64,000 nt of DNA from Elainella sp. Prado103 (GTDB lineage Bacteria > Cyanobacteriota > Cyanobacteriia > Elainellales > Elainellaceae): contig JALOOM010000040.1 of the NCBI GenBank assembly GCA_025454395.1, positions 1-64,000 of the forward strand, in the 5' to 3' direction. The notes beneath the pieces are model-generated. The model ran no database searches. It saw only the letters and a list, made by a program, of their open reading frames with translations, and was not told where the DNA came from. The translations under genes and the position numbers were made by a program. Shown piece by piece: positions 1 to 64,000 of the stretch (positions within the stretch are counted from its first letter, which is position 1; each line of letters starts with the position of its first letter).

Positions 1-998
1 CCACCGAACTGCTGGGAGTCACCCTGTGGCATCAGCCGATCGTCCTATTTCGCGATGCCGCCAACCAAGTGCAAGCCCTAGAAGATCGCTGTCCCCATCG
101 GCAGGTCAAGCTCAGCCACGGCAAGCGAGTCGGCGATCGATTAGAATGCGCCTACCACGGCTGGCAATTCGATGCAGCCGGACATTGCGTCGAAGTTCCG
201 TATCTAACAGATCAGCAAAAACGACCCACCTGCCAACTTCGGCAATACCCCATCCGAGAGCAGAACGGCTTCATTTGGGTCTTTCCCGGCAACCCCGATC
301 ACGCCCAGCAGATTGAACCCCTGCCCCTACCCGAATGGGATCACCTCAACTACATCGGCTCCGTCGCCGTGATCGAATGCCGCGCCCACTACTCCTTCCT
401 GATGGAAAACCTGATGGACATGTACCACGGGCACCTGCACGACAACTACCAAGCCTGGGCCAACCCCGTCCTGCAAGACCTTCAACAAACCGCCGATCGC
501 GTCGATGCCCACTACCAAGCCCAGAGCTACTACCGCATCGATCGGATCTGGTCGATCGCCCAACTCTTCTTCCCCTCCCTGCGACAACTCCACCCCGAAC
601 CGCTCGATGTCAGCTACGTTTATCCCCACTGGACAGCAGCCCTCGGCAACGACTTCAAACTGTACTGCCTAGTTTGCCCGATCACCGAAACCACCACCAA
701 AGCCTACCTGATCCACTTCACCTCCCTCAACGCCTTCCCCAAACTACACAAACTACCGATCGCCTTCCGCCGCTTCCTGAAAAACCGACTATTCGGCACC
801 GCCCGCCCCATCCTAGAAGGACTAATCCAACAAGATGTCCTAATGATGGAAGACGAACAGCAAGCCTACCTCCACCACCCCGATCGCCGCAACTACGAAC
901 TCAACCGCACGATCGCCAGCGTCCAACGCCTCATCCGCACCCAAGCAGAACCCCAGCCAGCCCCAAAAACCGACACCCCCAATCTCAACACCCCCTAA
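1..998 (+). CDS. Rieske (2Fe-2S) non-heme iron oxygenase, 5'-truncated
   Basis: The reading frame is open from base 3, so the start lies before the window. The Rieske cluster ligands are clear: CPHR and, about 20 residues later, CAYHGW. The mononuclear iron site follows as ENLMDMYHGHLH, matching the E-x3-D-x2-H-x3/4-H pattern of ring-hydroxylating oxygenase alpha subunits. The remainder looks like the PaO/CAO/Tic55-type family common in cyanobacteria, which oxidise chlorophyll-derived or other aromatic substrates using electrons from ferredoxin. The substrate cannot be read from sequence, so no symbol is given. No partner reductase is visible. The C-terminal end is low complexity, rich in Pro, Asn and Thr, and runs into a direct repeat that overlaps the stop codon. 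Confidence 0.85.
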   Translation, partial: TELLGVTLWHQPIVLFRDAANQVQALEDRCPHRQVKLSHGKRVGDRLECAYHGWQFDAAGHCVEVPYLTDQQKRPTCQLRQYPIREQNGFIWVFPGNPDHAQQIEPLPLPEWDHLNYIGSVAVIECRAHYSFLMENLMDMYHGHLHDNYQAWANPVLQDLQQTADRVDAHYQAQSYYRIDRIWSIAQLFFPSLRQLHPEPLDVSYVYPHWTAALGNDFKLYCLVCPITETTTKAYLIHFTSLNAFPKLHKLPIAFRRFLKNRLFGTARPILEGLIQQDVLMMEDEQQAYLHHPDRRNYELNRTIASVQRLIRTQAEPQPAPKTDTPNLNTP

Positions 999-1025
999 TC
1001 TCAACACCCCTAATCTCAACACCCC
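981..1025. repeat. 15-bp direct repeat, three copies, at the end of the Rieske gene
   Basis: Three near-identical copies of AATCTCAACACCCCT run across the stop codon of the oxygenase into the spacer. The repeat adds the last residues of the protein (NLNTP), so slippage here would alter the C-terminus. Confidence 0.8.
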
Positions 1026-1091
1026 ATGTGAACCCCACGACGCGAAGCGAAACCCCGCCACCCACAAACCAGCCCATTTGGAGGGGGTGTC

Positions 1092-1138
1092 GGGGGACGC
1101 AACCGTCCCCTGACGGGGGTTTGGGGGCAAAGCCCCCA
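1092..1138. repeat. pair of GC-rich hairpins upstream of tmRNA
   Basis: Two stem-loops lie side by side: GGGGAC/GTCCCC (1093-1098 and 1105-1110) and TGGGGGC/GCCCCCA (1122-1128 and 1132-1138, loop AAA). Neither is followed by a T run, so intrinsic termination is not supported. The layout resembles the small palindromic elements scattered through cyanobacterial spacers; REP-like status is inference. Confidence 0.6.
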
Positions 1139-1201
1139 CCTCAAAAACATCCCAACCGCCAAGATGAAAAAAGTGATACTCCCCGTCCCAGCCAGATTCG
1201 C

Positions 1202-1207
1202 TATAAT
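1202..1207 (+). promoter_or_regulatory. probable -10 element of ssrA
   Basis: A perfect TATAAT lies 15 bases before the mature 5' end of tmRNA, leaving room for a short leader removed by RNase P. No good -35 hexamer is seen at the usual spacing. Confidence 0.55.
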
Positions 1208-1222
1208 AAATAGACACAGTAA

Positions 1223-1604
1223 GGGGCTGTAACGGTTTCGACGTTCTGGCGAACACTACTTTGTGATTCAGGTCGAGAGTGAGTCTCCTCTCGAAAATCA
1301 AAGGCTCAAAACAAGTACATGCGAACAACATCGTACCTTTTGCTCGTAAGGCAGTAGCTATTGCCTAAACACCTCTTATAGGTTCGAGCGTCTATGGTTT
1401 GACTCCGTTAAGGATCATAGACCAAACCCCAACGGATGCTCTAGCCGATTGTCTCTGGTCGATCGCTAGCTAAGACTTCACCAGAGCATCCCACCGTCTG
1501 GGATAATGGACGGTTCCCGCTTCGAGGATCAGAGAAGCTAAACCTGTGAATGAGCGGAGTACTAATAACTAGGGCGGACACGGGTTCGACTCCCGTCAGC
1601 TCCA
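1223..1604 (+). ncRNA. ssrA: transfer-messenger RNA (tmRNA), single-chain form
   Basis: The 5' end GGGGCTGTAACGGTTTCGAC and the 3' T-arm GGGTTCGACTCCC are the hallmarks of tmRNA. The acceptor stem GGGGCTG (1223-1229) pairs with CAGCTCC (1597-1603); the terminal CCA is not encoded. The tag frame starts at GCG 1321 and ends at TAA 1366-1368. It encodes ANNIVPFARKAVAIA, which begins with the typical cyanobacterial ANNIV. tmRNA with SmpB rescues stalled ribosomes by adding this tag, which directs the product to proteolysis. Boundaries come from the acceptor pairing. The tag ends in Ile-Ala instead of the usual Ala-Ala (see findings). Confidence 0.97.
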
Positions 1605-1627
1605 TTAGAGTCTAGATGCAATCTCTC

Positions 1628-2767
1628 CTAGGCACTCTTAATCTCCGTCCAGAGGGTGTCATAAAGCGTTTGCGCTTCTCCAACTGGCGTGATTCCTTCC
1701 CCTTTCGCAATCATAGCCGCAGTTGGATAAAGCGTTTTTTTAGCTTGAATTTCGGTGGGTAGCTTGCCAAAAGCAGCCTGATTTGGAGTGCCCAACTTCA
1801 GTTGAGTCGCTGCAAAAGCAGAATTATCGGGATCCAGAATAAAATTCATCCAAGCATAGGCTGCTGCCACATTCGGAGCTTTCGCAGGAACAGCCATCGT
1901 ATCCGTCCAGATGGAAGTGCCAGATTGAGGAATCACATACACCAACTGAGGGTTGTCTAACGGCAGCAAGTTCCCCAACGTAGAATAGGTCATACAAATC
2001 GATAAATCCCCCGCGATCAACTGATCTTCCCAGCCATAGGTTTGAAAGCCTGAAAGTGCCGGTTTCAGGGTCAATAATTGCTGAGCCGCTGCTTCAATCT
2101 GCGTTGGATCGGTGGCATTGTAGGAATAACCCAGAGACTTCAGAACCATCCCCAGCGTTTCTCGCACATCGTCCAGCAGCGTCATTTTGCCTGCCAGCTC
2201 TGGCTGGTTTTCCCAGAGGAAATCCCAATCTTCCGGAGTGGTCTTCAGCACTTCTGTATTGTAAATCAGCCCGGTTGTCCCCCAATTAAATGGAAGACTA
2301 TGGGCTGAATTAGGGTCATAGGGAGGATTTTGCCAGCGATCCATCAGATTGTCGAGCCCAACCAGCTTGCTGCGATCGAGCTTCAGCAGCAATTGAGCAT
2401 CGATCATCTGCCGCACCATATAATCAGAGGGATAAATGATGCTATACTGGTTGCCCCCACCGGCTTGCAGTTTAGCCAGCATTGTTTCGTTTGAGTCATA
2501 GACATCCGAAACAACCTGAATGCCCGTTTTTTCAGTGAATCGCTGATACAGATCGGTATTAGAGTAATCTGCCCAAGTGTAAATATGGAGGACTGAGTCG
2601 TCCAGGATATTTGCAGATTGAGACGGCTGCTCAGCCGGTGCCTCACCTAAATTGCGAGCACAATTGGAGAGAGCGACGGTGGAGACTGCCGCGGCCGAAA
2701 ATTGTAGAAAGCGTCGTCGAGATGTCCGAGCTGATCGCCCTCTAGCACCGAAAACCATATCTGGCAT
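1628..2767 (-). CDS. spermidine/putrescine-type ABC transporter substrate-binding lipoprotein
   Basis: Periplasmic solute-binding protein of the PotD/PotF family, about 379 residues. The export signal is a twin-arginine type: SRRRFLQF at residues 16-23, then a hydrophobic stretch ending in LSNC with the lipobox Cys near residue 36, so it is predicted to be folded before export and lipid anchored. The mature part shows family features such as LHIYTWADY, FTEKTGIQV and an SLPFNWGTTGLIYN segment. I chose ATG 2767 because AGGA lies about 7 bases upstream; an in-frame TTG at 2815 would add 16 residues. No permease or ATPase gene adjoins it, so it is an orphan binding protein here. Polyamine as ligand is inferred from the family. 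Confidence 0.85.
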   Translation of the reverse strand: MPDMVFGARGRSARTSRRRFLQFSAAAVSTVALSNCARNLGEAPAEQPSQSANILDDSVLHIYTWADYSNTDLYQRFTEKTGIQVVSDVYDSNETMLAKLQAGGGNQYSIIYPSDYMVRQMIDAQLLLKLDRSKLVGLDNLMDRWQNPPYDPNSAHSLPFNWGTTGLIYNTEVLKTTPEDWDFLWENQPELAGKMTLLDDVRETLGMVLKSLGYSYNATDPTQIEAAAQQLLTLKPALSGFQTYGWEDQLIAGDLSICMTYSTLGNLLPLDNPQLVYVIPQSGTSIWTDTMAVPAKAPNVAAAYAWMNFILDPDNSAFAATQLKLGTPNQAAFGKLPTEIQAKKTLYPTAAMIAKGEGITPVGEAQTLYDTLWTEIKSA

Positions 2768-2897
2768 AGCTTCATCCTGCTGGAACCATAAGACAATGTT
2801 CTCCAGCCTACCCAAAGAAACCTGTTGATTGTTGAAAAACAGGCTACGATTTCACAACGATCGCCGAATAATCAAGTTACGTTTTTTGAGGCTAGCA

Positions 2898-2926
2898 GAG
2901 ATTGAACCCGTCATGGGTTTAATCTC
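2898..2926. promoter_or_regulatory. 12-bp stem hairpin upstream of the polyamine-binding protein
   Basis: GAGATTGAACCC (2898-2909) pairs with GGGTTTAATCTC (2915-2926) around a 5-base loop, with only one G-U pair. It sits about 130 bp upstream of the chosen start of the minus-strand lipoprotein gene. Neither side carries a T run, so a terminator is unlikely. An operator or a leader RNA structure are the alternatives. Confidence 0.55.
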
Positions 2927-3449
2927 CTGGGAAATATGAAGGCTCTGTAAGGACGAAGAGAGTAGCTACGTCAACTGGCGGAAGCGCTTTTACTGAGTCA
3001 GCCCCAACTTATTTGGCGCGAAAAGTAGGTTAAGCAGCCTATCCATCGGCAAGGGGAAGCGATTTGTACGGACAACTGAATGGCTGAAAGCCAAGCTAAG
3101 TCTATATTTTAGCAATTGCTTCCCTCTACGTATGCGAACACCCGTTCGGTCGCCGATCCATCTTACCCATTTCTGAAGTACGGCCGATCAGGGGTCAGCA
3201 ATTTTACTGATACAACAAGTTTAATTAAGGTTTTCGCAAAGTTACCGATCAAACCTGTGGATTCTACAAAATCTAGAGATAGGATGATCGTGAGGCAAGT
3301 TGTTCAAGTCCCTGTAACAAGCTAGAGTGAGTTTTCAGTGTCTTAGTAATTCTTTGACTCGGCTACGTGTTCTCCCGGTTACGTACTCCTTAGGTGTGGT
3401 GATAACCTCAGTACTATGGTCGGTTTGGGTAGCTCTCCTAGTGATCAGT

Positions 3450-3941
3450 GTTCCCAAATTTCGTGCCGGTGAACTCCGTGTTTTCCTCAACTTGAAGTTC
3501 CCTGACTTCGTATGGTTTGGTTCCCTTGATTCCCTGTTCTAGCTGAAATCTCTGTCTTTGCTGGAGGTATTTTGGCTAGAGGCGTTTCGGCTACGAGTGT
3601 TTCGGCTAAAAGTGTGTTCTGTTTCGGATCGTTAAAAGACATGTTTCATAACATGTTCCCTGTTGGCAAGTGTTCCGGTTCCCTGTTTTTGAATGGCAGC
3701 CTCTAGCAATAGAGGATTTGGCTGTAGCTGCGGTCAACAATGTGTGTTCTCAACCATGTGTTCTCAACCGTGTGTTTCGATTCGATCTGTTCCTATAGAG
3801 TTTGAAGCTAGTCAGCGTTGATGGATTATCAATGTTCCCTGTCCAGTTCCCTGCCCACCAAATTGCTGGATGACCCATTCCCAAGTCATCACCTTTTCCC
3901 TTAAGTCGTCACCCTTTAACGCTGATAGTTCTAGTGTTCCC
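3450..3941 (+). repeat. interspersed GTTCCC(TG) words in non-coding DNA
   Basis: GTTCCC occurs at 3450, 3497, 3520, 3655, 3678, 3834, 3846 and 3936, four of these extended to GTTCCCTG plus 3655 which continues CTGTT. All are on the + strand. Spacing is irregular, unlike a tandem array or CRISPR. Similar words (ATTCCCTGTT at 3529, GTTCCG at 3672) surround them. Confidence 0.6.
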
Positions 3942-4201
3942 ATTTCCAGTTCTTGATTAGTGTTCCTCTTCAGGAGAATCCCTTTTCCTTGAGCAAAGGC
4001 TGAAATCTCAGCATATTTACTGAATGGCTCGGTTTTGATTCGATTTGGCTACTGGGTCGGTTACTGATTCGGGTTGTTGATTCGGGTTGTTGATTCGGCT
4101 TGGCTCCCTGTTTAGACTCGGTCAATTTAGACTCGGTTCGGCTTTTCTCGGCTAGTATCACCTGCATTAAGAGTGATAGTTAACCCGAAAATCTACTAGA
4201 G

Positions 4202-4262
4202 AAACAGTTCATTGGCAGCCTCATGTATTCCCATTGATGAGGTTGCTAAATGGACTGTTTTT
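4202..4262 (+). terminator. long hairpin followed by a T run
   Basis: AAACAGTTCATTGGCAGCCTCAT pairs over about 23 positions, with a few mismatches, with a downstream arm ending in GGACTGTTT; the + strand then continues TTTTT. This looks like an intrinsic terminator for a + strand transcript, but no + strand gene lies within 2.6 kb upstream except tmRNA. It may end an unrecognised non-coding RNA, or be a small palindromic element. Confidence 0.5.
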
Positions 4263-4440
4263 CCCATGGATATTTTTGCGCGGCTGTCTTTTGCATAGAT
4301 AAATCCTAAGCTCAACCCTAAGGAGAGGGAGTGATGGGGATCACAGGTATACGGAGGATTTCGATCACAATTCATCTCCGTAATATCTCTACACTACGCC
4401 GCAGCCATCATTCCATAAACCATCGTTCCATAAATCATTA

Positions 4441-4500
4441 TTCTGCCAGCCGCAGTTCTGCCAGCCGCAGTTCTGCCAGCTACAGTTCTGCCAGCTACAG
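4441..4500. repeat. 15-bp tandem repeat, four copies
   Basis: Two copies of TTCTGCCAGCCGCAG are followed by two of TTCTGCCAGCTACAG, with a decayed fifth copy after 4500. The array lies downstream of chlN and is in frame on both strands, which creates spurious short open frames. Confidence 0.85.
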
Positions 4501-4661
4501 TTCCAAACGACAGTTTTGCCAGCCAGATGGCGAGCAAAGACTGCTGTGAAACCAGCCAACAACCCCCCGCTCACCAAGGGAATTAGCCGATCCTATGATG
4601 GAGCGATCGGACTAACCAGCCTGGTGACGGGGGATTCCAGCGAGATATTAGCGTACTGATG

Positions 4662-6089
<1,428 letters not shown>

Positions 6090-6317
6090 TCAAAAGCCAA
6101 AAGTCAAAATAATGTGAAATCGAATCAAATTTAGTCAGGCATAGAATCCCGGAAGTTGAGGAAATCCCAGCAATCCAAAATGTGCAATTCGGAAAGCACG
6201 AAAGCAAGTGCGAATTGGAAAAACATATGCAATCAAGTAAGTAAGGGTGAATATAAACTGTGGGCTCCCAACTGCCCTTAAATTTTGAATTGAGCAGTTC
6301 AAACCTGAGCAGAACTC

Positions 6318-7121
6318 CTAACGCTTTTTGCGAGTGGATCGATCGCGACGGCGGGGTACCCGCTCTCGGCTAGGTAGTTCATGGGCATTGAGTTCGGCGG
6401 TATCAATCGGCAATCTAGAGGATTTAACGTTAGAGAAATGGGTTTGAGCAGAATTGGCTGGAGAAGGATTAGTTTGAGTTGGCTGGGTCGAAGCTGCCAA
6501 TGATGGCGTGGGTGCTGATGGTGACGAATCGGAGGGGAGATCGGGCGATGGATGACTCCACGGGTCAGGCGCTTGATCAGGCGGTAGGGCGGTAGAGGGA
6601 TGCGATCGGGATTTGGGTTTAGATTTGGGTTTAGATTTGGGTTCAACTTGAGATACCGATGATGCAACAGGGATCGGAGCCGCAGAAGCCTGATTGGGAG
6701 GCACCTGATCCGGTTGTTGATCCCGCCCATTTGCATCGATATCCGGATCCTCTAACCTAAAAGGATTGGTTGGATGGGATTCCCGGCTCGGCAGCAGTTT
6801 AGTAGTATCCGGTTGGATTTGTGGCGGAGTTGCGCTGTCTAAAACTTTTTCTAAGTCTTTCAGTTCGTCTTCCGGGTTGAAGTTGAGCCCTAGCGCCATT
6901 ACAATCCGATCTGGATTACTGTTGAGATCAACCACCAGCGGTAACAGTTGAATCAACTGAGGCTCCAGGGTAGATAGCGTACCCAGAATGAAGCTAGCAG
7001 AAGGGCGGCTCTGCCCTTGACAATCGACCCAGACACCCAGCTTAACAATCCAATGGCGATTTTTGCGGTAGTAGCTCAGCCATTCTGACTTGAGCGCGCG
7101 ACGGAGATGTTCAATATTCAT
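6318..7121 (-). CDS. DUF5331 domain protein between chlL and chlN
   Basis: About 267 residues. The N-terminal 110 residues (MNIEHLRRALKSEWLSYYR, then WIVKLGVWVDCQGQSRPSAS) match the cyanobacterial DUF5331 family, which is commonly encoded in exactly this place. The rest is low complexity, rich in Pro, Ser and Thr with a repeated KSKP unit, ending in a very basic tail RRRDRSTRKKR. Function is unknown; a link to dark chlorophyll synthesis is inferred only from conserved neighbourhood. ATG 7121 is chosen over TTG 7148, which would add nine residues outside the conserved part. Spacers of about 230 to 255 bp separate it from both chl genes, so it may have its own promoter. Confidence 0.8.
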   Translation of the reverse strand: MNIEHLRRALKSEWLSYYRKNRHWIVKLGVWVDCQGQSRPSASFILGTLSTLEPQLIQLLPLVVDLNSNPDRIVMALGLNFNPEDELKDLEKVLDSATPPQIQPDTTKLLPSRESHPTNPFRLEDPDIDANGRDQQPDQVPPNQASAAPIPVASSVSQVEPKSKPKSKPKSRSHPSTALPPDQAPDPWSHPSPDLPSDSSPSAPTPSLAASTQPTQTNPSPANSAQTHFSNVKSSRLPIDTAELNAHELPSRERVPRRRDRSTRKKR

Positions 7122-7348
7122 GGAAGTTGTCAATATAGAGCGTTGCAATCAAGGTGACTAGGAGTTACATTTTTGCATTCTCTATTGCACTACCATCCAT
7201 CAATTTCGAATCAGTTTATCCCCAACAATTACAGTATTGGTCATCGCACCTTCACATCATCCTGGTTCTTAAGCCACAGCCCCGTCGATCGCCCCCCGTC
7301 ATTTACCTCCAGTCAATGGCCCCTAGCCGATCGCGCCTGAAAGACCAC

Positions 7349-8212
7349 TTAAACCATCATCAAATCCAGTTCAGCTTCTGCCGTTGGTTGAGATTTGGTG
7401 GGATTGAGATAGAAATCAGACAGCAGGCTAAACAGCTCGCGATCGGGCGCATCATTGGGCACCACTCCTTCCGGACGTGCCAGAATTTGATCGGCAATAT
7501 TGAGGTAATAATCACAAACGTAGTTCAGGGAAGGATCCTTCTCCGCCATTTCAAATAGCGTTTTGCCCTTAACCCGCGATACTCGAATATCTTCGATTAA
7601 CGGCAGAATTTCTAACACTGGCATGGGGACAGATTCGACATATTTATCGATGAGATCGCGCTTGGCAGTGCGGTTGCCAATCAATCCAGCCAATCGGAGC
7701 GGGTGTGTTCTCGCCTTTTCTCGCACCGAAGCTGCAATTCGATTTGCTGCAAACAGCGCATCAAAGCCATTATCAGTCACGATCATGCAATAGTCTGCAT
7801 AGTTGAGCGGAGCTGCAAACCCACCACAGACTACATCTCCCAGCACATCAAACAAAATTACATCATATTCATCAAAGGCATTCAACTCTTTGAGCAGCTT
7901 CACGGTTTCGCCCACCACATAGCCACCACAACCGGCACCGGCCGGTGGGCCACCTGCTTCCACGCAATCTACACCCCCGTAGCCCTTGTGGATCACATCT
8001 TCTGCCCAAACATCTTCGTAGTGATACTTTTTCTCTTGCAGGGTATCGATGATGGTGGGGATCAAATATCCAGTGAGCGTAAACGTGCTGTCATGCTTAG
8101 GATCGCAGCCAATTTGCAGCACCCGTTTACCGCGTTTTGCCAGTGCTACCGAGATGTTACAGCTCGTGGTCGATTTGCCGATCCCGCCCTTTCCGTAAAC
8201 TGCTAATTTCAC
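7349..8212 (-). CDS. chlL: light-independent protochlorophyllide reductase ATP-binding subunit L
   Basis: ChlL, 287 residues, is the NifH-like homodimer that couples ATP hydrolysis to electron transfer to ChlN-ChlB. The P-loop [13 protein letters not shown] is at residues 8-20, and the bridging [4Fe-4S] Cys lie in GAGCGGYV and [10 protein letters not shown]. The start is GTG 8210-8212, supported by a strong GGAGGAGA ribosome site 7 bases upstream and by the family N-terminus [12 protein letters not shown]. It is the first gene of the minus-strand chl cluster. The 900-bp spacer upstream separates it from a divergently oriented Fur-family gene. The enzyme is oxygen sensitive, so redox-linked control by that neighbour is possible, but only inferred. 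Confidence 0.98.
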
Positions 8213-9127
8213 TGCTAATCTCCTCCAGCGTCGGATGGATTGAATGTCTCACCTGCTTATTCAGGATTTGAGGCAAAAATTTTGAAAGGGGTCGAGTGCT
8301 TCAATTCATGCATTGGTGCAATTCATGGAGTTACGACCCATTGCCTTAGCTTCAAGCCTTGCTTGGTAACTGAATGCATTATTGACAAAATTTCGGACGC
8401 TGAAAAGGGCAAGGAAAAATGAAAAGTCAAGAAAATGCGAGCTAATAAGTGATTTAAAAAGAAATCAAGAGCTAGATTGCTTAGAATCAAACTCAGACCT
8501 CTAAAAAATTAAATATTCGGTTTTATGTTTCTTAATTCTATAAATCAGAACAAAAGACAACTGAGAAAAACGAACCCCTGAATTCGGATCGCAGTTTGAG
8601 GCATTTCTGCGATCGAGCAGCAAAGAGATTTCGCTCCAGGTCACGGTTTGCAACTCAGTAGCAGCTCAGAAAATCCTGATTTCCCAGCCCGATCGGATCC
8701 ATCAATGGACTACCCAGAAGCTTGGGCTGTAACTCTGTCGCGGCTCTGTTCGAAGATTGTCAATAATAGTAAATTTTTCAAGATCGTCTGATGACCCAGT
8801 CTAATAACACAGTCTGATGCAGCAGGATGGAATGACAGTCGGGCGAGGGTTCTACCCACCCTACAGAGAGGACAATTGCAGTAGACATCCGAAAAACAAC
8901 TAAGTTAAAGTGGTAGTGAGTTTGTTTTAGGGCACCCTATTTGCCAACTCTGGCTTCAAGCTTCACAGCAGAGGAAGATGACCAGCAGATTCCACCTTGA
9001 GTAAGTTATCCTCGTTAGACAACCTGTACTACTCAGCCGGTATAGGCACTGCCCATGCTTAAAATTCCTGCTTAGAATTGAAATATAGGTAAAAACTGTG
9101 ACCCCATTTGAAATCAGGACGGCAGCC
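8213..9127. other. spacer between chlL and the Fur-family gene
   Basis: About 900 bp with no credible gene. It must hold the divergent promoters of chlL and the regulator. An inverted repeat GATCGCAG/CTGCGATC lies at 8587-8614 (loop 12), built on HIP1-like words. The section 8400-8560 is markedly A+T rich. No clear -35/-10 pair could be picked by eye. Confidence 0.5.
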
Positions 9128-9589
9128 ATGCACGCGGAAGCTGCTATCAGAAAACCGATTCGCTCCCTGGAAGATGCGCTCGATCATTGTCAAAGATTAG
9201 GAATGCGTCTCAGTAAACAGCGACGGTTTATTCTGGAACTGCTATGGCAAGAGCAGGAACATCTCTCTGCCCGCGAAATCTACGATCGCCTCAATCAGCA
9301 GGGCAAAGAGATCGGTCATACTTCGGTGTATCAGAACCTGGAAGCCCTGTCGGCCCAAGGTGTAATTGAATGTGTCGATCGGGCCGATGGTCGATTATAT
9401 GGCAACATTAGCGATCCCCATAGCCATGTCAACTGCTTGGATACCAATCAGATTATGGATGTGCATATTGATTTGCCTGCGGAACTTTTGCAACAAATAG
9501 AGCAGCAAACCGGCGTGAAAATCACCAGCTATTCGATCAATTTCTACGGCTATCGATCAACCGCAGCCACCCCTGAATCAGCAGTTTAA
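9128..9589 (+). CDS. Fur-family transcriptional repressor, FurC/PerR-like
   Basis: About 153 residues with an N-terminal winged helix (MRLSKQRRFILELLWQ, HLSAREIYDRL, HTSVYQNLEALSAQGV) and a C-terminal metal/dimer domain (DPHSHVNCLDTNQIMDV). The CxxC pairs of classical structural zinc sites are absent: only one Cys is seen in HVNCLDT. The segment SLEDALDHCQRLGMRLSKQRR resembles the cyanobacterial FurC group linked to peroxide response, from memory. ATG 9128 has AGGAC 7 bases upstream; a GTG at 9098 would extend the protein by ten residues. It is transcribed away from chlL across a long spacer. Confidence 0.8.
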   Translation: MHAEAAIRKPIRSLEDALDHCQRLGMRLSKQRRFILELLWQEQEHLSAREIYDRLNQQGKEIGHTSVYQNLEALSAQGVIECVDRADGRLYGNISDPHSHVNCLDTNQIMDVHIDLPAELLQQIEQQTGVKITSYSINFYGYRSTAATPESAV

Positions 9590-9993
9590 TTCAGCTTGAG
9601 AACCAGCTTGAGTGACGCAATCGCTAGACTGATTAAGGATAAGGCTCCTGTTTTCGTTTGGGGCAGATTCTAGATTGGGCCGATCTAGCTGGGGCAGAGT
9701 CCAGCAAAACTATAGATTGAGTGAATTTAAGCGGGGATCGCGGTCATTGAGGCGGCTCCCGTTGCTTTGGCTGGGGTGCAATCAGTCATCTATCCAACGG
9801 GGTCACCTATCCAGCAGGGTCACCTATCCAGCAGGTAGAAGGCTGGGGATCAAACAACCGGAAATTGTGAATTTCGGGAACCGGGAATTTAATGATGCGG
9901 ATTTGAAATTTGCGAGTAAGCTTGACTATCCAGACCGTCAGGAATTGAAACCGTGAGGAATTGATGTCCTGAAGATGTGTATAGGCGGAGTTT
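9590..9993. other. spacer with 17-bp tandem repeat
   Basis: About 400 bp without a gene. A 17-bp unit, GTCACCTATCCAGCAGG, occurs twice exactly (9802-9835) and once imperfectly just before (9785-9801). Confidence 0.6.
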
Positions 9994-12390
9994 ATGGTTA
10001 GAGGACAAGCAAACCAACCCAGTCGCTTTCATACTCCTAGCAATCTACCTTATTCCCATCCCACCAGCCATGGCATTGCCCAACCCGAATCGTTGACCTC
10101 TCCTGGTTTGCCCCCTCATCAGCCGATCGCTCGATCGACCCCTGTTGATGTACCGCCTCAAGGACATCCCCTCAGCCAATTTCCGGAGGGGAGTATCAAG
10201 CTTGAGCCTATCAACCCCACCGTTGTAAATCCTACTGCCGTTGTAAATCCTACTGCCGTAAAAGCCGAGCCCGTAAAAGCCGAGCCCGCCGAATCTGAGT
10301 CTGTAAAAGCCGAGCCCGCCGAATCTGAGTTCAATCCACCTGATCCGCCCATCGATCCCATCAGTCTCGGCGAACCAGCCAGTCTGGAGATGCCAGTCGG
10401 TCAGTTCCAGCCCGCCCATTCCACCAGTCGATCAATTCCGATCCACCAGCTTGGGGCTCAACTCCGTCAATTTCAGCAACTGACTCAAAAAGAGCGGCAG
10501 GTGATCGCCCAACTGCTGCTGAAATTACCGATCGATCTCAAGATTCCCCCCACTCGATCCTGGCGCTGGTCGGTGATCTGTTTGGGCATTTTGGGGCTTT
10601 TCGGTGGGATTGGGCTTTCTGCCTACATTTGGCTGGCAGGTTTACCTCCACTGCCCAATTGTGAAGCCACGACTCCCCTATCTCCCGATGCTCACAGGCT
10701 CTACTGTGCGCAAGAAACAGCTCGATCGGGCAAGCTCGAAGATTTGCAGCAAGGGATCGCATTAGTCAAAAACTGGTCTCCAGACCATCCCCTCTATCGC
10801 GATGCCCAAGCTTCACTGACCAAATGGTCACGGTTAGTTTTATTGATTGCCCGTGACAAGATGCAGCACAACGACTTCAAGGGGGCAGCAGCGGCGATCA
10901 GTCAAATTCCGGCTGCCAGTTCGGTGTATGCCGAAGCCCAGCAAACCCTCAACACCTGGCAGGCAGAATGGCAAAAGGGTGAAGATCTCTACACCAAAGC
11001 TATGGAAGCGATCCAACAGCAAAACTGGGGTATTGCCTTTGGCTATGTCAGTCAGTTGGGAGGGATCGAGCATGATTATTGGCGACTACACCAGGCCGAT
11101 CGGCTGGCAAATCAAATTTTGGTGCAGAAAGAATCTCAGGAAGCCCTTAAACAGGCTAAAAAGCTGGCGAAACGGCTGGCTCCTGAACAGATGGGAGCAG
11201 CGATCGAACAGTTGCAGGCTGTGGCTCCTGAAACTCATGCTTGGGCAGAAGCACAGTTGCTCCTCACCCAATGGAGTCAGTTTCTCTCTCAAACGGCGAT
11301 GCGCTATTGGCAGGACGGTCATTTAGCGATGGCGCAGGAACTGGCCCAGCAAATTCCGCTCAATCCGGCTTTACCCGTTGAAGCGCAAGATCTGGTCAGG
11401 TTTAGTCATGCCCAACAGTTAGTGGAAGAGAGCCAAATTGAGGCAAAAGCTTCCTGGAAGCAAGTTTGGCAACTCCTGGAAGCCACAACCGCACTCAAAC
11501 AGATTCAACCTGACAGTCCACTGTACAGCGATGCTCAAGCTAAACTGCAAAACTGGCAAGCCCAGCTTCAAGATTTACAACAGCTTCAGTTTGCAAACTG
11601 GGCAGCCGATCTAGGGCACAAACCCACCTTGCAATATGCGATCGACCAAGCAGAGCAGATTACTTCTGATCGCCCCAGATATGGTCAGGCGCAAAACTTG
11701 ATTACCCTCTGGCAAAGCCGCGTAGAGCGGATTGAAGATCTCCCCTTTTTAGTACGCGCCCAAGGGTTTGCTGCCACTGAAACCATTGAGAACCTGCAGT
11801 TGGCGATCGAACAAGCCTCCGTGGTACCGTCGCATCGCGGCTTATGGACAGAGGTGCAGGCCCAAGTGACCGTTTGGCAAGCCCAGATCGAGAAAATCGA
11901 AGACCAGCCGATCCTGGCACGGGCTCAAGCCTTAGCCAAAGCCAACAAACTGCCAGAAGCCATTGCTGTTGCGGCTGAAATTCGTCCAGAACGCAGCTTA
12001 TTTGGCGAGGCTCAAATGGCTATTGCGGCGTGGAATGAGAAGATCCAGGCGGCCTTAGTGGCAGAAGATCAAGCCCTGATCGATCGGGCTCGTCAACATG
12101 CTGCCCAGAGCCGTCTCACCGAGGCAATTGCCGCAGCCGCTGAGATTACGCCGGGTCGCCCCCTCTACCTGGAAGCCCAAGCTGCGATCGGAGATTGGCT
12201 CCGAGAACGGGATGGTTCTCTCAAATCGGAGTCTCCAGAATCAGCCGATGAGAGTTTCGAGATCCCGTCAGGTAGCTTACTAGAACCCCTATTCGAGAGC
12301 CCAATCGATTCAGACGCTTCAGCCGAGGGGGGAGGAGACAGTTTAGGAAGCGAACCCAGCAGCGATCTCCCAGGCGAAACTTTGGAGTAA
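9994..12390 (+). CDS. single-pass membrane protein with helical repeats (paralogue 1)
   Basis: 798 residues, function unknown. A disordered Pro/Ser/Glu-rich N-terminal part of about 190 residues contains a repeated VKAEPAESE unit. One membrane segment follows at about 192-214 (WSVICLGILGLFGGIG). The long C-terminal part is helical and built of degenerate units of about 55-60 residues, each ending in a YxxAQxxIxxW pattern; the last three begin EDLPFLVRAQ, EDQPILARAQ and EDQALIDRAR. Two Cys just after the membrane segment (PNC and LYCAQE, 16 apart) are shared with the gene at 13307 and could form a disulfide. Relatives are often labelled chromosome segregation ATPase, but no ATP-binding motif is present. 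It precedes its paralogue and a receiver-DUF3685 gene on the same strand. Confidence 0.75.
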   Translation: MVRGQANQPSRFHTPSNLPYSHPTSHGIAQPESLTSPGLPPHQPIARSTPVDVPPQGHPLSQFPEGSIKLEPINPTVVNPTAVVNPTAVKAEPVKAEPAESESVKAEPAESEFNPPDPPIDPISLGEPASLEMPVGQFQPAHSTSRSIPIHQLGAQLRQFQQLTQKERQVIAQLLLKLPIDLKIPPTRSWRWSVICLGILGLFGGIGLSAYIWLAGLPPLPNCEATTPLSPDAHRLYCAQETARSGKLEDLQQGIALVKNWSPDHPLYRDAQASLTKWSRLVLLIARDKMQHNDFKGAAAAISQIPAASSVYAEAQQTLNTWQAEWQKGEDLYTKAMEAIQQQNWGIAFGYVSQLGGIEHDYWRLHQADRLANQILVQKESQEALKQAKKLAKRLAPEQMGAAIEQLQAVAPETHAWAEAQLLLTQWSQFLSQTAMRYWQDGHLAMAQELAQQIPLNPALPVEAQDLVRFSHAQQLVEESQIEAKASWKQVWQLLEATTALKQIQPDSPLYSDAQAKLQNWQAQLQDLQQLQFANWAADLGHKPTLQYAIDQAEQITSDRPRYGQAQNLITLWQSRVERIEDLPFLVRAQGFAATETIENLQLAIEQASVVPSHRGLWTEVQAQVTVWQAQIEKIEDQPILARAQALAKANKLPEAIAVAAEIRPERSLFGEAQMAIAAWNEKIQAALVAEDQALIDRARQHAAQSRLTEAIAAAAEITPGRPLYLEAQAAIGDWLRERDGSLKSESPESADESFEIPSGSLLEPLFESPIDSDASAEGGGDSLGSEPSSDLPGETLE

Positions 12391-13306
12391 AACTATCCTC
12401 AAATGCAGTTGGCTTTCCATCCGGATTGCTCAATTGCATTCAGTTGGGTGCAATCTTTGAGTGCAATCTTTGAGTGCAATCTTTGGGTGCAATCTAAGGC
12501 AGCGTCAAATCAACAGCATCAACAGCCAAAAGTCTTAAATAAAAATAAAGAATTCAGGAGAAGGATATGGTTTGAAAATCAGCCACTTTGCTCAAGCAAA
12601 TTGAGTGAAACTGCTCAACTTTTCTCTACAGATATCTCTCATTTCTACTCAACCCAATGATATGAGTTCCGTATTTTATAAATCAGGTCAGAATACCTAC
12701 GGTGAAGAGGGAATGGGATTCGCGCATGATTTCGATCGCAGAATTCAACCTCAACTCAACCCCATTAGCTCTTGCTAAAGCAATTGGAGTGGCAGTCATG
12801 GTGGAGGGAGAAAATGCTTCAGCGAGTTAAATTCATTGAAATATCGGTGTTTTACTGTTATTTAATAAAGTATTACTTCGATTTTTTAACTTTGAGCTTT
12901 GGCTCGTTAGTTGACTTATTAGTTGGCTCATTTTAGTTGGCTCATTCAATTGTTTGCCCCTGCCTCACACTCAGTTCTCTGTCAATTGGCTCACTCAAAC
13001 TCGATCGAGAATCACTTCTGAGATCGAAATGCGGGTTAGGTTTCCTCTGATCCAGGCAATTGATCCAGGCAATTTACTCAGGCAATCAGGTTATTCCTGT
13101 CTAATTGCTTGTTCCTCCCTCAACTTGGCGCTAAAATTCCTGCGGATAAACTGTCGAAGGTGGTTGACTGTGGAATAGAACCTCGCTCAGACCCACTGAG
13201 CTGCTCCATTCTTTGCCAATCTGACCTTGTGTTCGAAGCCCGTTGGTTGCGCCGTTGATAACCTCCTTCAACCCTTTTCTGGTGTGCTGAGATAGGCATA
13301 GGCATC
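12391..13306. other. 916-bp spacer between the two paralogues
   Basis: No credible gene. It starts with a 13-bp tandem repeat (12444-12495), followed by A+T rich DNA near 12840-12900 and scattered direct repeats of TTAGTTGGCTCATT and CAGGCAATT (12900-13090). The length suggests that the second paralogue has its own promoter. Confidence 0.5.
12444..12495. repeat. 13-bp tandem repeat, four copies
   Basis: Units TTGGGTGCAATCT and TTGAGTGCAATCT alternate as outer and inner pairs, starting about 50 bases after the stop codon of the upstream gene. Confidence 0.85.
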
Positions 13307-15715
13307 ATGGTGAAATCGTCTTTTAAAGATCGTTTTGAGAAAAGTTTTCGTTTTAAACAGCACTTCCAGCAGAAGTCCCAATCTAAACAGCCCCAATCTA
13401 AACAGCCCCAATCTAAGCCCCAATCCGACCCGTCTCCATCTAAGCAGCACTTCCATTTATGGATGTGGACTCGTTTGAGTGATCGCCTGGAACATCAGCC
13501 CTCAGAAGGATCGCAGGGCGAAATACGGTTTGGCGAAATGCGGATTGAAGGCATTAATGACTCGAATGCATCCCCCACAGGGACTTCAGAGGCTCCACTC
13601 AAACGATCGCCCCATCGCTTTCACCCTCCTAAACTCCCTCAGCCCCAACTGCCAGAAGCTTTAAAGCCTTGGCGCTGGTCATTAGTTTGGTTAGCCGCCT
13701 TAGGAATATTAGGAGGGATGGGGACAGCAGCCCTCATCTGGCTCATTTCCTTGCCTCCCCAGGTTGATTGCCGCAATCCAGCCCGATTGTCGCTGGATAT
13801 GGAAAAGCTATATTGCGCTCAAGAAGCTGCTCAGAATGGGGAGTTACCCAAGCTCGTGGATGGCATCAAACTCCTGAGCCAGTGGACTGCCGATCACCCG
13901 CTACAGCGAGAAGCACAGCGTTTAATCAACGATTGGTCTGACCAAATTTTTACAATTGCGATCCGGGAGGTCGAGAAAGGCAACCTGAAAGCGGCCGAGT
14001 CGGCGATCGGGCAGATCCCCAATTCAGCCGAAATTTATACCGATGCCCAAAAAGCGATCGTCCGCTGGCGAAAATATAGCCAAGATGCCTCAGATCTCTA
14101 TGCTACCGCCGAGAAAGCGCTGAAGCAGCGAGATTGGGCCACTGTATCTCAACAGATTGTCCGGCTCGCCGAATTTGAGCGCGACTACTGGGAATTGCAG
14201 AAAGGCGCGGATGCTCTCGTCAAACAGATGGGAGTCGAAAAACAAGCCTGGCAAACCTTGATTCGGGCCCAAAAAATGGCGGCTGGTAGTTTAACGGAAT
14301 TGGGAGAAGCCATTCCCCTGGCTCAGCAAGTGCCGCCCGACACCTACGCGGCTGAAACCGCCAAAGCTGACCTGAAGCGCTGGAGTGAAAAACTGCTGAC
14401 GGCAGGGGTGCAGCAATGGCAGAAGGGCGATCGAGACGGCACCCTGAAAACATTACAACTCCCCTCCCGGTTGAAAAATACGCCAGAAGTGGCTGACCTC
14501 TATCGGTTTAGCCAGGCCTATCAGCTTGCCGCATCCGCCATTGCAGAACAGTGGGAACCGTCTGTTGGAGAATTACTCACCCTGCATGAAGCGATCGCTG
14601 CCCTAAAGCAGGTGCCCTCCAATAGCCCCTTTCATACCCAAGCTCAATCGCTAACCCAACAGTGGCAATCCGAGCTGGAGGATCTGGTGCAGTTGAAATA
14701 TGCCAGCATGGCGGCCAAATGGGGGCAGCATTCTACCCTGGAACTGGCCATCGGGCAGGCCAAGCTCATTGAGGCAAAACGACCACGGCGCTTGCAAGCC
14801 CAATCTATGATTGCCCACTGGCAACAGGAAACCGAACGTCTTGAAGATCAACCGATCCTGAACCGCGCCAAACGTCTGGCTGAGACGGGTACGATCGCCT
14901 CACTCCAATCAGCAATTGCTGAAGCCAGTGAAGTGAAGCTTGGACGGGCTCTACGCCAATCAGCCCAAACCCTGATTGCGACTTGGCGCTCCCAGATTCA
15001 AACCCTGGAGGATCGGCCCATGTTGGCCCGCGCAGAAGTACTAGCCGAACAAGGCGAGTTGAATGCTGCCATTGTGGCCGCCAGCGAAATTCAACCTGGA
15101 CGATCGCTTTACTCGCAAGCCCAAGCGGCAATTAGTGAGTGGCGTGAGCAATTAGTAGTAGATGCTCAGATTGCCCAAGATCAGCCGATTCTCGATCGAG
15201 CGAATGCCTTAGCTGATAGCGGTAATTTGGCAGGTGCTATCCGCGTTGCCTCCGAAATTGGCAGTGGTCGGGCCCTTTCTCAGCAGGCCCAAACGGCGAT
15301 TAACCGCTGGGAGCAACAGCTTTATCCACCTGCTCCCACCCCGCCTGATGTGGATGATGCCCGCGATAACTGGATCCCTGCTGATCAGAACTATTTTGAT
15401 CAGCCAGAAGATTCAGCCATCGATCGATCGACCGATCCACCTGAAAGCGGAGCTAACTCCTTCCCCAGTCCTAGCCCTAACGGCTTTCCGACTCCTGGCA
15501 GTTCCCCTAATCCTCTGCCAGAGTTGCAACTGGTACCCCCATCTTCCTATCAACCGCTGCCTCAATCCTCGGAACAGCCCTTGCCTGCTGCTTCACCCAA
15601 CTTCCCTGCACCGAGTGCGCCATCGGCTGCCCCAACTGAAGAGCCAATGCCGCCCAGCGAGCCCCTGCCTCCGGCTTCTCTGGATCCCCTTCCCCCTAGC
15701 TCTTTGAATCAATAG
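13307..15715 (+). CDS. single-pass membrane protein with helical repeats (paralogue 2)
   Basis: 802 residues, homologous along its central part to the protein at 9994. The N-terminal tail is short and basic with a repeated QSKQP unit; the membrane segment is at about 122-145 (WSLVWLAALGILGGMG). After it come the same paired Cys (VDC and LYCAQE) and the same helical repeat units, the last three opening EDQPILNRAK, EDRPMLARAE and QDQPILDRAN. The final 120 residues are Pro/Ser rich and differ from paralogue 1, so duplication was followed by divergence of both tails. Function is unknown; the repeats suggest a protein-binding scaffold on the non-cytoplasmic side. It ends 151 bp before the receiver-DUF3685 gene. 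Confidence 0.75.
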   Translation: MVKSSFKDRFEKSFRFKQHFQQKSQSKQPQSKQPQSKPQSDPSPSKQHFHLWMWTRLSDRLEHQPSEGSQGEIRFGEMRIEGINDSNASPTGTSEAPLKRSPHRFHPPKLPQPQLPEALKPWRWSLVWLAALGILGGMGTAALIWLISLPPQVDCRNPARLSLDMEKLYCAQEAAQNGELPKLVDGIKLLSQWTADHPLQREAQRLINDWSDQIFTIAIREVEKGNLKAAESAIGQIPNSAEIYTDAQKAIVRWRKYSQDASDLYATAEKALKQRDWATVSQQIVRLAEFERDYWELQKGADALVKQMGVEKQAWQTLIRAQKMAAGSLTELGEAIPLAQQVPPDTYAAETAKADLKRWSEKLLTAGVQQWQKGDRDGTLKTLQLPSRLKNTPEVADLYRFSQAYQLAASAIAEQWEPSVGELLTLHEAIAALKQVPSNSPFHTQAQSLTQQWQSELEDLVQLKYASMAAKWGQHSTLELAIGQAKLIEAKRPRRLQAQSMIAHWQQETERLEDQPILNRAKRLAETGTIASLQSAIAEASEVKLGRALRQSAQTLIATWRSQIQTLEDRPMLARAEVLAEQGELNAAIVAASEIQPGRSLYSQAQAAISEWREQLVVDAQIAQDQPILDRANALADSGNLAGAIRVASEIGSGRALSQQAQTAINRWEQQLYPPAPTPPDVDDARDNWIPADQNYFDQPEDSAIDRSTDPPESGANSFPSPSPNGFPTPGSSPNPLPELQLVPPSSYQPLPQSSEQPLPAASPNFPAPSAPSAAPTEEPMPPSEPLPPASLDPLPPSSLNQ

Positions 15716-15756
15716 GCATGAAAATTAAAATGTTCTGCCTGCCCCCGCTGCCGCCC

Positions 15757-15780
15757 TGGGGTTCATAGTCCCCATGTTTT
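15757..15780 (+). terminator. possible weak terminator after paralogue 2
   Basis: TGGGG and CCCCA form a 5-bp stem around an 8-base loop, followed by TGTTTT. The stem is short, so this is tentative. Confidence 0.3.
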
Positions 15781-15866
15781 CTGTACAGCGAGATTCATAA
15801 TCTACGCTGGTTTTTTCGCAGTAGTATGAGGAATCAAGCCCGTCTGCTGCGTTCATTCACCCCACC

Positions 15867-17924
15867 ATGAGCCTCTCTCCATCCTCGATCCCTGCCTTAC
15901 GACTGTTGCTGGTCGATGAAGATGTTGTGTTTCGTTTAGGATTCCGGCTGTGGTTGAATCAATATCCTGATCTCAGCCTGGTTGCTGAAGCGGAAGATGG
16001 CGAAACAGCGCTGCAAATCCTCAGTCACCAGTTTGCCCGCTCGATCGATCCGCCACTTGCATCCTTGCCCGAATCCTTGCCCGAACCACCGACCCGATTG
16101 CCTGTAAACGTAGTGGTGCTCGACTTGGGGTTAGGCAAAGCCAATCCGGAGCAAATTCAAGGCTTAACGCTCTGTAGCCAAATTCGATCGCGCTATCCGC
16201 AGATGCCGATCTTGTCCTTGAGCCCTGCTGCGGAACCGATCGTTTTAATTGCGGCAAAACGGGCCGGATCCAGCGGGATTTGTGCGAAAACAGCCGATCC
16301 AGCAGTGATGATGGCCGCGATTCAGCGAGTGGCTCGTGGCGGATCCTTTGGGTTTGAACCGTTAGCCCCGACCTCACCTAGCTCTAATGCAGAGTTCAGA
16401 CCGGAGATCCGGCGCACCGATCAAGCTACCGTGGCTCGACCCTTATCTCAGTTGCGGCGCAACCTCAGACGATCGGGGATTGCTCAAATCGAATCTGCCC
16501 TGTTTGAGGTCACAGCAGACTTACAAAGCCGTGATTTGTCGCTCCTTGAGCGGGCTGTGCTAGCGGGCCGACATCGAGAATTGCGGGCGGCGCGTTGGTT
16601 TGTGAGCTACCTGTTAGCGACCCCCAGTCTGGATACGGCGAGTTCTGATCGGCCAATGGCCAGAACTGCTCGATCCAGTAGCACGGCTTCAACTAGATTA
16701 GACGCATCCAGCCCAGGGCAATCACTTGTCCAACAGCCGCTCTCCAGATCCCTTCAATCTTCTCGCAATGCAACCGGACAGAGAAGCTGGGCAGATTCTT
16801 CAGTCAGCGCTGAGCCTGTCCGATCGCGTTCAACCCCGTCTAATGCCGACCCCAACCTCGACCCCAACCTCGACCCCAACCTCGACCCCAATTTCGAACC
16901 TGTGGGAGCGATCGTTCCTGTTCCCTCCGAAATTATTGTGGATGTTCAGAATGCTCAATCTCTGACTTTCGATACTGTACTGGAGAAAATGCAGTCTGGG
17001 CTGGTCAATCAGACAGAAATCACATTGGAAGTCGATATTCTACGGGAAGATAAGCGGCGCGAGTTGTTCTACCTGGTGTTACAAAAATTGGAAGCCATGC
17101 TTAGTGAGCTGCGCTATTCCCAAGTCACCGCAGAGCAATTACCGGCGAAACGATCGATGATTTTGCTAGATTTGTGGCAGGCAGTCCTGATCGACTTTTT
17201 TGGCAAATATTACACCGTACCCCAGGGTGAGACTGAAGTAGCCGTGGTAGAAATGCTCCTGAACGATGCAGCGATCGTTCAGCAAGACATCCTAGACAAA
17301 ATTCCTGGCATCACAGAATTGTTGCGTCATTTTCTGTTTCAGTTACCGCTCATTGTCGATAGCAACCCCTATCCACCCGGTAATCCTGCGGCCTTGGAAC
17401 GGGCTGAGTTCCTATTAGCCAACCTGATCATTCAAGTTGCAAATGCCGTCATGCAGCCGCTCTTGAACCGATTTGCCAAAGTGGAGGCGATCAAACAAAA
17501 CTTCTTTAGTCGGCAACTGCTATCCAATCGGGAAATTGAGCGATTTCGCAATAATCTATCCTGGCGCTATCGAGTCGATCGGGTGTTTCGGGAACCCCAG
17601 CGCATTTTTGAAAGCGAATATCAACTATTGATTTTGACCGGACGTGGCATTCAACAAACTTCGATTTACGCTCCTCGCACCGATGAGCTAGAGCAACTGA
17701 CTGGCATTCCCTATATTGTCACTCTGGCTCTGGAAACCCGTGACGCGATTGCACCTCGTCTGCGATCAGCAGTCTCGCTAGCAGGCAATACGCTGGTTTA
17801 TGTGCTGACTGAAGTGATCGGTCGGGGCATTGGCTTGATTGGGCGAGGGGTGCTGAAAGGATTAGGCAATGTCTGGCAAGATCCGGGTAAAACTCGCTAT
17901 GGTCGCGATCGACAGCAGCGATGA
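15867..17924 (+). CDS. receiver domain protein with DUF3685 output
   Basis: 685 residues. The N-terminal 150 residues are a response-regulator receiver: acidic pair in LLLVDEDVVF, phospho-acceptor Asp in VVVLDLGLG near residue 86, and a switch region near LSLSP. A variable linker contains a 12-bp, four-copy repeat encoding DPNLDPNLDPNL (about residues 328-343). The C-terminal half matches the cyanobacterial DUF3685 family (blocks RYRVDRVFREPQRIFESEY and DELEQLTGIPYIVTL). It carries no recognisable DNA-binding domain, so output may be through protein contacts. No cognate kinase adjoins it. Its position after the two helical-repeat membrane proteins suggests a shared process, which is inference. 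Confidence 0.8.
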   Translation: MSLSPSSIPALRLLLVDEDVVFRLGFRLWLNQYPDLSLVAEAEDGETALQILSHQFARSIDPPLASLPESLPEPPTRLPVNVVVLDLGLGKANPEQIQGLTLCSQIRSRYPQMPILSLSPAAEPIVLIAAKRAGSSGICAKTADPAVMMAAIQRVARGGSFGFEPLAPTSPSSNAEFRPEIRRTDQATVARPLSQLRRNLRRSGIAQIESALFEVTADLQSRDLSLLERAVLAGRHRELRAARWFVSYLLATPSLDTASSDRPMARTARSSSTASTRLDASSPGQSLVQQPLSRSLQSSRNATGQRSWADSSVSAEPVRSRSTPSNADPNLDPNLDPNLDPNFEPVGAIVPVPSEIIVDVQNAQSLTFDTVLEKMQSGLVNQTEITLEVDILREDKRRELFYLVLQKLEAMLSELRYSQVTAEQLPAKRSMILLDLWQAVLIDFFGKYYTVPQGETEVAVVEMLLNDAAIVQQDILDKIPGITELLRHFLFQLPLIVDSNPYPPGNPAALERAEFLLANLIIQVANAVMQPLLNRFAKVEAIKQNFFSRQLLSNREIERFRNNLSWRYRVDRVFREPQRIFESEYQLLILTGRGIQQTSIYAPRTDELEQLTGIPYIVTLALETRDAIAPRLRSAVSLAGNTLVYVLTEVIGRGIGLIGRGVLKGLGNVWQDPGKTRYGRDRQQR

Positions 17925-18122
17925 TTCACCCCTTGGCATCACCCACCAATGGATTGCTTGGTGGAAATTGCTTGGTGGAATAGCAACCCATGCGACACAA
18001 TGACTATGGGACACAATGACTGAGGGGGGGCTGATGGTGCTCCAACCGGGTTGGAATATCTTGTGAATAGACAGTTGGCAAAGTTAGTCAAGTTAGCAAA
18101 GTTAGCAAAGTTAAAAAGGGGA

Positions 18123-18809
18123 ATGAACTTGCAGTTTCCATTTTGGCGATCACCGTCCACTCTGACCGAAAGTGGGGTTGCTGGGTCGCGATCGATGCAT
18201 AATTTCCTGCGTCGCCTTTTGCCGGATCGACCGGGACAATCGCCAGCCGTCTGGCTGCTCAGTATTGCGATCGTGGGGTTGATTTGGCTGAGTAGCAGTC
18301 TGCCGGCCTTCGCCATGCTGACTGACGATCGATTTGATGGTAATATTTTTCCACTCTACGCAGGCAATGGCTCAGTTGTACCACCGAAGGTTACGTTAAG
18401 CGAAGCTCTGCAGCGACAACGCCCTATCATTCTCGTGTTTTATGTCGATGACAGCCGAGACTGTAAGGAATATGCTTCAGTCATCTCACGACTGGATGGA
18501 GCCTACGGCTGGGCCGCCGATATCATTGCCTTAAGTGCTGACATGCTGCCGGTGCAAGATCGCTATGAACCCACCGAGCCAGGTTACTACTATAAAGGCT
18601 ACGTGCCCCAAACCGTGATATTTAATGCCGCTGGTCAGGTGGTGCTGGATGCCAAGGGTGCTGTGCCCTATGAGCAGGTGGATGATGTGCTGCGAGAAGT
18701 ATTTGATTTACTGCCCCGATCGGAATCAGTGGAGTTAAAGCGGCGGATGGTGAACGAATTGTCTACAGAAATTGTGGAACAAAAAGTGGAACAAGAAGTT
18801 AAAAATTAA
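18123..18809 (+). CDS. thylakoid membrane photosystem I accumulation factor, thioredoxin-like
   Basis: About 228 residues with one hydrophobic segment at about 42-62 (VWLLSIAIVGLIWL) ending in ALA-like PAFA, then a conserved domain FDGNIFPLYAGNGSVVPPK and IILVFYVDDSRDCKEYA with a thioredoxin-like fold. Proteins of this family are needed for photosystem I accumulation in thylakoids; the redox pair CxxC is missing, a single Cys remains in SRDCKEY. ATG 18123 follows a purine-rich AAAAAGGGGA; ATG 18195 is an alternative and a TTG at 18051 lies in a repeat-rich leader (repeated KLAKLAKL codons), so I avoid it. A strong terminator follows. Confidence 0.75.
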   Translation: MNLQFPFWRSPSTLTESGVAGSRSMHNFLRRLLPDRPGQSPAVWLLSIAIVGLIWLSSSLPAFAMLTDDRFDGNIFPLYAGNGSVVPPKVTLSEALQRQRPIILVFYVDDSRDCKEYASVISRLDGAYGWAADIIALSADMLPVQDRYEPTEPGYYYKGYVPQTVIFNAAGQVVLDAKGAVPYEQVDDVLREVFDLLPRSESVELKRRMVNELSTEIVEQKVEQEVKN

Positions 18810-18849
18810 TACACTCCAGACAAAATAGCGCTGGTTTCGCTAATTTAGG

Positions 18850-18880
18850 GATGTCAGAGTCTTTTATCTGGCATCTTTTT
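18850..18880 (+). terminator. intrinsic terminator
   Basis: GATGTCAGA and TCTGGCATC form a 9-bp stem (one G-U pair) around an 8-base loop, followed by TTTTT. It lies 40 bases after the photosystem I accumulation factor gene and suits termination of that transcript. Confidence 0.85.
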
Positions 18881-19214
18881 CGTTCTGAATGATTGTAGAT
18901 TAGATTGCTCGCCACTACTCACTGAAACGATCGTCTAGAATTGCCCCCGTCGTTTCAATAACGCTCATTTTTGTAAATATTCTATCAACCAGCAGAATTT
19001 CTGCATTACACCTCACACTTAACCTGATTATTACACCTCACACTTAACCCGATCCATCTGTCTAGTTCATCTATCCAGCATTATCCCCTGGGTGCCGTTG
19101 GATATGAGTGAATGCCGTTGGGTATGACTGAATGCCGATGGATATGACTGAATGCCGATGGATCGCTCGAATCAAGTATTTCAATTCTGACCTGATTTTA
19201 AGGAGCATCTTTAT
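18881..19214. repeat. spacer with two tandem repeats before the FG-GAP gene
   Basis: A 25-bp unit beginning ATTACACCTCACACTTAAC occurs twice (19005-19054). A 20-bp unit, AATGCCGATGGATATGACTG with variants, occurs about 3.6 times (19091-19164). AAGGAG at 19200 is the ribosome site of the next gene. Confidence 0.75.
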
Positions 19215-20972
19215 ATGTCTGTTAGCTTTAATGCCGCTACAACATTCACGATTGGACATGCGCCCAGTTCGATCGTAGTCACCGATCTAAATAAAGATAG
19301 TATTCTCGATATTCTCGTTGGCGGTAATGCCAGTAGCATATTTGGGTTCCCGCTCCCCGAAGGTTCACTTTCGGTCTTGTTAGGCAACGGCTCTGGGCAA
19401 TTTGGCAGCCCTATTTTGTCTTCTAGTCCCCAGTTTGGTCGAGCTAGCTCGATCGCCGTTGGTGATTTTGATGGGGATGGTAACTCCGATTTGATTAGCC
19501 TCGGTAATATATTCGGGGTTTCCGCCAGTAACTTCTTTTTAGCCCTGGGTGATGGCAAAGGTGGTTTTACACCGAGTAAAAATCTAATTTTGGGTGGTAC
19601 TCCTCAGTCGGTTGCGGTAGGAGACATCGATAAAGACGGAGCGCTAGATGCCGTTGTGGCAGAAGGTGATAGCAGCGTTTCCATCTTGTTGGGGAATGGC
19701 AAAGGGGACTTCAAATCGAATAGTGGCATTGCAGTAGATGGCAATGTCAGCGATGTCGTCTTACGAGATGTGAATGGCGATCAGGGGCTTGATCTGGCGA
19801 TTTTATCGACCATTGGATCGGGGAGCGATCGAACCAGTCAATTTCAGATCCTGCAGGGCGATAGTCAAGGCAGCTTCACACCCCAAGATCCGGTTGATCT
19901 AGGGACAGGCAATTATGGTGCTTCTGATCTGACCCTGGCAGATTTAAATGGGGATGGGCGACTGGATGCTATAGCATTAGTCGGGAATCAAATGACGGTC
20001 TTGCTATCTAGCCCCAGCCAAGAATTTCAGCCCGTTTTTGCCACCCAACTGCTTGCTAACAATATTAGTACCGGCGATTTTAATGGCGATGGCCGGATCG
20101 ATATCGTGGCATCATTGCAGTCTGGCAGTAATGGCACCGCTATCCTGCTAGGGAACGGTAAAGGTTATTTTAGTCGTCCAGCGACTTTTCTGCCCCAATC
20201 CAACTTTGGCAGCTCAATTGTGACTGGCGATTTCAATCGAGATAGCAAGCTAGACTGGGCCAGCATCAATCCTGGCTTTAGGGAAGTTGCGGTTTCGCTC
20301 AACTCCACCACGGTGAAAGATTCGATCGCTCAGGGAGTCCAAAATGGGGTGGGATATATCGATGCCTCTAGCGAAGAAAGCGGCAAAGTGACGATCGATC
20401 TAACCAAAGGAACCTTCGTCCTGGAGGGCACCACTCGCATCACCCGCTCGATCCGGAATGTCGATGAGGCGATCGGCACCATTTTTGATGATTCGATGAC
20501 TGGCAACAAGCGCAACAATCTGCTCAATGGCTTTGCTGGACGTGATGAACTGCTGGGTGAAGATGGCGATGATCGCCTGGTGGGTGGCGCGAGCAACGAC
20601 CAGCTAGAAGGTGGAGACGGGAAGGATCGCTTTATCTTTACGACCACGCCAAACTATCCCGAAGGCTTAAACCAACCATTCCGGAAAGCCTTGCTGGGAG
20701 TCGATCGGATCCTGGATTTTGAACGGGGCAAAGATCAGATTGTGCTGGATCAAGGCTCCTTTACTGAAGTGGACAAGAAAGTGAAGTTTGATAGTGTGGA
20801 TTCGATCAAAGAAGCACGTACCAGTTCAGGCATCATCACCTATATCCGGGACAGCGGCAAACTCTTCTACAACCCCAACGGTTCGCGATCGGGCTTTGGA
20901 GAAGGGGGGCTATTTGCTGTGTTAGAGGGAGATGTGAATTTAGGTCGGAAAGATTTCAGTGTATTCCTTTAA
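19215..20972 (+). CDS. FG-GAP/VCBS-repeat protein with C-terminal RTX calcium-binding repeats
   Basis: 585 residues without a signal peptide. At least seven beta-propeller blades carry calcium loops of the D-x-[DN]-x-D-G type (DFDGDGNSD, DIDKDGALD, DLNGDGRLD, DFNGDGRID, DFNRDSKLD), as in integrin-like FG-GAP proteins. Residues about 435-475 hold a short RTX array (GFAGRDELLGEDGDDRLVGG), followed by a DRILDFERGKDQI block common before the C-terminal secretion signal of type I exported proteins. Export by a TolC-dependent type I system is inferred; no transporter genes are nearby. Likely a cell-surface or extracellular adhesion protein. ATG is backed by AAGGAG 10 bases upstream. Confidence 0.8.
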   Translation: MSVSFNAATTFTIGHAPSSIVVTDLNKDSILDILVGGNASSIFGFPLPEGSLSVLLGNGSGQFGSPILSSSPQFGRASSIAVGDFDGDGNSDLISLGNIFGVSASNFFLALGDGKGGFTPSKNLILGGTPQSVAVGDIDKDGALDAVVAEGDSSVSILLGNGKGDFKSNSGIAVDGNVSDVVLRDVNGDQGLDLAILSTIGSGSDRTSQFQILQGDSQGSFTPQDPVDLGTGNYGASDLTLADLNGDGRLDAIALVGNQMTVLLSSPSQEFQPVFATQLLANNISTGDFNGDGRIDIVASLQSGSNGTAILLGNGKGYFSRPATFLPQSNFGSSIVTGDFNRDSKLDWASINPGFREVAVSLNSTTVKDSIAQGVQNGVGYIDASSEESGKVTIDLTKGTFVLEGTTRITRSIRNVDEAIGTIFDDSMTGNKRNNLLNGFAGRDELLGEDGDDRLVGGASNDQLEGGDGKDRFIFTTTPNYPEGLNQPFRKALLGVDRILDFERGKDQIVLDQGSFTEVDKKVKFDSVDSIKEARTSSGIITYIRDSGKLFYNPNGSRSGFGEGGLFAVLEGDVNLGRKDFSVFL

Positions 20973-21006
20973 TATGCAATCAAAATATTAAGATGCAAGC
21001 GATTGA

Positions 21007-21894
21007 CTACTCCTGAGTTGCTAGCATCAATGTGCATTGAATACAGGTTATGGGATGGGCAGTAGTCGGAACGGCTAACACCTCGATGCTACCGCCCATT
21101 TTTTCCAACAACATTTGGTTAACAATTAAAGACATTCCAGGGGAAGGAAGCGATCCTAACTCTGTGAGAGCAGCTAGCTCAGGAGCAGAAGGCATCTGAG
21201 TCATTTCTTCTTCAGCCGCCTGGAGCATACCCCGATCGCGTAAGGTAGACAGCAAATCGATCGGTTCTTGCCAGAATTCGGCAGGACGCTCATCTTCAAT
21301 CCGAATCTGCACCTGCTGCTGGGCGGCATCCACTTGAGGAATCACCCGAATCACCCCTTCTCGCATCAAACTCATGGGGGTATCGACCAAGCTGACTAGC
21401 ACTTGCTGTAACCAGCGCGGATCTGCGATCACCTGGATGTCTGGTGCGGGATATTCAATCTGTAAATGTTGGTTCCGGTTTTGGGCTTGCAGCATCAGTA
21501 AGCTTTCTAGCTCCATGAAAATATCTTCCAGGCAAAGCGGTTGGATCTTGAGTTGTTCGGTGCCATACACAGCCTTGGAGACATTGATCAACCGATCGAG
21601 CAAGCCCAACAGTTTTTGAGCTGCTGCATAAGCCTGTGAGATAAACTCACGTTCTTCGGCGGGGTCTTCACAGAGATCGGCTAAGATCAACTGCTGTAAA
21701 CTCATAATGCTATTCAAGGGCGATCGGAGTTCATGAGCGGTTCGAGCCAAGAAGCCCGCTTTAAATCGCTCGGAAGTTTGTGCCATCCGATAAGCGAGTT
21801 GAGTATGTTCTAGCTGCTCTTGCAGGTTTTGCAGGTTTTGCTGTGACTTGACCACCTGATTTTCAGACTCCGCTGTTCGAGAAGTATCTACCAT
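21007..21894 (-). CDS. degenerate sensor histidine kinase
   Basis: 295 residues, no membrane segment. A coiled-coil start (about 10-40) leads into a good HisKA phospho-acceptor helix, FLARTAHELRSPLNSI, with the His near residue 53. The ATPase domain is unconvincing: at the N-box the line reads QVLVSLVDTPMSL where active kinases have Asn at two positions, and the G1 box DxGxG is replaced by IEDERPAEF. It therefore probably does not autophosphorylate, though it could accept phosphate in trans or act as a scaffold. It faces the FG-GAP gene tail to tail, 34 bp apart. No response regulator adjoins it. Confidence 0.75.
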   Translation of the reverse strand: MVDTSRTAESENQVVKSQQNLQNLQEQLEHTQLAYRMAQTSERFKAGFLARTAHELRSPLNSIMSLQQLILADLCEDPAEEREFISQAYAAAQKLLGLLDRLINVSKAVYGTEQLKIQPLCLEDIFMELESLLMLQAQNRNQHLQIEYPAPDIQVIADPRWLQQVLVSLVDTPMSLMREGVIRVIPQVDAAQQQVQIRIEDERPAEFWQEPIDLLSTLRDRGMLQAAEEEMTQMPSAPELAALTELGSLPSPGMSLIVNQMLLEKMGGSIEVLAVPTTAHPITCIQCTLMLATQE

Positions 21895-22339
21895 ATTTGG
21901 ATCTACATTTGGATCTACCAGAATTGGAATCTACAGTTGGGATCGATCGGAACTGGATTGACCAGAATTGGGTCTGCCAGAATTAGACCAGACCTGGGAT
22001 CGACCAGAACTGGGATCGATCAGAATCGGGATCGCTTGGATTATAGAATCGCCCCAATTGACCGATTGAGAAACGAACCAGAGGAAGCCATCGTGTTTCG
22101 TCTAGAGTACACTGCATTGGCTGGCTAGTCCTCAGGGTCTGCATAGTTGGCATCGTTTAGTCCTTTAATTTTTGATATCTTCATATTCTCAATACTGGAA
22201 ACATGTCAGAAGAACTTAATGTTGGCAGAATTCACGGTCAGATATTCTCTTAAATGGGTACTGGCTGGGCTTGACACCGGCTGATCATTCGACAACCTGT
22301 ATTGCCTGGGTTCCCTTTTGCTGCGCTGTGTGATGCTTT
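21895..22339. other. spacer with short direct repeats
   Basis: About 445 bp between divergent genes. Its first 140 bp are built of ATTTGGATCTAC and GGGATCGA(C/T)CAGAA units. No gene is seen. Confidence 0.5.
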
Positions 22340-23926
22340 ATGACTCAACCTCTTGCTCGCTCCTACGATTTCATTTGTTTTGGTGATGAGGTTCCTGGTA
22401 TTTTGGCGATCGTGACTGCTGCCAGAGAATATCGTCGTCGTACCAATTCCTTTCCCCGCAGCTTGGTGATGTTCAAAGCTAACTCCCAAGATGGCGTGGG
22501 GGGGCATTTAGTCCGAGGCAGGCTGGCCTATTTGGATCGTAGTAGTGTGCCCCTTAACATTCGCCAGCGCTACCAACTTGGAGATTTTGGCGATCCACCA
22601 ACCATTTATCAGGAGTTTCTGACTCGGGTTGGGGTCGGTAAAGTCTCCCTTGACCCGGATCGAGCCAACACTGTCCTACGGCAGATGCTGAGCGAGGCTG
22701 GAGTCGATATTCTCAGTCGGATCGATGTGGATTCGCTCATATTAGATGGCAGACGGATCCAAGGCATTCGGCTCAAACGAGGTGAAATCTATCTAGGCAA
22801 GCAATTTATCGACTGCACAGTCAATGCAGAACTTGCCCAGATGGCAGGGGTGGAAAAACTGCCTGGGTTCGCCCGCCTCGGATTGCCTGATTCCGAACTC
22901 TCCGTCACGCTCATCTTTGAAACCCAAGGACTGAGTAGCCAAACCTTGCGATCCCTGGAGGATGCCTATCTAAAGCGATTCACCAACCCCAATGATGCCG
23001 AAGCGCAAAGCTGGTTGGATGTTGCATCAGGGCAAAATCCCGACTTTAAACAGCAACTGGTTCGCGATCTCTACTATCCAGATGGGCGACTGAAGCGGAT
23101 GGATATCGGGAGCGACTATATCGATATTTATGGAGAAGCCTTACCGATCGCCTATCATGCTTTTCGCGGCACCCCAATGGATTTAGCCGCCAGTGGCAGC
23201 ATTTTAGACAATGCCAATGTGGCAATTTTGCCAGGTAGCCATCGCTTATCTTGGAATGGTTTACTCTTTTTCGTCACGGCTGCTGAGGCGGAAGCTCTCG
23301 CTCGGAATGGTGCCAAACCCACTGCCAGAATGCTGGAGGAAATGAGTTTTATCGATCGCTGGTATCGCAGCCTGGGAGCCACCAGTGTTAAGGCCGCTTC
23401 AGAATTGTATATTCGTCATGCAGGTAACATTGGCGGGGCATTAGAACCCTTACCCGGTGCCCAGATGATGGCAGGTGGATTGTCAGTTCATGAAGGCTTG
23501 GGTAGTTTTGGCTATGCCTTTGATGCCAGAGGTGGAATTGATGGACTACAAGATCGGGCGATCACAGTAGGAGCCCCTGACCCCAATTTCAAAAAGCCCC
23601 TATTCAACATTGGTATGCGTCATGCCCTGCTCCGTGATTTTCCCAATCTAGCGGTCTTGGGCCCGGCATCGGGCTTTGATGGCAACAGTAGTACGGCGGG
23701 TCGGATTGTGGAATATAACGTCGGGGTTGGTCAGGCGATCGGGATTGCTGCCTGCTTAGCTGTCTTGACCAATCGGGAGATGAACCGCTTCAGTAATACT
23801 GAGATTCGTAATGTTCTAGCTGCAACCGGACGCTTACCCAAGCTATATGGAGTGTACGATCCGGAGGAAACCGCTAGAGTCGCTCTATTTGAAAAGCTGA
23901 TGGGTGTGCCCATTTACACGGTTTAA
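22340..23926 (+). CDS. FAD-dependent oxidoreductase (FAD_oxidored family)
   Basis: 528 residues, most like the FAD-dependent oxidoreductase family common in cyanobacteria. The N-terminal dinucleotide fold is recognisable (YDFICFGDEVPGILAIVTAA), although the Gly pattern differs from GxGxxG. The C-terminal FAD-contact region reads FPNLAVLGPASGFDGNSSTA followed by RIVEYNVGVGQAIGIAA, where a final helix caps the cofactor. The substrate is unknown. It stands alone on the plus strand with a long upstream spacer and a small minus-strand gene just downstream. Confidence 0.75.
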   Translation: MTQPLARSYDFICFGDEVPGILAIVTAAREYRRRTNSFPRSLVMFKANSQDGVGGHLVRGRLAYLDRSSVPLNIRQRYQLGDFGDPPTIYQEFLTRVGVGKVSLDPDRANTVLRQMLSEAGVDILSRIDVDSLILDGRRIQGIRLKRGEIYLGKQFIDCTVNAELAQMAGVEKLPGFARLGLPDSELSVTLIFETQGLSSQTLRSLEDAYLKRFTNPNDAEAQSWLDVASGQNPDFKQQLVRDLYYPDGRLKRMDIGSDYIDIYGEALPIAYHAFRGTPMDLAASGSILDNANVAILPGSHRLSWNGLLFFVTAAEAEALARNGAKPTARMLEEMSFIDRWYRSLGATSVKAASELYIRHAGNIGGALEPLPGAQMMAGGLSVHEGLGSFGYAFDARGGIDGLQDRAITVGAPDPNFKKPLFNIGMRHALLRDFPNLAVLGPASGFDGNSSTAGRIVEYNVGVGQAIGIAACLAVLTNREMNRFSNTEIRNVLAATGRLPKLYGVYDPEETARVALFEKLMGVPIYTV

Positions 23927-23958
23927 TCTCAGCTCGTGAAACTCAGACAAAATCCTAC

Positions 23959-24198
23959 CTAGAAGTTGGGATCATGCTCGCTATCCCAGCACACTTCGTT
24001 TTGCCATTGTCGCCCCGATCGCTCGCACTCTGCTCGATCGTTGATCCAGGGAATGCCAGTCGGATGAATCTCTGCCGACACCGAAGCTTGTAGCCAGGGC
24101 TGAAATCCCCACAGCCAGCCTAAAGTGACGATCGAGCCCAAGAGGGCACAGAAGAAACTGATCTGAAACAAGTTTGCGTGATGGTACGGGGATTTCAT
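23959..24198 (-). CDS. small single-pass membrane protein with paired cysteines
   Basis: 79 residues, not assigned to a named family. One membrane helix at about 12-31 (ISFFCALLGSIVTLGWLWGF) is followed by an exposed tail with two Cys (RAECERSGRQW and NEVCWDSEHDPNF). The acidic DPNF end and spaced Cys recall small uncharacterised cyanobacterial proteins, from memory only. It converges with the FAD oxidoreductase, 32 bp apart. The ATG is followed by a plausible membrane topology; no strong ribosome site is seen. Confidence 0.6.
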   Translation of the reverse strand: MKSPYHHANLFQISFFCALLGSIVTLGWLWGFQPWLQASVSAEIHPTGIPWINDRAECERSGRQWQNEVCWDSEHDPNF

Positions 24199-24729
24199 GC
24201 TTGCAGCTCACTCCCAAAGGGATGATAATCACAGGGATTTTACGGTTAACACTTCATCATCCTGCCCAATTTTCGCTAGATTGTCCAGTGCTTTAAGAAA
24301 TCATCATGTTATAAATGATACCCGATCGATCCTGGCAGACGAATCACACCATTCCGGCTGCCGTAACCCGCACCGATCATGTCACGAACCATATTTAACG
24401 ACTTGTAACGTTGATGTGAATAGAAGCTTAAATTCTTAGATTTAAGCCCAGAGATAATTTCCAATGATAAGGAAGTGAGCTGATTGACTGACAGAACTTA
24501 AACCGTCCTCACTCCAACCCCTCTCCCGGCGAAGGGCTTTCGAACCAGATTTTGATTTGAAGTCTCTGCGCTTCTGGTGAGATGCTTGTTTTTCACCTGA
24601 GCGAGCAGGATTCCATCCTCACTTGTCGAGCCATGTCAGCCTCGGCGCTATACTTTCACCCTCGTCTGGATTAGCTCCCCGCCTTGCAGCACTTTCTCAA
24701 TTCGCAGCATCACTGAAAGGAGATTACGA
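24199..24729. other. spacer before the PTS genes
   Basis: About 530 bp without a gene, holding one copy of a dispersed repeat (24482-24567) and ending in AAAGGAG, the ribosome site of the PTS gene. Confidence 0.55.
24482..24567 (+). repeat. dispersed repeat, copy 1
   Basis: About 86 bases starting GATTGACTGACAGAACTTAA match a second copy at 46069-46160. Shared blocks include CCAACCCCTCTCCC and GGGCTTTCGAACCAG. The internal CTCTCCCGGCGAAGGG could fold. The copies differ by scattered substitutions and a small indel. Confidence 0.75.
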
Positions 24730-27288
24730 ATGACCTATATTGCCCCATCGGCTCAGAAGACGAGTGCCGGTGTTTCGTTGATCGCTCCCTTATCTGGGCG
24801 GCTAGTGCCGATCGATCGGGTGCCTGATCCAGTGTTTGCTGAAAAAATGGTGGGAGATGGCATCTCGATCGATCCCACCAGTCAAGTGTTACTTGCACCC
24901 TGCGATGGTGAAGTGGTGCAGTTACATCCCTCTTGCCATGCCATTACGGTGAAAACGGCGGAAGGACTGGAAGTTTTGATGCACATTGGCTTAGAAACAG
25001 TGGCACTGAGGGGAGAAGGCTTCAAACCGCATGTCAAGATGGGCGATCGAGTTAAGGTGGGCGATCCTCTGATTGAATTTGACCCGGACTATGTAGCCTT
25101 GAATGCCAAAAGCCTACTCACCCAGATTGTGATCAGCAATAGCGATCAGGTCGCGAAATTTACCCCTCACACTGGGTTGGTGGCTGTTGGGCAAGATGTG
25201 ATTCTCGATTTGGATCTGGCTGGATCCAGCCAAACTATCTCTACCCAAACAGGAGTCACCGTTACCTCTGACCCCATTATTATTCCCAATCCCACTGGAC
25301 TTCATGCCCGCCCAGCCGCCGTACTCGTCAACCTGGCCAAAAAATACAAATCCAACCTGAAGCTGAAACGAGGCGATAAAGCTGTGAGTGCTCGCAGTGT
25401 GGTGGGTTTGATGGGATTAGAAGTTGCTCATGGCGATACGGTGCAGTTGATTGCCGATGGGACTGATGCCGTTGCAGCAATTGCCGAACTGAGTGAAGCC
25501 CTGCGCACGGGGTTGGGAGAAGAAGGCGCGAAACCCGTCAGTTCTACCGCCAGTGTGGCTGCTCTCACGGCTGCTCCCCCTCCGCCTCGACCGCGATCGA
25601 CCGATCCCAACTTGATTTTAGGAGTGGCGGCTTCGCCTGGATTAGCGGTGGGTTATAGCTATGCCCTGCGGCGGCAGGAGATTGAAGTAGCCGAAGCGGG
25701 CAGCAACCCCAATCAAGAGCGCCGTCAGTTTGAGCAGGCGATCGATCAAGCCAAATCGGAAATTGAAGCCTTGCGAGCTAAGGTGCATGGACAGGCCGAT
25801 GCGGGCAAGGCGGCCATTTTTGCAGCCCATCTGGAATTGCTAGAAGATCCAGAAATTACTGACATGGCTACCAACCTGATCGATAAGGGCAAGAGTGCGG
25901 CCTTTGCCTGGAAGCAGGCTTATACCAACCAGGCTAATACCCTGGCCAACCTGAAGAATGAATTGCTAGCAGCTCGGGCAAATGACTTGCGAGATGTGGG
26001 TGGGCGGGTATTACGCATTCTCACCGGCACCTCAGTCGAAGCGGTGTCTTATCCCGATCGGTGCATTTTGTTGGCAGAAGATTTGACTCCTTCCGATACG
26101 GCCACCATGCAACAAGGTAAGGTACTAGGGTTCTGTACGGTCGGCGGTGGGGCAACTTCTCATGTTTCCATCCTGGCTCGATCGATGGATATTCCCGCCA
26201 TTGCTGGAGCCGAAGCGCGCATTATGGATCTGCCCGATGGCACGCCCGTGATTTTGGATGGCAGTAAAGGCAAACTGCGGTTGCATCCCTCACCGGAGGA
26301 AATGGATCGGGTTCAAACAGCCCAAGTGCGTCTGAAAGCCAAGCGAGAAGCCGATCTGGCGACCGCCGATCAACCGGCTATAACGCGAGACGGGTACCGA
26401 ATTGAGGTAGTGGCCAATATTGGCAATCAGAAAGATGCTGAGCGATCGGTACAACTCGGTGGCGAAGGGGTTGGGTTATTGCGATCGGAGTTTGTTTTTA
26501 TGGAGCGAGACAGTGCTCCTAGTGAAGATGAGCAAACTGAGATCTACAGCCGGATTGCTCGGGCATTAGGCGATCGGCCGCTGATCATTCGTACCCTGGA
26601 TGTCGGTGGAGACAAACCCCTACCCTATTTGCCGATTCCCCATGAAGAAAACCCCTTCTTAGGCGAACGTGGGATTCGGATTGGCTTCGATCGCCCCGAT
26701 ATCCTGCGAACTCAGCTCCGAGCCATTCTACGCGCTTCTACTCAGGGGCACGTTAAGGTGATGTTTCCCATGATTGCCACCCTGGAAGATTGGCGGATGG
26801 CCAAAGCCATGTTGGAGGAGGAACGACAAGCCCTTGGGGTTGCTTCGATCCCATCTGGGATTATGGTAGAAGTGCCTTCAGCCGCAGTGCTGGCCGATCA
26901 ATTTGCCCAAGAGGCTGATTTCTTCTCGGTGGGCACGAATGACTTGACCCAATATACATTGGCGATGGATCGCGGTCATCCTAAATTGGCTCCCCATGTG
27001 GATGGCTTAAATCCGGCAGTCCTCTCCCTGATCGGCATGGCCGCTCAGGCCGCCAATGCCCATGGTAAATTCTGTGGGATTTGCGGTGGCATCGGCAGTG
27101 ATCCCCAGGCGGTGCCCATTCTGATCGGTCTGGGGGTAAAAGAACTGAGTGTGAGTGTTCCCACCATTCCTAGCATTAAAGCCCAGATTCGCAATTTGAG
27201 CCTAGCCGATTGTCAGCAGTTGGCCGAACAAGCCCTGAAACTACGATCGGGTGCTGAAGTCCGAGAACTCTCTCCTTTGGAAGACTAA
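24730..27288 (+). CDS. PTS multiphosphoryl transfer protein, fused IIA-HPr-EI
   Basis: 852 residues carrying three general or sugar PTS domains in order. IIA of the glucose type covers about 17-150, with the phospho-His in [10 protein letters not shown]. HPr covers about 180-265, with the active His in [11 protein letters not shown] and a regulatory-type Ser in [11 protein letters not shown]. Enzyme I covers about 293-852, with His in [15 protein letters not shown] near residue 477, PEP-binding [12 protein letters not shown] and a C-terminal Cys in [11 protein letters not shown]. It would pass phosphate from PEP through EI and HPr to IIA and on to the IIB of the next gene. Fusions of this order are known in Gram-negative bacteria (NagF-type). 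ATG follows AAAGGAG by 7 bases. No catalytic residue is missing. Complete sugar PTS is uncommon in cyanobacteria. Confidence 0.93.
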
Positions 27289-27298
27289 GGCGGAGAAA

Positions 27299-27341
27299 AC
27301 GTTCCTTATTCACTCACGTTCCTTATTCATTCACGTTCCTT
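27299..27341. repeat. 16-bp tandem repeat in the PTS intergenic spacer
   Basis: ACGTTCCTTATTCACTC and variants occur 2.6 times, filling almost the whole 53-bp gap and reaching the ATG of the permease gene. No ribosome-binding site is visible within it. Confidence 0.75.
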
Positions 27342-29303
27342 ATGTTCAAAAAAGCATTCGCTCTATTGCAGCAAATGGGTAAGGCACTGATGCTACCCGT
27401 CTCGGTGCTGCCGGTTGCCGGGTTGCTGCTGGGTATTGGCTCTGCCAAGTTCAGTAAACCCGAAGCCTTTGGTTGGCTGCCAGAATGGTTGGCCACCATC
27501 ATGAGACAATCGGGAGATGCCATTTTTGCTAATTTGCCAGTGATCTTTGCGATCGCCGTTACCATTGCTTTCACGGGCAATGATGGGGCCTCGGCCTTGG
27601 CAGCGATCGTGGGTTTTGCGGTATTTGTGGCGGCTTTAGGAGCTGCGGCCCAAACTTTCTTTGGCTATATCACTCCCCAGGCTATTTTAGCCAAGGGGCT
27701 CGATCCTAACACGGTGGGTTTGCTCAGCCCGCAAGAACTGGCTGCTAAAGGGCTTCCTGAAACCGTGAATGTTCTAAAACCGGTGTTAGGCATCAATACC
27801 CTTGATACAGGGGTGTTTGGCGGCTTGCTGGTGGGCTGTCTGGCCGCTTATCTATTCAACAAATATTTCCGCATCCAGCTCCCCCAATATTTGGGCTTTT
27901 TCGCAGGCAAGCGGTTTGTGCCGATCATTACGGGTTTGAGTGCGATCGGGCTGGGTATTGTCATGAGTGTGGTTTGGCCACCGATTGGTCATGCCATTCA
28001 AACGGCTGCTAACGCGGCTGCCAAGGGTACGAATACGGCGATCACGGCTGCCATTTACGGGGTTGTCGAACGATCGTTGATTCCCTTTGGTCTACACCAT
28101 ATTTGGAACGTGCCGTTCTTTTTCGAGATTGGTCAATTTACCGATCCGGTGACCAATCAGGTAGTACGAGGTGACATTAACCGATTCTTTGCGGGAGACA
28201 AAACCGCCGGGATTTTGGGTGGAGCCTATTGGTTTAAAATGTTCGGTCTGCCAGGGGCAGCGATCGCCATGTGGCGAGTAGCCTATCCTAAAAACCGAGG
28301 CCGCGTCAGTGGTTTAATGTTCTCTGCTGCTTTCACTTCCTTTCTAACAGGTATTACGGAACCGTTAGAGTTTTCCTTCATGTTTGTTGCTCCCCAACTT
28401 TATGCCATTCATGCCTTGCTCGCTGGATTTTGTCAGTGGTTATTCCAAACCATGGGTGGCAAGATGGGCTTTACCTTCTCACAAGGGGGAATCGACTTTC
28501 TGTTATTCAACAGCCTTGGAACCAAAGCCTGGTTGGTTCCGGCATTCGGGCCGCTTTTCTTTGCCCTGTATTTCGTGATTTTCTACTTTGGCATTAAACA
28601 ACTGAATCTGAAAACACCCGGTCGGGAAGACGATACGGCGGATGAAGCAGGCATTGGACTGAGCAGCGACGGCAACGAAATGGCTCGCGAATTGGTGCGG
28701 GCTTTTGGGGGACGTGGCAATATTCAAACCCTGGATGCTTGCATTACTCGGTTACGAATCAGTGTCCATGATATGAAGAAGGTGAATAAAGCTCGCCTGA
28801 AAGCTTTGGGTGCTTCTGGGGTGCTAGAAGTGGGCAACAATGCGCAAGCGATCTTTGGGCCCCGATCGGAAAACCTCAAAACTGACATGATGGAATACCT
28901 GAAGGTTGCTGGAGCTGAGGCCGATGAAGCCTATGAACCCAATGCCTCTGAAATCGCAGCGGCTGCCAGTTCAGATGGTTCAACGGTAGGAACCGCAGTC
29001 AATGTTGCTGGCAATGGAGGCAACAAAGCTGATGGGGCGATCGATCAGGCACCTGAAGTTCCTATCAATGTAGAAGGTGTCGTCATGGCACTTGGAGGAC
29101 GCAGGAACATTCGCCAGATTGACAGTGTTGCGCTCACCCGACTACGGATCGAAGTAGCAGATAGCAATATCGTCGATGAAGCCGCCCTGGTAGATGCAGG
29201 CGTGCAAGGCATTCTCCGCATTCCCGGTGGTAAACTGCACCTGATCGTTGGCTTAGGTGCGGATCAATATGCGACTGAAATCAAAAACTTAGCCAGAGCC
29301 TGA
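27342..29303 (+). CDS. PTS permease IIC-IIB with a second, degenerate IIB domain (glucose/GlcNAc family)
   Basis: 653 residues. IIC spans about 1-415 with many membrane helices and the signature [18 protein letters not shown] follows at about 445-520; its phospho-Cys is in [12 protein letters not shown] near residue 467. A second IIB-like domain at about 575-653 keeps the TRLR motif but has Ala in place of Cys ([12 protein letters not shown]), so it cannot carry phosphate. A Ser/Ala/Gly-rich linker joins them. The protein imports and phosphorylates a hexose; glucose versus N-acetylglucosamine cannot be settled, because no nagA, nagB or regulator gene adjoins it. The missing IIA is supplied by the upstream fusion gene, 53 bp away, so the two form an operon. 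Confidence 0.9.
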
Positions 29304-29436
29304 ACATGGGCTGACATCGAAACTGGCATCGAAATATGTAGAACATCATCACCTAGGATCGACTAAGGCTGTGATCTCGTTGATCTTGTTTCAATAGAGT
29401 CAGATTTAGCCTAATTCAACCAAATCTAATCTATTT

Positions 29437-29497
29437 CCCCTAACTTCCCTTGGTATCTTGCTCAGTCGAGCGATCGGGCGGTTGGGGGATTTTTTTG
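29437..29497 (+). terminator. possible terminator of the PTS operon
   Basis: CCCCTAAC and GTTGGGGG can form an 8-bp stem (one G-U pair) and are followed by a run of T at 29490-29496. The loop is long (36 bases), so the structure is tentative. Confidence 0.45.
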
Positions 29498-29520
29498 GAC
29501 GACATCACCATTATCAGTAG

Positions 29521-29576
29521 CTGACTTTTCATCTGACTTTTCATCTGACTTTTCATCTGACTTTTTCTGACTTTTT
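29521..29576. repeat. 12-bp tandem repeat upstream of the RTX gene
   Basis: CTGACTTTTCAT occurs three times, then two shorter CTGACTTTTT units. The rest of the 29304-29713 spacer has no gene; AGGAGA at 29701 serves the next start. Confidence 0.85.
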
Positions 29577-29713
29577 CAGGCTGGCAAACTCAAAGGCTGA
29601 GCGTAGTCTAGTAATCGTAGCGGATAGGACAGCGGTGCAGCCAAGCTTAACCAATCTCTAGTTGCCTCTCATCCTCAAATCATTTCTCAAACAACTACAC
29701 AGGAGAATTAATC

Positions 29714-31111
29714 ATGGTGAAGCGTTTCAAGACTCTATTCAACAATCTAGAAATCGAAAAAGAATTCGGTAACAATCGCGTTAATCAATGGGAAGGGAGT
29801 TCACTCAGTGATGTATTTTTTGCCAAAGGCGGAAGCGATGTTTGCAATGGTGGCAAAGGGGCGGATGGCATTGATGGTGGAAGTGGAGATGATACGATCG
29901 AAGGGGGGTCGGGTGATGATGAATTGTATGGCGGTGCAGGTGATGATGATATTTCAGGCGGTGCAGGCAAGGATAAGCTGTATGGAGATGCGGGGGATGA
30001 TACGTTAGATGGCGGCTCAGGTGCAGATCTGATCTCCGGAGGTGAAGGGGACGATACGGCTAACGGTGGATCCGGTAAAGATCAAGTGTATGGAGACGCT
30101 GGAGATGATAATATCAGTGGCGATTCCGGGAATGACTTTCTGGATGGTGGCGATGGCAACGATTTTGTTTCGGGGAACACGGGTGATGATCGGATGATTG
30201 GTGGCTTAGGCGATGATACGCTTGATTGGGATGATGGTGATGGTAATGATGTCATGAGCGGCGGTGAAGGACGCGATACCATTGAAGTAGATGGATCGGT
30301 GTCTGCGGGTGATAATTTTGTCTTAAACAAGGCAGTGGATGGCCGCGCCTTCTTTGAAAGAGTCGGCTTAAATGGTCAACCTGTTGGTCGATTCAACTTG
30401 TTAGTGGATACGGCTGAGGTGTTTGACATCAGTGGCGATGGTGGCAATGACACCTTAATGATCGGTGACTTGTTAGGCACTGGAGTAGAGTCTATTCAGT
30501 TTGATGGAGGTGAAGGCAATGATGTTTTAGATGGGCGTAACACTACCACCCATATCACAGCGATCGGGGGAAATGGTGATGATATCTTAACTGGAGGCAC
30601 AGGGACAATTACCCTGATTAATCCTGCTACTAATTTGCCCATCACCTTAGGTGATACCTTGACAGGTGGTGGTGGTAAGGACAAATTCCAATTTCTGGTC
30701 GATCCCTTTGCCGGAAAACCTCAAACGGCTAATCTCAACCAGCCCGATGTGATCACAGACTATGAACTCGGTGGAATCGATCAACTTGTATTTGGCAAAC
30801 AACAATTTGGTATTAGTCAGTTAAACTTCCAGAAAGGGGAGGTAACCCAACTGCAAGATGGCAATCTGCTCGTCTTGGAAGGTAAATTTAGAAATGCAGG
30901 GGAAGCCGCTCAGGCGATCGCAGCTAATAATACAATTACCGCTGAAAAAGGTCTCTTCGTTTATTACAACGAGACGCTCGGCTTCAGTCGCGTTGTCCAT
31001 TCGACTAATCTAGCAAATGGGGGTGCATTTAGTGTACAAGCCAACTTAACTAATCTGACCAGTGCCTCTTTCCAATCGCAATTTGTTGAGGCTGACTTTG
31101 CGCTCGCTTAA
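29714..31111 (+). CDS. RTX (hemolysin-type) calcium-binding repeat protein
   Basis: 465 residues. Residues about 38-190 are a long run of nonapeptide repeats of the GGxGxDxUx type (GGSGDDTIEGG, GGAGDDDISGG, GGEGDDTANGG), which bind calcium and fold into a parallel beta-roll. A second smaller group lies at about 255-300. The end carries a DVITDYELGGIDQLVFG block and an Ala-rich C-terminus, as in proteins exported by type I systems. There is no N-terminal signal peptide and no enzymatic domain is recognised. Probably a secreted or surface-layer-like protein; export route is inferred. Good ribosome site AGGAGA. A 12-bp tandem array and a hairpin follow the stop. Confidence 0.85.
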   Translation: MVKRFKTLFNNLEIEKEFGNNRVNQWEGSSLSDVFFAKGGSDVCNGGKGADGIDGGSGDDTIEGGSGDDELYGGAGDDDISGGAGKDKLYGDAGDDTLDGGSGADLISGGEGDDTANGGSGKDQVYGDAGDDNISGDSGNDFLDGGDGNDFVSGNTGDDRMIGGLGDDTLDWDDGDGNDVMSGGEGRDTIEVDGSVSAGDNFVLNKAVDGRAFFERVGLNGQPVGRFNLLVDTAEVFDISGDGGNDTLMIGDLLGTGVESIQFDGGEGNDVLDGRNTTTHITAIGGNGDDILTGGTGTITLINPATNLPITLGDTLTGGGGKDKFQFLVDPFAGKPQTANLNQPDVITDYELGGIDQLVFGKQQFGISQLNFQKGEVTQLQDGNLLVLEGKFRNAGEAAQAIAANNTITAEKGLFVYYNETLGFSRVVHSTNLANGGAFSVQANLTNLTSASFQSQFVEADFALA

Positions 31112-31122
31112 TCGCGGCAAAC

Positions 31123-31206
31123 AGGGCAACAAGTAGGGTAATAAACAGGGTAATAAACAGGGAAACAAATAGGGCAATAAATAAAGTAACGAACAGGGCA
31201 ACAAAC
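31123..31206. repeat. 12-bp tandem repeat, seven copies
   Basis: Units vary around AGGGTAATAAAC (also AGGGCAACAAGT, AGGGAAACAAAT, AGGGCAATAAAT). It starts 11 bases after the RTX stop codon. Being a multiple of three, it stays open in several frames and gives a misleading hydrophobic reading on the minus strand. Confidence 0.85.
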
Positions 31207-31243
31207 AGTAGAACAAGTGCATTCATCAGGTCAGAAATCACTT

Positions 31244-31285
31244 AAGGTCTTGTCGAATCTGGAGTTATCCTATCGGCAAGACCTT
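31244..31285 (+). terminator. likely terminator after the RTX gene
   Basis: AAGGTCTTG and CAAGACCTT form a perfect 9-bp stem with an inner CG/CG pair and a loop of about 18. Only a short T run follows. It lies between two convergent genes and could serve either. Confidence 0.5.
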
Positions 31286-31331
31286 TCTAATGAAACAAGC
31301 ATGAATTCAAATTACTGCTGCAAACTGCTCA

Positions 31332-32153
31332 TCAACTGGCACTCGGCTGCTGACTATCTTGGTTTGGAGGCATCAAATGATCACGAGTTACGTTAGAAGC
31401 CTGCTCGTTAGACTGGGTTGAGGAACGGATTGTATTGATGGATAAGGCTCCTAGATCGATCGAGGCTAATTCTCGATATTCTGGACTAATCTGTTCAATC
31501 ACCAATCGTTCGCGTCGGATTGGCACCTGAATTATCTGAGTTTCAACAACCTTTCGCACAATCACTTCGCCCATCTTATGACGTTGTTTCCGGACAATTA
31601 GGCGTTCTTCTAGCAACGGGATAATATGTTCTGATGCTGTTCCAGATGATATGTCTGAAGAAGCCACTGGAGGCAATATGTCCGCAGGTTTTGAGGGTTC
31701 TATAGGCTGCAATGTTTCCAGTGGAGCCGACGACACTTTGGGTTGTTCCGGCGAAATCCGTTCTCTCGAAACCATCCTGTGCGGGGCTTCCAAGCTCCCA
31801 GAAGCTTCAAGTGGTAGAGAAACTTCAACCGGATTCATCACTATGCTTGGAGACAAACTGGACGCATTCCCTAAATCCGATCGCACTGGTAAATTTTTTC
31901 CTTCCTCCTCTAGCCAGACTTGTCGTTTTTCCGGCAGAATCTGAAAATGGGATAAGGGTAATAAATTGCCTTGGGCAGAAGATGGATCGGAGAGGACTAA
32001 AATGTAGAGCTGGTTGAATTCATCGACCAAAACATCCACAACTTGTCCAATTGAGACCTGTGAACCGATCAAAACACTAAAGTGATGAATTCTAATATCG
32101 CCTAAAGTATGTTGATAACGTGGATCAGTAGCGGAAATCTGAGTTAATTGCAT
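31332..32153 (-). CDS. PRC-barrel-like and DUF2382 (YsnF/AvaK) domain protein, smaller member
   Basis: About 273 residues. The N-terminal 85 residues resemble a PRC-barrel (IGQVVDVLVDEFNQLYILVLSD); the middle is Pro/Ser-rich and probably flexible; the end carries a DUF2382 block, LEERLIVRKQRHKMGEVIVR then VPIRRERLVIEQ. DUF2382 proteins such as YsnF are linked to general stress in other bacteria; function here is unknown. ATG 32153 fits the conserved start; an in-frame TTG at 32183 adds ten residues. It lies downstream of a larger relative on the same strand, 309 bp apart, and converges with the RTX gene. Confidence 0.75.
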   Translation of the reverse strand: MQLTQISATDPRYQHTLGDIRIHHFSVLIGSQVSIGQVVDVLVDEFNQLYILVLSDPSSAQGNLLPLSHFQILPEKRQVWLEEEGKNLPVRSDLGNASSLSPSIVMNPVEVSLPLEASGSLEAPHRMVSRERISPEQPKVSSAPLETLQPIEPSKPADILPPVASSDISSGTASEHIIPLLEERLIVRKQRHKMGEVIVRKVVETQIIQVPIRRERLVIEQISPEYRELASIDLGALSINTIRSSTQSNEQASNVTRDHLMPPNQDSQQPSAS

Positions 32154-32398
32154 TGTCAACTTGTGGGGTCGTTCGTTTCTCAATTCACCTGCGTCTAAAC
32201 TGGTTCAGTGCTAATCTAAATTCTTGCAATTCTGGAAAGACTGGATGCCAGACCTGAGATCCAGTCCTGACATCCAGAACCCTCCTATCTCATCTCATTC
32301 GATGCTATGGGTATGGTAAGTGCTGCTCTGATCAATCGATCGAAATGAGTCAGCGATCCTTGATCAGAACATCCTAAGATTTTGCTAGATACACCGGC

Positions 32399-32447
32399 AT
32401 GTCAGATATGCTACATATATCAGGTATGCTAGCTATATCAGGCACGC
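32399..32447. repeat. 18-bp tandem repeat between the two DUF2382 genes
   Basis: ATATCAGGTATGCTAGCT and close variants occur 2.7 times. The remainder of the 32154-32462 spacer shows only short repeats of ATCCAG type and no gene. Confidence 0.75.
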
Positions 32448-32459
32448 TTTCGAAGCGTG
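32443..32459. terminator. short perfect hairpin after the larger DUF2382 gene
   Basis: CACGCTT TCG AAGCGTG is a perfect 7-bp stem directly after the stop codon of the minus-strand gene at 32463. No T run follows on that strand, so it may stabilise the 3' end without acting as an intrinsic terminator. Confidence 0.45.
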
Positions 32460-32462
32460 AAT

Positions 32463-33437
32463 CTACTCGCGAGTCAGGGGGTTACCATCCCGATCCACGT
32501 CTAGACGCTCTTTACGGATCGTTTCCTGGGCCTCTACCGTATCTTGTTCAACTTCTTTGCGTACTCTCACTTCCTCACGCACAAAGGCCTCTTTACGAAT
32601 ATCAGGAGTTTCCTCATATACATCCATCCGAACCACTTCGCCTTCCTGGAAAGCATCGGTGCCTACCACGGGAGCCGTCGATCGATCGGTGGGCTCAACC
32701 CGCTCAATCACAACCCGCTCGCGCTCAACGGGCACAGAAACCCGCTGAGTTTCAGTTTCAACATGCTTACTGACCGCGACTTCACCTGTTTTTTGACGGG
32801 TCTTACCTGCAATCAGACGCTCTTCATACAGGCGCAGATTTTGGTGATCCTGCTCTTTCATCCCATACAGATTGGGATCATAGTCATAGCGGTAGTTATC
32901 CCGATTGTAGCTACGTTGCGTTGTCTGATCGGTTAACCCAGGTGTTGTATCAAGGGAGGTTTGGCTTTCTAGAGCAGGAGATGCATTGAGTCCCGCAGTT
33001 GTAGCAGCCGAACTGGTCGCAGTCGAGCCGGTCGCAGTCGAGCCGGTCGCAGCAGAACCATACGCAGCAGAACCATACGCAGAAGGCCGGTAGACATTCC
33101 GTACACGCTCCTCATAATCATAATCGATGATAGAGTTAGGATCGTATTCGGGTAGATTCTCAACCTGTTCACGACTCAATCCGGTTGCATAAACTCGACG
33201 ATCGTTATAGTCAATCCGAGCTTGACCGATCGGCAACAATACTTTTTTGCCAAAGATCCAGGCCCCTGTGTTGATCACTAAATAGCGAAACCGGCCTTCT
33301 TCGTCAACCAGCAAGTCATCAACCGAGCCTACCTTATCCTGGTTTGAACCTGCATAAAGGCTATAGGACAAGATATCATGATCCCCAAATTGGTCGCGAT
33401 AATCTGGATAGACATCCTTAATCTTATAAAGAGCCAT
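32463..33437 (-). CDS. PRC-barrel and DUF2382 stress-type protein, larger member
   Basis: 324 residues. A PRC-barrel at about 1-100 (KVGSVDDLLVDEEGRFRYLV, then KKVLLPIGQARID) is followed by a low-complexity Ala/Thr/Ser/Tyr linker with SAAYGSAATGSTATG repeats. The DUF2382 domain covers about 205-320 (LYEERLIAGKTRQKTGEVAV, VPVERERVVIERVEP, VRKEVEQDTVEAQETIRKE). It is strongly charged and probably cytoplasmic. The linker DNA is a set of 12- to 15-bp direct repeats near 33010-33085. ATG has GAGGA about 9 bases upstream. Known relatives respond to general stress; here nothing shows regulation. Confidence 0.85.
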   Translation of the reverse strand: MALYKIKDVYPDYRDQFGDHDILSYSLYAGSNQDKVGSVDDLLVDEEGRFRYLVINTGAWIFGKKVLLPIGQARIDYNDRRVYATGLSREQVENLPEYDPNSIIDYDYEERVRNVYRPSAYGSAAYGSAATGSTATGSTATSSAATTAGLNASPALESQTSLDTTPGLTDQTTQRSYNRDNYRYDYDPNLYGMKEQDHQNLRLYEERLIAGKTRQKTGEVAVSKHVETETQRVSVPVERERVVIERVEPTDRSTAPVVGTDAFQEGEVVRMDVYEETPDIRKEAFVREEVRVRKEVEQDTVEAQETIRKERLDVDRDGNPLTRE

Positions 33438-33812
33438 TGTTTTTCCTCGTTACACGTTACAACCACTTACTCTTCAAACTCTAAATAACCTACCTGATCA
33501 AATCCTCTGTCCAGTGGACTAATTGCCGGTTTTCTTTGGATAGATTCACCGATCGAGGCTGAGCCAGTCTTGAGCTAGTTTTGAGCTAGTTTTGAGCTAG
33601 TTGTTTAACCTTGAGTTAAATTCATGCGGGTTTCTGCCAATTCACATCAGCTCACACCCATTCACAAGACCATAGCGAAATTGTTAACAAGAATGAAGAT
33701 TGTTGTTTGAATCTCTCTTTAGGCAGGTGTAGTAAACCGATCTCCTCTCTATTGTTTGACTATTACATTCAATTTGTTATTGACTTTGCAAGCCTGTAGG
33801 AGCAAGCACATC
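33438..33812. other. divergent spacer with TTGAGCTAGTTT repeat
   Basis: About 375 bp separating the larger DUF2382 gene from the membrane protein gene. A 12-bp unit TTGAGCTAGTTT occurs about 2.75 times (33570-33602). Promoters for both genes must lie here but are not identified. Confidence 0.5.
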
Positions 33813-34469
33813 ATGACCTATACAAATGAGCCGATGAATCCGGCTAATCGTGTCGTTGAACGGGTTACCCCGGTTGCAGTGGATTATCACGATCGTGTTC
33901 GCTGGGGCCCAATTATTTCAGGCTTAGTCACCGCAATTAGCACCCAGTTGGTTTTGAGCGGAATTGGTGCGGCAATTGGATTAACAACGATTGCGAATTC
34001 GGATGCTCCCCGATCGAATGCGGGTGATGTGGGTTCAGCGGTTGGCATTTGGGCCATCATCAGCCTGTTAATTGCCCTGTTCTTAGGTGGATGGATTACT
34101 GCTCGTGCCTGTGGGCCAATGAATCGCAGCACAGCTTTACTGAACGGTGCAATTCTGTGGGGAACAACCCTTGCTTTGAGTGCTTGGTTAGTTTCTAGCG
34201 GTGTTTCTGGTGCCTTTGGGATCGTTGCATCGAATGCCGGTGAGATCATCAATCAGACAGGGGGGACACCTTTACCGGCCGATGCTAGTAACCTAACTGC
34301 TCAAGAGACTCGTGATGTGGCTGGTAATGCTGCTACGGTAGGATGGTCGTTTGCACTGGGTTCTCTGTTAGGATTAGTAGCGTCCTTGATTGGTGCATCC
34401 GTTGGAGCGCGGCAACCTCGTACCGTAACAACAACTTATCCTGTTAATGAGCCTGGACAAAGGGTGTAA
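33813..34469 (+). CDS. four-helix membrane protein of unknown function
   Basis: About 218 residues. Predicted membrane segments lie at about 32-56, 70-92, 107-130 and 172-196, with Gly/Ala/Ser-rich helices (ALFLGGWITARACG, GSLLGLVASLIGASVGAR). The layout resembles small hypothetical membrane proteins often found beside PRC-barrel/DUF2382 genes; the association here supports a role in envelope stress, as inference only. ATG 33813 is preferred over a TTG at 33756, because AGGAGC lies 9 bases upstream and the conserved-looking part begins there. The N-terminus VRWGPIISGLV marks the first helix. Confidence 0.75.
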   Translation: MTYTNEPMNPANRVVERVTPVAVDYHDRVRWGPIISGLVTAISTQLVLSGIGAAIGLTTIANSDAPRSNAGDVGSAVGIWAIISLLIALFLGGWITARACGPMNRSTALLNGAILWGTTLALSAWLVSSGVSGAFGIVASNAGEIINQTGGTPLPADASNLTAQETRDVAGNAATVGWSFALGSLLGLVASLIGASVGARQPRTVTTTYPVNEPGQRV

Positions 34470-34922
34470 CTGTCTCATTATTCTTGTCTCATGATTGAAG
34501 GGTTCGAGCAATTATTCGGTTCCTCGGTGGGCTTTAAGTCATTGAAATATTTCCACAGCAATTCCCGAAATGGCTCGAATCTTGTTCCTTATCTCTTCTC
34601 CTATCTATCATTTTGTAGCCACCAAGGTTGTAGTCCCTGAGGAGAGGATTCGATAGACTGTAAATTCTGGTGAGATCTCCCTTCGCTAATATTCTGATTG
34701 CTAAGGGAGATTTTAAGTGGGATCGATCGCAGTGATGGTGCAAAGTGAGTTCATTTTCGACCTGCTAATTTCGACCTGCTAATTTCGATCGACTGATCCT
34801 TCCAAGTTCCGCCAAAATGCCGATCGCAGATCAATTGTCCTCACCTTTGGTGGTGGAGAGGAATTGATTTTTGATCGGCTATTTTGATCTGCTATTTTAA
34901 GCAACCCGCTCACTCAACTTTC
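34470..34922. other. spacer between convergent genes
   Basis: About 450 bp. It holds direct repeats of CGACCTGCTAATTT (34758-34785) and GATCGGCTATTTT/GATCTGCTATTTT (34873-34900). No gene or clear terminator is seen. Confidence 0.45.
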
Positions 34923-36149
34923 CTACCGTTGGCTATTGCGGATGGGGGTGCCACAGGGATAAGTGGCGATCGGCTGGAGCTTGGTTGCAGGTTGGCAGTT
35001 TGCGGCTTGGCGGTCTATGGGTTGTCTGTTTTGGATAGCTGGTTCCAGTTGATGCAGCTTCGCAGACAAATAATCATGACGCAGTTGATCTACCATGGCT
35101 TGCCGCCGATCGTAGAGCCGTTTGAGCGGGCGAGGAGCGCATTGATTCAGCACATAGGCCGTCATAATCGGTAGGGCAATCGTACTATCGGTATAGCAAA
35201 CGATGGTGTTAGGTAACTCTTCCGGATCGACCTTACCCCAACTGACTGCTTCGGATGGAGTTGCACCGGAGAGTCCACCTGTGTCTGGACGAGCATCGGT
35301 GATTTGGATAAAGTAGTCATGTCCGCGCTCCTCTAGCCCTAGCACTTCATGAAGTTGGGGTTGGGTTTGTAATAGGAAATTTTTAGGACTCCCGCCCCCT
35401 AAAATCAATGCTGCGCTTTTGCCTGCCAGATCAGGGTTGCCAGTTTCTCTGGCCGCATAGGCGATCGCTGCCGTTTCATTCACATCCAGAGAAGGATCGA
35501 TCACTAACTGGTAACCTTCTAAGGATAAAGCTGCCACATTCATACCGATCGAACTATCGCCAGGAGACGAAGTATAGATGGGTACACCACATTCATAAGC
35601 AGTGGAAAGTAGACATGAATGCTGAAGCCCTAACTGTTGCTCAACTTCATGGATGCATTGCCCCAATAGATAGTGAAACTCAGCAGTACCCATTCGTTTC
35701 TGGAAAGGTGCTGCTTTGAGTAATTCTCGGATAAATGCATCTGTTTCTAGTAAAACATCATATCCGAAAACAATATCATAAATGCGGATGCGACCTTCCT
35801 GACGAAGTTTAGCGTCATCAACAAAGGGATGGCTGGCGTAGAGATCTAACCCCAGTCCATAGTGCAGATCGTGATATAGATTTGCTCCAGTGCTAATGAT
35901 CCAGTCAATAAATCCCTGGCGAATGAGCGGCGAGAGAGCAGAAACCCCAAAACCGGCTGGGGTCATTGCACCTGAAAGACTTAACCCAACAGTCACGCCC
36001 TCTTGCATTACTTCACGACTCAATAGATGGCAAATCTCGCGCAGACGAGCTGAATTATAAGCAGTAAAGTAGCCATCAATTAGATCGATCACACTAATAT
36101 TATTTGTGATCGGTACAGGGGCGATTTTATGGCTCAGTGGCTTGGTCAT
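34923..36149 (-). CDS. deoxyhypusine synthase-like protein (possible homospermidine synthase)
   Basis: About 408 residues. The family is clear: [32 protein letters not shown], and the catalytic Lys region [15 protein letters not shown] followed by [20 protein letters not shown]. Deoxyhypusine synthase moves an aminobutyl group from spermidine to eIF5A, which bacteria lack. Bacterial members are therefore thought to act on free polyamines, for example to make homospermidine. The final 60 residues are low complexity and clade specific. ATG 36149 has GGAG 8 bases upstream. Another polyamine-linked gene, the binding lipoprotein at 1628-2767, lies 32 kb away; no link is shown. Confidence 0.85.
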
Positions 36150-37208
36150 GATGAGGCTCCTATGGATTGGATGAGACGAATATGATGTTGGAATTGCAAA
36201 CACTAGAACTACAAACAGTGGAACTAGGGAGATCTGAAGAGCGCTGAAATTACAAAAACTGGAATGGGATATGGGGCTGGGGTGTAGCTTGCTTCTGCGC
36301 AGCAGTGGGCAGTTTGAGCTTTGTCAGTCAATCAACTGGCAACCTGGGATTAGCAAACTTGGCTAACCAGACTGATTCGTAAGATTGGCTGGTGATTTCA
36401 TTTCTATTTCTCCCAGCAGGATGCCACCTGCTATCCAGTTCGCTGGCCAATCGGCTGAGCAAATGACTCAATCCTTCATAGCCAATCGCTTTTCATAGCT
36501 CAATTTTTCATAGCTCAATATGGCTGAGCTGAGCCGCCTTGTAGGGTAGCTACTGGGTTATACCAATTCTTTGTGAAGCTGAGCAGGACAAGGGGTTGAA
36601 GCTCCTTGTCTAGCAAGAATTTACTCTGCGCAAGCTCATATCAAATTGGTATTAGCGACTGAGTTAGCTGCTCTAACCCAGCCAATATCGAGCTGGCGAT
36701 CGTGGATAGTGCCGTCAGCTAAATCCTGCTGTTCAGTAAACTGATCGATCAAACTTGCCGGAATTTCGGTTGAACTAGAATCTGTCAATCTAACTAGATG
36801 GATCTAAATCTAACCAGATATCTGTTTGACCAATTGACCTCCAGCAATAATGCCACAGGCAATTCTTGCTCAAACCTACTAAAGCAAGCCCACTCAGATC
36901 GATCAGCTCATACTGGGCCCTTCACACCGATCGGCCCAAGAGAGTGCGGGATCTGCAAAGCGCTTACGCTGTAGTTTCATGTCCAGATACCACATGGATA
37001 ACCAAGGGTGTCCAGCCAATGAAAAATCTTTCAACGCTTTCACCTTAAAATAACGCGATAACAGTCTCAGTCTAACACCTACATCGGTGCGATCGTCCGA
37101 ATATTTGCGGAAACCCTAAGTTTTCTGGGACTGACTAAAAAACATGAACGGATCTCCGTCAAAGTTCTAGGGAGTATTACGATCAATATAGTGCGATTTG
37201 GAGGAGTT
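36150..37208. other. gene-free spacer of about 1 kb
   Basis: No credible gene. It contains direct repeats of CATAGCTCAAT(TTTT) at 36490-36522, a 97-bp element with terminal inverted repeats at 36558-36654, and the start signals of the next gene at its end. Confidence 0.5.
36558..36654. mobile_element. MITE-like element with short terminal inverted repeats
   Basis: TTATACCAATT at the left end matches the reverse complement of AATTGGTATTA at the right end in 10 of 11 positions. The 97-bp interior codes for nothing. Similar ATACCAATT-ended palindromes are frequent in cyanobacterial spacers, from memory. No target-site duplication was established, so this is a candidate only. Confidence 0.4.
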
Positions 37209-38699
37209 ATGCGTTCTTCGTGGTCTGAGCCATATCTATGGGTGCATTTAGCTGGGATCGCAGCAGTGCCTCTCTGCCTAGAGATCTGCGTGATCGGGCT
37301 AGCTGCCAGTGAAGCAAAGCTACCAACCCTGCTCGTCTGGCCGATCGTGGCAACCATTGGGTTGATCCCGATCGTCTGGATGCAGTGGCAGCGACCTTTC
37401 TGCATTTTTAGCCTCACGCCCCTTGTGCTTAAACCTGCCCAGCTCAGCGAAACTCAGCGTCGTCTACTGCGCCGGTTTAAAGCTCCGATCGGACGAGGGA
37501 TCACGATCGCGATGGCCATTGTGGCGATTAGTCTACTGATTTGGATACAACGGTGGGTTCCCTTAGCAGCCCAATTGGCCAGGGCGGTTCCGGCTGGAGC
37601 TTTCGGTGGTCTAGGACTTGCTGCGATCGGCTTTTTCCTCACGCATCTGTTTCTGCAAGTGCCTGCGAGTGTGCTGGCAGTATTGCTAACCCCCGAAGCA
37701 CAAATTCAACAAGCAGAACCCTATCCCGTGAATGCGATCAGTCGCAATTTCTCCCTAATGGGTTTGCCGGTCAAACAAATCTTACCGCCGATCACTGCCC
37801 AAGCTTCAGTTCCCAGTGCAAGCCCCAGTGCAGGTCCCAGTGCAAGTCCCAGTGCAAGTAGTGCCCCGACATCAGCACAATCTACTGCTGCCACTTCTGC
37901 GACCACTTCTGCGACCACTTCTGCGACCACTTCTCTTGCTCCGACACCTGAAGTGCCTCCTGAAGTGCCTTCTGAAGTGCCTCCTCGATCGCCCCAGTCT
38001 ACCCCGCCTGCAACAACCGTCTTGGAAGCCGAAATTTTGGAACCTGATGAGATGGAATTAGCGGGAGACGCACTTGTGCTACAAGCTGAACTGGAGCCAG
38101 AAGATTTAGCGCCAGAAGATTTAGAGTCAGGAGATTTAGCGCCAGAAGATTTGGAGTCAGAAGCTTTAGCGCCAGAAGCTAAAAATTTAACGGTTGCAGC
38201 CGCTCCAGAATCTGAACTAGAGCGACAATCCGAACTAGAGCGACAATCCGAACCAGAACGACAATCCGAACCAGACCCCCCCTCATCGCTTAGTCTACCT
38301 AATCCATTTGTGTTAGATACAGACGATCTATTAGAGCCGATCGAACCTATATCGGCACCTGATGTATCAAATCCTGCCATATCAGACCCAACAGTCACAG
38401 AATCACCGGCATCTGACTGGCTGACATCTGAATCACCTGAATCACCAGCATCTGAATCAATAACATCTGAAGCGTCAGTATCAAAACCCACCGGATCTCA
38501 TGTCAGCACAACCGTAGTCACGATCATTCCTGCTGGTTATCCATCAGCTTTGCCAAATCTGCTGGAGCAGTCCCCTGTTTCAGATTCTACGATCGATTTC
38601 CCAATCGCTTCTACCATCAACTCCTCGATCGGTCTAGCTAATGAACTCGTCGCTATTCCGCCTCAAGTTAGTACCACTGTTGTCATAATCATTCCTTAA
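37209..38699 (+). CDS. low-complexity-tail membrane protein (cyanobacterial)
   Basis: About 496 residues. The first 185 residues are conserved in kind: RSSWSEPYLWVHLAGIAAVP, then membrane segments at about 10-33, 42-62, 96-116 and 124-150. The rest is low complexity, with SAS/PSA, TTSATTSA, EVPPEVPS and LAPEDLES repeats; the DNA there consists of short tandem units (for example 15-bp copies at 37895-37935). This matches the protein type named low-complexity tail membrane protein in cyanobacterial annotation. Function is unknown. ATG 37209 is chosen because GGAGGAG lies just upstream, over GTG 37191. The repetitive tail is expected to vary in length between strains. Confidence 0.75.
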   Translation: MRSSWSEPYLWVHLAGIAAVPLCLEICVIGLAASEAKLPTLLVWPIVATIGLIPIVWMQWQRPFCIFSLTPLVLKPAQLSETQRRLLRRFKAPIGRGITIAMAIVAISLLIWIQRWVPLAAQLARAVPAGAFGGLGLAAIGFFLTHLFLQVPASVLAVLLTPEAQIQQAEPYPVNAISRNFSLMGLPVKQILPPITAQASVPSASPSAGPSASPSASSAPTSAQSTAATSATTSATTSATTSLAPTPEVPPEVPSEVPPRSPQSTPPATTVLEAEILEPDEMELAGDALVLQAELEPEDLAPEDLESGDLAPEDLESEALAPEAKNLTVAAAPESELERQSELERQSEPERQSEPDPPSSLSLPNPFVLDTDDLLEPIEPISAPDVSNPAISDPTVTESPASDWLTSESPESPASESITSEASVSKPTGSHVSTTVVTIIPAGYPSALPNLLEQSPVSDSTIDFPIASTINSSIGLANELVAIPPQVSTTVVIIIP

Positions 38700-38741
38700 A
38701 TCATTTTTGCTACTGTTGTTGGAATTTCTACTGCAATGGCA

Positions 38742-40022
38742 TTACCACTGTACCGTCGGCCCAGTTGGATATCTGGAGGTATTTCCCAATACAATCGTCA
38801 ATCCTCGATCGATCAATTCAAATAGTCTCATCTCAGTGTCATCGCCACGATTAGTCCAACTGAGAATAATCAGATCATGCACAGGCAGGTAAACCACGGT
38901 TGCCGAGAAGCCGATCGTCGTATCTGTCTGCCCCCAAACCTCACCCCAGCGAGTCATGGTGTTGACAATGCCTAATCCATAGCCACCACGTCGGGTTTCT
39001 ACAATGGTTAACATCTTTTCGCGCACAGGCTGAGGTAACAGTTTCTCTTCAAAAAACAACGATCGCATCAAACGTAGCAGATCAGGCGCATTAGAAACGA
39101 TCGCCCTACTCCTCAATCCTAAGCCTGTATGAATCAACGGCTGATTCACATCTTCCAGTTGACCATCAGCATTCAAATCCTGATAGCCCTGAACAGGGGG
39201 GGGGGAGCGATTCAGTTCCACAAATGTATCCGCGAGATTGAGCGGCTTGGCGATGTTAGACTGAACAAGCTCCGCCAATGATTGTCCACTGGCTTGTTCA
39301 ATAATCAACTCCAACAATAAATAATTCAGCGGTGAAGCAGTATAGCGCCCCCGTGACTGAGCCGTTTCAGGGGATTCCATGTAGGTGAAAATCTCTTCAA
39401 TTTGCCATTCGTGGGTTGGATCATTCAACACTGCTTGTCGAAATGCCGCTCGATCGAGATCTGGAATCGCGCTCGTGTGATTCAAGAGTTGCCGAATGGT
39501 AATCTGGTCACTATCAGGCAATGGCTCAGTGATTTCTGGAGGCAGCCATTGCGTGATTGGATCCCGTAAACTGAGCAGATCCTCCATTTCGAGCTGTAAG
39601 CAAATCACTCCGATCAGAATTTCACCTAAGCCACCCAGCCGAAAGCGATCGGTCGGCAGTAAATCCGTTTTTGCCGTGAGATTGGACTGACCAGTCGCAC
39701 CCATCCACTGGTGTTGGGAAGAGCTAATGGCCAAGACTGCCCCTGGAAGCTCATAGGCATCTACGTAGTCTTCTAATGTCATTTGCAGCTTACTCTCAGT
39801 TTCCAGAGGAAAGAGAGCATTGGCAGCTTCAGGCTCAGACTGCCCTTGCCACTGTTGTAGTCGGTTGGCAATCCCACGCTGCAATAGGGTTGGGTCTCCG
39901 TTCCGGCACCCATGACTGAAGATGACGAATATTATTGCCAGCATCGTCACCGGGATTGTTGCCGGACTCACCCATCCGATCCCATCTCGTCTCAGCTCTC
40001 GTCTCAGCCTTCGATTGCTCAT
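38742..40022 (-). CDS. serine hydrolase/beta-lactamase-fold protein, catalytic residues lost
   Basis: About 426 residues with an N-terminal hydrophobic segment at about 24-38 (VTMLAIIFVIFSHGC), so it is probably membrane anchored, perhaps as a lipoprotein. The fold is that of class C beta-lactamases and DD-peptidases: QITIRQLLNHTSAIPD and SPLNYLLLELIIEQASG are typical. The catalytic SxxK is replaced by GLGE in DRFRLGGLGEILIG; the Tyr motif reads YTAS; and the H/K-T-G motif reads GQTDTTIGFS. It is therefore predicted to be inactive and may bind peptidoglycan or ligands. ATG 40022 overlaps the stop of the upstream kinase (ATGA), so the two are translationally coupled. Confidence 0.85.
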   Translation of the reverse strand: MSNRRLRRELRRDGIGWVSPATIPVTMLAIIFVIFSHGCRNGDPTLLQRGIANRLQQWQGQSEPEAANALFPLETESKLQMTLEDYVDAYELPGAVLAISSSQHQWMGATGQSNLTAKTDLLPTDRFRLGGLGEILIGVICLQLEMEDLLSLRDPITQWLPPEITEPLPDSDQITIRQLLNHTSAIPDLDRAAFRQAVLNDPTHEWQIEEIFTYMESPETAQSRGRYTASPLNYLLLELIIEQASGQSLAELVQSNIAKPLNLADTFVELNRSPPPVQGYQDLNADGQLEDVNQPLIHTGLGLRSRAIVSNAPDLLRLMRSLFFEEKLLPQPVREKMLTIVETRRGGYGLGIVNTMTRWGEVWGQTDTTIGFSATVVYLPVHDLIILSWTNRGDDTEMRLFELIDRGLTIVLGNTSRYPTGPTVQW

Positions 40023-41587
40023 GTACCTGATCCCACCTGTGAACCTGGACAATAAATCGGTAGCGTAAACCAGAAAGTTGCTCCTTCGCCGGGTGCGCTG
40101 AACACCCCAATTTCTCCACCATGAGCTGCGATAATTTGTTTACAAAGGTAAAGCCCTAACCCTAAGCCTGGCATGTAGCGAGCCCGAAATCCTCTGGCAT
40201 AAAGCTCAAATAAACGCTGGCATTGTTCGGGTTCAATGCCGATCCCATTATCTTGTACCAGGCAAAACAACATGGGCTCTTTCATTTTTTGCTTCGTTGT
40301 GGGGATAGCCCTCAGTCTATAGCTGTTCCATTCAGCGGCTCTCCAGCCTATGTTGCTGTTTGAGCCTATTCCCAAAACTGTAGCATCTAGTGTTAACTCA
40401 ATTTCATGAGGATTATGCTTCAAAGCGTTCTCGATCAGGTTGCTGAAAACGCGCCAGAGTTGGTCGGCATCAGCATTGATGATCGGTAGGTGATCGCTAA
40501 TTCGATGTTGGAGCTGAATTTGTTTTTCACTGAAGCGATCCTGTAAATCAAATAGCACAGAATCCACTACAGGTTTTAAGTGTAGGGGTTCACAGTGTAA
40601 AACAATGCCTTGAATTTCAGTAGCATGGGATTCAATCAATGAGTTGATTAGGGTGAGCTGTCGATCGCTGCCCTGTAAGAGGCGTTCAACAATCGATCGT
40701 TTGACTGCGATTTCGTCAGCGTTGATCTGGTTCAAATCAATGGGTTTCTTGAGCAGACTTTTGAGCACGATTGAAGTACCCAGCACAGGCGTGCGCAGAT
40801 CATGAGAGATGGAATGGAGAAAAACTTGTAGCTGGCGACGAGCTTCAAACTCCGATCGTTTAAGTCGCTCATATAAATAAACCGCTAGATTGCTGACGGA
40901 GCAAACCCAGCCAATTTCGATTAATGTGCCCACCGAATAAAGATTAAATGTATTTGTGGTTCCCAGTGTGGTTAATCCAATCAACGGGTAAATAATGCCG
41001 TAATAGCCGAGTGGTAATGCTTGAGAAATCAGGTGGAGCCGCCAATGGACTGGAATGAGAACAGCGATCGCTAAGAATAACCGAGTATCAGGTAAAACAG
41101 GAATATGAAAGAAAGTTGAGATAATCTGTTCAATGAATTGATTGAGTGAACAGGCAAAGATTAAGAATAAAACTTCAGGATGCTGGCTTCCCCAGCGGGT
41201 TCTGCGGACAATTAAACAAACGATCAGTGATAATAGAATGGATGTATTGATCAACAGAGTGGCATCACGGTAGCGATCGGCGATCGAAGCATCGCCCAAA
41301 AATTTCAGCAGATCCGATCTCAACCGCTCTAAATTAAACAATACTGAGTAGGTGGTGTAAATAGCGTTGAGTGACACCCAAAACAACGCTAGCCATAACC
41401 CTAAATGGAGCCGTTTTTGTAAGAATTGTTGCCGCCAAATCAAATAATCAGTGGAATCTGGATGGGATTTGCCGCGACTCAGCCAATCTCGGATTTGGCG
41501 ATCTAACCAGTGGCGAGCCGATTGGACTGCTGAGGGCAGCGAGCTGGATTGACATGATCGGATCCCTGATCTGACAGACCATCGCAT
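40019..41587 (-). CDS. membrane sensor histidine kinase
   Basis: 522 residues. The N-terminal half carries about six hydrophobic segments between 62 and 240, without a known sensor domain. The kinase core is intact: H-box FLHSISHDLRTPV with His near 260, N-box VFSNLIENALKHN, G1 DNGIGIE, and G2 GLGLGLYLC. No receiver follows and no response regulator adjoins, so its partner is encoded elsewhere. The stop overlaps the start of the inactive serine-hydrolase-like gene by four bases. Upstream, an AI-2E family permease ends 19 bp from its start on the same strand, so the three form one likely operon. ATG 41587 is the only good start. Confidence 0.9.
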   Translation of the reverse strand: MRWSVRSGIRSCQSSSLPSAVQSARHWLDRQIRDWLSRGKSHPDSTDYLIWRQQFLQKRLHLGLWLALFWVSLNAIYTTYSVLFNLERLRSDLLKFLGDASIADRYRDATLLINTSILLSLIVCLIVRRTRWGSQHPEVLFLIFACSLNQFIEQIISTFFHIPVLPDTRLFLAIAVLIPVHWRLHLISQALPLGYYGIIYPLIGLTTLGTTNTFNLYSVGTLIEIGWVCSVSNLAVYLYERLKRSEFEARRQLQVFLHSISHDLRTPVLGTSIVLKSLLKKPIDLNQINADEIAVKRSIVERLLQGSDRQLTLINSLIESHATEIQGIVLHCEPLHLKPVVDSVLFDLQDRFSEKQIQLQHRISDHLPIINADADQLWRVFSNLIENALKHNPHEIELTLDATVLGIGSNSNIGWRAAEWNSYRLRAIPTTKQKMKEPMLFCLVQDNGIGIEPEQCQRLFELYARGFRARYMPGLGLGLYLCKQIIAAHGGEIGVFSAPGEGATFWFTLPIYCPGSQVGSGT

Positions 41588-41605
41588 AGGTGTTGGAAAT
41601 AAGAA

Positions 41606-42697
41606 TTAGGAAACCGAGGTTGTTTCTTCCGGCATATCAGGTAGGGAAAGCAGTGACGGTACATTTTTGGCTGCCCGAAATCGATCGACGGTGCCTTTGA
41701 TAAAACTGGCGATCGGCACAGCAATGAACAGTCCGAGTGCCCCCTTGAGCTTGAAGCCGATAAACACTGAAATGAGCATCCAGACGGGGTTGAGCCCGAT
41801 CAATTCGCCGACAATGCGGGGCCCCAACACATTCTCACTAATTTGGTTCACAATCACAGCCACTAGCAACACCTTGGCTCCTAACCAGACATCTTGCAGG
41901 GATACCAGTAGACTGACGGTGACAATCCCCACGGTGCCTCCTAGTGGCACTAGACTGGCCAGCCCGATCGTGAAACCAAACAGCAGCGATAGGGGTACGC
42001 CTAAAATAAATAGCGCGATCGTTTGCAGGGTCGCCAGCACGGTGGCTAAGGTGGCTTGCCCAGCGATATAACGCTCGAAATTGTCTGGCAGGTACTCGCG
42101 CACTTGAGTATTCCATTCGGTGGGGAGCCAGCCCAACACGCCACTCCAGAGCGACTGCCCGCGAAACACCAGAAACACAGCAAACACGACCGTCAGAAAA
42201 ATGTTGACGATGCTACCGATCGTATTAAACAACACATTCACTAACTGTCGGGTTAGGGAGCGCAAACTGCTGGTGAAGCGATCGATCGATTGGGTGATGG
42301 CTCCACTAATATCGATCGGTAACTGCTGGGTGGCGGCCCAACTTTCCAGATCATTCAGTTGACGACGGCCCGACTCAATCCATTCGGGTAATTTGGTGAG
42401 TAGCTCATTTGCCTGTTGCAAAATCAGTGGGCCCAGCACCAGCACCAGCAAACCGAGGAGCAAGACAAAAATGAGGAACACCAAACCCACTGCCACGATC
42501 CGTTTGGCTCCCAATTGCTCCAGAAATCGGATCGGGTAATCCAACAGAAAAGCAATCAGCGTGGCGGCGATCAAGATACTGACCAGCGGTTCAAGCTGAT
42601 CGATTAACTTGAGTAGGAGCCAACCGTTGAGAAACAGCAGGGGAAAGGCAAAACCCAAGCTAAACCAGCGCGGCAGCTTATTCAAAAACTCGAACAT
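41606..42697 (-). CDS. AI-2E family transporter (permease)
   Basis: About 363 residues with eight predicted membrane helices in the AI-2E/PerM layout, including the central soluble segment (about 100-170) and the family block near the C-terminus (GPRIVGELIGLNPVWMLISV, then KLKGALGLFIAVPIASF). Members move small molecules or ions and only some relate to autoinducer-2; the substrate is unknown. ATG 42697 (MFEFLNKLPRW) is chosen, GTG 42718 being in frame upstream. It begins the minus-strand operon with the kinase and pseudo-hydrolase. Confidence 0.9.
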   Translation of the reverse strand: MFEFLNKLPRWFSLGFAFPLLFLNGWLLLKLIDQLEPLVSILIAATLIAFLLDYPIRFLEQLGAKRIVAVGLVFLIFVLLLGLLVLVLGPLILQQANELLTKLPEWIESGRRQLNDLESWAATQQLPIDISGAITQSIDRFTSSLRSLTRQLVNVLFNTIGSIVNIFLTVVFAVFLVFRGQSLWSGVLGWLPTEWNTQVREYLPDNFERYIAGQATLATVLATLQTIALFILGVPLSLLFGFTIGLASLVPLGGTVGIVTVSLLVSLQDVWLGAKVLLVAVIVNQISENVLGPRIVGELIGLNPVWMLISVFIGFKLKGALGLFIAVPIASFIKGTVDRFRAAKNVPSLLSLPDMPEETTSVS

Positions 42698-42830
42698 AAC
42701 ACCTGATGATGGCGGCACAGCAGTATGTCCTTAAGGATGCCACATCTGTCCTATTCTGGCAGCTAGCCGATCAGGGGAATGGCATCATAAATTGGGCGGG
42801 CTAGCGAGTTGGCAATGAGAGCAAGAGGGC

Positions 42831-44066
42831 TTAGTCTACCTGATCGATCGCTTCTTCTGCCTTGCGCACGCCCTCAGCGTTGCTTTGCTGACGGTAAAGT
42901 TCACGCGCTTGCTCATAGGACTGTCTGGCTTCTCGATCCCGTTCCCGTCCTTGCAGTGCCACCCCCAACAAAAAGTGGGCTTCCGGATCTTCTGGATTCA
43001 GGTCGATCATCTTCCGGTAAGAGACGATCGCCCGCAGATAGTCTTGTTGATCGAGATAGAGCTGCCCTAATTCAGTATGGGCTTCCCGCAGGTTCGGTTG
43101 CACTGCTACTGCCTTTTCATATTGCAGGCGAGCTTGCTCGTAGTTGCCTTGGGCTTTGTAGACATCACCAATTTGCAGATGAATCACGCCATTGCGGGGT
43201 TCCAGTTCAGCAGCCCGCTTGAGGGCATTCATGCCGCCCACCATGTCACCCAGATTGAGCCGAGCGATCCCCAGATTTAACTGTACGGTGCTGCTGCGGG
43301 GAGCAAGTTGCTCGGCACGTTCGAGAGCCCGTAATGCTTCCGGATAGCGTGCTTCTTGCAAATAGGCTGCCCCGATCGACTCATACAACTGCCCATTGTT
43401 GGGATTGGTGGTTAAGACTTGTTGGTAAGCCGTAATGGCACCCTCATAGTCGCCTAAACGGGACAGCACCACACCTAAGCCTAGATAGGCTTCCACGTCA
43501 TTACGCCGCAGTTGGGTGGTTCGCCGGTAGGCTTCTGCGGCTCCCCGATAGTCTCCCAAACTGGCTTTGCTGAAGCCAAGGGCATAATAGAAATCTGGGT
43601 TGTTAGATTCTAAACGAATAGCCTGTTGGTAGGCTTCAACGGCGGCATCAAAGTTGTTTTGCCGAGTTTCCAGAAAACCGATCGCGGAATAAATGCGAGC
43701 GTTGCTCGGATCCAACTGGGCCGCTTCCTGATAAAGCGAAATGGCTTCTGTGACTCTGCCTGCCTGCACCAAATCCCGTCCTTGATCCAGCAACTCATTC
43801 AGCCGGTCTTCCATCGCAGGCGAGAGTTCTTGATTAGTCTGCTGCGCGATAGCCTGCTGAGTGATGATCTGAGGTGCAATCTGGGGGAGGGACTGAGCAT
43901 GAGGGGGGTGGATCGGCTGGGCCTGGACTATCCGGGGCATTGTTCCCCCCAGCCCTAACACGATGCCAAGGGTCAGTAAGACTTGGTGTCCTCGAACAGG
44001 CAGGCTGTCAAATCGGTAACTTGCCAATTTGTAACCCCCAATCCGGTGCAGGAGTGATAATCTCAT
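42831..44066 (-). CDS. exported TPR-repeat protein
   Basis: About 411 residues. A signal segment at about 28-48 (VLLTLGIVLGLGGTMPR, cleavage near VQAQ) leads to a Gln/Pro-rich linker and then about nine 34-residue tetratricopeptide repeats, with typical helices such as AIRLESNNPDFYYALGFSKA and AVQPNLREAHTELGQLYLD. TPR arrays hold protein partners; periplasmic location is inferred from the signal. ATG 44066 is preferred to TTG 44111 because it gives a compact signal peptide, although no ribosome site is obvious. Only 29 bp separate this start from the divergent YbjQ gene, so their promoters must overlap each other's coding region. Confidence 0.8.
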   Translation of the reverse strand: MRLSLLHRIGGYKLASYRFDSLPVRGHQVLLTLGIVLGLGGTMPRIVQAQPIHPPHAQSLPQIAPQIITQQAIAQQTNQELSPAMEDRLNELLDQGRDLVQAGRVTEAISLYQEAAQLDPSNARIYSAIGFLETRQNNFDAAVEAYQQAIRLESNNPDFYYALGFSKASLGDYRGAAEAYRRTTQLRRNDVEAYLGLGVVLSRLGDYEGAITAYQQVLTTNPNNGQLYESIGAAYLQEARYPEALRALERAEQLAPRSSTVQLNLGIARLNLGDMVGGMNALKRAAELEPRNGVIHLQIGDVYKAQGNYEQARLQYEKAVAVQPNLREAHTELGQLYLDQQDYLRAIVSYRKMIDLNPEDPEAHFLLGVALQGRERDREARQSYEQARELYRQQSNAEGVRKAEEAIDQVD

Positions 44067-44095
44067 TGAATGTTGAGTGCGTGTGAGAACAATAG

Positions 44096-44428
44096 ATGAT
44101 TCTAGCAACAACTGATGCCGTTCAAGGGGTGATCGTGGAAGCCTATCTCGGTGTCGTAACCGCAGAAGTTGTGTATGGTTCCAATGCGTTACGCGATTTT
44201 TTTGCGGGCATTCGTGACATTATTGGCGGACGCACAGGCAGCTACGAGCGGGTATTTGAACGCGGACATCGGGATGCCCTTACCGAACTTCAGCAACGAG
44301 CCAATGCGTTGGGAGCCAATGCGGTTTTGGGAATTAAAATTGACACTGGTTCGATCAATATTGGCGAAACGGGAGCCCTATTGCTGATTACCGCTTCTGG
44401 GACGGCGGTGCGCTTACGCAATGGTTAG
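44096..44428 (+). CDS. YbjQ/UPF0145 family protein
   Basis: 110 residues, cytoplasmic, a compact domain that assembles as a pentamer or decamer in known structures and is called heavy-metal-binding, although function is unproven. Typical features are YLGVVTAEVVYGSN, GIRDIIGGRTGSYE, and RANALGANAVLGIKID. The ATG is 29 bp from the divergent TPR gene. An intrinsic terminator follows. Confidence 0.9.
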   Translation: MILATTDAVQGVIVEAYLGVVTAEVVYGSNALRDFFAGIRDIIGGRTGSYERVFERGHRDALTELQQRANALGANAVLGIKIDTGSINIGETGALLLITASGTAVRLRNG

Positions 44429-44511
44429 CCCTTGAGAATCTATCTTTAGCAAGACTGAGTTTTGGCAAAGCTTCGGCAAGATGAAGCCAGTAACCCTTAC
44501 TCCAGAGATGC

Positions 44512-44537
44512 CCCTAGTGACGAGCTGGGGGTTTTCT
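44512..44537 (+). terminator. intrinsic terminator of the YbjQ gene
   Basis: CCCCTAG and CTGGGGG form a 7-bp stem (one G-U pair) around a 7-base loop and are followed by TTTTC. It lies 84 bases after the stop. Confidence 0.7.
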
Positions 44538-44556
44538 TGTCTCTCCTGGTGGCTGA

Positions 44557-45984
44557 TTAGAGATGAGGCTGCAAAGCCATAATGGATCGGTATTGAGCTT
44601 CTAGCACAGCACGGGTGGGAGAATGGGCAGCCGCCTGCCACTGGCTACGATCGAGAAAAGCCTGCCGCAGTTGGGGCACAGAAATTGTCGTCACTTCTCC
44701 ACCGGATACGATCTGGCGACCATTGACCCAAACGCTGTCTACAGGCTGCACAGGATGTCCTAAGATTAACAACCCGATTGGATCGGTACCAGGCAGCAGG
44801 GAAAGGTTGGTTAAATCATAGAGAACGAGATCGGCTTTTTTACCGATCGTGAGCGATCCCAGTTGTTCTGCCAGGTTTAGCCCAGTTGCCCCCCCCAACG
44901 CAGCCATTTCAACCGCTGTGCGCGGAGAAATCCACTGGCGATAGTCAAAATCGGTAATATTGTGCAGGATCGAACCGATCTTGATCGCTTCTAGCAGATC
45001 CTGACCGTCGTTGCTGGCCGATCCATCACAGCCAAATGACACATTCACACCAGCCGCTCGGTATTTCAGGAGCGGGGCAATGCCACTGCCTAATCGCAGA
45101 TTGCTCAACGGGTTATGAACCACGGTTGAGTGGGTGTCTGCCAAAATTTGGATATCGGCATCACTGAGCCATACACAATGGGCTAAAGAGGTACGAGAGT
45201 CTAAATAACCCAGTTGCTGTAAGTGGGCCACTGCCGAACAACCGTACTTTTCCTGGGCCAATAACTGCTGGGCTTTGGTTTCTAACAGATGAGCATGACG
45301 GCAGAGATCATACCGTTCACTGAGGCCAATGCAGCCTTCAAACAGAGCATCTGAACAGAGCTGGATTCCAGTCGGAGCCACTAATAAGTTAATCTGTGCT
45401 GCTGGATTGTGAAACTGCTCGATCGCGTCTTGTACCCAGTCTAAGACGGCTGCCGTGCTGGGGAGCGCAGTCGATTCGGCATCAGGGGTGCCCCCGTTGG
45501 CAGGGAGTCCGGACGAAGGTAATCCTGATCCAAAGGGTTCATCTTGAATTAGAGGAGCCACGAAGGCGCGAATGCCCACTTCTCGATAGGCCCGCACCGC
45601 AGCGGCGATCGTGTCCGCTTCTTTGCCAGGAATTAAAACGATATGATCAACAACACTGGTACCCCCACTGAGTAAGGTTTCAACGGCTGTACCCAAAGCG
45701 CTCAAGTAAATTTGTTCGGGATCGAGGGGTGCAGAGTCATACAGTTCAGCCAGCCAGAGTTCTAGGGGTAAAGGCGGAATCAGACCTCGTTGCCACATTT
45801 CGGATGAATGGGTGTGAGCGTTGATAAAACCGGGTAGCAGCAGTTTATTCTGTCCATCTATCACAGTGCCTATGGGCTCAAGTTGGGGTGCAATGGCAGT
45901 GATTCGATCGCCGATAATTTGCACATCAACCGTGTCGTAGCCTTGCCCTACCGGAATTAACGCTTTTTGAATTAAATAGCTCAC
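44557..45984 (-). CDS. amidohydrolase, ATZ/TRZ-type deaminase-like
   Basis: About 475 residues, metal-dependent amidohydrolase of the group that includes MTA/SAH deaminase, guanine deaminase and chlorohydrolase. The HxH metal site is LPGFINAHTHSSE; the next His is in CRHAHLLET and the catalytic Asp in VSFGCDGSASND. The substrate is uncertain; deamination of a purine-derived or methylthio compound is the likeliest role. I chose GTG 45984 because AAGGA lies about 7 bases upstream; the longer start at 46035 would add a 17-residue hydrophobic stretch unlike the family. A dispersed repeat and a Fur-box-like sequence lie upstream. Confidence 0.85.
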   Translation of the reverse strand: MSYLIQKALIPVGQGYDTVDVQIIGDRITAIAPQLEPIGTVIDGQNKLLLPGFINAHTHSSEMWQRGLIPPLPLELWLAELYDSAPLDPEQIYLSALGTAVETLLSGGTSVVDHIVLIPGKEADTIAAAVRAYREVGIRAFVAPLIQDEPFGSGLPSSGLPANGGTPDAESTALPSTAAVLDWVQDAIEQFHNPAAQINLLVAPTGIQLCSDALFEGCIGLSERYDLCRHAHLLETKAQQLLAQEKYGCSAVAHLQQLGYLDSRTSLAHCVWLSDADIQILADTHSTVVHNPLSNLRLGSGIAPLLKYRAAGVNVSFGCDGSASNDGQDLLEAIKIGSILHNITDFDYRQWISPRTAVEMAALGGATGLNLAEQLGSLTIGKKADLVLYDLTNLSLLPGTDPIGLLILGHPVQPVDSVWVNGRQIVSGGEVTTISVPQLRQAFLDRSQWQAAAHSPTRAVLEAQYRSIMALQPHL

Positions 45985-46068
45985 AACCGATCCTTCAACC
46001 AGATAGATGTATATTTTAAGTCTCAATTGAAACAATTCAGTCTCGATCGGCGAATTGGTAATAACCCT

Positions 46069-46160
46069 GATTGACTGACAAAACTCAAACTACCCTCACC
46101 CCAACCCCTCTCCCAGAGCGGGCGAGGGGCTTTCGAACCAGGATTTGATTGCAAGTCCCT
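46069..46160 (+). repeat. dispersed repeat, copy 2
   Basis: About 92 bases beginning GATTGACTGACAAAACTC match the copy at 24482-24567. The internal CTCTCCCAGAGCGGGCGAGGGG is longer here and can fold. It stands upstream of the amidohydrolase gene, on the same strand sense as copy 1. Confidence 0.75.
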
Positions 46161-46167
46161 AGGGTAA

Positions 46168-46202
46168 TAACCTATGATAATCATTACCTATGACAATCAT
46201 TG
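46168..46202. promoter_or_regulatory. possible Fur-box-like direct repeat
   Basis: ACCTATGATAATCATT and ACCTATGACAATCATT follow each other, each with a GAxAATCATT core resembling half of the Fur consensus. It lies about 190 bases upstream of the amidohydrolase start. Distance and lack of a promoter match make this weak. Confidence 0.3.
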
Positions 46203-46304
46203 AAATAATAGTCAGAAAAATAACTCTTATCTAGATAAAACTCAATCCTTCTTTTCACCGGAGATTCCCGATCGGATTCTGTTACCCTTCTGCGAATGCC
46301 ATCA

Positions 46305-46343
46305 CTGTAGTTTGATGCTGTAGTTTGATGCTGTAGTTTGATG
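46305..46343. repeat. 13-bp tandem repeat, three copies
   Basis: CTGTAGTTTGATG occurs three times exactly, just after the 3' end of the response regulator gene. Confidence 0.9.
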
Positions 46344-46371
46344 TCGCATTCAAATCAGTATTAAAAGACCA

Positions 46372-47199
46372 TCACAAGGTTACTGATTTGACCTGCTGGA
46401 TGACATCGTCTAATCGCAAGGTGCTGTCTGCAATACTCCGTAAAGCTTCTTGTTCAACGTTTGAGTGGGGGCTTTGCTGCAACAGGGCTAGCGCTGCTAG
46501 CAATTCGGTGAGTACTTCCTCTAGGTCTTGCTGGATGGACTGTATCAGATCTAACTGACGACTGCTAAACACCTGGGCATCTTCTAGTTGTCGCTGTAAC
46601 TCGGCCTGTTTATCCATTAAATTTTGATGATGAATAGATAAATCATTGATTTGTGTTTGGGTAGATTGGGGAACTGGCTCTTGGCACAGCAGTTCATTCG
46701 CAAAACTGGTAGGGAGAGTAATGGGTTGAGGTGGATCTTCAGATGGCGATGGGAGCAATGGCTGTTGGCTGATCTCCTGTTGGAGTTGGGCATTCTGTCG
46801 CTCTAGAGTCTGACGCAAGCGGCTGAGTTGGAGATGGGTTTCGATGCGAGCCAGCACCTCCACCGCTTGAAAGGGTTTAGTGATGTAGTCAACGCCTCCT
46901 GCCTCGAAGGCCATCACTTTATCGAGTTCCTCGTTCATGGCGCTGAGGAAAATCACTGGAATTTGGGCAGTGTGCTGGATCGACTTGAGGCGATCACAAA
47001 CCTTATAGCCATCTAGACCGGGCATTCGAATATCGAGCAAAATTAAGTCGGGGGGTTCGAGCTGAGCGGCTTCTAATCCCAATTCGCCACTCAGCACCCG
47101 GCGTACCATATAGCCTGCTTTGGTCAGCAGATCAGACAGAAATCGTAGATTGTCGGGTGTGTCATCTACAATCAAAATATCGCCTGTTTTATTCAGCAC
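46372..47199 (-). CDS. response regulator with receiver and coiled-coil region
   Basis: 275 residues. The receiver (about 6-122) has the acidic pair in ILIVDDTPDN, phospho-acceptor Asp in LILLDIRMPG and Lys in ITKPFQ. After it a long Gln-rich coiled coil (about 122-270) replaces any output domain, so it probably signals by protein contact. The start is GTG 47199 with AAGG 5 bases upstream, and the gene follows the hybrid kinase by only 14 bp, which makes a two-gene operon and a natural kinase-regulator pair. Confidence 0.9.
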   Translation of the reverse strand: MLNKTGDILIVDDTPDNLRFLSDLLTKAGYMVRRVLSGELGLEAAQLEPPDLILLDIRMPGLDGYKVCDRLKSIQHTAQIPVIFLSAMNEELDKVMAFEAGGVDYITKPFQAVEVLARIETHLQLSRLRQTLERQNAQLQQEISQQPLLPSPSEDPPQPITLPTSFANELLCQEPVPQSTQTQINDLSIHHQNLMDKQAELQRQLEDAQVFSSRQLDLIQSIQQDLEEVLTELLAALALLQQSPHSNVEQEALRSIADSTLRLDDVIQQVKSVTL

Positions 47200-47213
47200 T
47201 TCGCCTTATTTCG

Positions 47214-50200
47214 TTAAACTTGGTCGCTCCTATAAGCTTGAGTGACCTGAATCAATTGGTCAAGCTGAAAATTTTGAATCATTTGCTCGATCGATTCCTT
47301 TAATGCAGTTTCAGTGGGCGGAATTGCTTCGAGCAGTTGCAGAATCTGGGGTTCATTTGCACTACGAGCAGCCCGATTCAACTGAGCAATCCATAAGGGC
47401 GGCATAACCGCGAGGGCTTGGGAAAGCCATGGTGCGGCTTTGGTTGAACGCAACGGTTTCTGGGGTAGAGTCCGGCTGATTTTTGGGTCATAGCGGTATT
47501 GCACACCCAGATGCTGGGCCATTTTTTCAAACACCATTGCTTCTGTGCAGGGTTTGGCCACAAAGTCATTGCAGCCTGCGGCTAAACTGCGCCGATGCTC
47601 TTCTTCAAAAGCTGTAGCTGTGATCGCAATAATTTTGGTGGAAAGAGCCTGGGTTGAGCGAACAGCAAGGGCTTGCTGGGCTTCATGTTGACGAATTTGC
47701 TGAACTGCTTCCAAGCCACTCACCACGGGCATTCTCATATCCATCCAGATCAGGTGGGGTTGAAACTGTCGCCATTGCTCAACGGCCTCTGCACCGTTTT
47801 GGGCCGATTGAACATGAAACCCAACCATTTGTAGCCATTGCACCATCAAGTAGCGATTAGTGTGGGTGTCATCCACGACCAAAACGCGATAGGTCGGTTG
47901 ACCGGGCATTAACCCGATCGCCTGCCGGACTGTTGCCTTACAGGGATCTTGCCGATTGAGCAGCCGAATCGGTAATTTGAGCTGAAATTGAGTTCCTTTG
48001 CCCAGTTGGCTTTGTACGGTGAGATCGCCTCCCATCAATTGAACGAAGCGCCGACTAATGGCTAATCCTAGACCTGTACCTTGCTGCGATTGCCGAACGA
48101 CTTCAGATTGGACGAAAACATCAAAGACCCGATCGAGATCTTCGCTAGGAATGCCAATTCCAGTATCTTGCACTTTGATATAGAGATAGGCTGGCATAGG
48201 ATCAAGCCCGACTTCGGATTCTGCCACAGCATGATCACTGGGTGCTGGAGTTTCATCTTCCTCTGGGTAGCCTTGAGCAATATGCATTTCGACTGTCAGT
48301 AGGACTTGACCCTGATCGGTAAATTTAATGGCGTTATCTAGTAAATTTGTGATAATTTGTCGTAACTTACACTCATCTGCGTAGATGTATTGAGGTAAAT
48401 TGTCTGCTCGATTGCAGATAAACTCTATATCTTTAACTTGTGAATCAACTCGGAATGTTTCTTCCAGCGTTGACAATAACATAAAAAGATCGAAAATAGA
48501 TTCTTCTAGAACCACATGACCAGCCTCGATCTTAGAGATTGATAAAACATCATTGATTAATTGCAGAAGATATTTGCCATTTCGATTGATAATATCCAAC
48601 TGGGTTTGCTGGCTGGGGGTTGTGCTGGCATCATGGGCCATGAGTTGGCTATAGCCCAGGATGGCACTGAGTGGTGTTCTTAACTCATGGCTCATATTGG
48701 CCAAAAATGTACTTTTAGCTCGGTTTGCGGCTTCAGCAGTTTCTTTGGCCTGTTGCAGTTCCAGTTCAACACATTTGCGACTTGTAATGTCTCGAACCAT
48801 AATCAAAACGCTGTCCTCTCCATAGGGCAACATGCGAACTTCCTCATACTGCAATCGATCGTTCGCCTGTACCTGCTGCTCGTAAGTTTGCATCACGCCG
48901 GTGGCTAACGTTTTTTGGATCATCTTGAGCTTTTGGTTGGCGATCTCAGGGGGCAGCAGTGCGCTTACTGATTGACCGATCAAGTTGATCTGCTCCGGCA
49001 ACAAATCGAGTTTTGTATTGGGATGAATCAGGTCTAAGTAAACCCCTTCTGCGCTCACAACGCTCATCAGATCCGGAATAGTGGAGAGGATGGCCCGGTT
49101 GCGCTCTTCGCTGCGGCGTAACGCTGCCTCAATTTGCTGATGCTCACTGATATCTTGAATCTGGGAAATGTAATACAGTGGTCTGTCGTTGGGATCGCGG
49201 AGGAGAGAGAGATTCATGAGTCCCCAAACGATCCGGCCCTGCCGATGTAATAATCGCTGCTCCGTTTGACCCGTGTGATTGCCCGCAAATTGATCGGTGG
49301 ATTGCTTGCCCCAGGGCACAAATGGATCGTCTGGATGAATCACTGCTGACAGAGATCGTTCTAACAATTCGGCTGCACTGTAACCCAGCATTTGGCATAA
49401 AGCCCGATTGACTCGGAGGAACCGCCCGTGCAAGGACAAAATCGCCATGCCAATGCCTGCATCATCAAACGATCGCCGAAATCGTTCGTCACTTTGCTGT
49501 CGGGCGGCGGTTTGCTCAGCCACCTGTATGCTCAGTTGCCGGTGATAGTCGCTTAAAATCCGTTCTGCTTCTCGCCGTTGTGTAATATCTCGAAACACAT
49601 TCACTGAGGCAATCACCTGACCCTGTTGATCGAGTAATGGGGTCGCACAGACCTCTAACGCAATGATCTGTTGACCTTGGCGCAGTTCTAGATCGGTGGC
49701 ATTCACTTCTTGTCCCTGCAGCGCTAAGATGGCCGGGAGTTCCTCGAAGGGATAGAGTTGGTCACTGCCACTGCGATAGATGGGGCTAGCGACTAGACAG
49801 TGCTGCAACGGCAATTCACCGGCAAAATCTTTAATTTGCAATAATTGCTTGCCGGTTGAGTTGATGTACGCGATCTCGCCCCCCTGTCCATGCATGGAAA
49901 CTCCCACCGGAATCGCTTCTAAAATTTGCTTCGTGCGATTTTCGCTTTCTGTGAGAGCCTGATTTAAAGACTGCATCCCACAAAATGCTCGTTGTAGTTT
50001 CAGGGCCATCTGTTGAAACGACTGAGCAAACTCCCCCAATTCATCTCGACGCTGGCTATCTACGAGTTGCTGCAAGTCTTCGGGTGGGAGATCTCCGTTG
50101 GCCAACCGTTTGGCTGCTAGCCGCAATTGACCGATCGGTCGGGTAATCCAGCGGGCCGTGATCATGCCCAGTCCACCGGAAACCAGGACAGCCAAACTGG

Positions 50201-51302
50201 ATAGCAGCAGCATGGTGTTGCGATTACGCTGGAGTTCTAGCGTGAAGTCTGACTGGGGTAAAACTGTGACTAACTGCCAATTCAGATTGGTGTCATTGGA
50301 GAGCGGTGAGACTCGCACAAAGTAACGTTCCTGATCGACAACCTGCATGAACTGGTGGGGCTGTCCGGCTGGCAGCGCAATTACCGAACGGGCCACCGCT
50401 TGAGTCAGGGGATCACTACTATAAGTGGCGGCGAGGCGACGCTGCTGGGAATCGGTCGATCGAGCAAAGTTGGGTTCAATTTGGCTCCGGATCGGCATCT
50501 CGCCGGTGGAGGTGGCAATCAGCAAGCCAGCAGAATCGATAATGAATCCCTGTCCAGTCTGGCCAAATTGCAAATCTTGTAAAAACTGCCCGATGCCGGT
50601 CAGCAACAAACTGGTACTGACGACTCCCTGTAGTTTTTGGTTCTCATCATAGAAAGGAGTAAAATGGGCCAGCATCAATCGAGGCTGATCTGCGCCACGG
50701 GCAAAGGAAATTTCTAATTGCCAATTTGGCTGCTGGGAGGTTCGCGTGCTCAGATAGCCAGACTGGTTCAGCAGTTCTTGGCGGAAATTGAGATTGGATC
50801 GAATTAAGGTAGACTGCGGGTGTTGTGCGGCTGCATTCAGTGAATAACGGTAGATTTGCCCTCCCCTGGCCGCAGTCTGAATCCGCAGAAAACCTTCCAG
50901 CTCATTGACTCGATCGATCGATAAAAACTCTTGCTGCTCAGTGATGATGGTAATGCTCCCCACATCTGGGAAAATCTGGCTCTGTTGCACCAGTTGCCGC
51001 TCCAGGGTTTTGAAATCTTGCCAGTTCAGCAGTCCCTGTTGAAATGCGGCTGCATTCAATTGGTTGATTTCACGCGGCGTATGAAGATAATGCTGGAGGT
51101 TCTGATCGATGCGATCACTCAGCTCTGCCATTAAGTTATGGGCCAGATCTTCGATCGCTTTTTGCCCGCTGCGATAGGACAGATAACTGACGAATGCAAC
51201 TGTACCAACTGTCTGCAACACAAAAGGAACTGCCAGAATAAACCAGAGGGGCAGCTTTTTGGGATATTGCCCGAGCCATTTCAGGGAAGGAAACCACTTC
51301 AT
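47214..51302 (-). CDS. hybrid sensor histidine kinase (Cache-HAMP-PAS x3-kinase-receiver)
   Basis: 1362 residues. Membrane helices at about 18-42 and 362-385 frame an extracytoplasmic sensor that looks like a dCache domain. A HAMP linker (about 386-440) is followed by three PAS domains at about 455-575, 605-730 and 734-850. The kinase core is complete: H-box [14 protein letters not shown] near 875, N-box [15 protein letters not shown]1 [11 protein letters not shown]2 [13 protein letters not shown]-terminal receiver has its Asp in [11 protein letters not shown] near 1186. The 100-residue tail after the receiver shows no HPt His. It is followed by its response regulator. The start is 24 bp from the divergent prmC, so promoters lie within or beside coding DNA. 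Confidence 0.93.
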
Positions 51303-51326
51303 TGCTGAATTTTTGTGTAGCCTAAC

Positions 51327-52220
51327 ATGCCTTTCGATCGCCTTTATTCAATTTCTAGCGCTGATTTGCAGCAATGGCGAGCTCAAGCCTGTCTTGAGGC
51401 CCAAGCTGCCGATATTCCTACTGCCGAGATCGACTGGCTTTTGCAGATGGCTGGCATCGATCGGTTGGCGTTGAAACTGGGTCTGCCTGATCCCACCATC
51501 GCCAGTGCTCAGCCCTTATCAGAACTCGATCGGCAATGGCAGCAACGTTTGAACCAGCGCATTCCCGTCCAATATCTGGTTGGCCTTGCCCCTTGGCGGC
51601 AGTTTACGCTCACGGTGTCTCCCGCCGTCCTGATTCCCCGCCCGGAAACGGAGTTGGTGATTGATCTGGTGATGGCTGCTGTCCCAGACCGCCATCGGCC
51701 GCAACAATGGGCCGACTTAGGAACAGGGAGTGGGGCGATCGCGATCGGGCTGGCCGATGGGCTGCCGCACGCTATCATTCATGCGGTCGATCGTAGCTCC
51801 GCAGCTCTACAGATTGCGCGTCAAAATGCTCAGCACTATGGTTTGACCGATCGCATCCAGTTTTATCGCGGGTCTTGGTTTGAGCCTTTAGCAAACTTGC
51901 GCGGGCAATTGGATGGAGTAGTATCGAACCCGCCCTACATCCCCACCACTGACTTGGCAACTCTGCAACCGGAAGTGGCCCAACATGAGCCGCATTTGGC
52001 GCTTGATGGCGGGTGGGATGGGCTAGAAGGCATTCGGCAGCTCGTGACTTTAGCCCCAGAGTATTTGAAACCTGGCGGCATTTGGTTAATTGAAATGATG
52101 GCGGGGCAAGCCGCAGCGGTGACTGAGCTGCTGGAATTACAAGGAGGCTATCGGGATATTCAAATTTACCCTGATCTGGCTGGGATCGATCGATTTGCCT
52201 TCGCGTATTGTAAAGAATAG
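51327..52220 (+). CDS. prmC: peptide chain release factor N5-glutamine methyltransferase
   Basis: 297 residues. PrmC methylates the Gln of the GGQ motif in release factors RF1 and RF2 using S-adenosylmethionine. The AdoMet fold shows [12 protein letters not shown], and the Gln-binding motif is SNPPYIPT near residue 201. The N-terminal helical domain binds release factor. The gene is divergent from the hybrid kinase and 55 bp before tsaC, so prmC and tsaC may be cotranscribed. Confidence 0.95.
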
Positions 52221-52275
52221 AGCTGATCCCACTTTTGGAGGGCAGTCCTTGACCTAGTCAGATTCGGATTCATTT

Positions 52276-52899
52276 ATGCCGCAACTATCATGGGTTGATT
52301 TTGTCGCTGCTGTGCAGATGGGGGAGTTGGTTAGTTTTCCGACCGATACCGTACCCGCCCTGGCTTGTCGTCCCGATCGGGCTGAGCGAATCTATGCGGC
52401 CAAACAACGGAGCGAAACCAAACCGCTAATTTTAATGGGTGGTGAAGTGATAGATCTATGGGCTTATGTGCAAGGGAGTGCAGCCGAGTTAGCCGTTTGG
52501 CAGCAGGTGGCAGATCGCTACTTTCCGGGCGCTTTAACCCTGGTTTTGCCTGCTAGTGCCCAACTCCCCACGGCCATGAATCCGGCCGATCCTACGACGA
52601 TCGGCATCCGTGTGCCTAATCATCCGATCGCTCGCCAGATCCTGCGTTGCACCCAGCCTCTGGCCACCACCAGTGTGAATCGATCGGGGCAACCGGCGCT
52701 CACCGATTGGGACAAAATTACGGCTGAATTTCCAGAAGTTTATACCTTGAGTCCAGAAGCTTTCGCTGAACTCCAGCAAGATTTCTCGATCGATCCGCTC
52801 AACCTTGCTTTTGGCTCCGGACAGCCCTCGACTGTAGCGAAATGGCAGGGCTCCGGTTGGGAAATTTTACGACAGGGGGAGATTGTGCTGGAACTGTAG
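52276..52899 (+). CDS. tsaC: threonylcarbamoyl-AMP synthase, Sua5/YciO/YrdC family
   Basis: 207 residues. The enzyme makes threonylcarbamoyl-AMP from Thr, bicarbonate and ATP, the first step of the t6A tRNA modification; TsaD, also in this window (54175-55302), uses the product. Family motifs are VSFPTDTVPALAC, KQRSETKPLILM, and TIGIRVPNHPIARQ, and the ending TSVNRSGQPALTD. It lacks the extra C-terminal Sua5 domain, so it is the short TsaC type. Confidence 0.9.
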   Translation: MPQLSWVDFVAAVQMGELVSFPTDTVPALACRPDRAERIYAAKQRSETKPLILMGGEVIDLWAYVQGSAAELAVWQQVADRYFPGALTLVLPASAQLPTAMNPADPTTIGIRVPNHPIARQILRCTQPLATTSVNRSGQPALTDWDKITAEFPEVYTLSPEAFAELQQDFSIDPLNLAFGSGQPSTVAKWQGSGWEILRQGEIVLEL

Positions 52900-53107
52900 T
52901 CTTGAGGTTCAGGTTGCCAGGTTTTGCTTTAGTCTCAAACTGAGGCGATCCTACAAAACCAGTGAGCGATCGAATTGACCCCGTCTCCATGGAAGGGCAT
53001 TAATCCGATCGCTCATGAGTTGAGGCCAGATTCAAGCAAACCTAGCGCTTCAGAGCTTGAAGAACTAGATCTTGTGACCCAGCCAGATTCGTGCTAGGTT
53101 CCGATCC

Positions 53108-53236
53108 CTATGGCATGGGGTGGAATAGCAGATCTGGAAAGAAACGATTGAATTCGATCAAAATTCCGGCTGTGACGAATAAAAGCGCCATCAACAGCAC
53201 GGGAGCTGTAGAAAGGTACTTGAGCAGATATTGCAT
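53108..53236 (-). CDS. psaJ: photosystem I reaction centre subunit IX
   Basis: 42 residues, too short for many gene callers. It reads [19 protein letters not shown] and ends [10 protein letters not shown], with one membrane helix and the [10 protein letters not shown] ending typical of PsaJ. PsaJ sits next to PsaF in photosystem I and stabilises it. ATG is preceded by GGAG 8 bases upstream. It follows psaF by 39 bp on the same strand, the normal cyanobacterial psaFJ operon. Confidence 0.95.
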
Positions 53237-53275
53237 AGCGCACTCCAAAATCAAAGAATCAGGACGGGGTTGAAC

Positions 53276-53761
53276 CTAGCGGGGAGAAACAGGAATTTCA
53301 CTGTCTTTTGCGGTGAGTTCACCCGACGTGAATTCTTTCAAAGCCGCCAACGGCCAAGCAAAACCAGACAGCATGAACTTGAGTGCACGGGGGACATCAA
53401 TGATGATCTCTTTCATTTCAGGATCTTTTTCACCCCGGACGGAGATCAGGTAAGCCCGACCAACCCAGCCGATCCAACCTGCAATATACAGGAAGAGCAC
53501 ACTGGGGATGAGAAATTCACCTGCATGGCTGAGACGACCATCCACAATCAGGTGAGGCAGTCCTTCTGGGCCGCACAAAACACCAGATTGAGCATAATTT
53601 TCGAACCGCTCCTTAGCTTGGGGAGTCTTCGCATTTGCTGCACGCTGCAAGAAGGCTTTTGATTCACCACAGGGGGTCAAACCTGCCACATCAGCCGAAG
53701 CTGAGGGGGTAACTGTGACCCACAGGAAGAGAACAAGCACTAGAGCAAACAATTTTCGCAT
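53276..53761 (-). CDS. psaF: photosystem I reaction centre subunit III
   Basis: 161 residues with a signal peptide (about 1-23, [20 protein letters not shown]) for lumen insertion. Mature features are [36 protein letters not shown] and a membrane helix [17 protein letters not shown], with the C-terminus [18 protein letters not shown]. PsaF is a core photosystem I subunit on the luminal side that helps dock plastocyanin or cytochrome c6, though not essential for that in cyanobacteria. It heads the psaFJ operon. The upstream spacer (53762-54174) holds its promoter, not identified by eye. Confidence 0.97.
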
Positions 53762-54174
53762 GGAATTGTTTCCCTTTATTTACAAAAATCAAAGTATTTC
53801 GTACGAAACGTTAAGTAACTTGCACAAAAAGATTTGGGCTGTGAGAGCAATCATACCCCCAAGGTCTGCCTACTCCAGTTAAGCTCTTAAAAGAAGTTTA
53901 CGTATTGGCAGAAAAATGCCAGATGGAGCGATGAAAGGGTGGCTATGATGTGTCTGGGATCACATCTGGATCCCCATCTGGATCCTCATCTGGGTTTCAG
54001 AGGTTCAAAGGCTGAAATTAAACTGATTTGATTTGATTTGATTTGATTTGATTTGATTTGAACTGATCTGGATTGACTCCTCCGCTTGCGGGTGACCCCT
54101 GCTTGCGGGTGACCCCTGTTTGCGGGTGACCGCTGCTGATTTCTTTGACCTAACGATTTTTGAACGGTTCTTGT
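53762..54174. repeat. psaF-tsaD spacer with three repeat types
   Basis: This divergent spacer holds CATCTGGATCC-type repeats (53956-53998), seven copies of ATTTG (54026-54060) and three copies of a 17-bp unit GCTTGCGGGTGACCCCT (54084-54134). The last two lie within 150 bp of the tsaD start and could vary in length and affect its expression. Confidence 0.8.
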
Positions 54175-55302
54175 ATGTCTACTGTGCTGGCGATCGAAAC
54201 AAGCTGTGATGAAACCGCTGTGGCGATTGTGCGAGATTCTGGGCAACGATCGCTCGATCGGCGACAGATTCTGAGCAATGTTGTTTCATCGCAAATTCAG
54301 ATCCATCAAGCTTATGGCGGCGTGGTGCCTGAGGTGGCCTCGCGCCATCATGTGGAAATGATCAATTGGGCGATCCAGCAAGCTTTACAGCAAGCGGGGA
54401 TCGGTTGGGAGGCGATCGATGGCGTGGCAGCAACCTGTGCACCGGGGCTGGTGGGAGCTTTGCTCGTGGGCTTAACGGCAGCTAAAACCTTAGCTATGTT
54501 GCATCAAAAGCCTCTTCTGGGCATTCATCATCTGGAAGGACATATCTATGCTTCCTATCTCAGTGAGCCCCAGCTTGAGCCTCCTTTTCTTTGCCTGTTG
54601 GTGTCGGGAGGGCATACGAGTTTGATTCATGTGAAGGATTGTGGGGTTTATGAACCGTTGGGGCAAACCCGCGATGATGCAGCGGGCGAGGCATTCGATA
54701 AGGTGGCCCGGCTGCTGAAGCTCGATTATCCGGGTGGCCCAGTGATCGATCGCTTGGCTCAACAGGGCAATCCAGATGCATTTGTACTGCCCGAGGGAAA
54801 AGTTTCGCTGCCTCAAGGCGGGTTTCATCCCTATGACTCTAGCTTCAGTGGACTGAAGACGGCGATGCTGCGTTTAGTGCAGTCTCTACCGGCTGATGAG
54901 CTGCCTGTGGCTGATCTGGCGGCAAGTTTTCAGGCAGCCGTAGCAAAAGCCCTGACAAAACGGACGATCGCTTGTGCTTTAGACTATGGACTCAGTACGA
55001 TTGCTGTGGGCGGAGGTGTGGCAGCTAATAGTGGACTGCGATCCCATTTGGAACAGGCAGCGACTGCCCAAGGTCTGCGTGTGTTATTTCCACCCCTCAA
55101 ATTCTGTACGGATAACGCGGCTATGATCGCCTGTGCTGCGGCTGACCACTTGAATCGGGGGCATCGATCGCCCTTCACGGTGGGGGTACAGTCTCGGTTG
55201 CCGTTGACGGCGGTGATGCAGCTTTATCAGCCCGCAGTGGCCAGTAGTCCAATTTCTGAGAATTCCTCAGCGACTCTGATTGCATCTGGGAACTTGAGTT
55301 GA
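54175..55302 (+). CDS. tsaD: tRNA N6-adenosine threonylcarbamoyltransferase
   Basis: About 375 residues. TsaD transfers the threonylcarbamoyl group made by TsaC to A37 of ANN-decoding tRNAs, with TsaB and TsaE. The metal-binding His are in [17 protein letters not shown]-fold motifs include [26 protein letters not shown], and [16 protein letters not shown] 54175 matches the family N-terminus; TTG 54160 would add five residues. The 73 residues after the conserved C-terminal part end in a Ser/Ala-rich tail that looks clade specific. Confidence 0.95.
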
Positions 55303-55364
55303 TATGGTGATGGGACAACCGATTGATGATTATTATCATATTTACCATTTGAATCAGTCTATAG

Positions 55365-55616
55365 TTCGAATCAGTCTATAGCTCGAACCAGTCTGATAGT
55401 TAGTCTGATAGCTCGAACCAGTCTGATAGGTCGAACCCGTCTGATAGGTCGAACCAGTCTGATAGGTCGAACCAGTCTGATAGTTAGTCTGATAGGTCGA
55501 ACCAGTCTGATAGGTCGAACCAGTCTGATAGGTCGAACCAGTCTGATAGGTCGAACTAGTCTGATAGGTCGAACCAGTCTGATAGCTCGAACCAGTCTGA
55601 TAGCTCGAACCAGTGT
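55365..55616. repeat. 18-bp tandem repeat array, about 13 copies
   Basis: The unit TCTGATAGGTCGAACCAG, with variants in which GGTC becomes GCTC, repeats with two truncated 12-bp copies (TCTGATAGTTAG). Decayed copies extend to about 55350 and 55665. It is open on the minus strand as GSTYQT repeats only because 18 is a multiple of three. No spacers separate the units, so it is not a CRISPR. It lies between tsaD and the PEP-binding protein gene. Confidence 0.9.
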
Positions 55617-55898
55617 ATAACTTGAGCGAGTTCATAGCTTGAGCAAGTCTATAGCTTGAACCAGTCCATCCTTCAATTGCCCTCCGCTGGCTGTTGCTGA
55701 TCCACTTAAGCCTGATTTTTAAGTCTGATTTTTAAGCCTGATTATGTTGATTCACCTGGATAGGTCTCAGAACGAATCACAATAACCCGCAATAGCATTT
55801 GGAAATAGGAACTCGGAGCGCTTTAAAACCAGGTTGGGTTCACGGTTTGCTTTTCACCCTTTGGGGTCAATTGCCCTTATTCTGCTCTCCGCTGTTCT
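55617..55898. other. remainder of the tsaD-PEP protein spacer
   Basis: About 280 bp without a gene, starting with decayed repeat copies and AAGCCTGATTTTTAAG-type direct repeats (55710-55745). No clear promoter is seen. Confidence 0.4.
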
Positions 55899-58673
55899 AT
55901 GGTCGTGGATGATATCGGCTGGCTCGACCAATTTTCTGCGATCCATCGCAATGGGATCGGCGAAAAAGCCTTCTACTTGAGATTGCTGCAACAACTGGGC
56001 TACCCAGTGATACCAGGGTTTGTTTTAACTGCACCGGTTTTGGATCGGTTTTTGGCGCAGGTAGACTGGCAAGCCCAACTGTTGACCGATCTACCCCAGG
56101 CTTTTCTCTATGTCGATGCCAACAATACCCAACAGCTCCAGTCTGTTTCACGGCAGATTAGCCAAGCAATTTTGGCATCGCCTGTGCCAGAAGACTTGCT
56201 GACAACTATGGTGGACTACAGTCGGGGTTGGGACTGTGTGATTCTGCGGCCGTCCTTCACGGTATTGCCGATCGATCCCAGTGTTACTCCCAGTTTGACG
56301 AACCAGACCACGGGGCTATTGTCGGCTCAGATTTGTCTAGCTCAACGATCGGCTTTGTCTCAGGGCTTAAAGCAGGTGTGGGCTGAGTTGTTTCGGGCTA
56401 AGAGTCTGTTTTATTGGCAACGGTTAGGGATTCATCTGCAACAGGTGCGGCTCGCTGTTTTGGTGCAGCCTCTCCTCATGCCGATCGCGGCTGGAGATCT
56501 GCAAATTAGTGCTGATCGGCTGCAAATCCGTGCGGTGCAAGGTTTGGGGCAGGCACTGCAACTGGGGCATTGGGATAGCTATCGGCTGAATTTTGCGACT
56601 CGTGCCGTTGATTTTCCGGCTTATCCGGCTGGGGAGTCGAAAATTGAGCAGGTTTTAGGGCAACAAACCTATTGTTACCAACTGGCGCTTCCCCCTTCCC
56701 ATCGACTCGCCTCTCCCTTGTCGTTGCCGGAACTTTTAACCCTAGCTCCTTGTTCTGCAACAGGCTCTCAACCGGGTGCTCAATCGGGCTCCCAACCGAC
56801 TTCTCAAGCTATTCTGTCCAGTGAATATCAACATCAACTGATTCACCTGGCCCAACAAATTCAGACAGCCCTGAAAATGCCACTTCGATTGGAATGGGTA
56901 TTGGTTGAACCTCAGTCCGATCGGGTGATGGCTCACTCCGGGGCAGTCTCCAGAGCAGTATTTTATCTGACGCAAGTTATCCCGTTGCCAGTAGCTATTG
57001 CGCCCATGACCTCCGCTCGATCGCTCTCTCCGACAGGTGAAGCCAGAGGCGCGGAAGATGGGCAAACAGAGGCTCGCTCAAGTGAGCTGAGTGCTGAGGC
57101 TTCGACAACATCCCGACCACCGGCTGCAATAGGCTCCGAACCGAGTGTTGCCCCTTCTGCACCTCAGGTTGAGCCCACAGACCTGGCGCTTCATGGCATT
57201 GCAGCCGCTCCGGGACGAGTGATTGCTCCCGCTTGGGTGCGGCTGCCGCCGTTTGATCCAGCCATTATTCCGCCTCAAGTCATTCTGGTCACTTCTCATC
57301 TGCTGCCTGCTCAAGTGTTGCAGCTACGACAGGTAGCAGGTATTGTGACGGAACAGGGAGGGCTCACCAGTCATGCAGCGATCCTGGCTCGTGAATTAGG
57401 TATCCCAGCCGTGGTGGGGTTTCATGCAGCAACCCAGCAATTCAAAACGGGCGAATGGATCGGGTTAGATGGTGATTGTGGCACCCTGTATCATCATCCC
57501 GAACAACTACCCGAAGATTGGCTGATGATCATATCCTCTGATCTGGCTGATCACGAGGCTGGTGATTTGGCTGGTGATTTGGCTGATGATTTGGCTGATG
57601 ATGAGACCGCTCATGAGCTTGATCATGTGCCTAAGCATGTAGTTCATGATGCTACTGATCTAACTGATCTAACTGATCTAGACGCTACTGATCTAACTGA
57701 TGACGCTCAGCGCGATCGGGCATCGATCCCCTCCTTATCGGCTCCGATCAGCCCGCGATCGATGCAGCTCATGTTGACCTTAAGCCAAGCTGAGCGGTTA
57801 TCCCAATTGGTCGATCTCCCGATCAGTGGGGTAGGGCTGTTGCGATCCGAACTCCTTCTGCTGGATCTTTTTCAACAAAAACATCCGCGAGACTGGCTGG
57901 CAGAAACGCCATGGGAACAAGCGATCGAGCAAATCACCGCCCGCATTCAACCCATTTTGGCCGCATTTGCACCTCGAGTAGTTTTCTACCGATCGCTTGA
58001 TTTGCGCATGGGCGAATTTCCGCTGGCCACTGCTACACCCACTCAAATCACCACTACTTCTAGCCCGGCCCATCCTGCTTTAGGGTGGCGTGGCACCTTA
58101 AATGACCTGGTCTATCCCGATCTGTTCCAGCTCCAGCTTGCGGCACTGCGTCATCTCCAAGCTGACTATCCCCAATTGCGTTTAGTGTTGCCGTTTGTGC
58201 GGACAGTGGAGGAGTTCCTGTTTTGCCGAGATCAAGTTGAACAGGCTGGATTGACTCAACAGCCGCAGTTTCAACTTTGGATCATGGCAGAAGTTCCTTC
58301 GGTGTTGCTGTTGCTACCGGACTATGTAGCCGCTGGAGTACAGGGTATTGCGATTGGAATGAACGATTTAACCCAACTGCTTTTGGGGATTGATCGGGAT
58401 CAACCTCAGATCGCTGCTGCTTTCGATCGATTTCATCCCGTTGTCCTGCGAGCGATCCAACAGTTAAATCAAATGGCCCACACCTTAGGAATTGGCTGCT
58501 CACTTTGTGGCACCGGCTTTAGTAATTATCCACAAGTGTTGCAACAACTCGCTCATTGGGGATTACCCATGCTATCGATCGAACCTCAAGAGGCTAGGGC
58601 CGTGTCGCAGGGGTTGAGCCAGCTAGCGATCGATTCGGTTGGGGAATCAATTGGGGAAGAGGAAATTGAATGA
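55899..58673 (+). CDS. PEP synthase/PPDK-like PEP-utilising protein
   Basis: 924 residues. The N-terminal 350 residues resemble the ATP-binding domain of PEP synthase and pyruvate phosphate dikinase, but the usual VRSS motif is degenerate (VILRPSFTVLP). A swivelling His domain at about 480-545 is intact (EQGGLTSHAAILARELGI). The C-terminal PEP/pyruvate barrel at about 615-905 keeps [35 protein letters not shown] and the reactive Cys in SLCGTGF. An Asp-rich low-complexity insert (DLADDLADDETA, about 545-605) separates the two. Cyanobacterial putative PEP-binding proteins have this layout. Whether it converts pyruvate to PEP is unclear because of the altered ATP domain. The phosphohistidine chemistry matches the enzyme I of the PTS, but no link is shown. 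Confidence 0.8.
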   Translation: MVVDDIGWLDQFSAIHRNGIGEKAFYLRLLQQLGYPVIPGFVLTAPVLDRFLAQVDWQAQLLTDLPQAFLYVDANNTQQLQSVSRQISQAILASPVPEDLLTTMVDYSRGWDCVILRPSFTVLPIDPSVTPSLTNQTTGLLSAQICLAQRSALSQGLKQVWAELFRAKSLFYWQRLGIHLQQVRLAVLVQPLLMPIAAGDLQISADRLQIRAVQGLGQALQLGHWDSYRLNFATRAVDFPAYPAGESKIEQVLGQQTYCYQLALPPSHRLASPLSLPELLTLAPCSATGSQPGAQSGSQPTSQAILSSEYQHQLIHLAQQIQTALKMPLRLEWVLVEPQSDRVMAHSGAVSRAVFYLTQVIPLPVAIAPMTSARSLSPTGEARGAEDGQTEARSSELSAEASTTSRPPAAIGSEPSVAPSAPQVEPTDLALHGIAAAPGRVIAPAWVRLPPFDPAIIPPQVILVTSHLLPAQVLQLRQVAGIVTEQGGLTSHAAILARELGIPAVVGFHAATQQFKTGEWIGLDGDCGTLYHHPEQLPEDWLMIISSDLADHEAGDLAGDLADDLADDETAHELDHVPKHVVHDATDLTDLTDLDATDLTDDAQRDRASIPSLSAPISPRSMQLMLTLSQAERLSQLVDLPISGVGLLRSELLLLDLFQQKHPRDWLAETPWEQAIEQITARIQPILAAFAPRVVFYRSLDLRMGEFPLATATPTQITTTSSPAHPALGWRGTLNDLVYPDLFQLQLAALRHLQADYPQLRLVLPFVRTVEEFLFCRDQVEQAGLTQQPQFQLWIMAEVPSVLLLLPDYVAAGVQGIAIGMNDLTQLLLGIDRDQPQIAAAFDRFHPVVLRAIQQLNQMAHTLGIGCSLCGTGFSNYPQVLQQLAHWGLPMLSIEPQEARAVSQGLSQLAIDSVGESIGEEEIE

Positions 58674-58725
58674 CTGAGGCAGCCTGAAGGGTTCAAGCAG
58701 CCTGAAGGATTCAAGCATAACTGCC

Positions 58726-59697
58726 TCAAGGGGAGCGGCCGATGCGTAAGGCTGGGATGTAGTTGCCTGGATCTTGAGCGACCCAGCCGAGTTGGGAGTT
58801 CGATCGCACTTCAAAATGCAGGTAGGGGTTGTTCCCGGCATCAGAACCCGTTCCAATCGTACCGAGAACCGCGCCTGAAGCAACTTGCTGTCCCGATTTG
58901 ACGGCGATCGAGTCGAGCAATCCATAGCGGGTCTGTAAACCCTCGGCATGGTTGATCACGACAAGATTGCCATAGCCCGGTTGCATCCCGGCAAAGGCGA
59001 CTGTTCCAGCGCCAACAGCGAGCACAGAGGTTTCTGACTCAACGGCCAGATTGACTCCGCTATGAAATTCCACCGCATTGGTGCGGGGATTCACTTGCCA
59101 CCCAAAGGCTTGTACGATCGATACTTCATCCGGCAGAGGGTAGCGATCGATCGGAGTTTGGCGACGATCCGGGGTGACAGCGGCAACAGGAGACCAATTG
59201 ACACCGGGCACGAAAACTACGCTGGGGGCTTCCTGGCAGCCATTCGCCTCAAACAGCACATCCGCTCGTACGTTATACTGCTGAGCAATATCTCGCCAAC
59301 TGCTACCAGCCGGAACGGTAATCCGAATGCCGTTATAGGGCGGAATCAAAATTTCGCTGCCAACTGGAGCAGAGCCTTGCCGTAATGCAGGGTTCATGCC
59401 CATCAGGGTGGTCGGTAACAGATTATACTGTTCCGATAGGCTGATCAGGGTGTCTTCACGGGTAATGCGGTGGCGGATCAGGCGTGATAGCGCGGGAGTG
59501 GGACAGGCAGAGGGAGAGGCTTGGGCCACGGGTTGGGCCACGGGTTGGGCCACTACGGGTAAGCCGATCGATATTGAACTGCTGACCAGGATGCATCCTA
59601 GACCGCTCAGACTCCGAATCTCAAGTAAACTGCCCCAGGATCGCTGATCCAGAAGTTTGTGATGGAGAAATTGCCAATTGAAGGGGTTCCAACTCAT
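58726..59697 (-). CDS. LysM and M23 peptidase-fold protein, probably inactive
   Basis: About 323 residues. A signal-like hydrophobic segment at about 30-48 is followed by PVAQPVAQ repeats. Two LysM-like domains bind peptidoglycan (about 75-125, TREDTLISLSEQYNLLPTTL; and about 130-175, VPAGSSWRDIAQQYNV). The C-terminal M23 fold carries FHSGVNLAVESETSV where active enzymes have H-x3-D, and NPYLHFEVR where they have HLHFE. So two catalytic or zinc residues are replaced (Asp to Asn, His to Tyr). By analogy with EnvC/NlpD it may activate an amidase in cell separation, which is inference. ATG 59697 is preferred over TTG 59760. Confidence 0.8.
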   Translation of the reverse strand: MSWNPFNWQFLHHKLLDQRSWGSLLEIRSLSGLGCILVSSSISIGLPVVAQPVAQPVAQASPSACPTPALSRLIRHRITREDTLISLSEQYNLLPTTLMGMNPALRQGSAPVGSEILIPPYNGIRITVPAGSSWRDIAQQYNVRADVLFEANGCQEAPSVVFVPGVNWSPVAAVTPDRRQTPIDRYPLPDEVSIVQAFGWQVNPRTNAVEFHSGVNLAVESETSVLAVGAGTVAFAGMQPGYGNLVVINHAEGLQTRYGLLDSIAVKSGQQVASGAVLGTIGTGSDAGNNPYLHFEVRSNSQLGWVAQDPGNYIPALRIGRSP

Positions 59698-60151
59698 GCC
59701 TGATCTTGCCAATAGGTCTACCAATGCTTTCGCCAATACGCTTGCCAGTACTTTTGCCAATATTTTGATTGATTGGGTCTATCAATTTGGATTTTTGGAT
59801 TTTTGGATTTTTGGATCTCTCGATCGGGTCGCTGCTTCGGGTCAAGATGAGATTTCACCTCACTTACGACATTTGACAGACCTACGACATTTGACAGACC
59901 TACGACATTTGACTGAAGTTTGCCGGATCGAGCCTGCTCTTCTGCAATTGTACCGACCTTATTTTGGCGATAGCTTTTAAAATGAACGCTGAATGCTGGC
60001 TGAATGCTGAACGTCAGGATCCGTTGATGCTCATGCTGCTCATGTGATACTCATGCTGCTCCCGTTGGTATCGGACTGGTCAGGTCAATTTTTGGCACAA
60101 CTTCTGGTTTAAGCGATAGGCTCAGAGTATACGCTCACGTCACAGGAACTT
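59698..60151. other. divergent spacer between the M23 gene and htrA
   Basis: About 450 bp. It holds GCTTTCGCCAATACGCTTGC-type direct repeats (59720-59765), a GGATTTTTGGATTTTTGGAT run (59790-59815), the 18-bp repeat at 59865-59918 and repeated CTCATGCTGCTC (60028-60062). No gene is recognised. Confidence 0.55.
59865..59918. repeat. 18-bp tandem repeat, three copies
   Basis: TACGACATTTGACAGACC occurs twice exactly and once with a divergent 3' third. Confidence 0.85.
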
Positions 60152-61357
60152 ATGGGGTTTTCAACAAAACAGATGGTGATTTACGCAACGCTGATGACGA
60201 TCGGCGGTGGCGTAGGGTGGGCCAGTCATCAATATTTTGCTGCTGGAAATTTCCAGACTAACTCGCTGAATGGGAATTCACCCGAATCGGCTGCCGTGGT
60301 TTATCAAGCACCTCAACCGACCGAGGTTGTCCAAAGCAACCGACCAACCAGCCAAAATTTTATTGCCGCCGCAGTGCAAAAAGTCGGGCCAGCGGTTGTG
60401 CGGATTGATGCCTCGCGCAAGGTGTCTCGCCAATTTGATCAAAATAATCCCATCTTAAAGCGCTTCTTTGGCGAAGATGAAACCAACCCCTTTGAGGATC
60501 GAGTGGAGCAGGGCACCGGCTCTGGTTTTATTGTTAGCTCAGATGGGCATGTGATTACCAATGCTCATGTGGTGGAAAAGGCCGATGCAGTGACAGTGAC
60601 CCTCAAGGATGGCCGATCGCTAGAAGGGAAGGTGGTTGGAATCGATCCTGTGACGGATGTAGCCGCCATTAAAATTGACAGCACAGGTTTGCCTACGGTG
60701 GTGTTAGGGAGCTCGAAAGATTTGGTGCCTGGGCAATGGGCAATCGCGATTGGCAATCCGTTAGGGTTAGATAGCACGGTTACTGCTGGGATCATCAGCG
60801 CCATCGATCGTTCTAGTTCGCAGGTGGGGATTCCCGATCGACGAGTGCAGTTTATCCAAACGGATGCCGCGATCAATCCTGGTAACTCAGGTGGCCCCTT
60901 ACTCAACGATCAAGGAGAGGTGATTGGGATCAACACAGCGATCCGGGCGGATGCTCAGGGGCTGGGGTTTGCTATTCCGATCGAGACGGGCTGGAAGATT
61001 GCTCAACAGTTGTTTGACAAAGGTCGGGCTGAACATCCCTATTTAGGCATCCAAATGGTGGATCTGACTCCGGACTTGCGGGAGCGGATCAATAATGATC
61101 CCGATACCGGGCTTAAGATCAATGTCGATCGAGGTGTTTTGATCATTCAGGTGATCTCAGATGCCCCTGCTGCCTCGGCCGGTTTGAAACCCGGTGATGT
61201 CATTCTGAAAATTAATGGCACTGAGGTGGCAACCGCTACGGCTGTGCAACAGCAGATTGAAGCAATCCGAGTCGGCGAACCCCTTTCCTTAGAGTTTCGC
61301 CGCCAAGATGAGATTCAAACAGTCCAGCTTAGACCGATCGCCTTTCCAGCCGAATAG
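60152..61357 (+). CDS. HtrA/Deg-type serine protease with PDZ domain
   Basis: 401 residues. An N-terminal anchor or signal lies at about 7-27 (MVIYATLMTIGGGVGWASH). The trypsin-like catalytic triad is complete: His in VITNAHVVEKADA near 140, Asp in DPVTDVAAIKI near 169, and Ser in NPGNSGGPLLND near 245. A PDZ domain follows at about 285-395 (ASAGLKPGDVILKINGTEVA). Cyanobacteria have three such proteases (HtrA, HhoA, HhoB) handling damaged proteins outside the cytoplasm, including photosystem II repair. Which one this is cannot be told, so no symbol is given. It stands alone on the plus strand. Confidence 0.93.
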   Translation: MGFSTKQMVIYATLMTIGGGVGWASHQYFAAGNFQTNSLNGNSPESAAVVYQAPQPTEVVQSNRPTSQNFIAAAVQKVGPAVVRIDASRKVSRQFDQNNPILKRFFGEDETNPFEDRVEQGTGSGFIVSSDGHVITNAHVVEKADAVTVTLKDGRSLEGKVVGIDPVTDVAAIKIDSTGLPTVVLGSSKDLVPGQWAIAIGNPLGLDSTVTAGIISAIDRSSSQVGIPDRRVQFIQTDAAINPGNSGGPLLNDQGEVIGINTAIRADAQGLGFAIPIETGWKIAQQLFDKGRAEHPYLGIQMVDLTPDLRERINNDPDTGLKINVDRGVLIIQVISDAPAASAGLKPGDVILKINGTEVATATAVQQQIEAIRVGEPLSLEFRRQDEIQTVQLRPIAFPAE

Positions 61358-61429
61358 GACTCAGCCGATTAGATTTGAGGTCTGTTTAAATTTGAGGTCT
61401 GTGTCAGTGCCCCTAGTGCCCCTGGGTCG

Positions 61430-61795
61430 TTAGGCTTCTTTATCGCCTTCTGTCCAGTCTGACCCAAAAGTCATCGAACCTTGAATGGTGGCTTCCAACT
61501 CCATTCGTTGCTCCATCCGGCTTAGGAAGTAACCTGTCATCATGGCTGAAGCCAGTAGCCCTGCCAGATTTTCCCGATCGGTCGTGATCTGGACGTTGAA
61601 TGCTTCGGATGGCAGCACACCTACCAAACCTTGAACGTTCTGCGAAATAATCTGCTTAATCTCTGGGCTAACCGATTTGGCAACCCGTGCCAAAACTTCC
61701 GGAGATTGATGTTGCAGGTACTTCAGCAATTGATTGGCCTGACCCTCTTCAGTGTCTCCACCGAAGAAATCAAAATTGTCAGGATTAAACACCAT
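61430..61795 (-). CDS. DUF760 domain protein
   Basis: About 121 residues, soluble and helical, of the cyanobacterial and plastid DUF760 family (NQLLKYLQHQSPEVLARVAK, SPEIKQIISQNVQGLVGVLP, NLAGLLASAMMTGYFLSRM). Function is unknown; some plant members are linked to chlorophyll or plastid protein handling, which I cannot apply here. ATG 61795 begins with the family-like MVFNPDNFDFF; an earlier in-frame start would add 14 residues. It converges with htrA and lies downstream of scpB. Confidence 0.85.
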   Translation of the reverse strand: MVFNPDNFDFFGGDTEEGQANQLLKYLQHQSPEVLARVAKSVSPEIKQIISQNVQGLVGVLPSEAFNVQITTDRENLAGLLASAMMTGYFLSRMEQRMELEATIQGSMTFGSDWTEGDKEA

Positions 61796-61867
61796 AGTTA
61801 CCCTAAGAGACGAATGGTTTGCACGAGTCACTTTCATCTATTGTGACATTGATTACGGGTGAGTGTG

Positions 61868-61890
61868 CCCCGTGAAGATCGGGGGGTTTT
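61868..61890 (+). terminator. GC hairpin with T run on the plus strand
   Basis: CCCCG and CGGGG form a 5-bp stem followed by GGTTTT. The orientation is opposite to the flanking genes, so it could end a plus-strand transcript read through from htrA, or be chance. Confidence 0.35.
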
Positions 61891-61912
61891 CTGAACTCAT
61901 CCCGTGAGAGCC

Positions 61913-62434
61913 TTAGTTGAGGGGGTCTAACTCTTCGGAAAACACGGGCTGTGGCGCTTTATCCAAAACTTGCGGCAAGGTATCAACCTGAAAATATTGG
62001 TGAAACTTTTCTGTCACTTGCAGCCAGTAAGAGCGTCCATCTGACTGTCTCCTTTTCTTAATAAAACCCAAACTGACTAACTCTTGCACATGCTGATAGG
62101 CTCCTGAGCCTCGCAATTCTACAAGCTGTGTTTGGCTAATCGAGCCTTTGAGGGCAATGGCAGCCAGGGTGCGCAAAGCACCTACCCCCAGGTCAACCGG
62201 AATCAGTCGTTGAATTAAATCATGAAATGATTCTCGCAGTTGTAAACAGTAGCCGTTTGGAGTTTCCACAATTTCCAGGGCAGTCTCTCGGTGGGCGTAA
62301 TCTGCCATCAGCTCTAACAACCCTGCCTGAATCTCCGATCGTTCACAGCCTGCATACTCAGCGATTTTAGCAATGGTAAGAGGCTGGGCCTTGAGATAGA
62401 GAATTGCCTCAATTTTGCTAGACAGACTGGACAT
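61913..62434 (-). CDS. scpB: segregation and condensation protein B
   Basis: About 173 residues. ScpB dimers bind ScpA to make the kleisin complex of SMC, which compacts and separates chromosomes. Two winged-helix parts are seen: SSKIEAILYLKAQPLTIAK at the N-terminus and ALKGSISQTQLVELRGSGAY, then LVSLGFIKKRRQSDGRSYWL. ATG 62434 gives the usual N-terminus; ATG 62476 and an earlier start at 62494 are in frame and code only for Ser/Thr-rich residues. No ribosome site separates these choices. scpA is not in the window. Confidence 0.85.
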   Translation of the reverse strand: MSSLSSKIEAILYLKAQPLTIAKIAEYAGCERSEIQAGLLELMADYAHRETALEIVETPNGYCLQLRESFHDLIQRLIPVDLGVGALRTLAAIALKGSISQTQLVELRGSGAYQHVQELVSLGFIKKRRQSDGRSYWLQVTEKFHQYFQVDTLPQVLDKAPQPVFSEELDPLN

Positions 62435-62861
62435 TGGTGAAATCGTTGAAAGGGTTGAGAGGATGGATGAAGTCATGCAGGCAGCCGAGCTCAAGCGCGA
62501 TTGGATTAGGAAGCCATGAAATGACAGTAGAGTATAGCCGACTTTTCCAAAGATTCAGTGAATCTTGAGCCGCAACTCCGCCAATTTTCATTTTGATCGA
62601 TCAAAATGCTGACTATTCTCAGATTTCTCTCCATGAATGCGAATCATGCCAGCGCGATGGTAAACGGGATGGCGAACCGATCGACTGCTCAATCCCGATC
62701 GCCTGAACATCAGCCAATCTCCTATGGTTGAGTTCAGTCAATTTATTGACAAATGACGTTCCACTTCTCTGAAATCTCGCTATAATGTCGTTCAATAAAT
62801 CTGAAATTAGTTCATAAAACTTAAACATATCGTTACCTTTATTTATAAAGGAGTGCCCCCA
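62435..62861. other. divergent spacer between scpB and the DUF2949 gene
   Basis: About 430 bp without a gene. A TATAAT at 62781-62786 and AAGGAG at 62848-62853 are the signals seen; TTGACA at 62746 is too far from the TATAAT (29 bases). Confidence 0.5.
62781..62786 (+). promoter_or_regulatory. possible -10 element of the DUF2949 gene
   Basis: TATAAT lies 76 bases before the ATG. No -35 at normal spacing. Confidence 0.35.
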
Positions 62862-63059
62862 ATGCCGCCAGAAACAACCCATCAAGCTCGCTTAATCAAT
62901 TTTTTGCAAGAAGAACTCGCTGTCCCAACGGCGGCCATTTCGCTGGCCCTGCGGCAGTCTGGAGCTGAATTCAACGCGCTACCGATCATCCTGTGGCAAT
63001 ATGGGCTGATTACAATCCAGCAATTAAACCAGGTGTTTGATTGGATGGAGTCTGCTTAG
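62862..63059 (+). CDS. DUF2949 domain protein
   Basis: 65 residues, cytoplasmic, of the small cyanobacterial DUF2949 family (RLINFLQEELAVPTAAISLA, then PIILWQYGLITIQQLNQVFD). Function is unknown. ATG 62862 is chosen over GTG 62853 because AAGGAG ends right before the GTG, which leaves 8 bases to the ATG, the normal spacing. Confidence 0.85.
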   Translation: MPPETTHQARLINFLQEELAVPTAAISLALRQSGAEFNALPIILWQYGLITIQQLNQVFDWMESA

Positions 63060-63534
63060 GGATGGGCTCGTTCTGTCTGAGCAGCCCCTGAGCAATCTTC
63101 GCTGAGAAAATAACTGAGAACTATTTATTTTCTGTAATAAAACGATGGCAAGGTCAGGTATCCCTTCGGGGTTTGGGCGGCATTCCGTACTTTGGCTTTG
63201 TCAGAATTCTGAGAAATCGGTAAACAATTAAAAAGTAACCTTTTTAAACTGAGTGAGCCTTGCCACTCAAACTTCATCTTGACTGGTAGCGATCGACCCT
63301 CATGCTGACCGGGTTACTGAGAGGGATAAGCAAGGGATATTTCGATCGCCCAAGATTCGTTGCTTTAACGCTGCGTTTCGGATATTTGCTGCTGAATTTT
63401 GCAACGATTCACTAACGATCAACTCATAATCAACTGTTGAATCTTTAGGGAACGGTTCCAAATGTTTGCATAGTTTGAACCGATCGTTATGCCAATGCAG
63501 CCCAGCATCTCAACAACATTTACGGTAAAGTGCT
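63060..63534. other. spacer before ftsH
   Basis: About 475 bp with no gene recognised. The 5' untranslated region of ftsH and its promoter lie here. The ftsH ATG is preceded by GGTAAAG, a weak ribosome site. Confidence 0.45.
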
Positions 63535-64000
63535 ATGGCGATTAAAAACGAACCTCAGCCTCCCCGTTCTCGGCAAATTGGCAACATTTTGCTGCTGGTT
63601 TCGGGTGTTTTTCTCCTGATTAATTTGTTTTTGCCCGGTTTGTTTGGTGCGCGCATTCCACGGGTGCCCTACAGCTTATTTATTCACCAAGTGCAAGATC
63701 AAGAGGTCGCACGAGTTTCTGTGGGGCAAAATGAAATTCGCTACCAGCTCAAGCCTACTGAAGGTGAGTCTGATGCACTCGGTCAAGTGCTAGCCACAAC
63801 CCCGATTTTTGATCTCGAGTTGCCGAAACTTTTGGAAGCCAACGGGATTGAATTTGCGGCAGCTCCCCCCCCTAAAAATGGCTGGTTTACCAGCCTATTG
63901 GGCTGGGTGATTCCACCGTTAATTTTTGTGGCGATCTGGCAATTTTTCCTCAATCGCGGTGGCGGTCCTCAAGGTGCTTTGTCGATCGGTCGGAGTAAAG
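63535..64000 (+). CDS. ftsH: ATP-dependent zinc metalloprotease FtsH, 3'-truncated by the window
   Basis: The first 155 residues. A membrane helix at about 17-39 (IGNILLLVSGVFLLINLFLP) precedes the FtsH extracellular domain (IPRVPYSLFIHQVQDQEVA, VSVGQNEIRYQL), and a second helix lies at about 122-142 (LLGWVIPPLIFVAIWQFFL), followed by the Gly-rich linker into the AAA domain, which is outside the window. FtsH in thylakoids degrades damaged photosystem II D1 protein. Cyanobacteria have four FtsH types; which one cannot be told. Confidence 0.92.
   Translation, partial: MAIKNEPQPPRSRQIGNILLLVSGVFLLINLFLPGLFGARIPRVPYSLFIHQVQDQEVARVSVGQNEIRYQLKPTEGESDALGQVLATTPIFDLELPKLLEANGIEFAAAPPPKNGWFTSLLGWVIPPLIFVAIWQFFLNRGGGPQGALSIGRSK

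Follow-up and report, generated by a model that had tools for sequence, protein, structure and literature searches.

A predicted S12-fold pseudoenzyme lipoprotein and its overlap with an apparently foreign histidine kinase gene in the cyanobacterium Elainella sp. Prado103

In the beta-lactam sensor BlaR1, a class D-like domain is acylated through its serine and the signal is passed on by a metalloprotease. A lipoprotein can also serve kinase signaling in an accessory role, as does QseG, which is not an S12 fold. QseG acts on the kinase QseE (PMC6075780, PMC12691602), whose periplasmic domain spans 140 residues (PMC6075780). Catalysis by class C PBPs, in turn, rests on a tetrad of Ser, Tyr, His, and Lys (PMC4570186). 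Among open PMC papers, we found no literature match for an S12 pseudo-sensor working with a kinase, or for a two-component system associated with an RTX-S12 protein.

Here we analyze a locus that brings these themes together, in the draft genome of a cyanobacterium (5.84 Mb, 157 contigs; assembly GCA_025454395.1). It lies within a stretch of 64,000 nucleotides, contig JALOOM010000040.1, hereafter the window. There, the reading frame of a histidine kinase overlaps that of a serine-hydrolase-fold protein, and the original prediction, made from the sequence, saw in the two a layout that fits a sensor pair. Our analysis separates two matters: first, dead PBP-like lipoproteins that form a conserved clade and sit beside lnt in relatives, and second, a kinase family that recurrently neighbors S12 genes. 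Both offer testable leads on cyanobacterial cell-envelope surveillance, and translational coupling in a single genome emerges as weak evidence for a functional pair.

Gene arrangement and fold of the pseudo-hydrolase

Four genes follow one another on the minus strand in the order TPR, AI-2E, kinase, and S12-fold protein. The features of the locus are as follows:

42831..44111, minus strand: TPR-repeat protein; synteny makes it the ancestral companion of the AI-2E gene
41606..42718, minus strand: AI-2E family transporter (PF01594), which closes a TPR–AI-2E pair that has no kinase in relatives
40019..41587, minus strand: sensor histidine kinase of 522 aa (HATPase_c and HisKA), assigned as xenologous to the genus kinases by tree and AU test
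40880..41410, minus strand: membrane sensor part of the kinase, with about six hydrophobic segments and short loops by hydropathy; no Pfam match
40019..40022, minus strand: ATGA shared by the kinase stop and the hydrolase start, read directly from the sequence and translations
38742..40022, minus strand: S12/class C PBP-like pseudo-hydrolase of 426 aa, a predicted lipoprotein (PF00144; AlphaFold model)
39906..39908, minus strand: codon of the predicted lipidated Cys39, invariant in 17/17 orthologues, with a hydrophobic stretch before each
39621..39632, minus strand: first lost motif, GLGE at the SxxK position (residues 131–134), as aligned to the orthologues and to 32 S12 proteins of the outgroup
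39330..39338, minus strand: second lost motif, ASP at the YxN position (residues 229–231), from alignment
38922..38930, minus strand: third lost motif, QTD at the HxG position (residues 365–367), from alignment
37191..38699, plus strand: membrane protein with a repetitive acidic/Ser/Pro tail (synteny family F3; no Pfam match)

Sequence and translations agree that the kinase stop (TGA, 40021–40019) and the hydrolase start (ATG, 40022–40020) have the four bases ATGA in common, as first noted. Because such overlaps are frequent in bacterial operons, this one argues by itself for co-transcription only. The AI-2E gene, which had been thought to start the same operon, does end just 18 bases upstream of the kinase start, but it derives from a different ancestral block: in five relatives (G138, G261, G118, G099, and G186), synteny places no kinase after the TPR–AI-2E pair.

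Elsewhere on the plus strand, the window encodes, at 24730–29303, a fused PTS EIIA-HPr-EI protein and, next after it, an EIICB protein (PTS_EIIC and EIIB); a full sugar PTS set is uncommon among cyanobacteria. It also holds, at 9994–12390 and 13307–15715, two neighboring long, paralogue-like proteins with Gln/Trp-rich repeated helices after a membrane segment.

The S12/class C PBP-like fold of the hydrolase is established by a profile match to PF00144 (108.8 bits against a cut-off of 27), a sequence match to AmpH-type class C PBPs and S12 peptidases (E 1.5e-32), and an AlphaFold model derived from relatives (pLDDT 80.9), whose best solved counterparts are D-amino acid amidase, R61 DD-peptidase, and alkaline D-peptidase (Z 38–39, residues 73–416). 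Alignment finds all four tetrad residues replaced (Ser131Gly, Lys134Glu, Tyr229Ala, and His365Gln), and GLGE, ASP, and QTD in place of the SxxK, YxN, and HxG motifs of active S12 proteins. The original prediction had correctly reported the loss of SxxK and of KTG, the class C equivalent of which is HxG; its statement that the fold persists is borne out, but it had overlooked the loss of YxN. The protein is a true pseudoenzyme, as its first description as catalytically dead had it. The missing serine also undoes the proposed BlaR-like ligand-sensing logic, as Gly131 leaves nothing to acylate.

The protein had further been described as membrane anchored. The anchor is best read as a predicted lipoprotein signal, to which the invariance of Cys39 points. 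Several relatives have good lipoboxes; that of the window protein, F-S-H-G-C, is weaker than theirs, with atypical residues S-H-G at positions −3 to −1.

Conservation and usual neighborhood of the pseudo-hydrolase

Seventeen orthologues, the window copy and those of 16 other genomes, show how widespread the motif losses are. The catalytic Lys is lost in 15 of the 17, with Glu at its position in 13; Ser is lost in 14 of the 15 Lys-less proteins, His in 13 and Tyr in 9. Only the G166 and G207 proteins keep all motifs. In the outgroup, SxxK is present in all 32 S12 proteins and the full set of motifs is kept almost without exception. The loss of the Lys in 15/17 orthologues argues for a conserved pseudoenzyme and against local decay; the dead enzyme is of long standing, and its gene vertically inherited. 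The full tree suggests a single ancestral loss of catalysis, and with the catalytic columns masked, one loss and several are not separated (AU p 0.35).

Is the window copy itself decaying? At the 53 columns invariant in the other orthologues it differs at two, inside the range of those orthologues, so it is not; simple local decay is excluded by this continuing constraint together with the losses common to 15/17. The original prediction had held that SxxK-keeping relatives away from kinases would speak for such decay, and only 2/17 orthologues keep the motifs. Against the G138 protein, differences at the three codon positions are 0.39/0.24/0.64. The terminal branch of the window hydrolase is the longest of the genus (0.62 vs. 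0.30; for lnt, 0.41 vs. 0.40), a length that fits new selection and relaxed constraint equally. We make no claim of constraint relaxed in the window alone, as unique changes number 50 versus 30 with one outgroup pair and 40 versus 43 with another.

The genomic surroundings of the orthologues are equally informative. When the original gene pair was sought at the 16 orthologue loci in other genomes of the family, a homologue of the window kinase adjoined the hydrolase at none; the pair conservation expected of a QseG-type accessory lipoprotein is thus absent (0/16). Instead, the divergent upstream neighbor, in every locus whose contig extends far enough, is lnt, the gene of apolipoprotein N-acyltransferase (LNT_N and CN_hydrolase domains), often with a DUF4359 gene next after it. 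Several loci have, as downstream convergent 3′ neighbor, a homologue of the low-complexity membrane protein at 37191–38699 of the window. Congener G118 has a hydrolase orthologue, and in the window genome lnt and the DUF4359 gene lie together on another contig, C43.

Origin of the kinase and the S12 genes beside its family

The H-box HDLRTP and the HATPase_c domain (E 3.5e-22) identify the kinase as a two-component histidine kinase; its HisKA match, 24.3 bits, falls slightly under the cut-off of 26.9. Hydropathy gives its roughly six membrane segments no sizeable extracytoplasmic loop. In a maximum-likelihood tree it joins kinases of G247 and G200 with support 100/97, and a larger tree adds G270, G307, and G169 as partners; three partners come from other families. 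An AU test rejects its grouping with four congeneric kinases (p = 1.7e-10). The GC content of its gene is 45%, compared with 50–53% for the surrounding AI-2E, TPR, and hydrolase genes, and it lacks flanking long repeats, direct or inverted, which speaks against an IS-like or repeat-flanked insertion. By phylogeny, the window kinase is a xenologue, foreign relative to its genus. A conserved kinase/pseudoenzyme sensor pair is thus not supported, with 0/16 orthologues beside this kinase family and a kinase that is foreign. As a separate observation (L052:2905-4203, minus strand), the kinase closest to that of the window, from G247, adjoins a PDZ-domain S41 peptidase; a homologue also lies beside the G186 kinase (L057).

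Close orthologues of the kinase usually adjoin a NarL-type response regulator; in the window no family regulator is adjacent. Two orphan NarL-type regulators, of the family that usually accompanies this kinase, are found on contig C32 of the window genome (L075:403-1209 and L076:6258-6899); the former occupies the old kinase locus, now without its kinase. Congeners there have the order response regulator, histidine kinase, PRC-barrel-like gene, sucD, sucC, and ald (gene names assigned by reading the sequences rather than by profile search), and the window genome has the same order minus the kinase. The regulator of this kinase-less locus belongs to the genus clade and is vertical. On the simplest reading, the old genus kinase was lost and a foreign kinase entered at a new site.

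The surroundings of 80 further loci of the kinase family yielded the most interesting new result, a recurrent kinase–S12 neighborhood. In G005, G059, G233, G240, and G317, an S12 gene directly adjoins the kinase and is divergent from it, with the regulator on the other side of the kinase; in G307, G203, and G189, it lies near a family kinase in a looser arrangement. These S12 proteins, of about 594–665 aa, keep SxxK, and those of G189 and G203 are altered at the other two motifs; RTX repeats were detected by Pfam for the G233 (L068) protein and by eye in others. Across 50 kinase genes, in genomes of the class with counted S12 genes, eight have an S12 gene within 3 kb or less against 0.22 expected, a large excess, from a post hoc count that ignores contig ends. 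Even as only four independent events, the proximity has p of about 8e-5, and the S12-adjacent kinases are dispersed over the kinase tree. The regulator–kinase–S12 cassettes, regulator and kinase convergent and S12 divergent, occur in five genera of four families (L068:152-4349, L070:1069-5307, L176:2982-7026, L177:4739-8957, and L179:3927-7934). The original prediction is borne out in part: the pseudoenzyme is real and conserved, and a conserved sensor pair is not supported. In its favor, the family recurrently neighbors other S12 hydrolases, although these mostly keep their motifs and are usually divergent.

These counts soften the case for a pairing by chance alone: with proximity this far above chance, the junction in the window may have been favored for a reason. 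A functional kinase–S12 relation is plausible, with the dead S12 protein as receptor a candidate only. One such reason would be that envelope S12 proteins are the targets of the kinase family, under its control, and that the window kinase gained its place beside the only S12 gene of its genome for common expression. The excess itself, the five cassettes in which S12 is divergent as befits an output gene, and the adjacency of the sole PF00144 gene of the window genome to its kinase all speak for this. We nonetheless regard it as unlikely, since the window S12 protein is dead and from a different, lnt-associated branch, lies in the same operon instead of divergently, and has no parallel in the nearest sister kinases (G247, G270, G307, and G200), which lack an S12 neighbor.

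About as unlikely is a role for the dead lipoprotein as the accessory receptor of the kinase, in which it would bind a ligand (a cell-wall peptide or a beta-lactam-like compound) and alter kinase activity, with the logic of BlaR or the form of QseG. Translational coupling, the conserved dead fold, the recurrent S12 neighbors of the kinase family, and the existence of kinase-driving accessory lipoproteins such as QseG for QseE (PMC6075780, PMC12691602) are in its favor, but the pairing is absent from 16/16 orthologue loci, the kinase offers no sizeable outside domain for a lipoprotein to grip, and in most S12 neighbors of sister kinases the catalytic motifs are intact. Similarly unlikely is a combined scenario, in which a cyanobacterial family of six-helix kinases is functionally tied to class C PBP-like proteins and has here recruited a dead, lipid-anchored member into the kinase operon as a ligand-binding accessory; if true, this would be a sensor pair observed as it evolves.

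A probable lineage-specific junction and its relation to known systems

Because the kinase, the AI-2E gene, and the hydrolase stem from separate ancestral blocks, the locus is better described as a lineage-specific junction than as a conserved BlaR-like pair. Our preferred reading, to which we assign a probability of roughly two in three, is that the operon is a three-way junction of one genome, in which the pseudoenzyme keeps an older role and the kinase signals via a distant regulator. A rearrangement joined the end of the TPR–AI-2E pair to the pseudo-hydrolase and to a kinase whose relatives lie in other genera and families. The ATGA overlap that resulted makes co-transcription and translational coupling of kinase and dead enzyme very probable. 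With its six-helix segment the kinase most likely senses the state of the membrane, and its phosphorylation target is most likely the orphan NarL-type regulator that stayed behind at the former genus locus. The lipoprotein, for its part, most likely retains an older envelope role of binding without cutting, now co-expressed with the kinase; the two might conceivably signal to each other directly.

No congener has DNA spanning either junction, in a genus sample of only five genomes, so that the pair could also occur in closer relatives outside it. This restriction to one genome, and a draft of 157 contigs, might suggest that the junction is misassembled, or that the arrangement is decaying and without function. 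We consider that very improbable: both frames are intact with an exact ATGA overlap, the protein is still under constraint, and lnt and the kinase-less genus locus are found independently elsewhere, as a real rearrangement predicts.

Set against the described systems, the junction resembles each in part. AmpH-type class C PBPs and S12 peptidases (R61 DD-peptidase, alkaline D-peptidase 4y7p, and D-amino acid amidase) have the whole fold in common with the window protein, which differs in its fully replaced tetrad, its predicted lipoprotein signal, and the lnt neighborhood of its relatives. In QseE–QseG–QseF, kinase and lipoprotein likewise belong to one operon, but QseE has a large periplasmic domain, and the operon is conserved there and not here. 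The beta-lactam sensors BlaR1 and MecR1 also tie a penicillin-recognizing fold to a membrane signaling protein, whereas the window fold is class C-like and without the serine of BlaR1, and its partner is a separate kinase. Finally, the cyanobacterial cassettes of regulator, kinase, and S12 (RTX) protein found here likewise combine an S12 gene with a neighboring kinase from this family, as in the window, but with SxxK kept, RTX repeats where tested, the S12 gene divergent, and the regulator adjacent.
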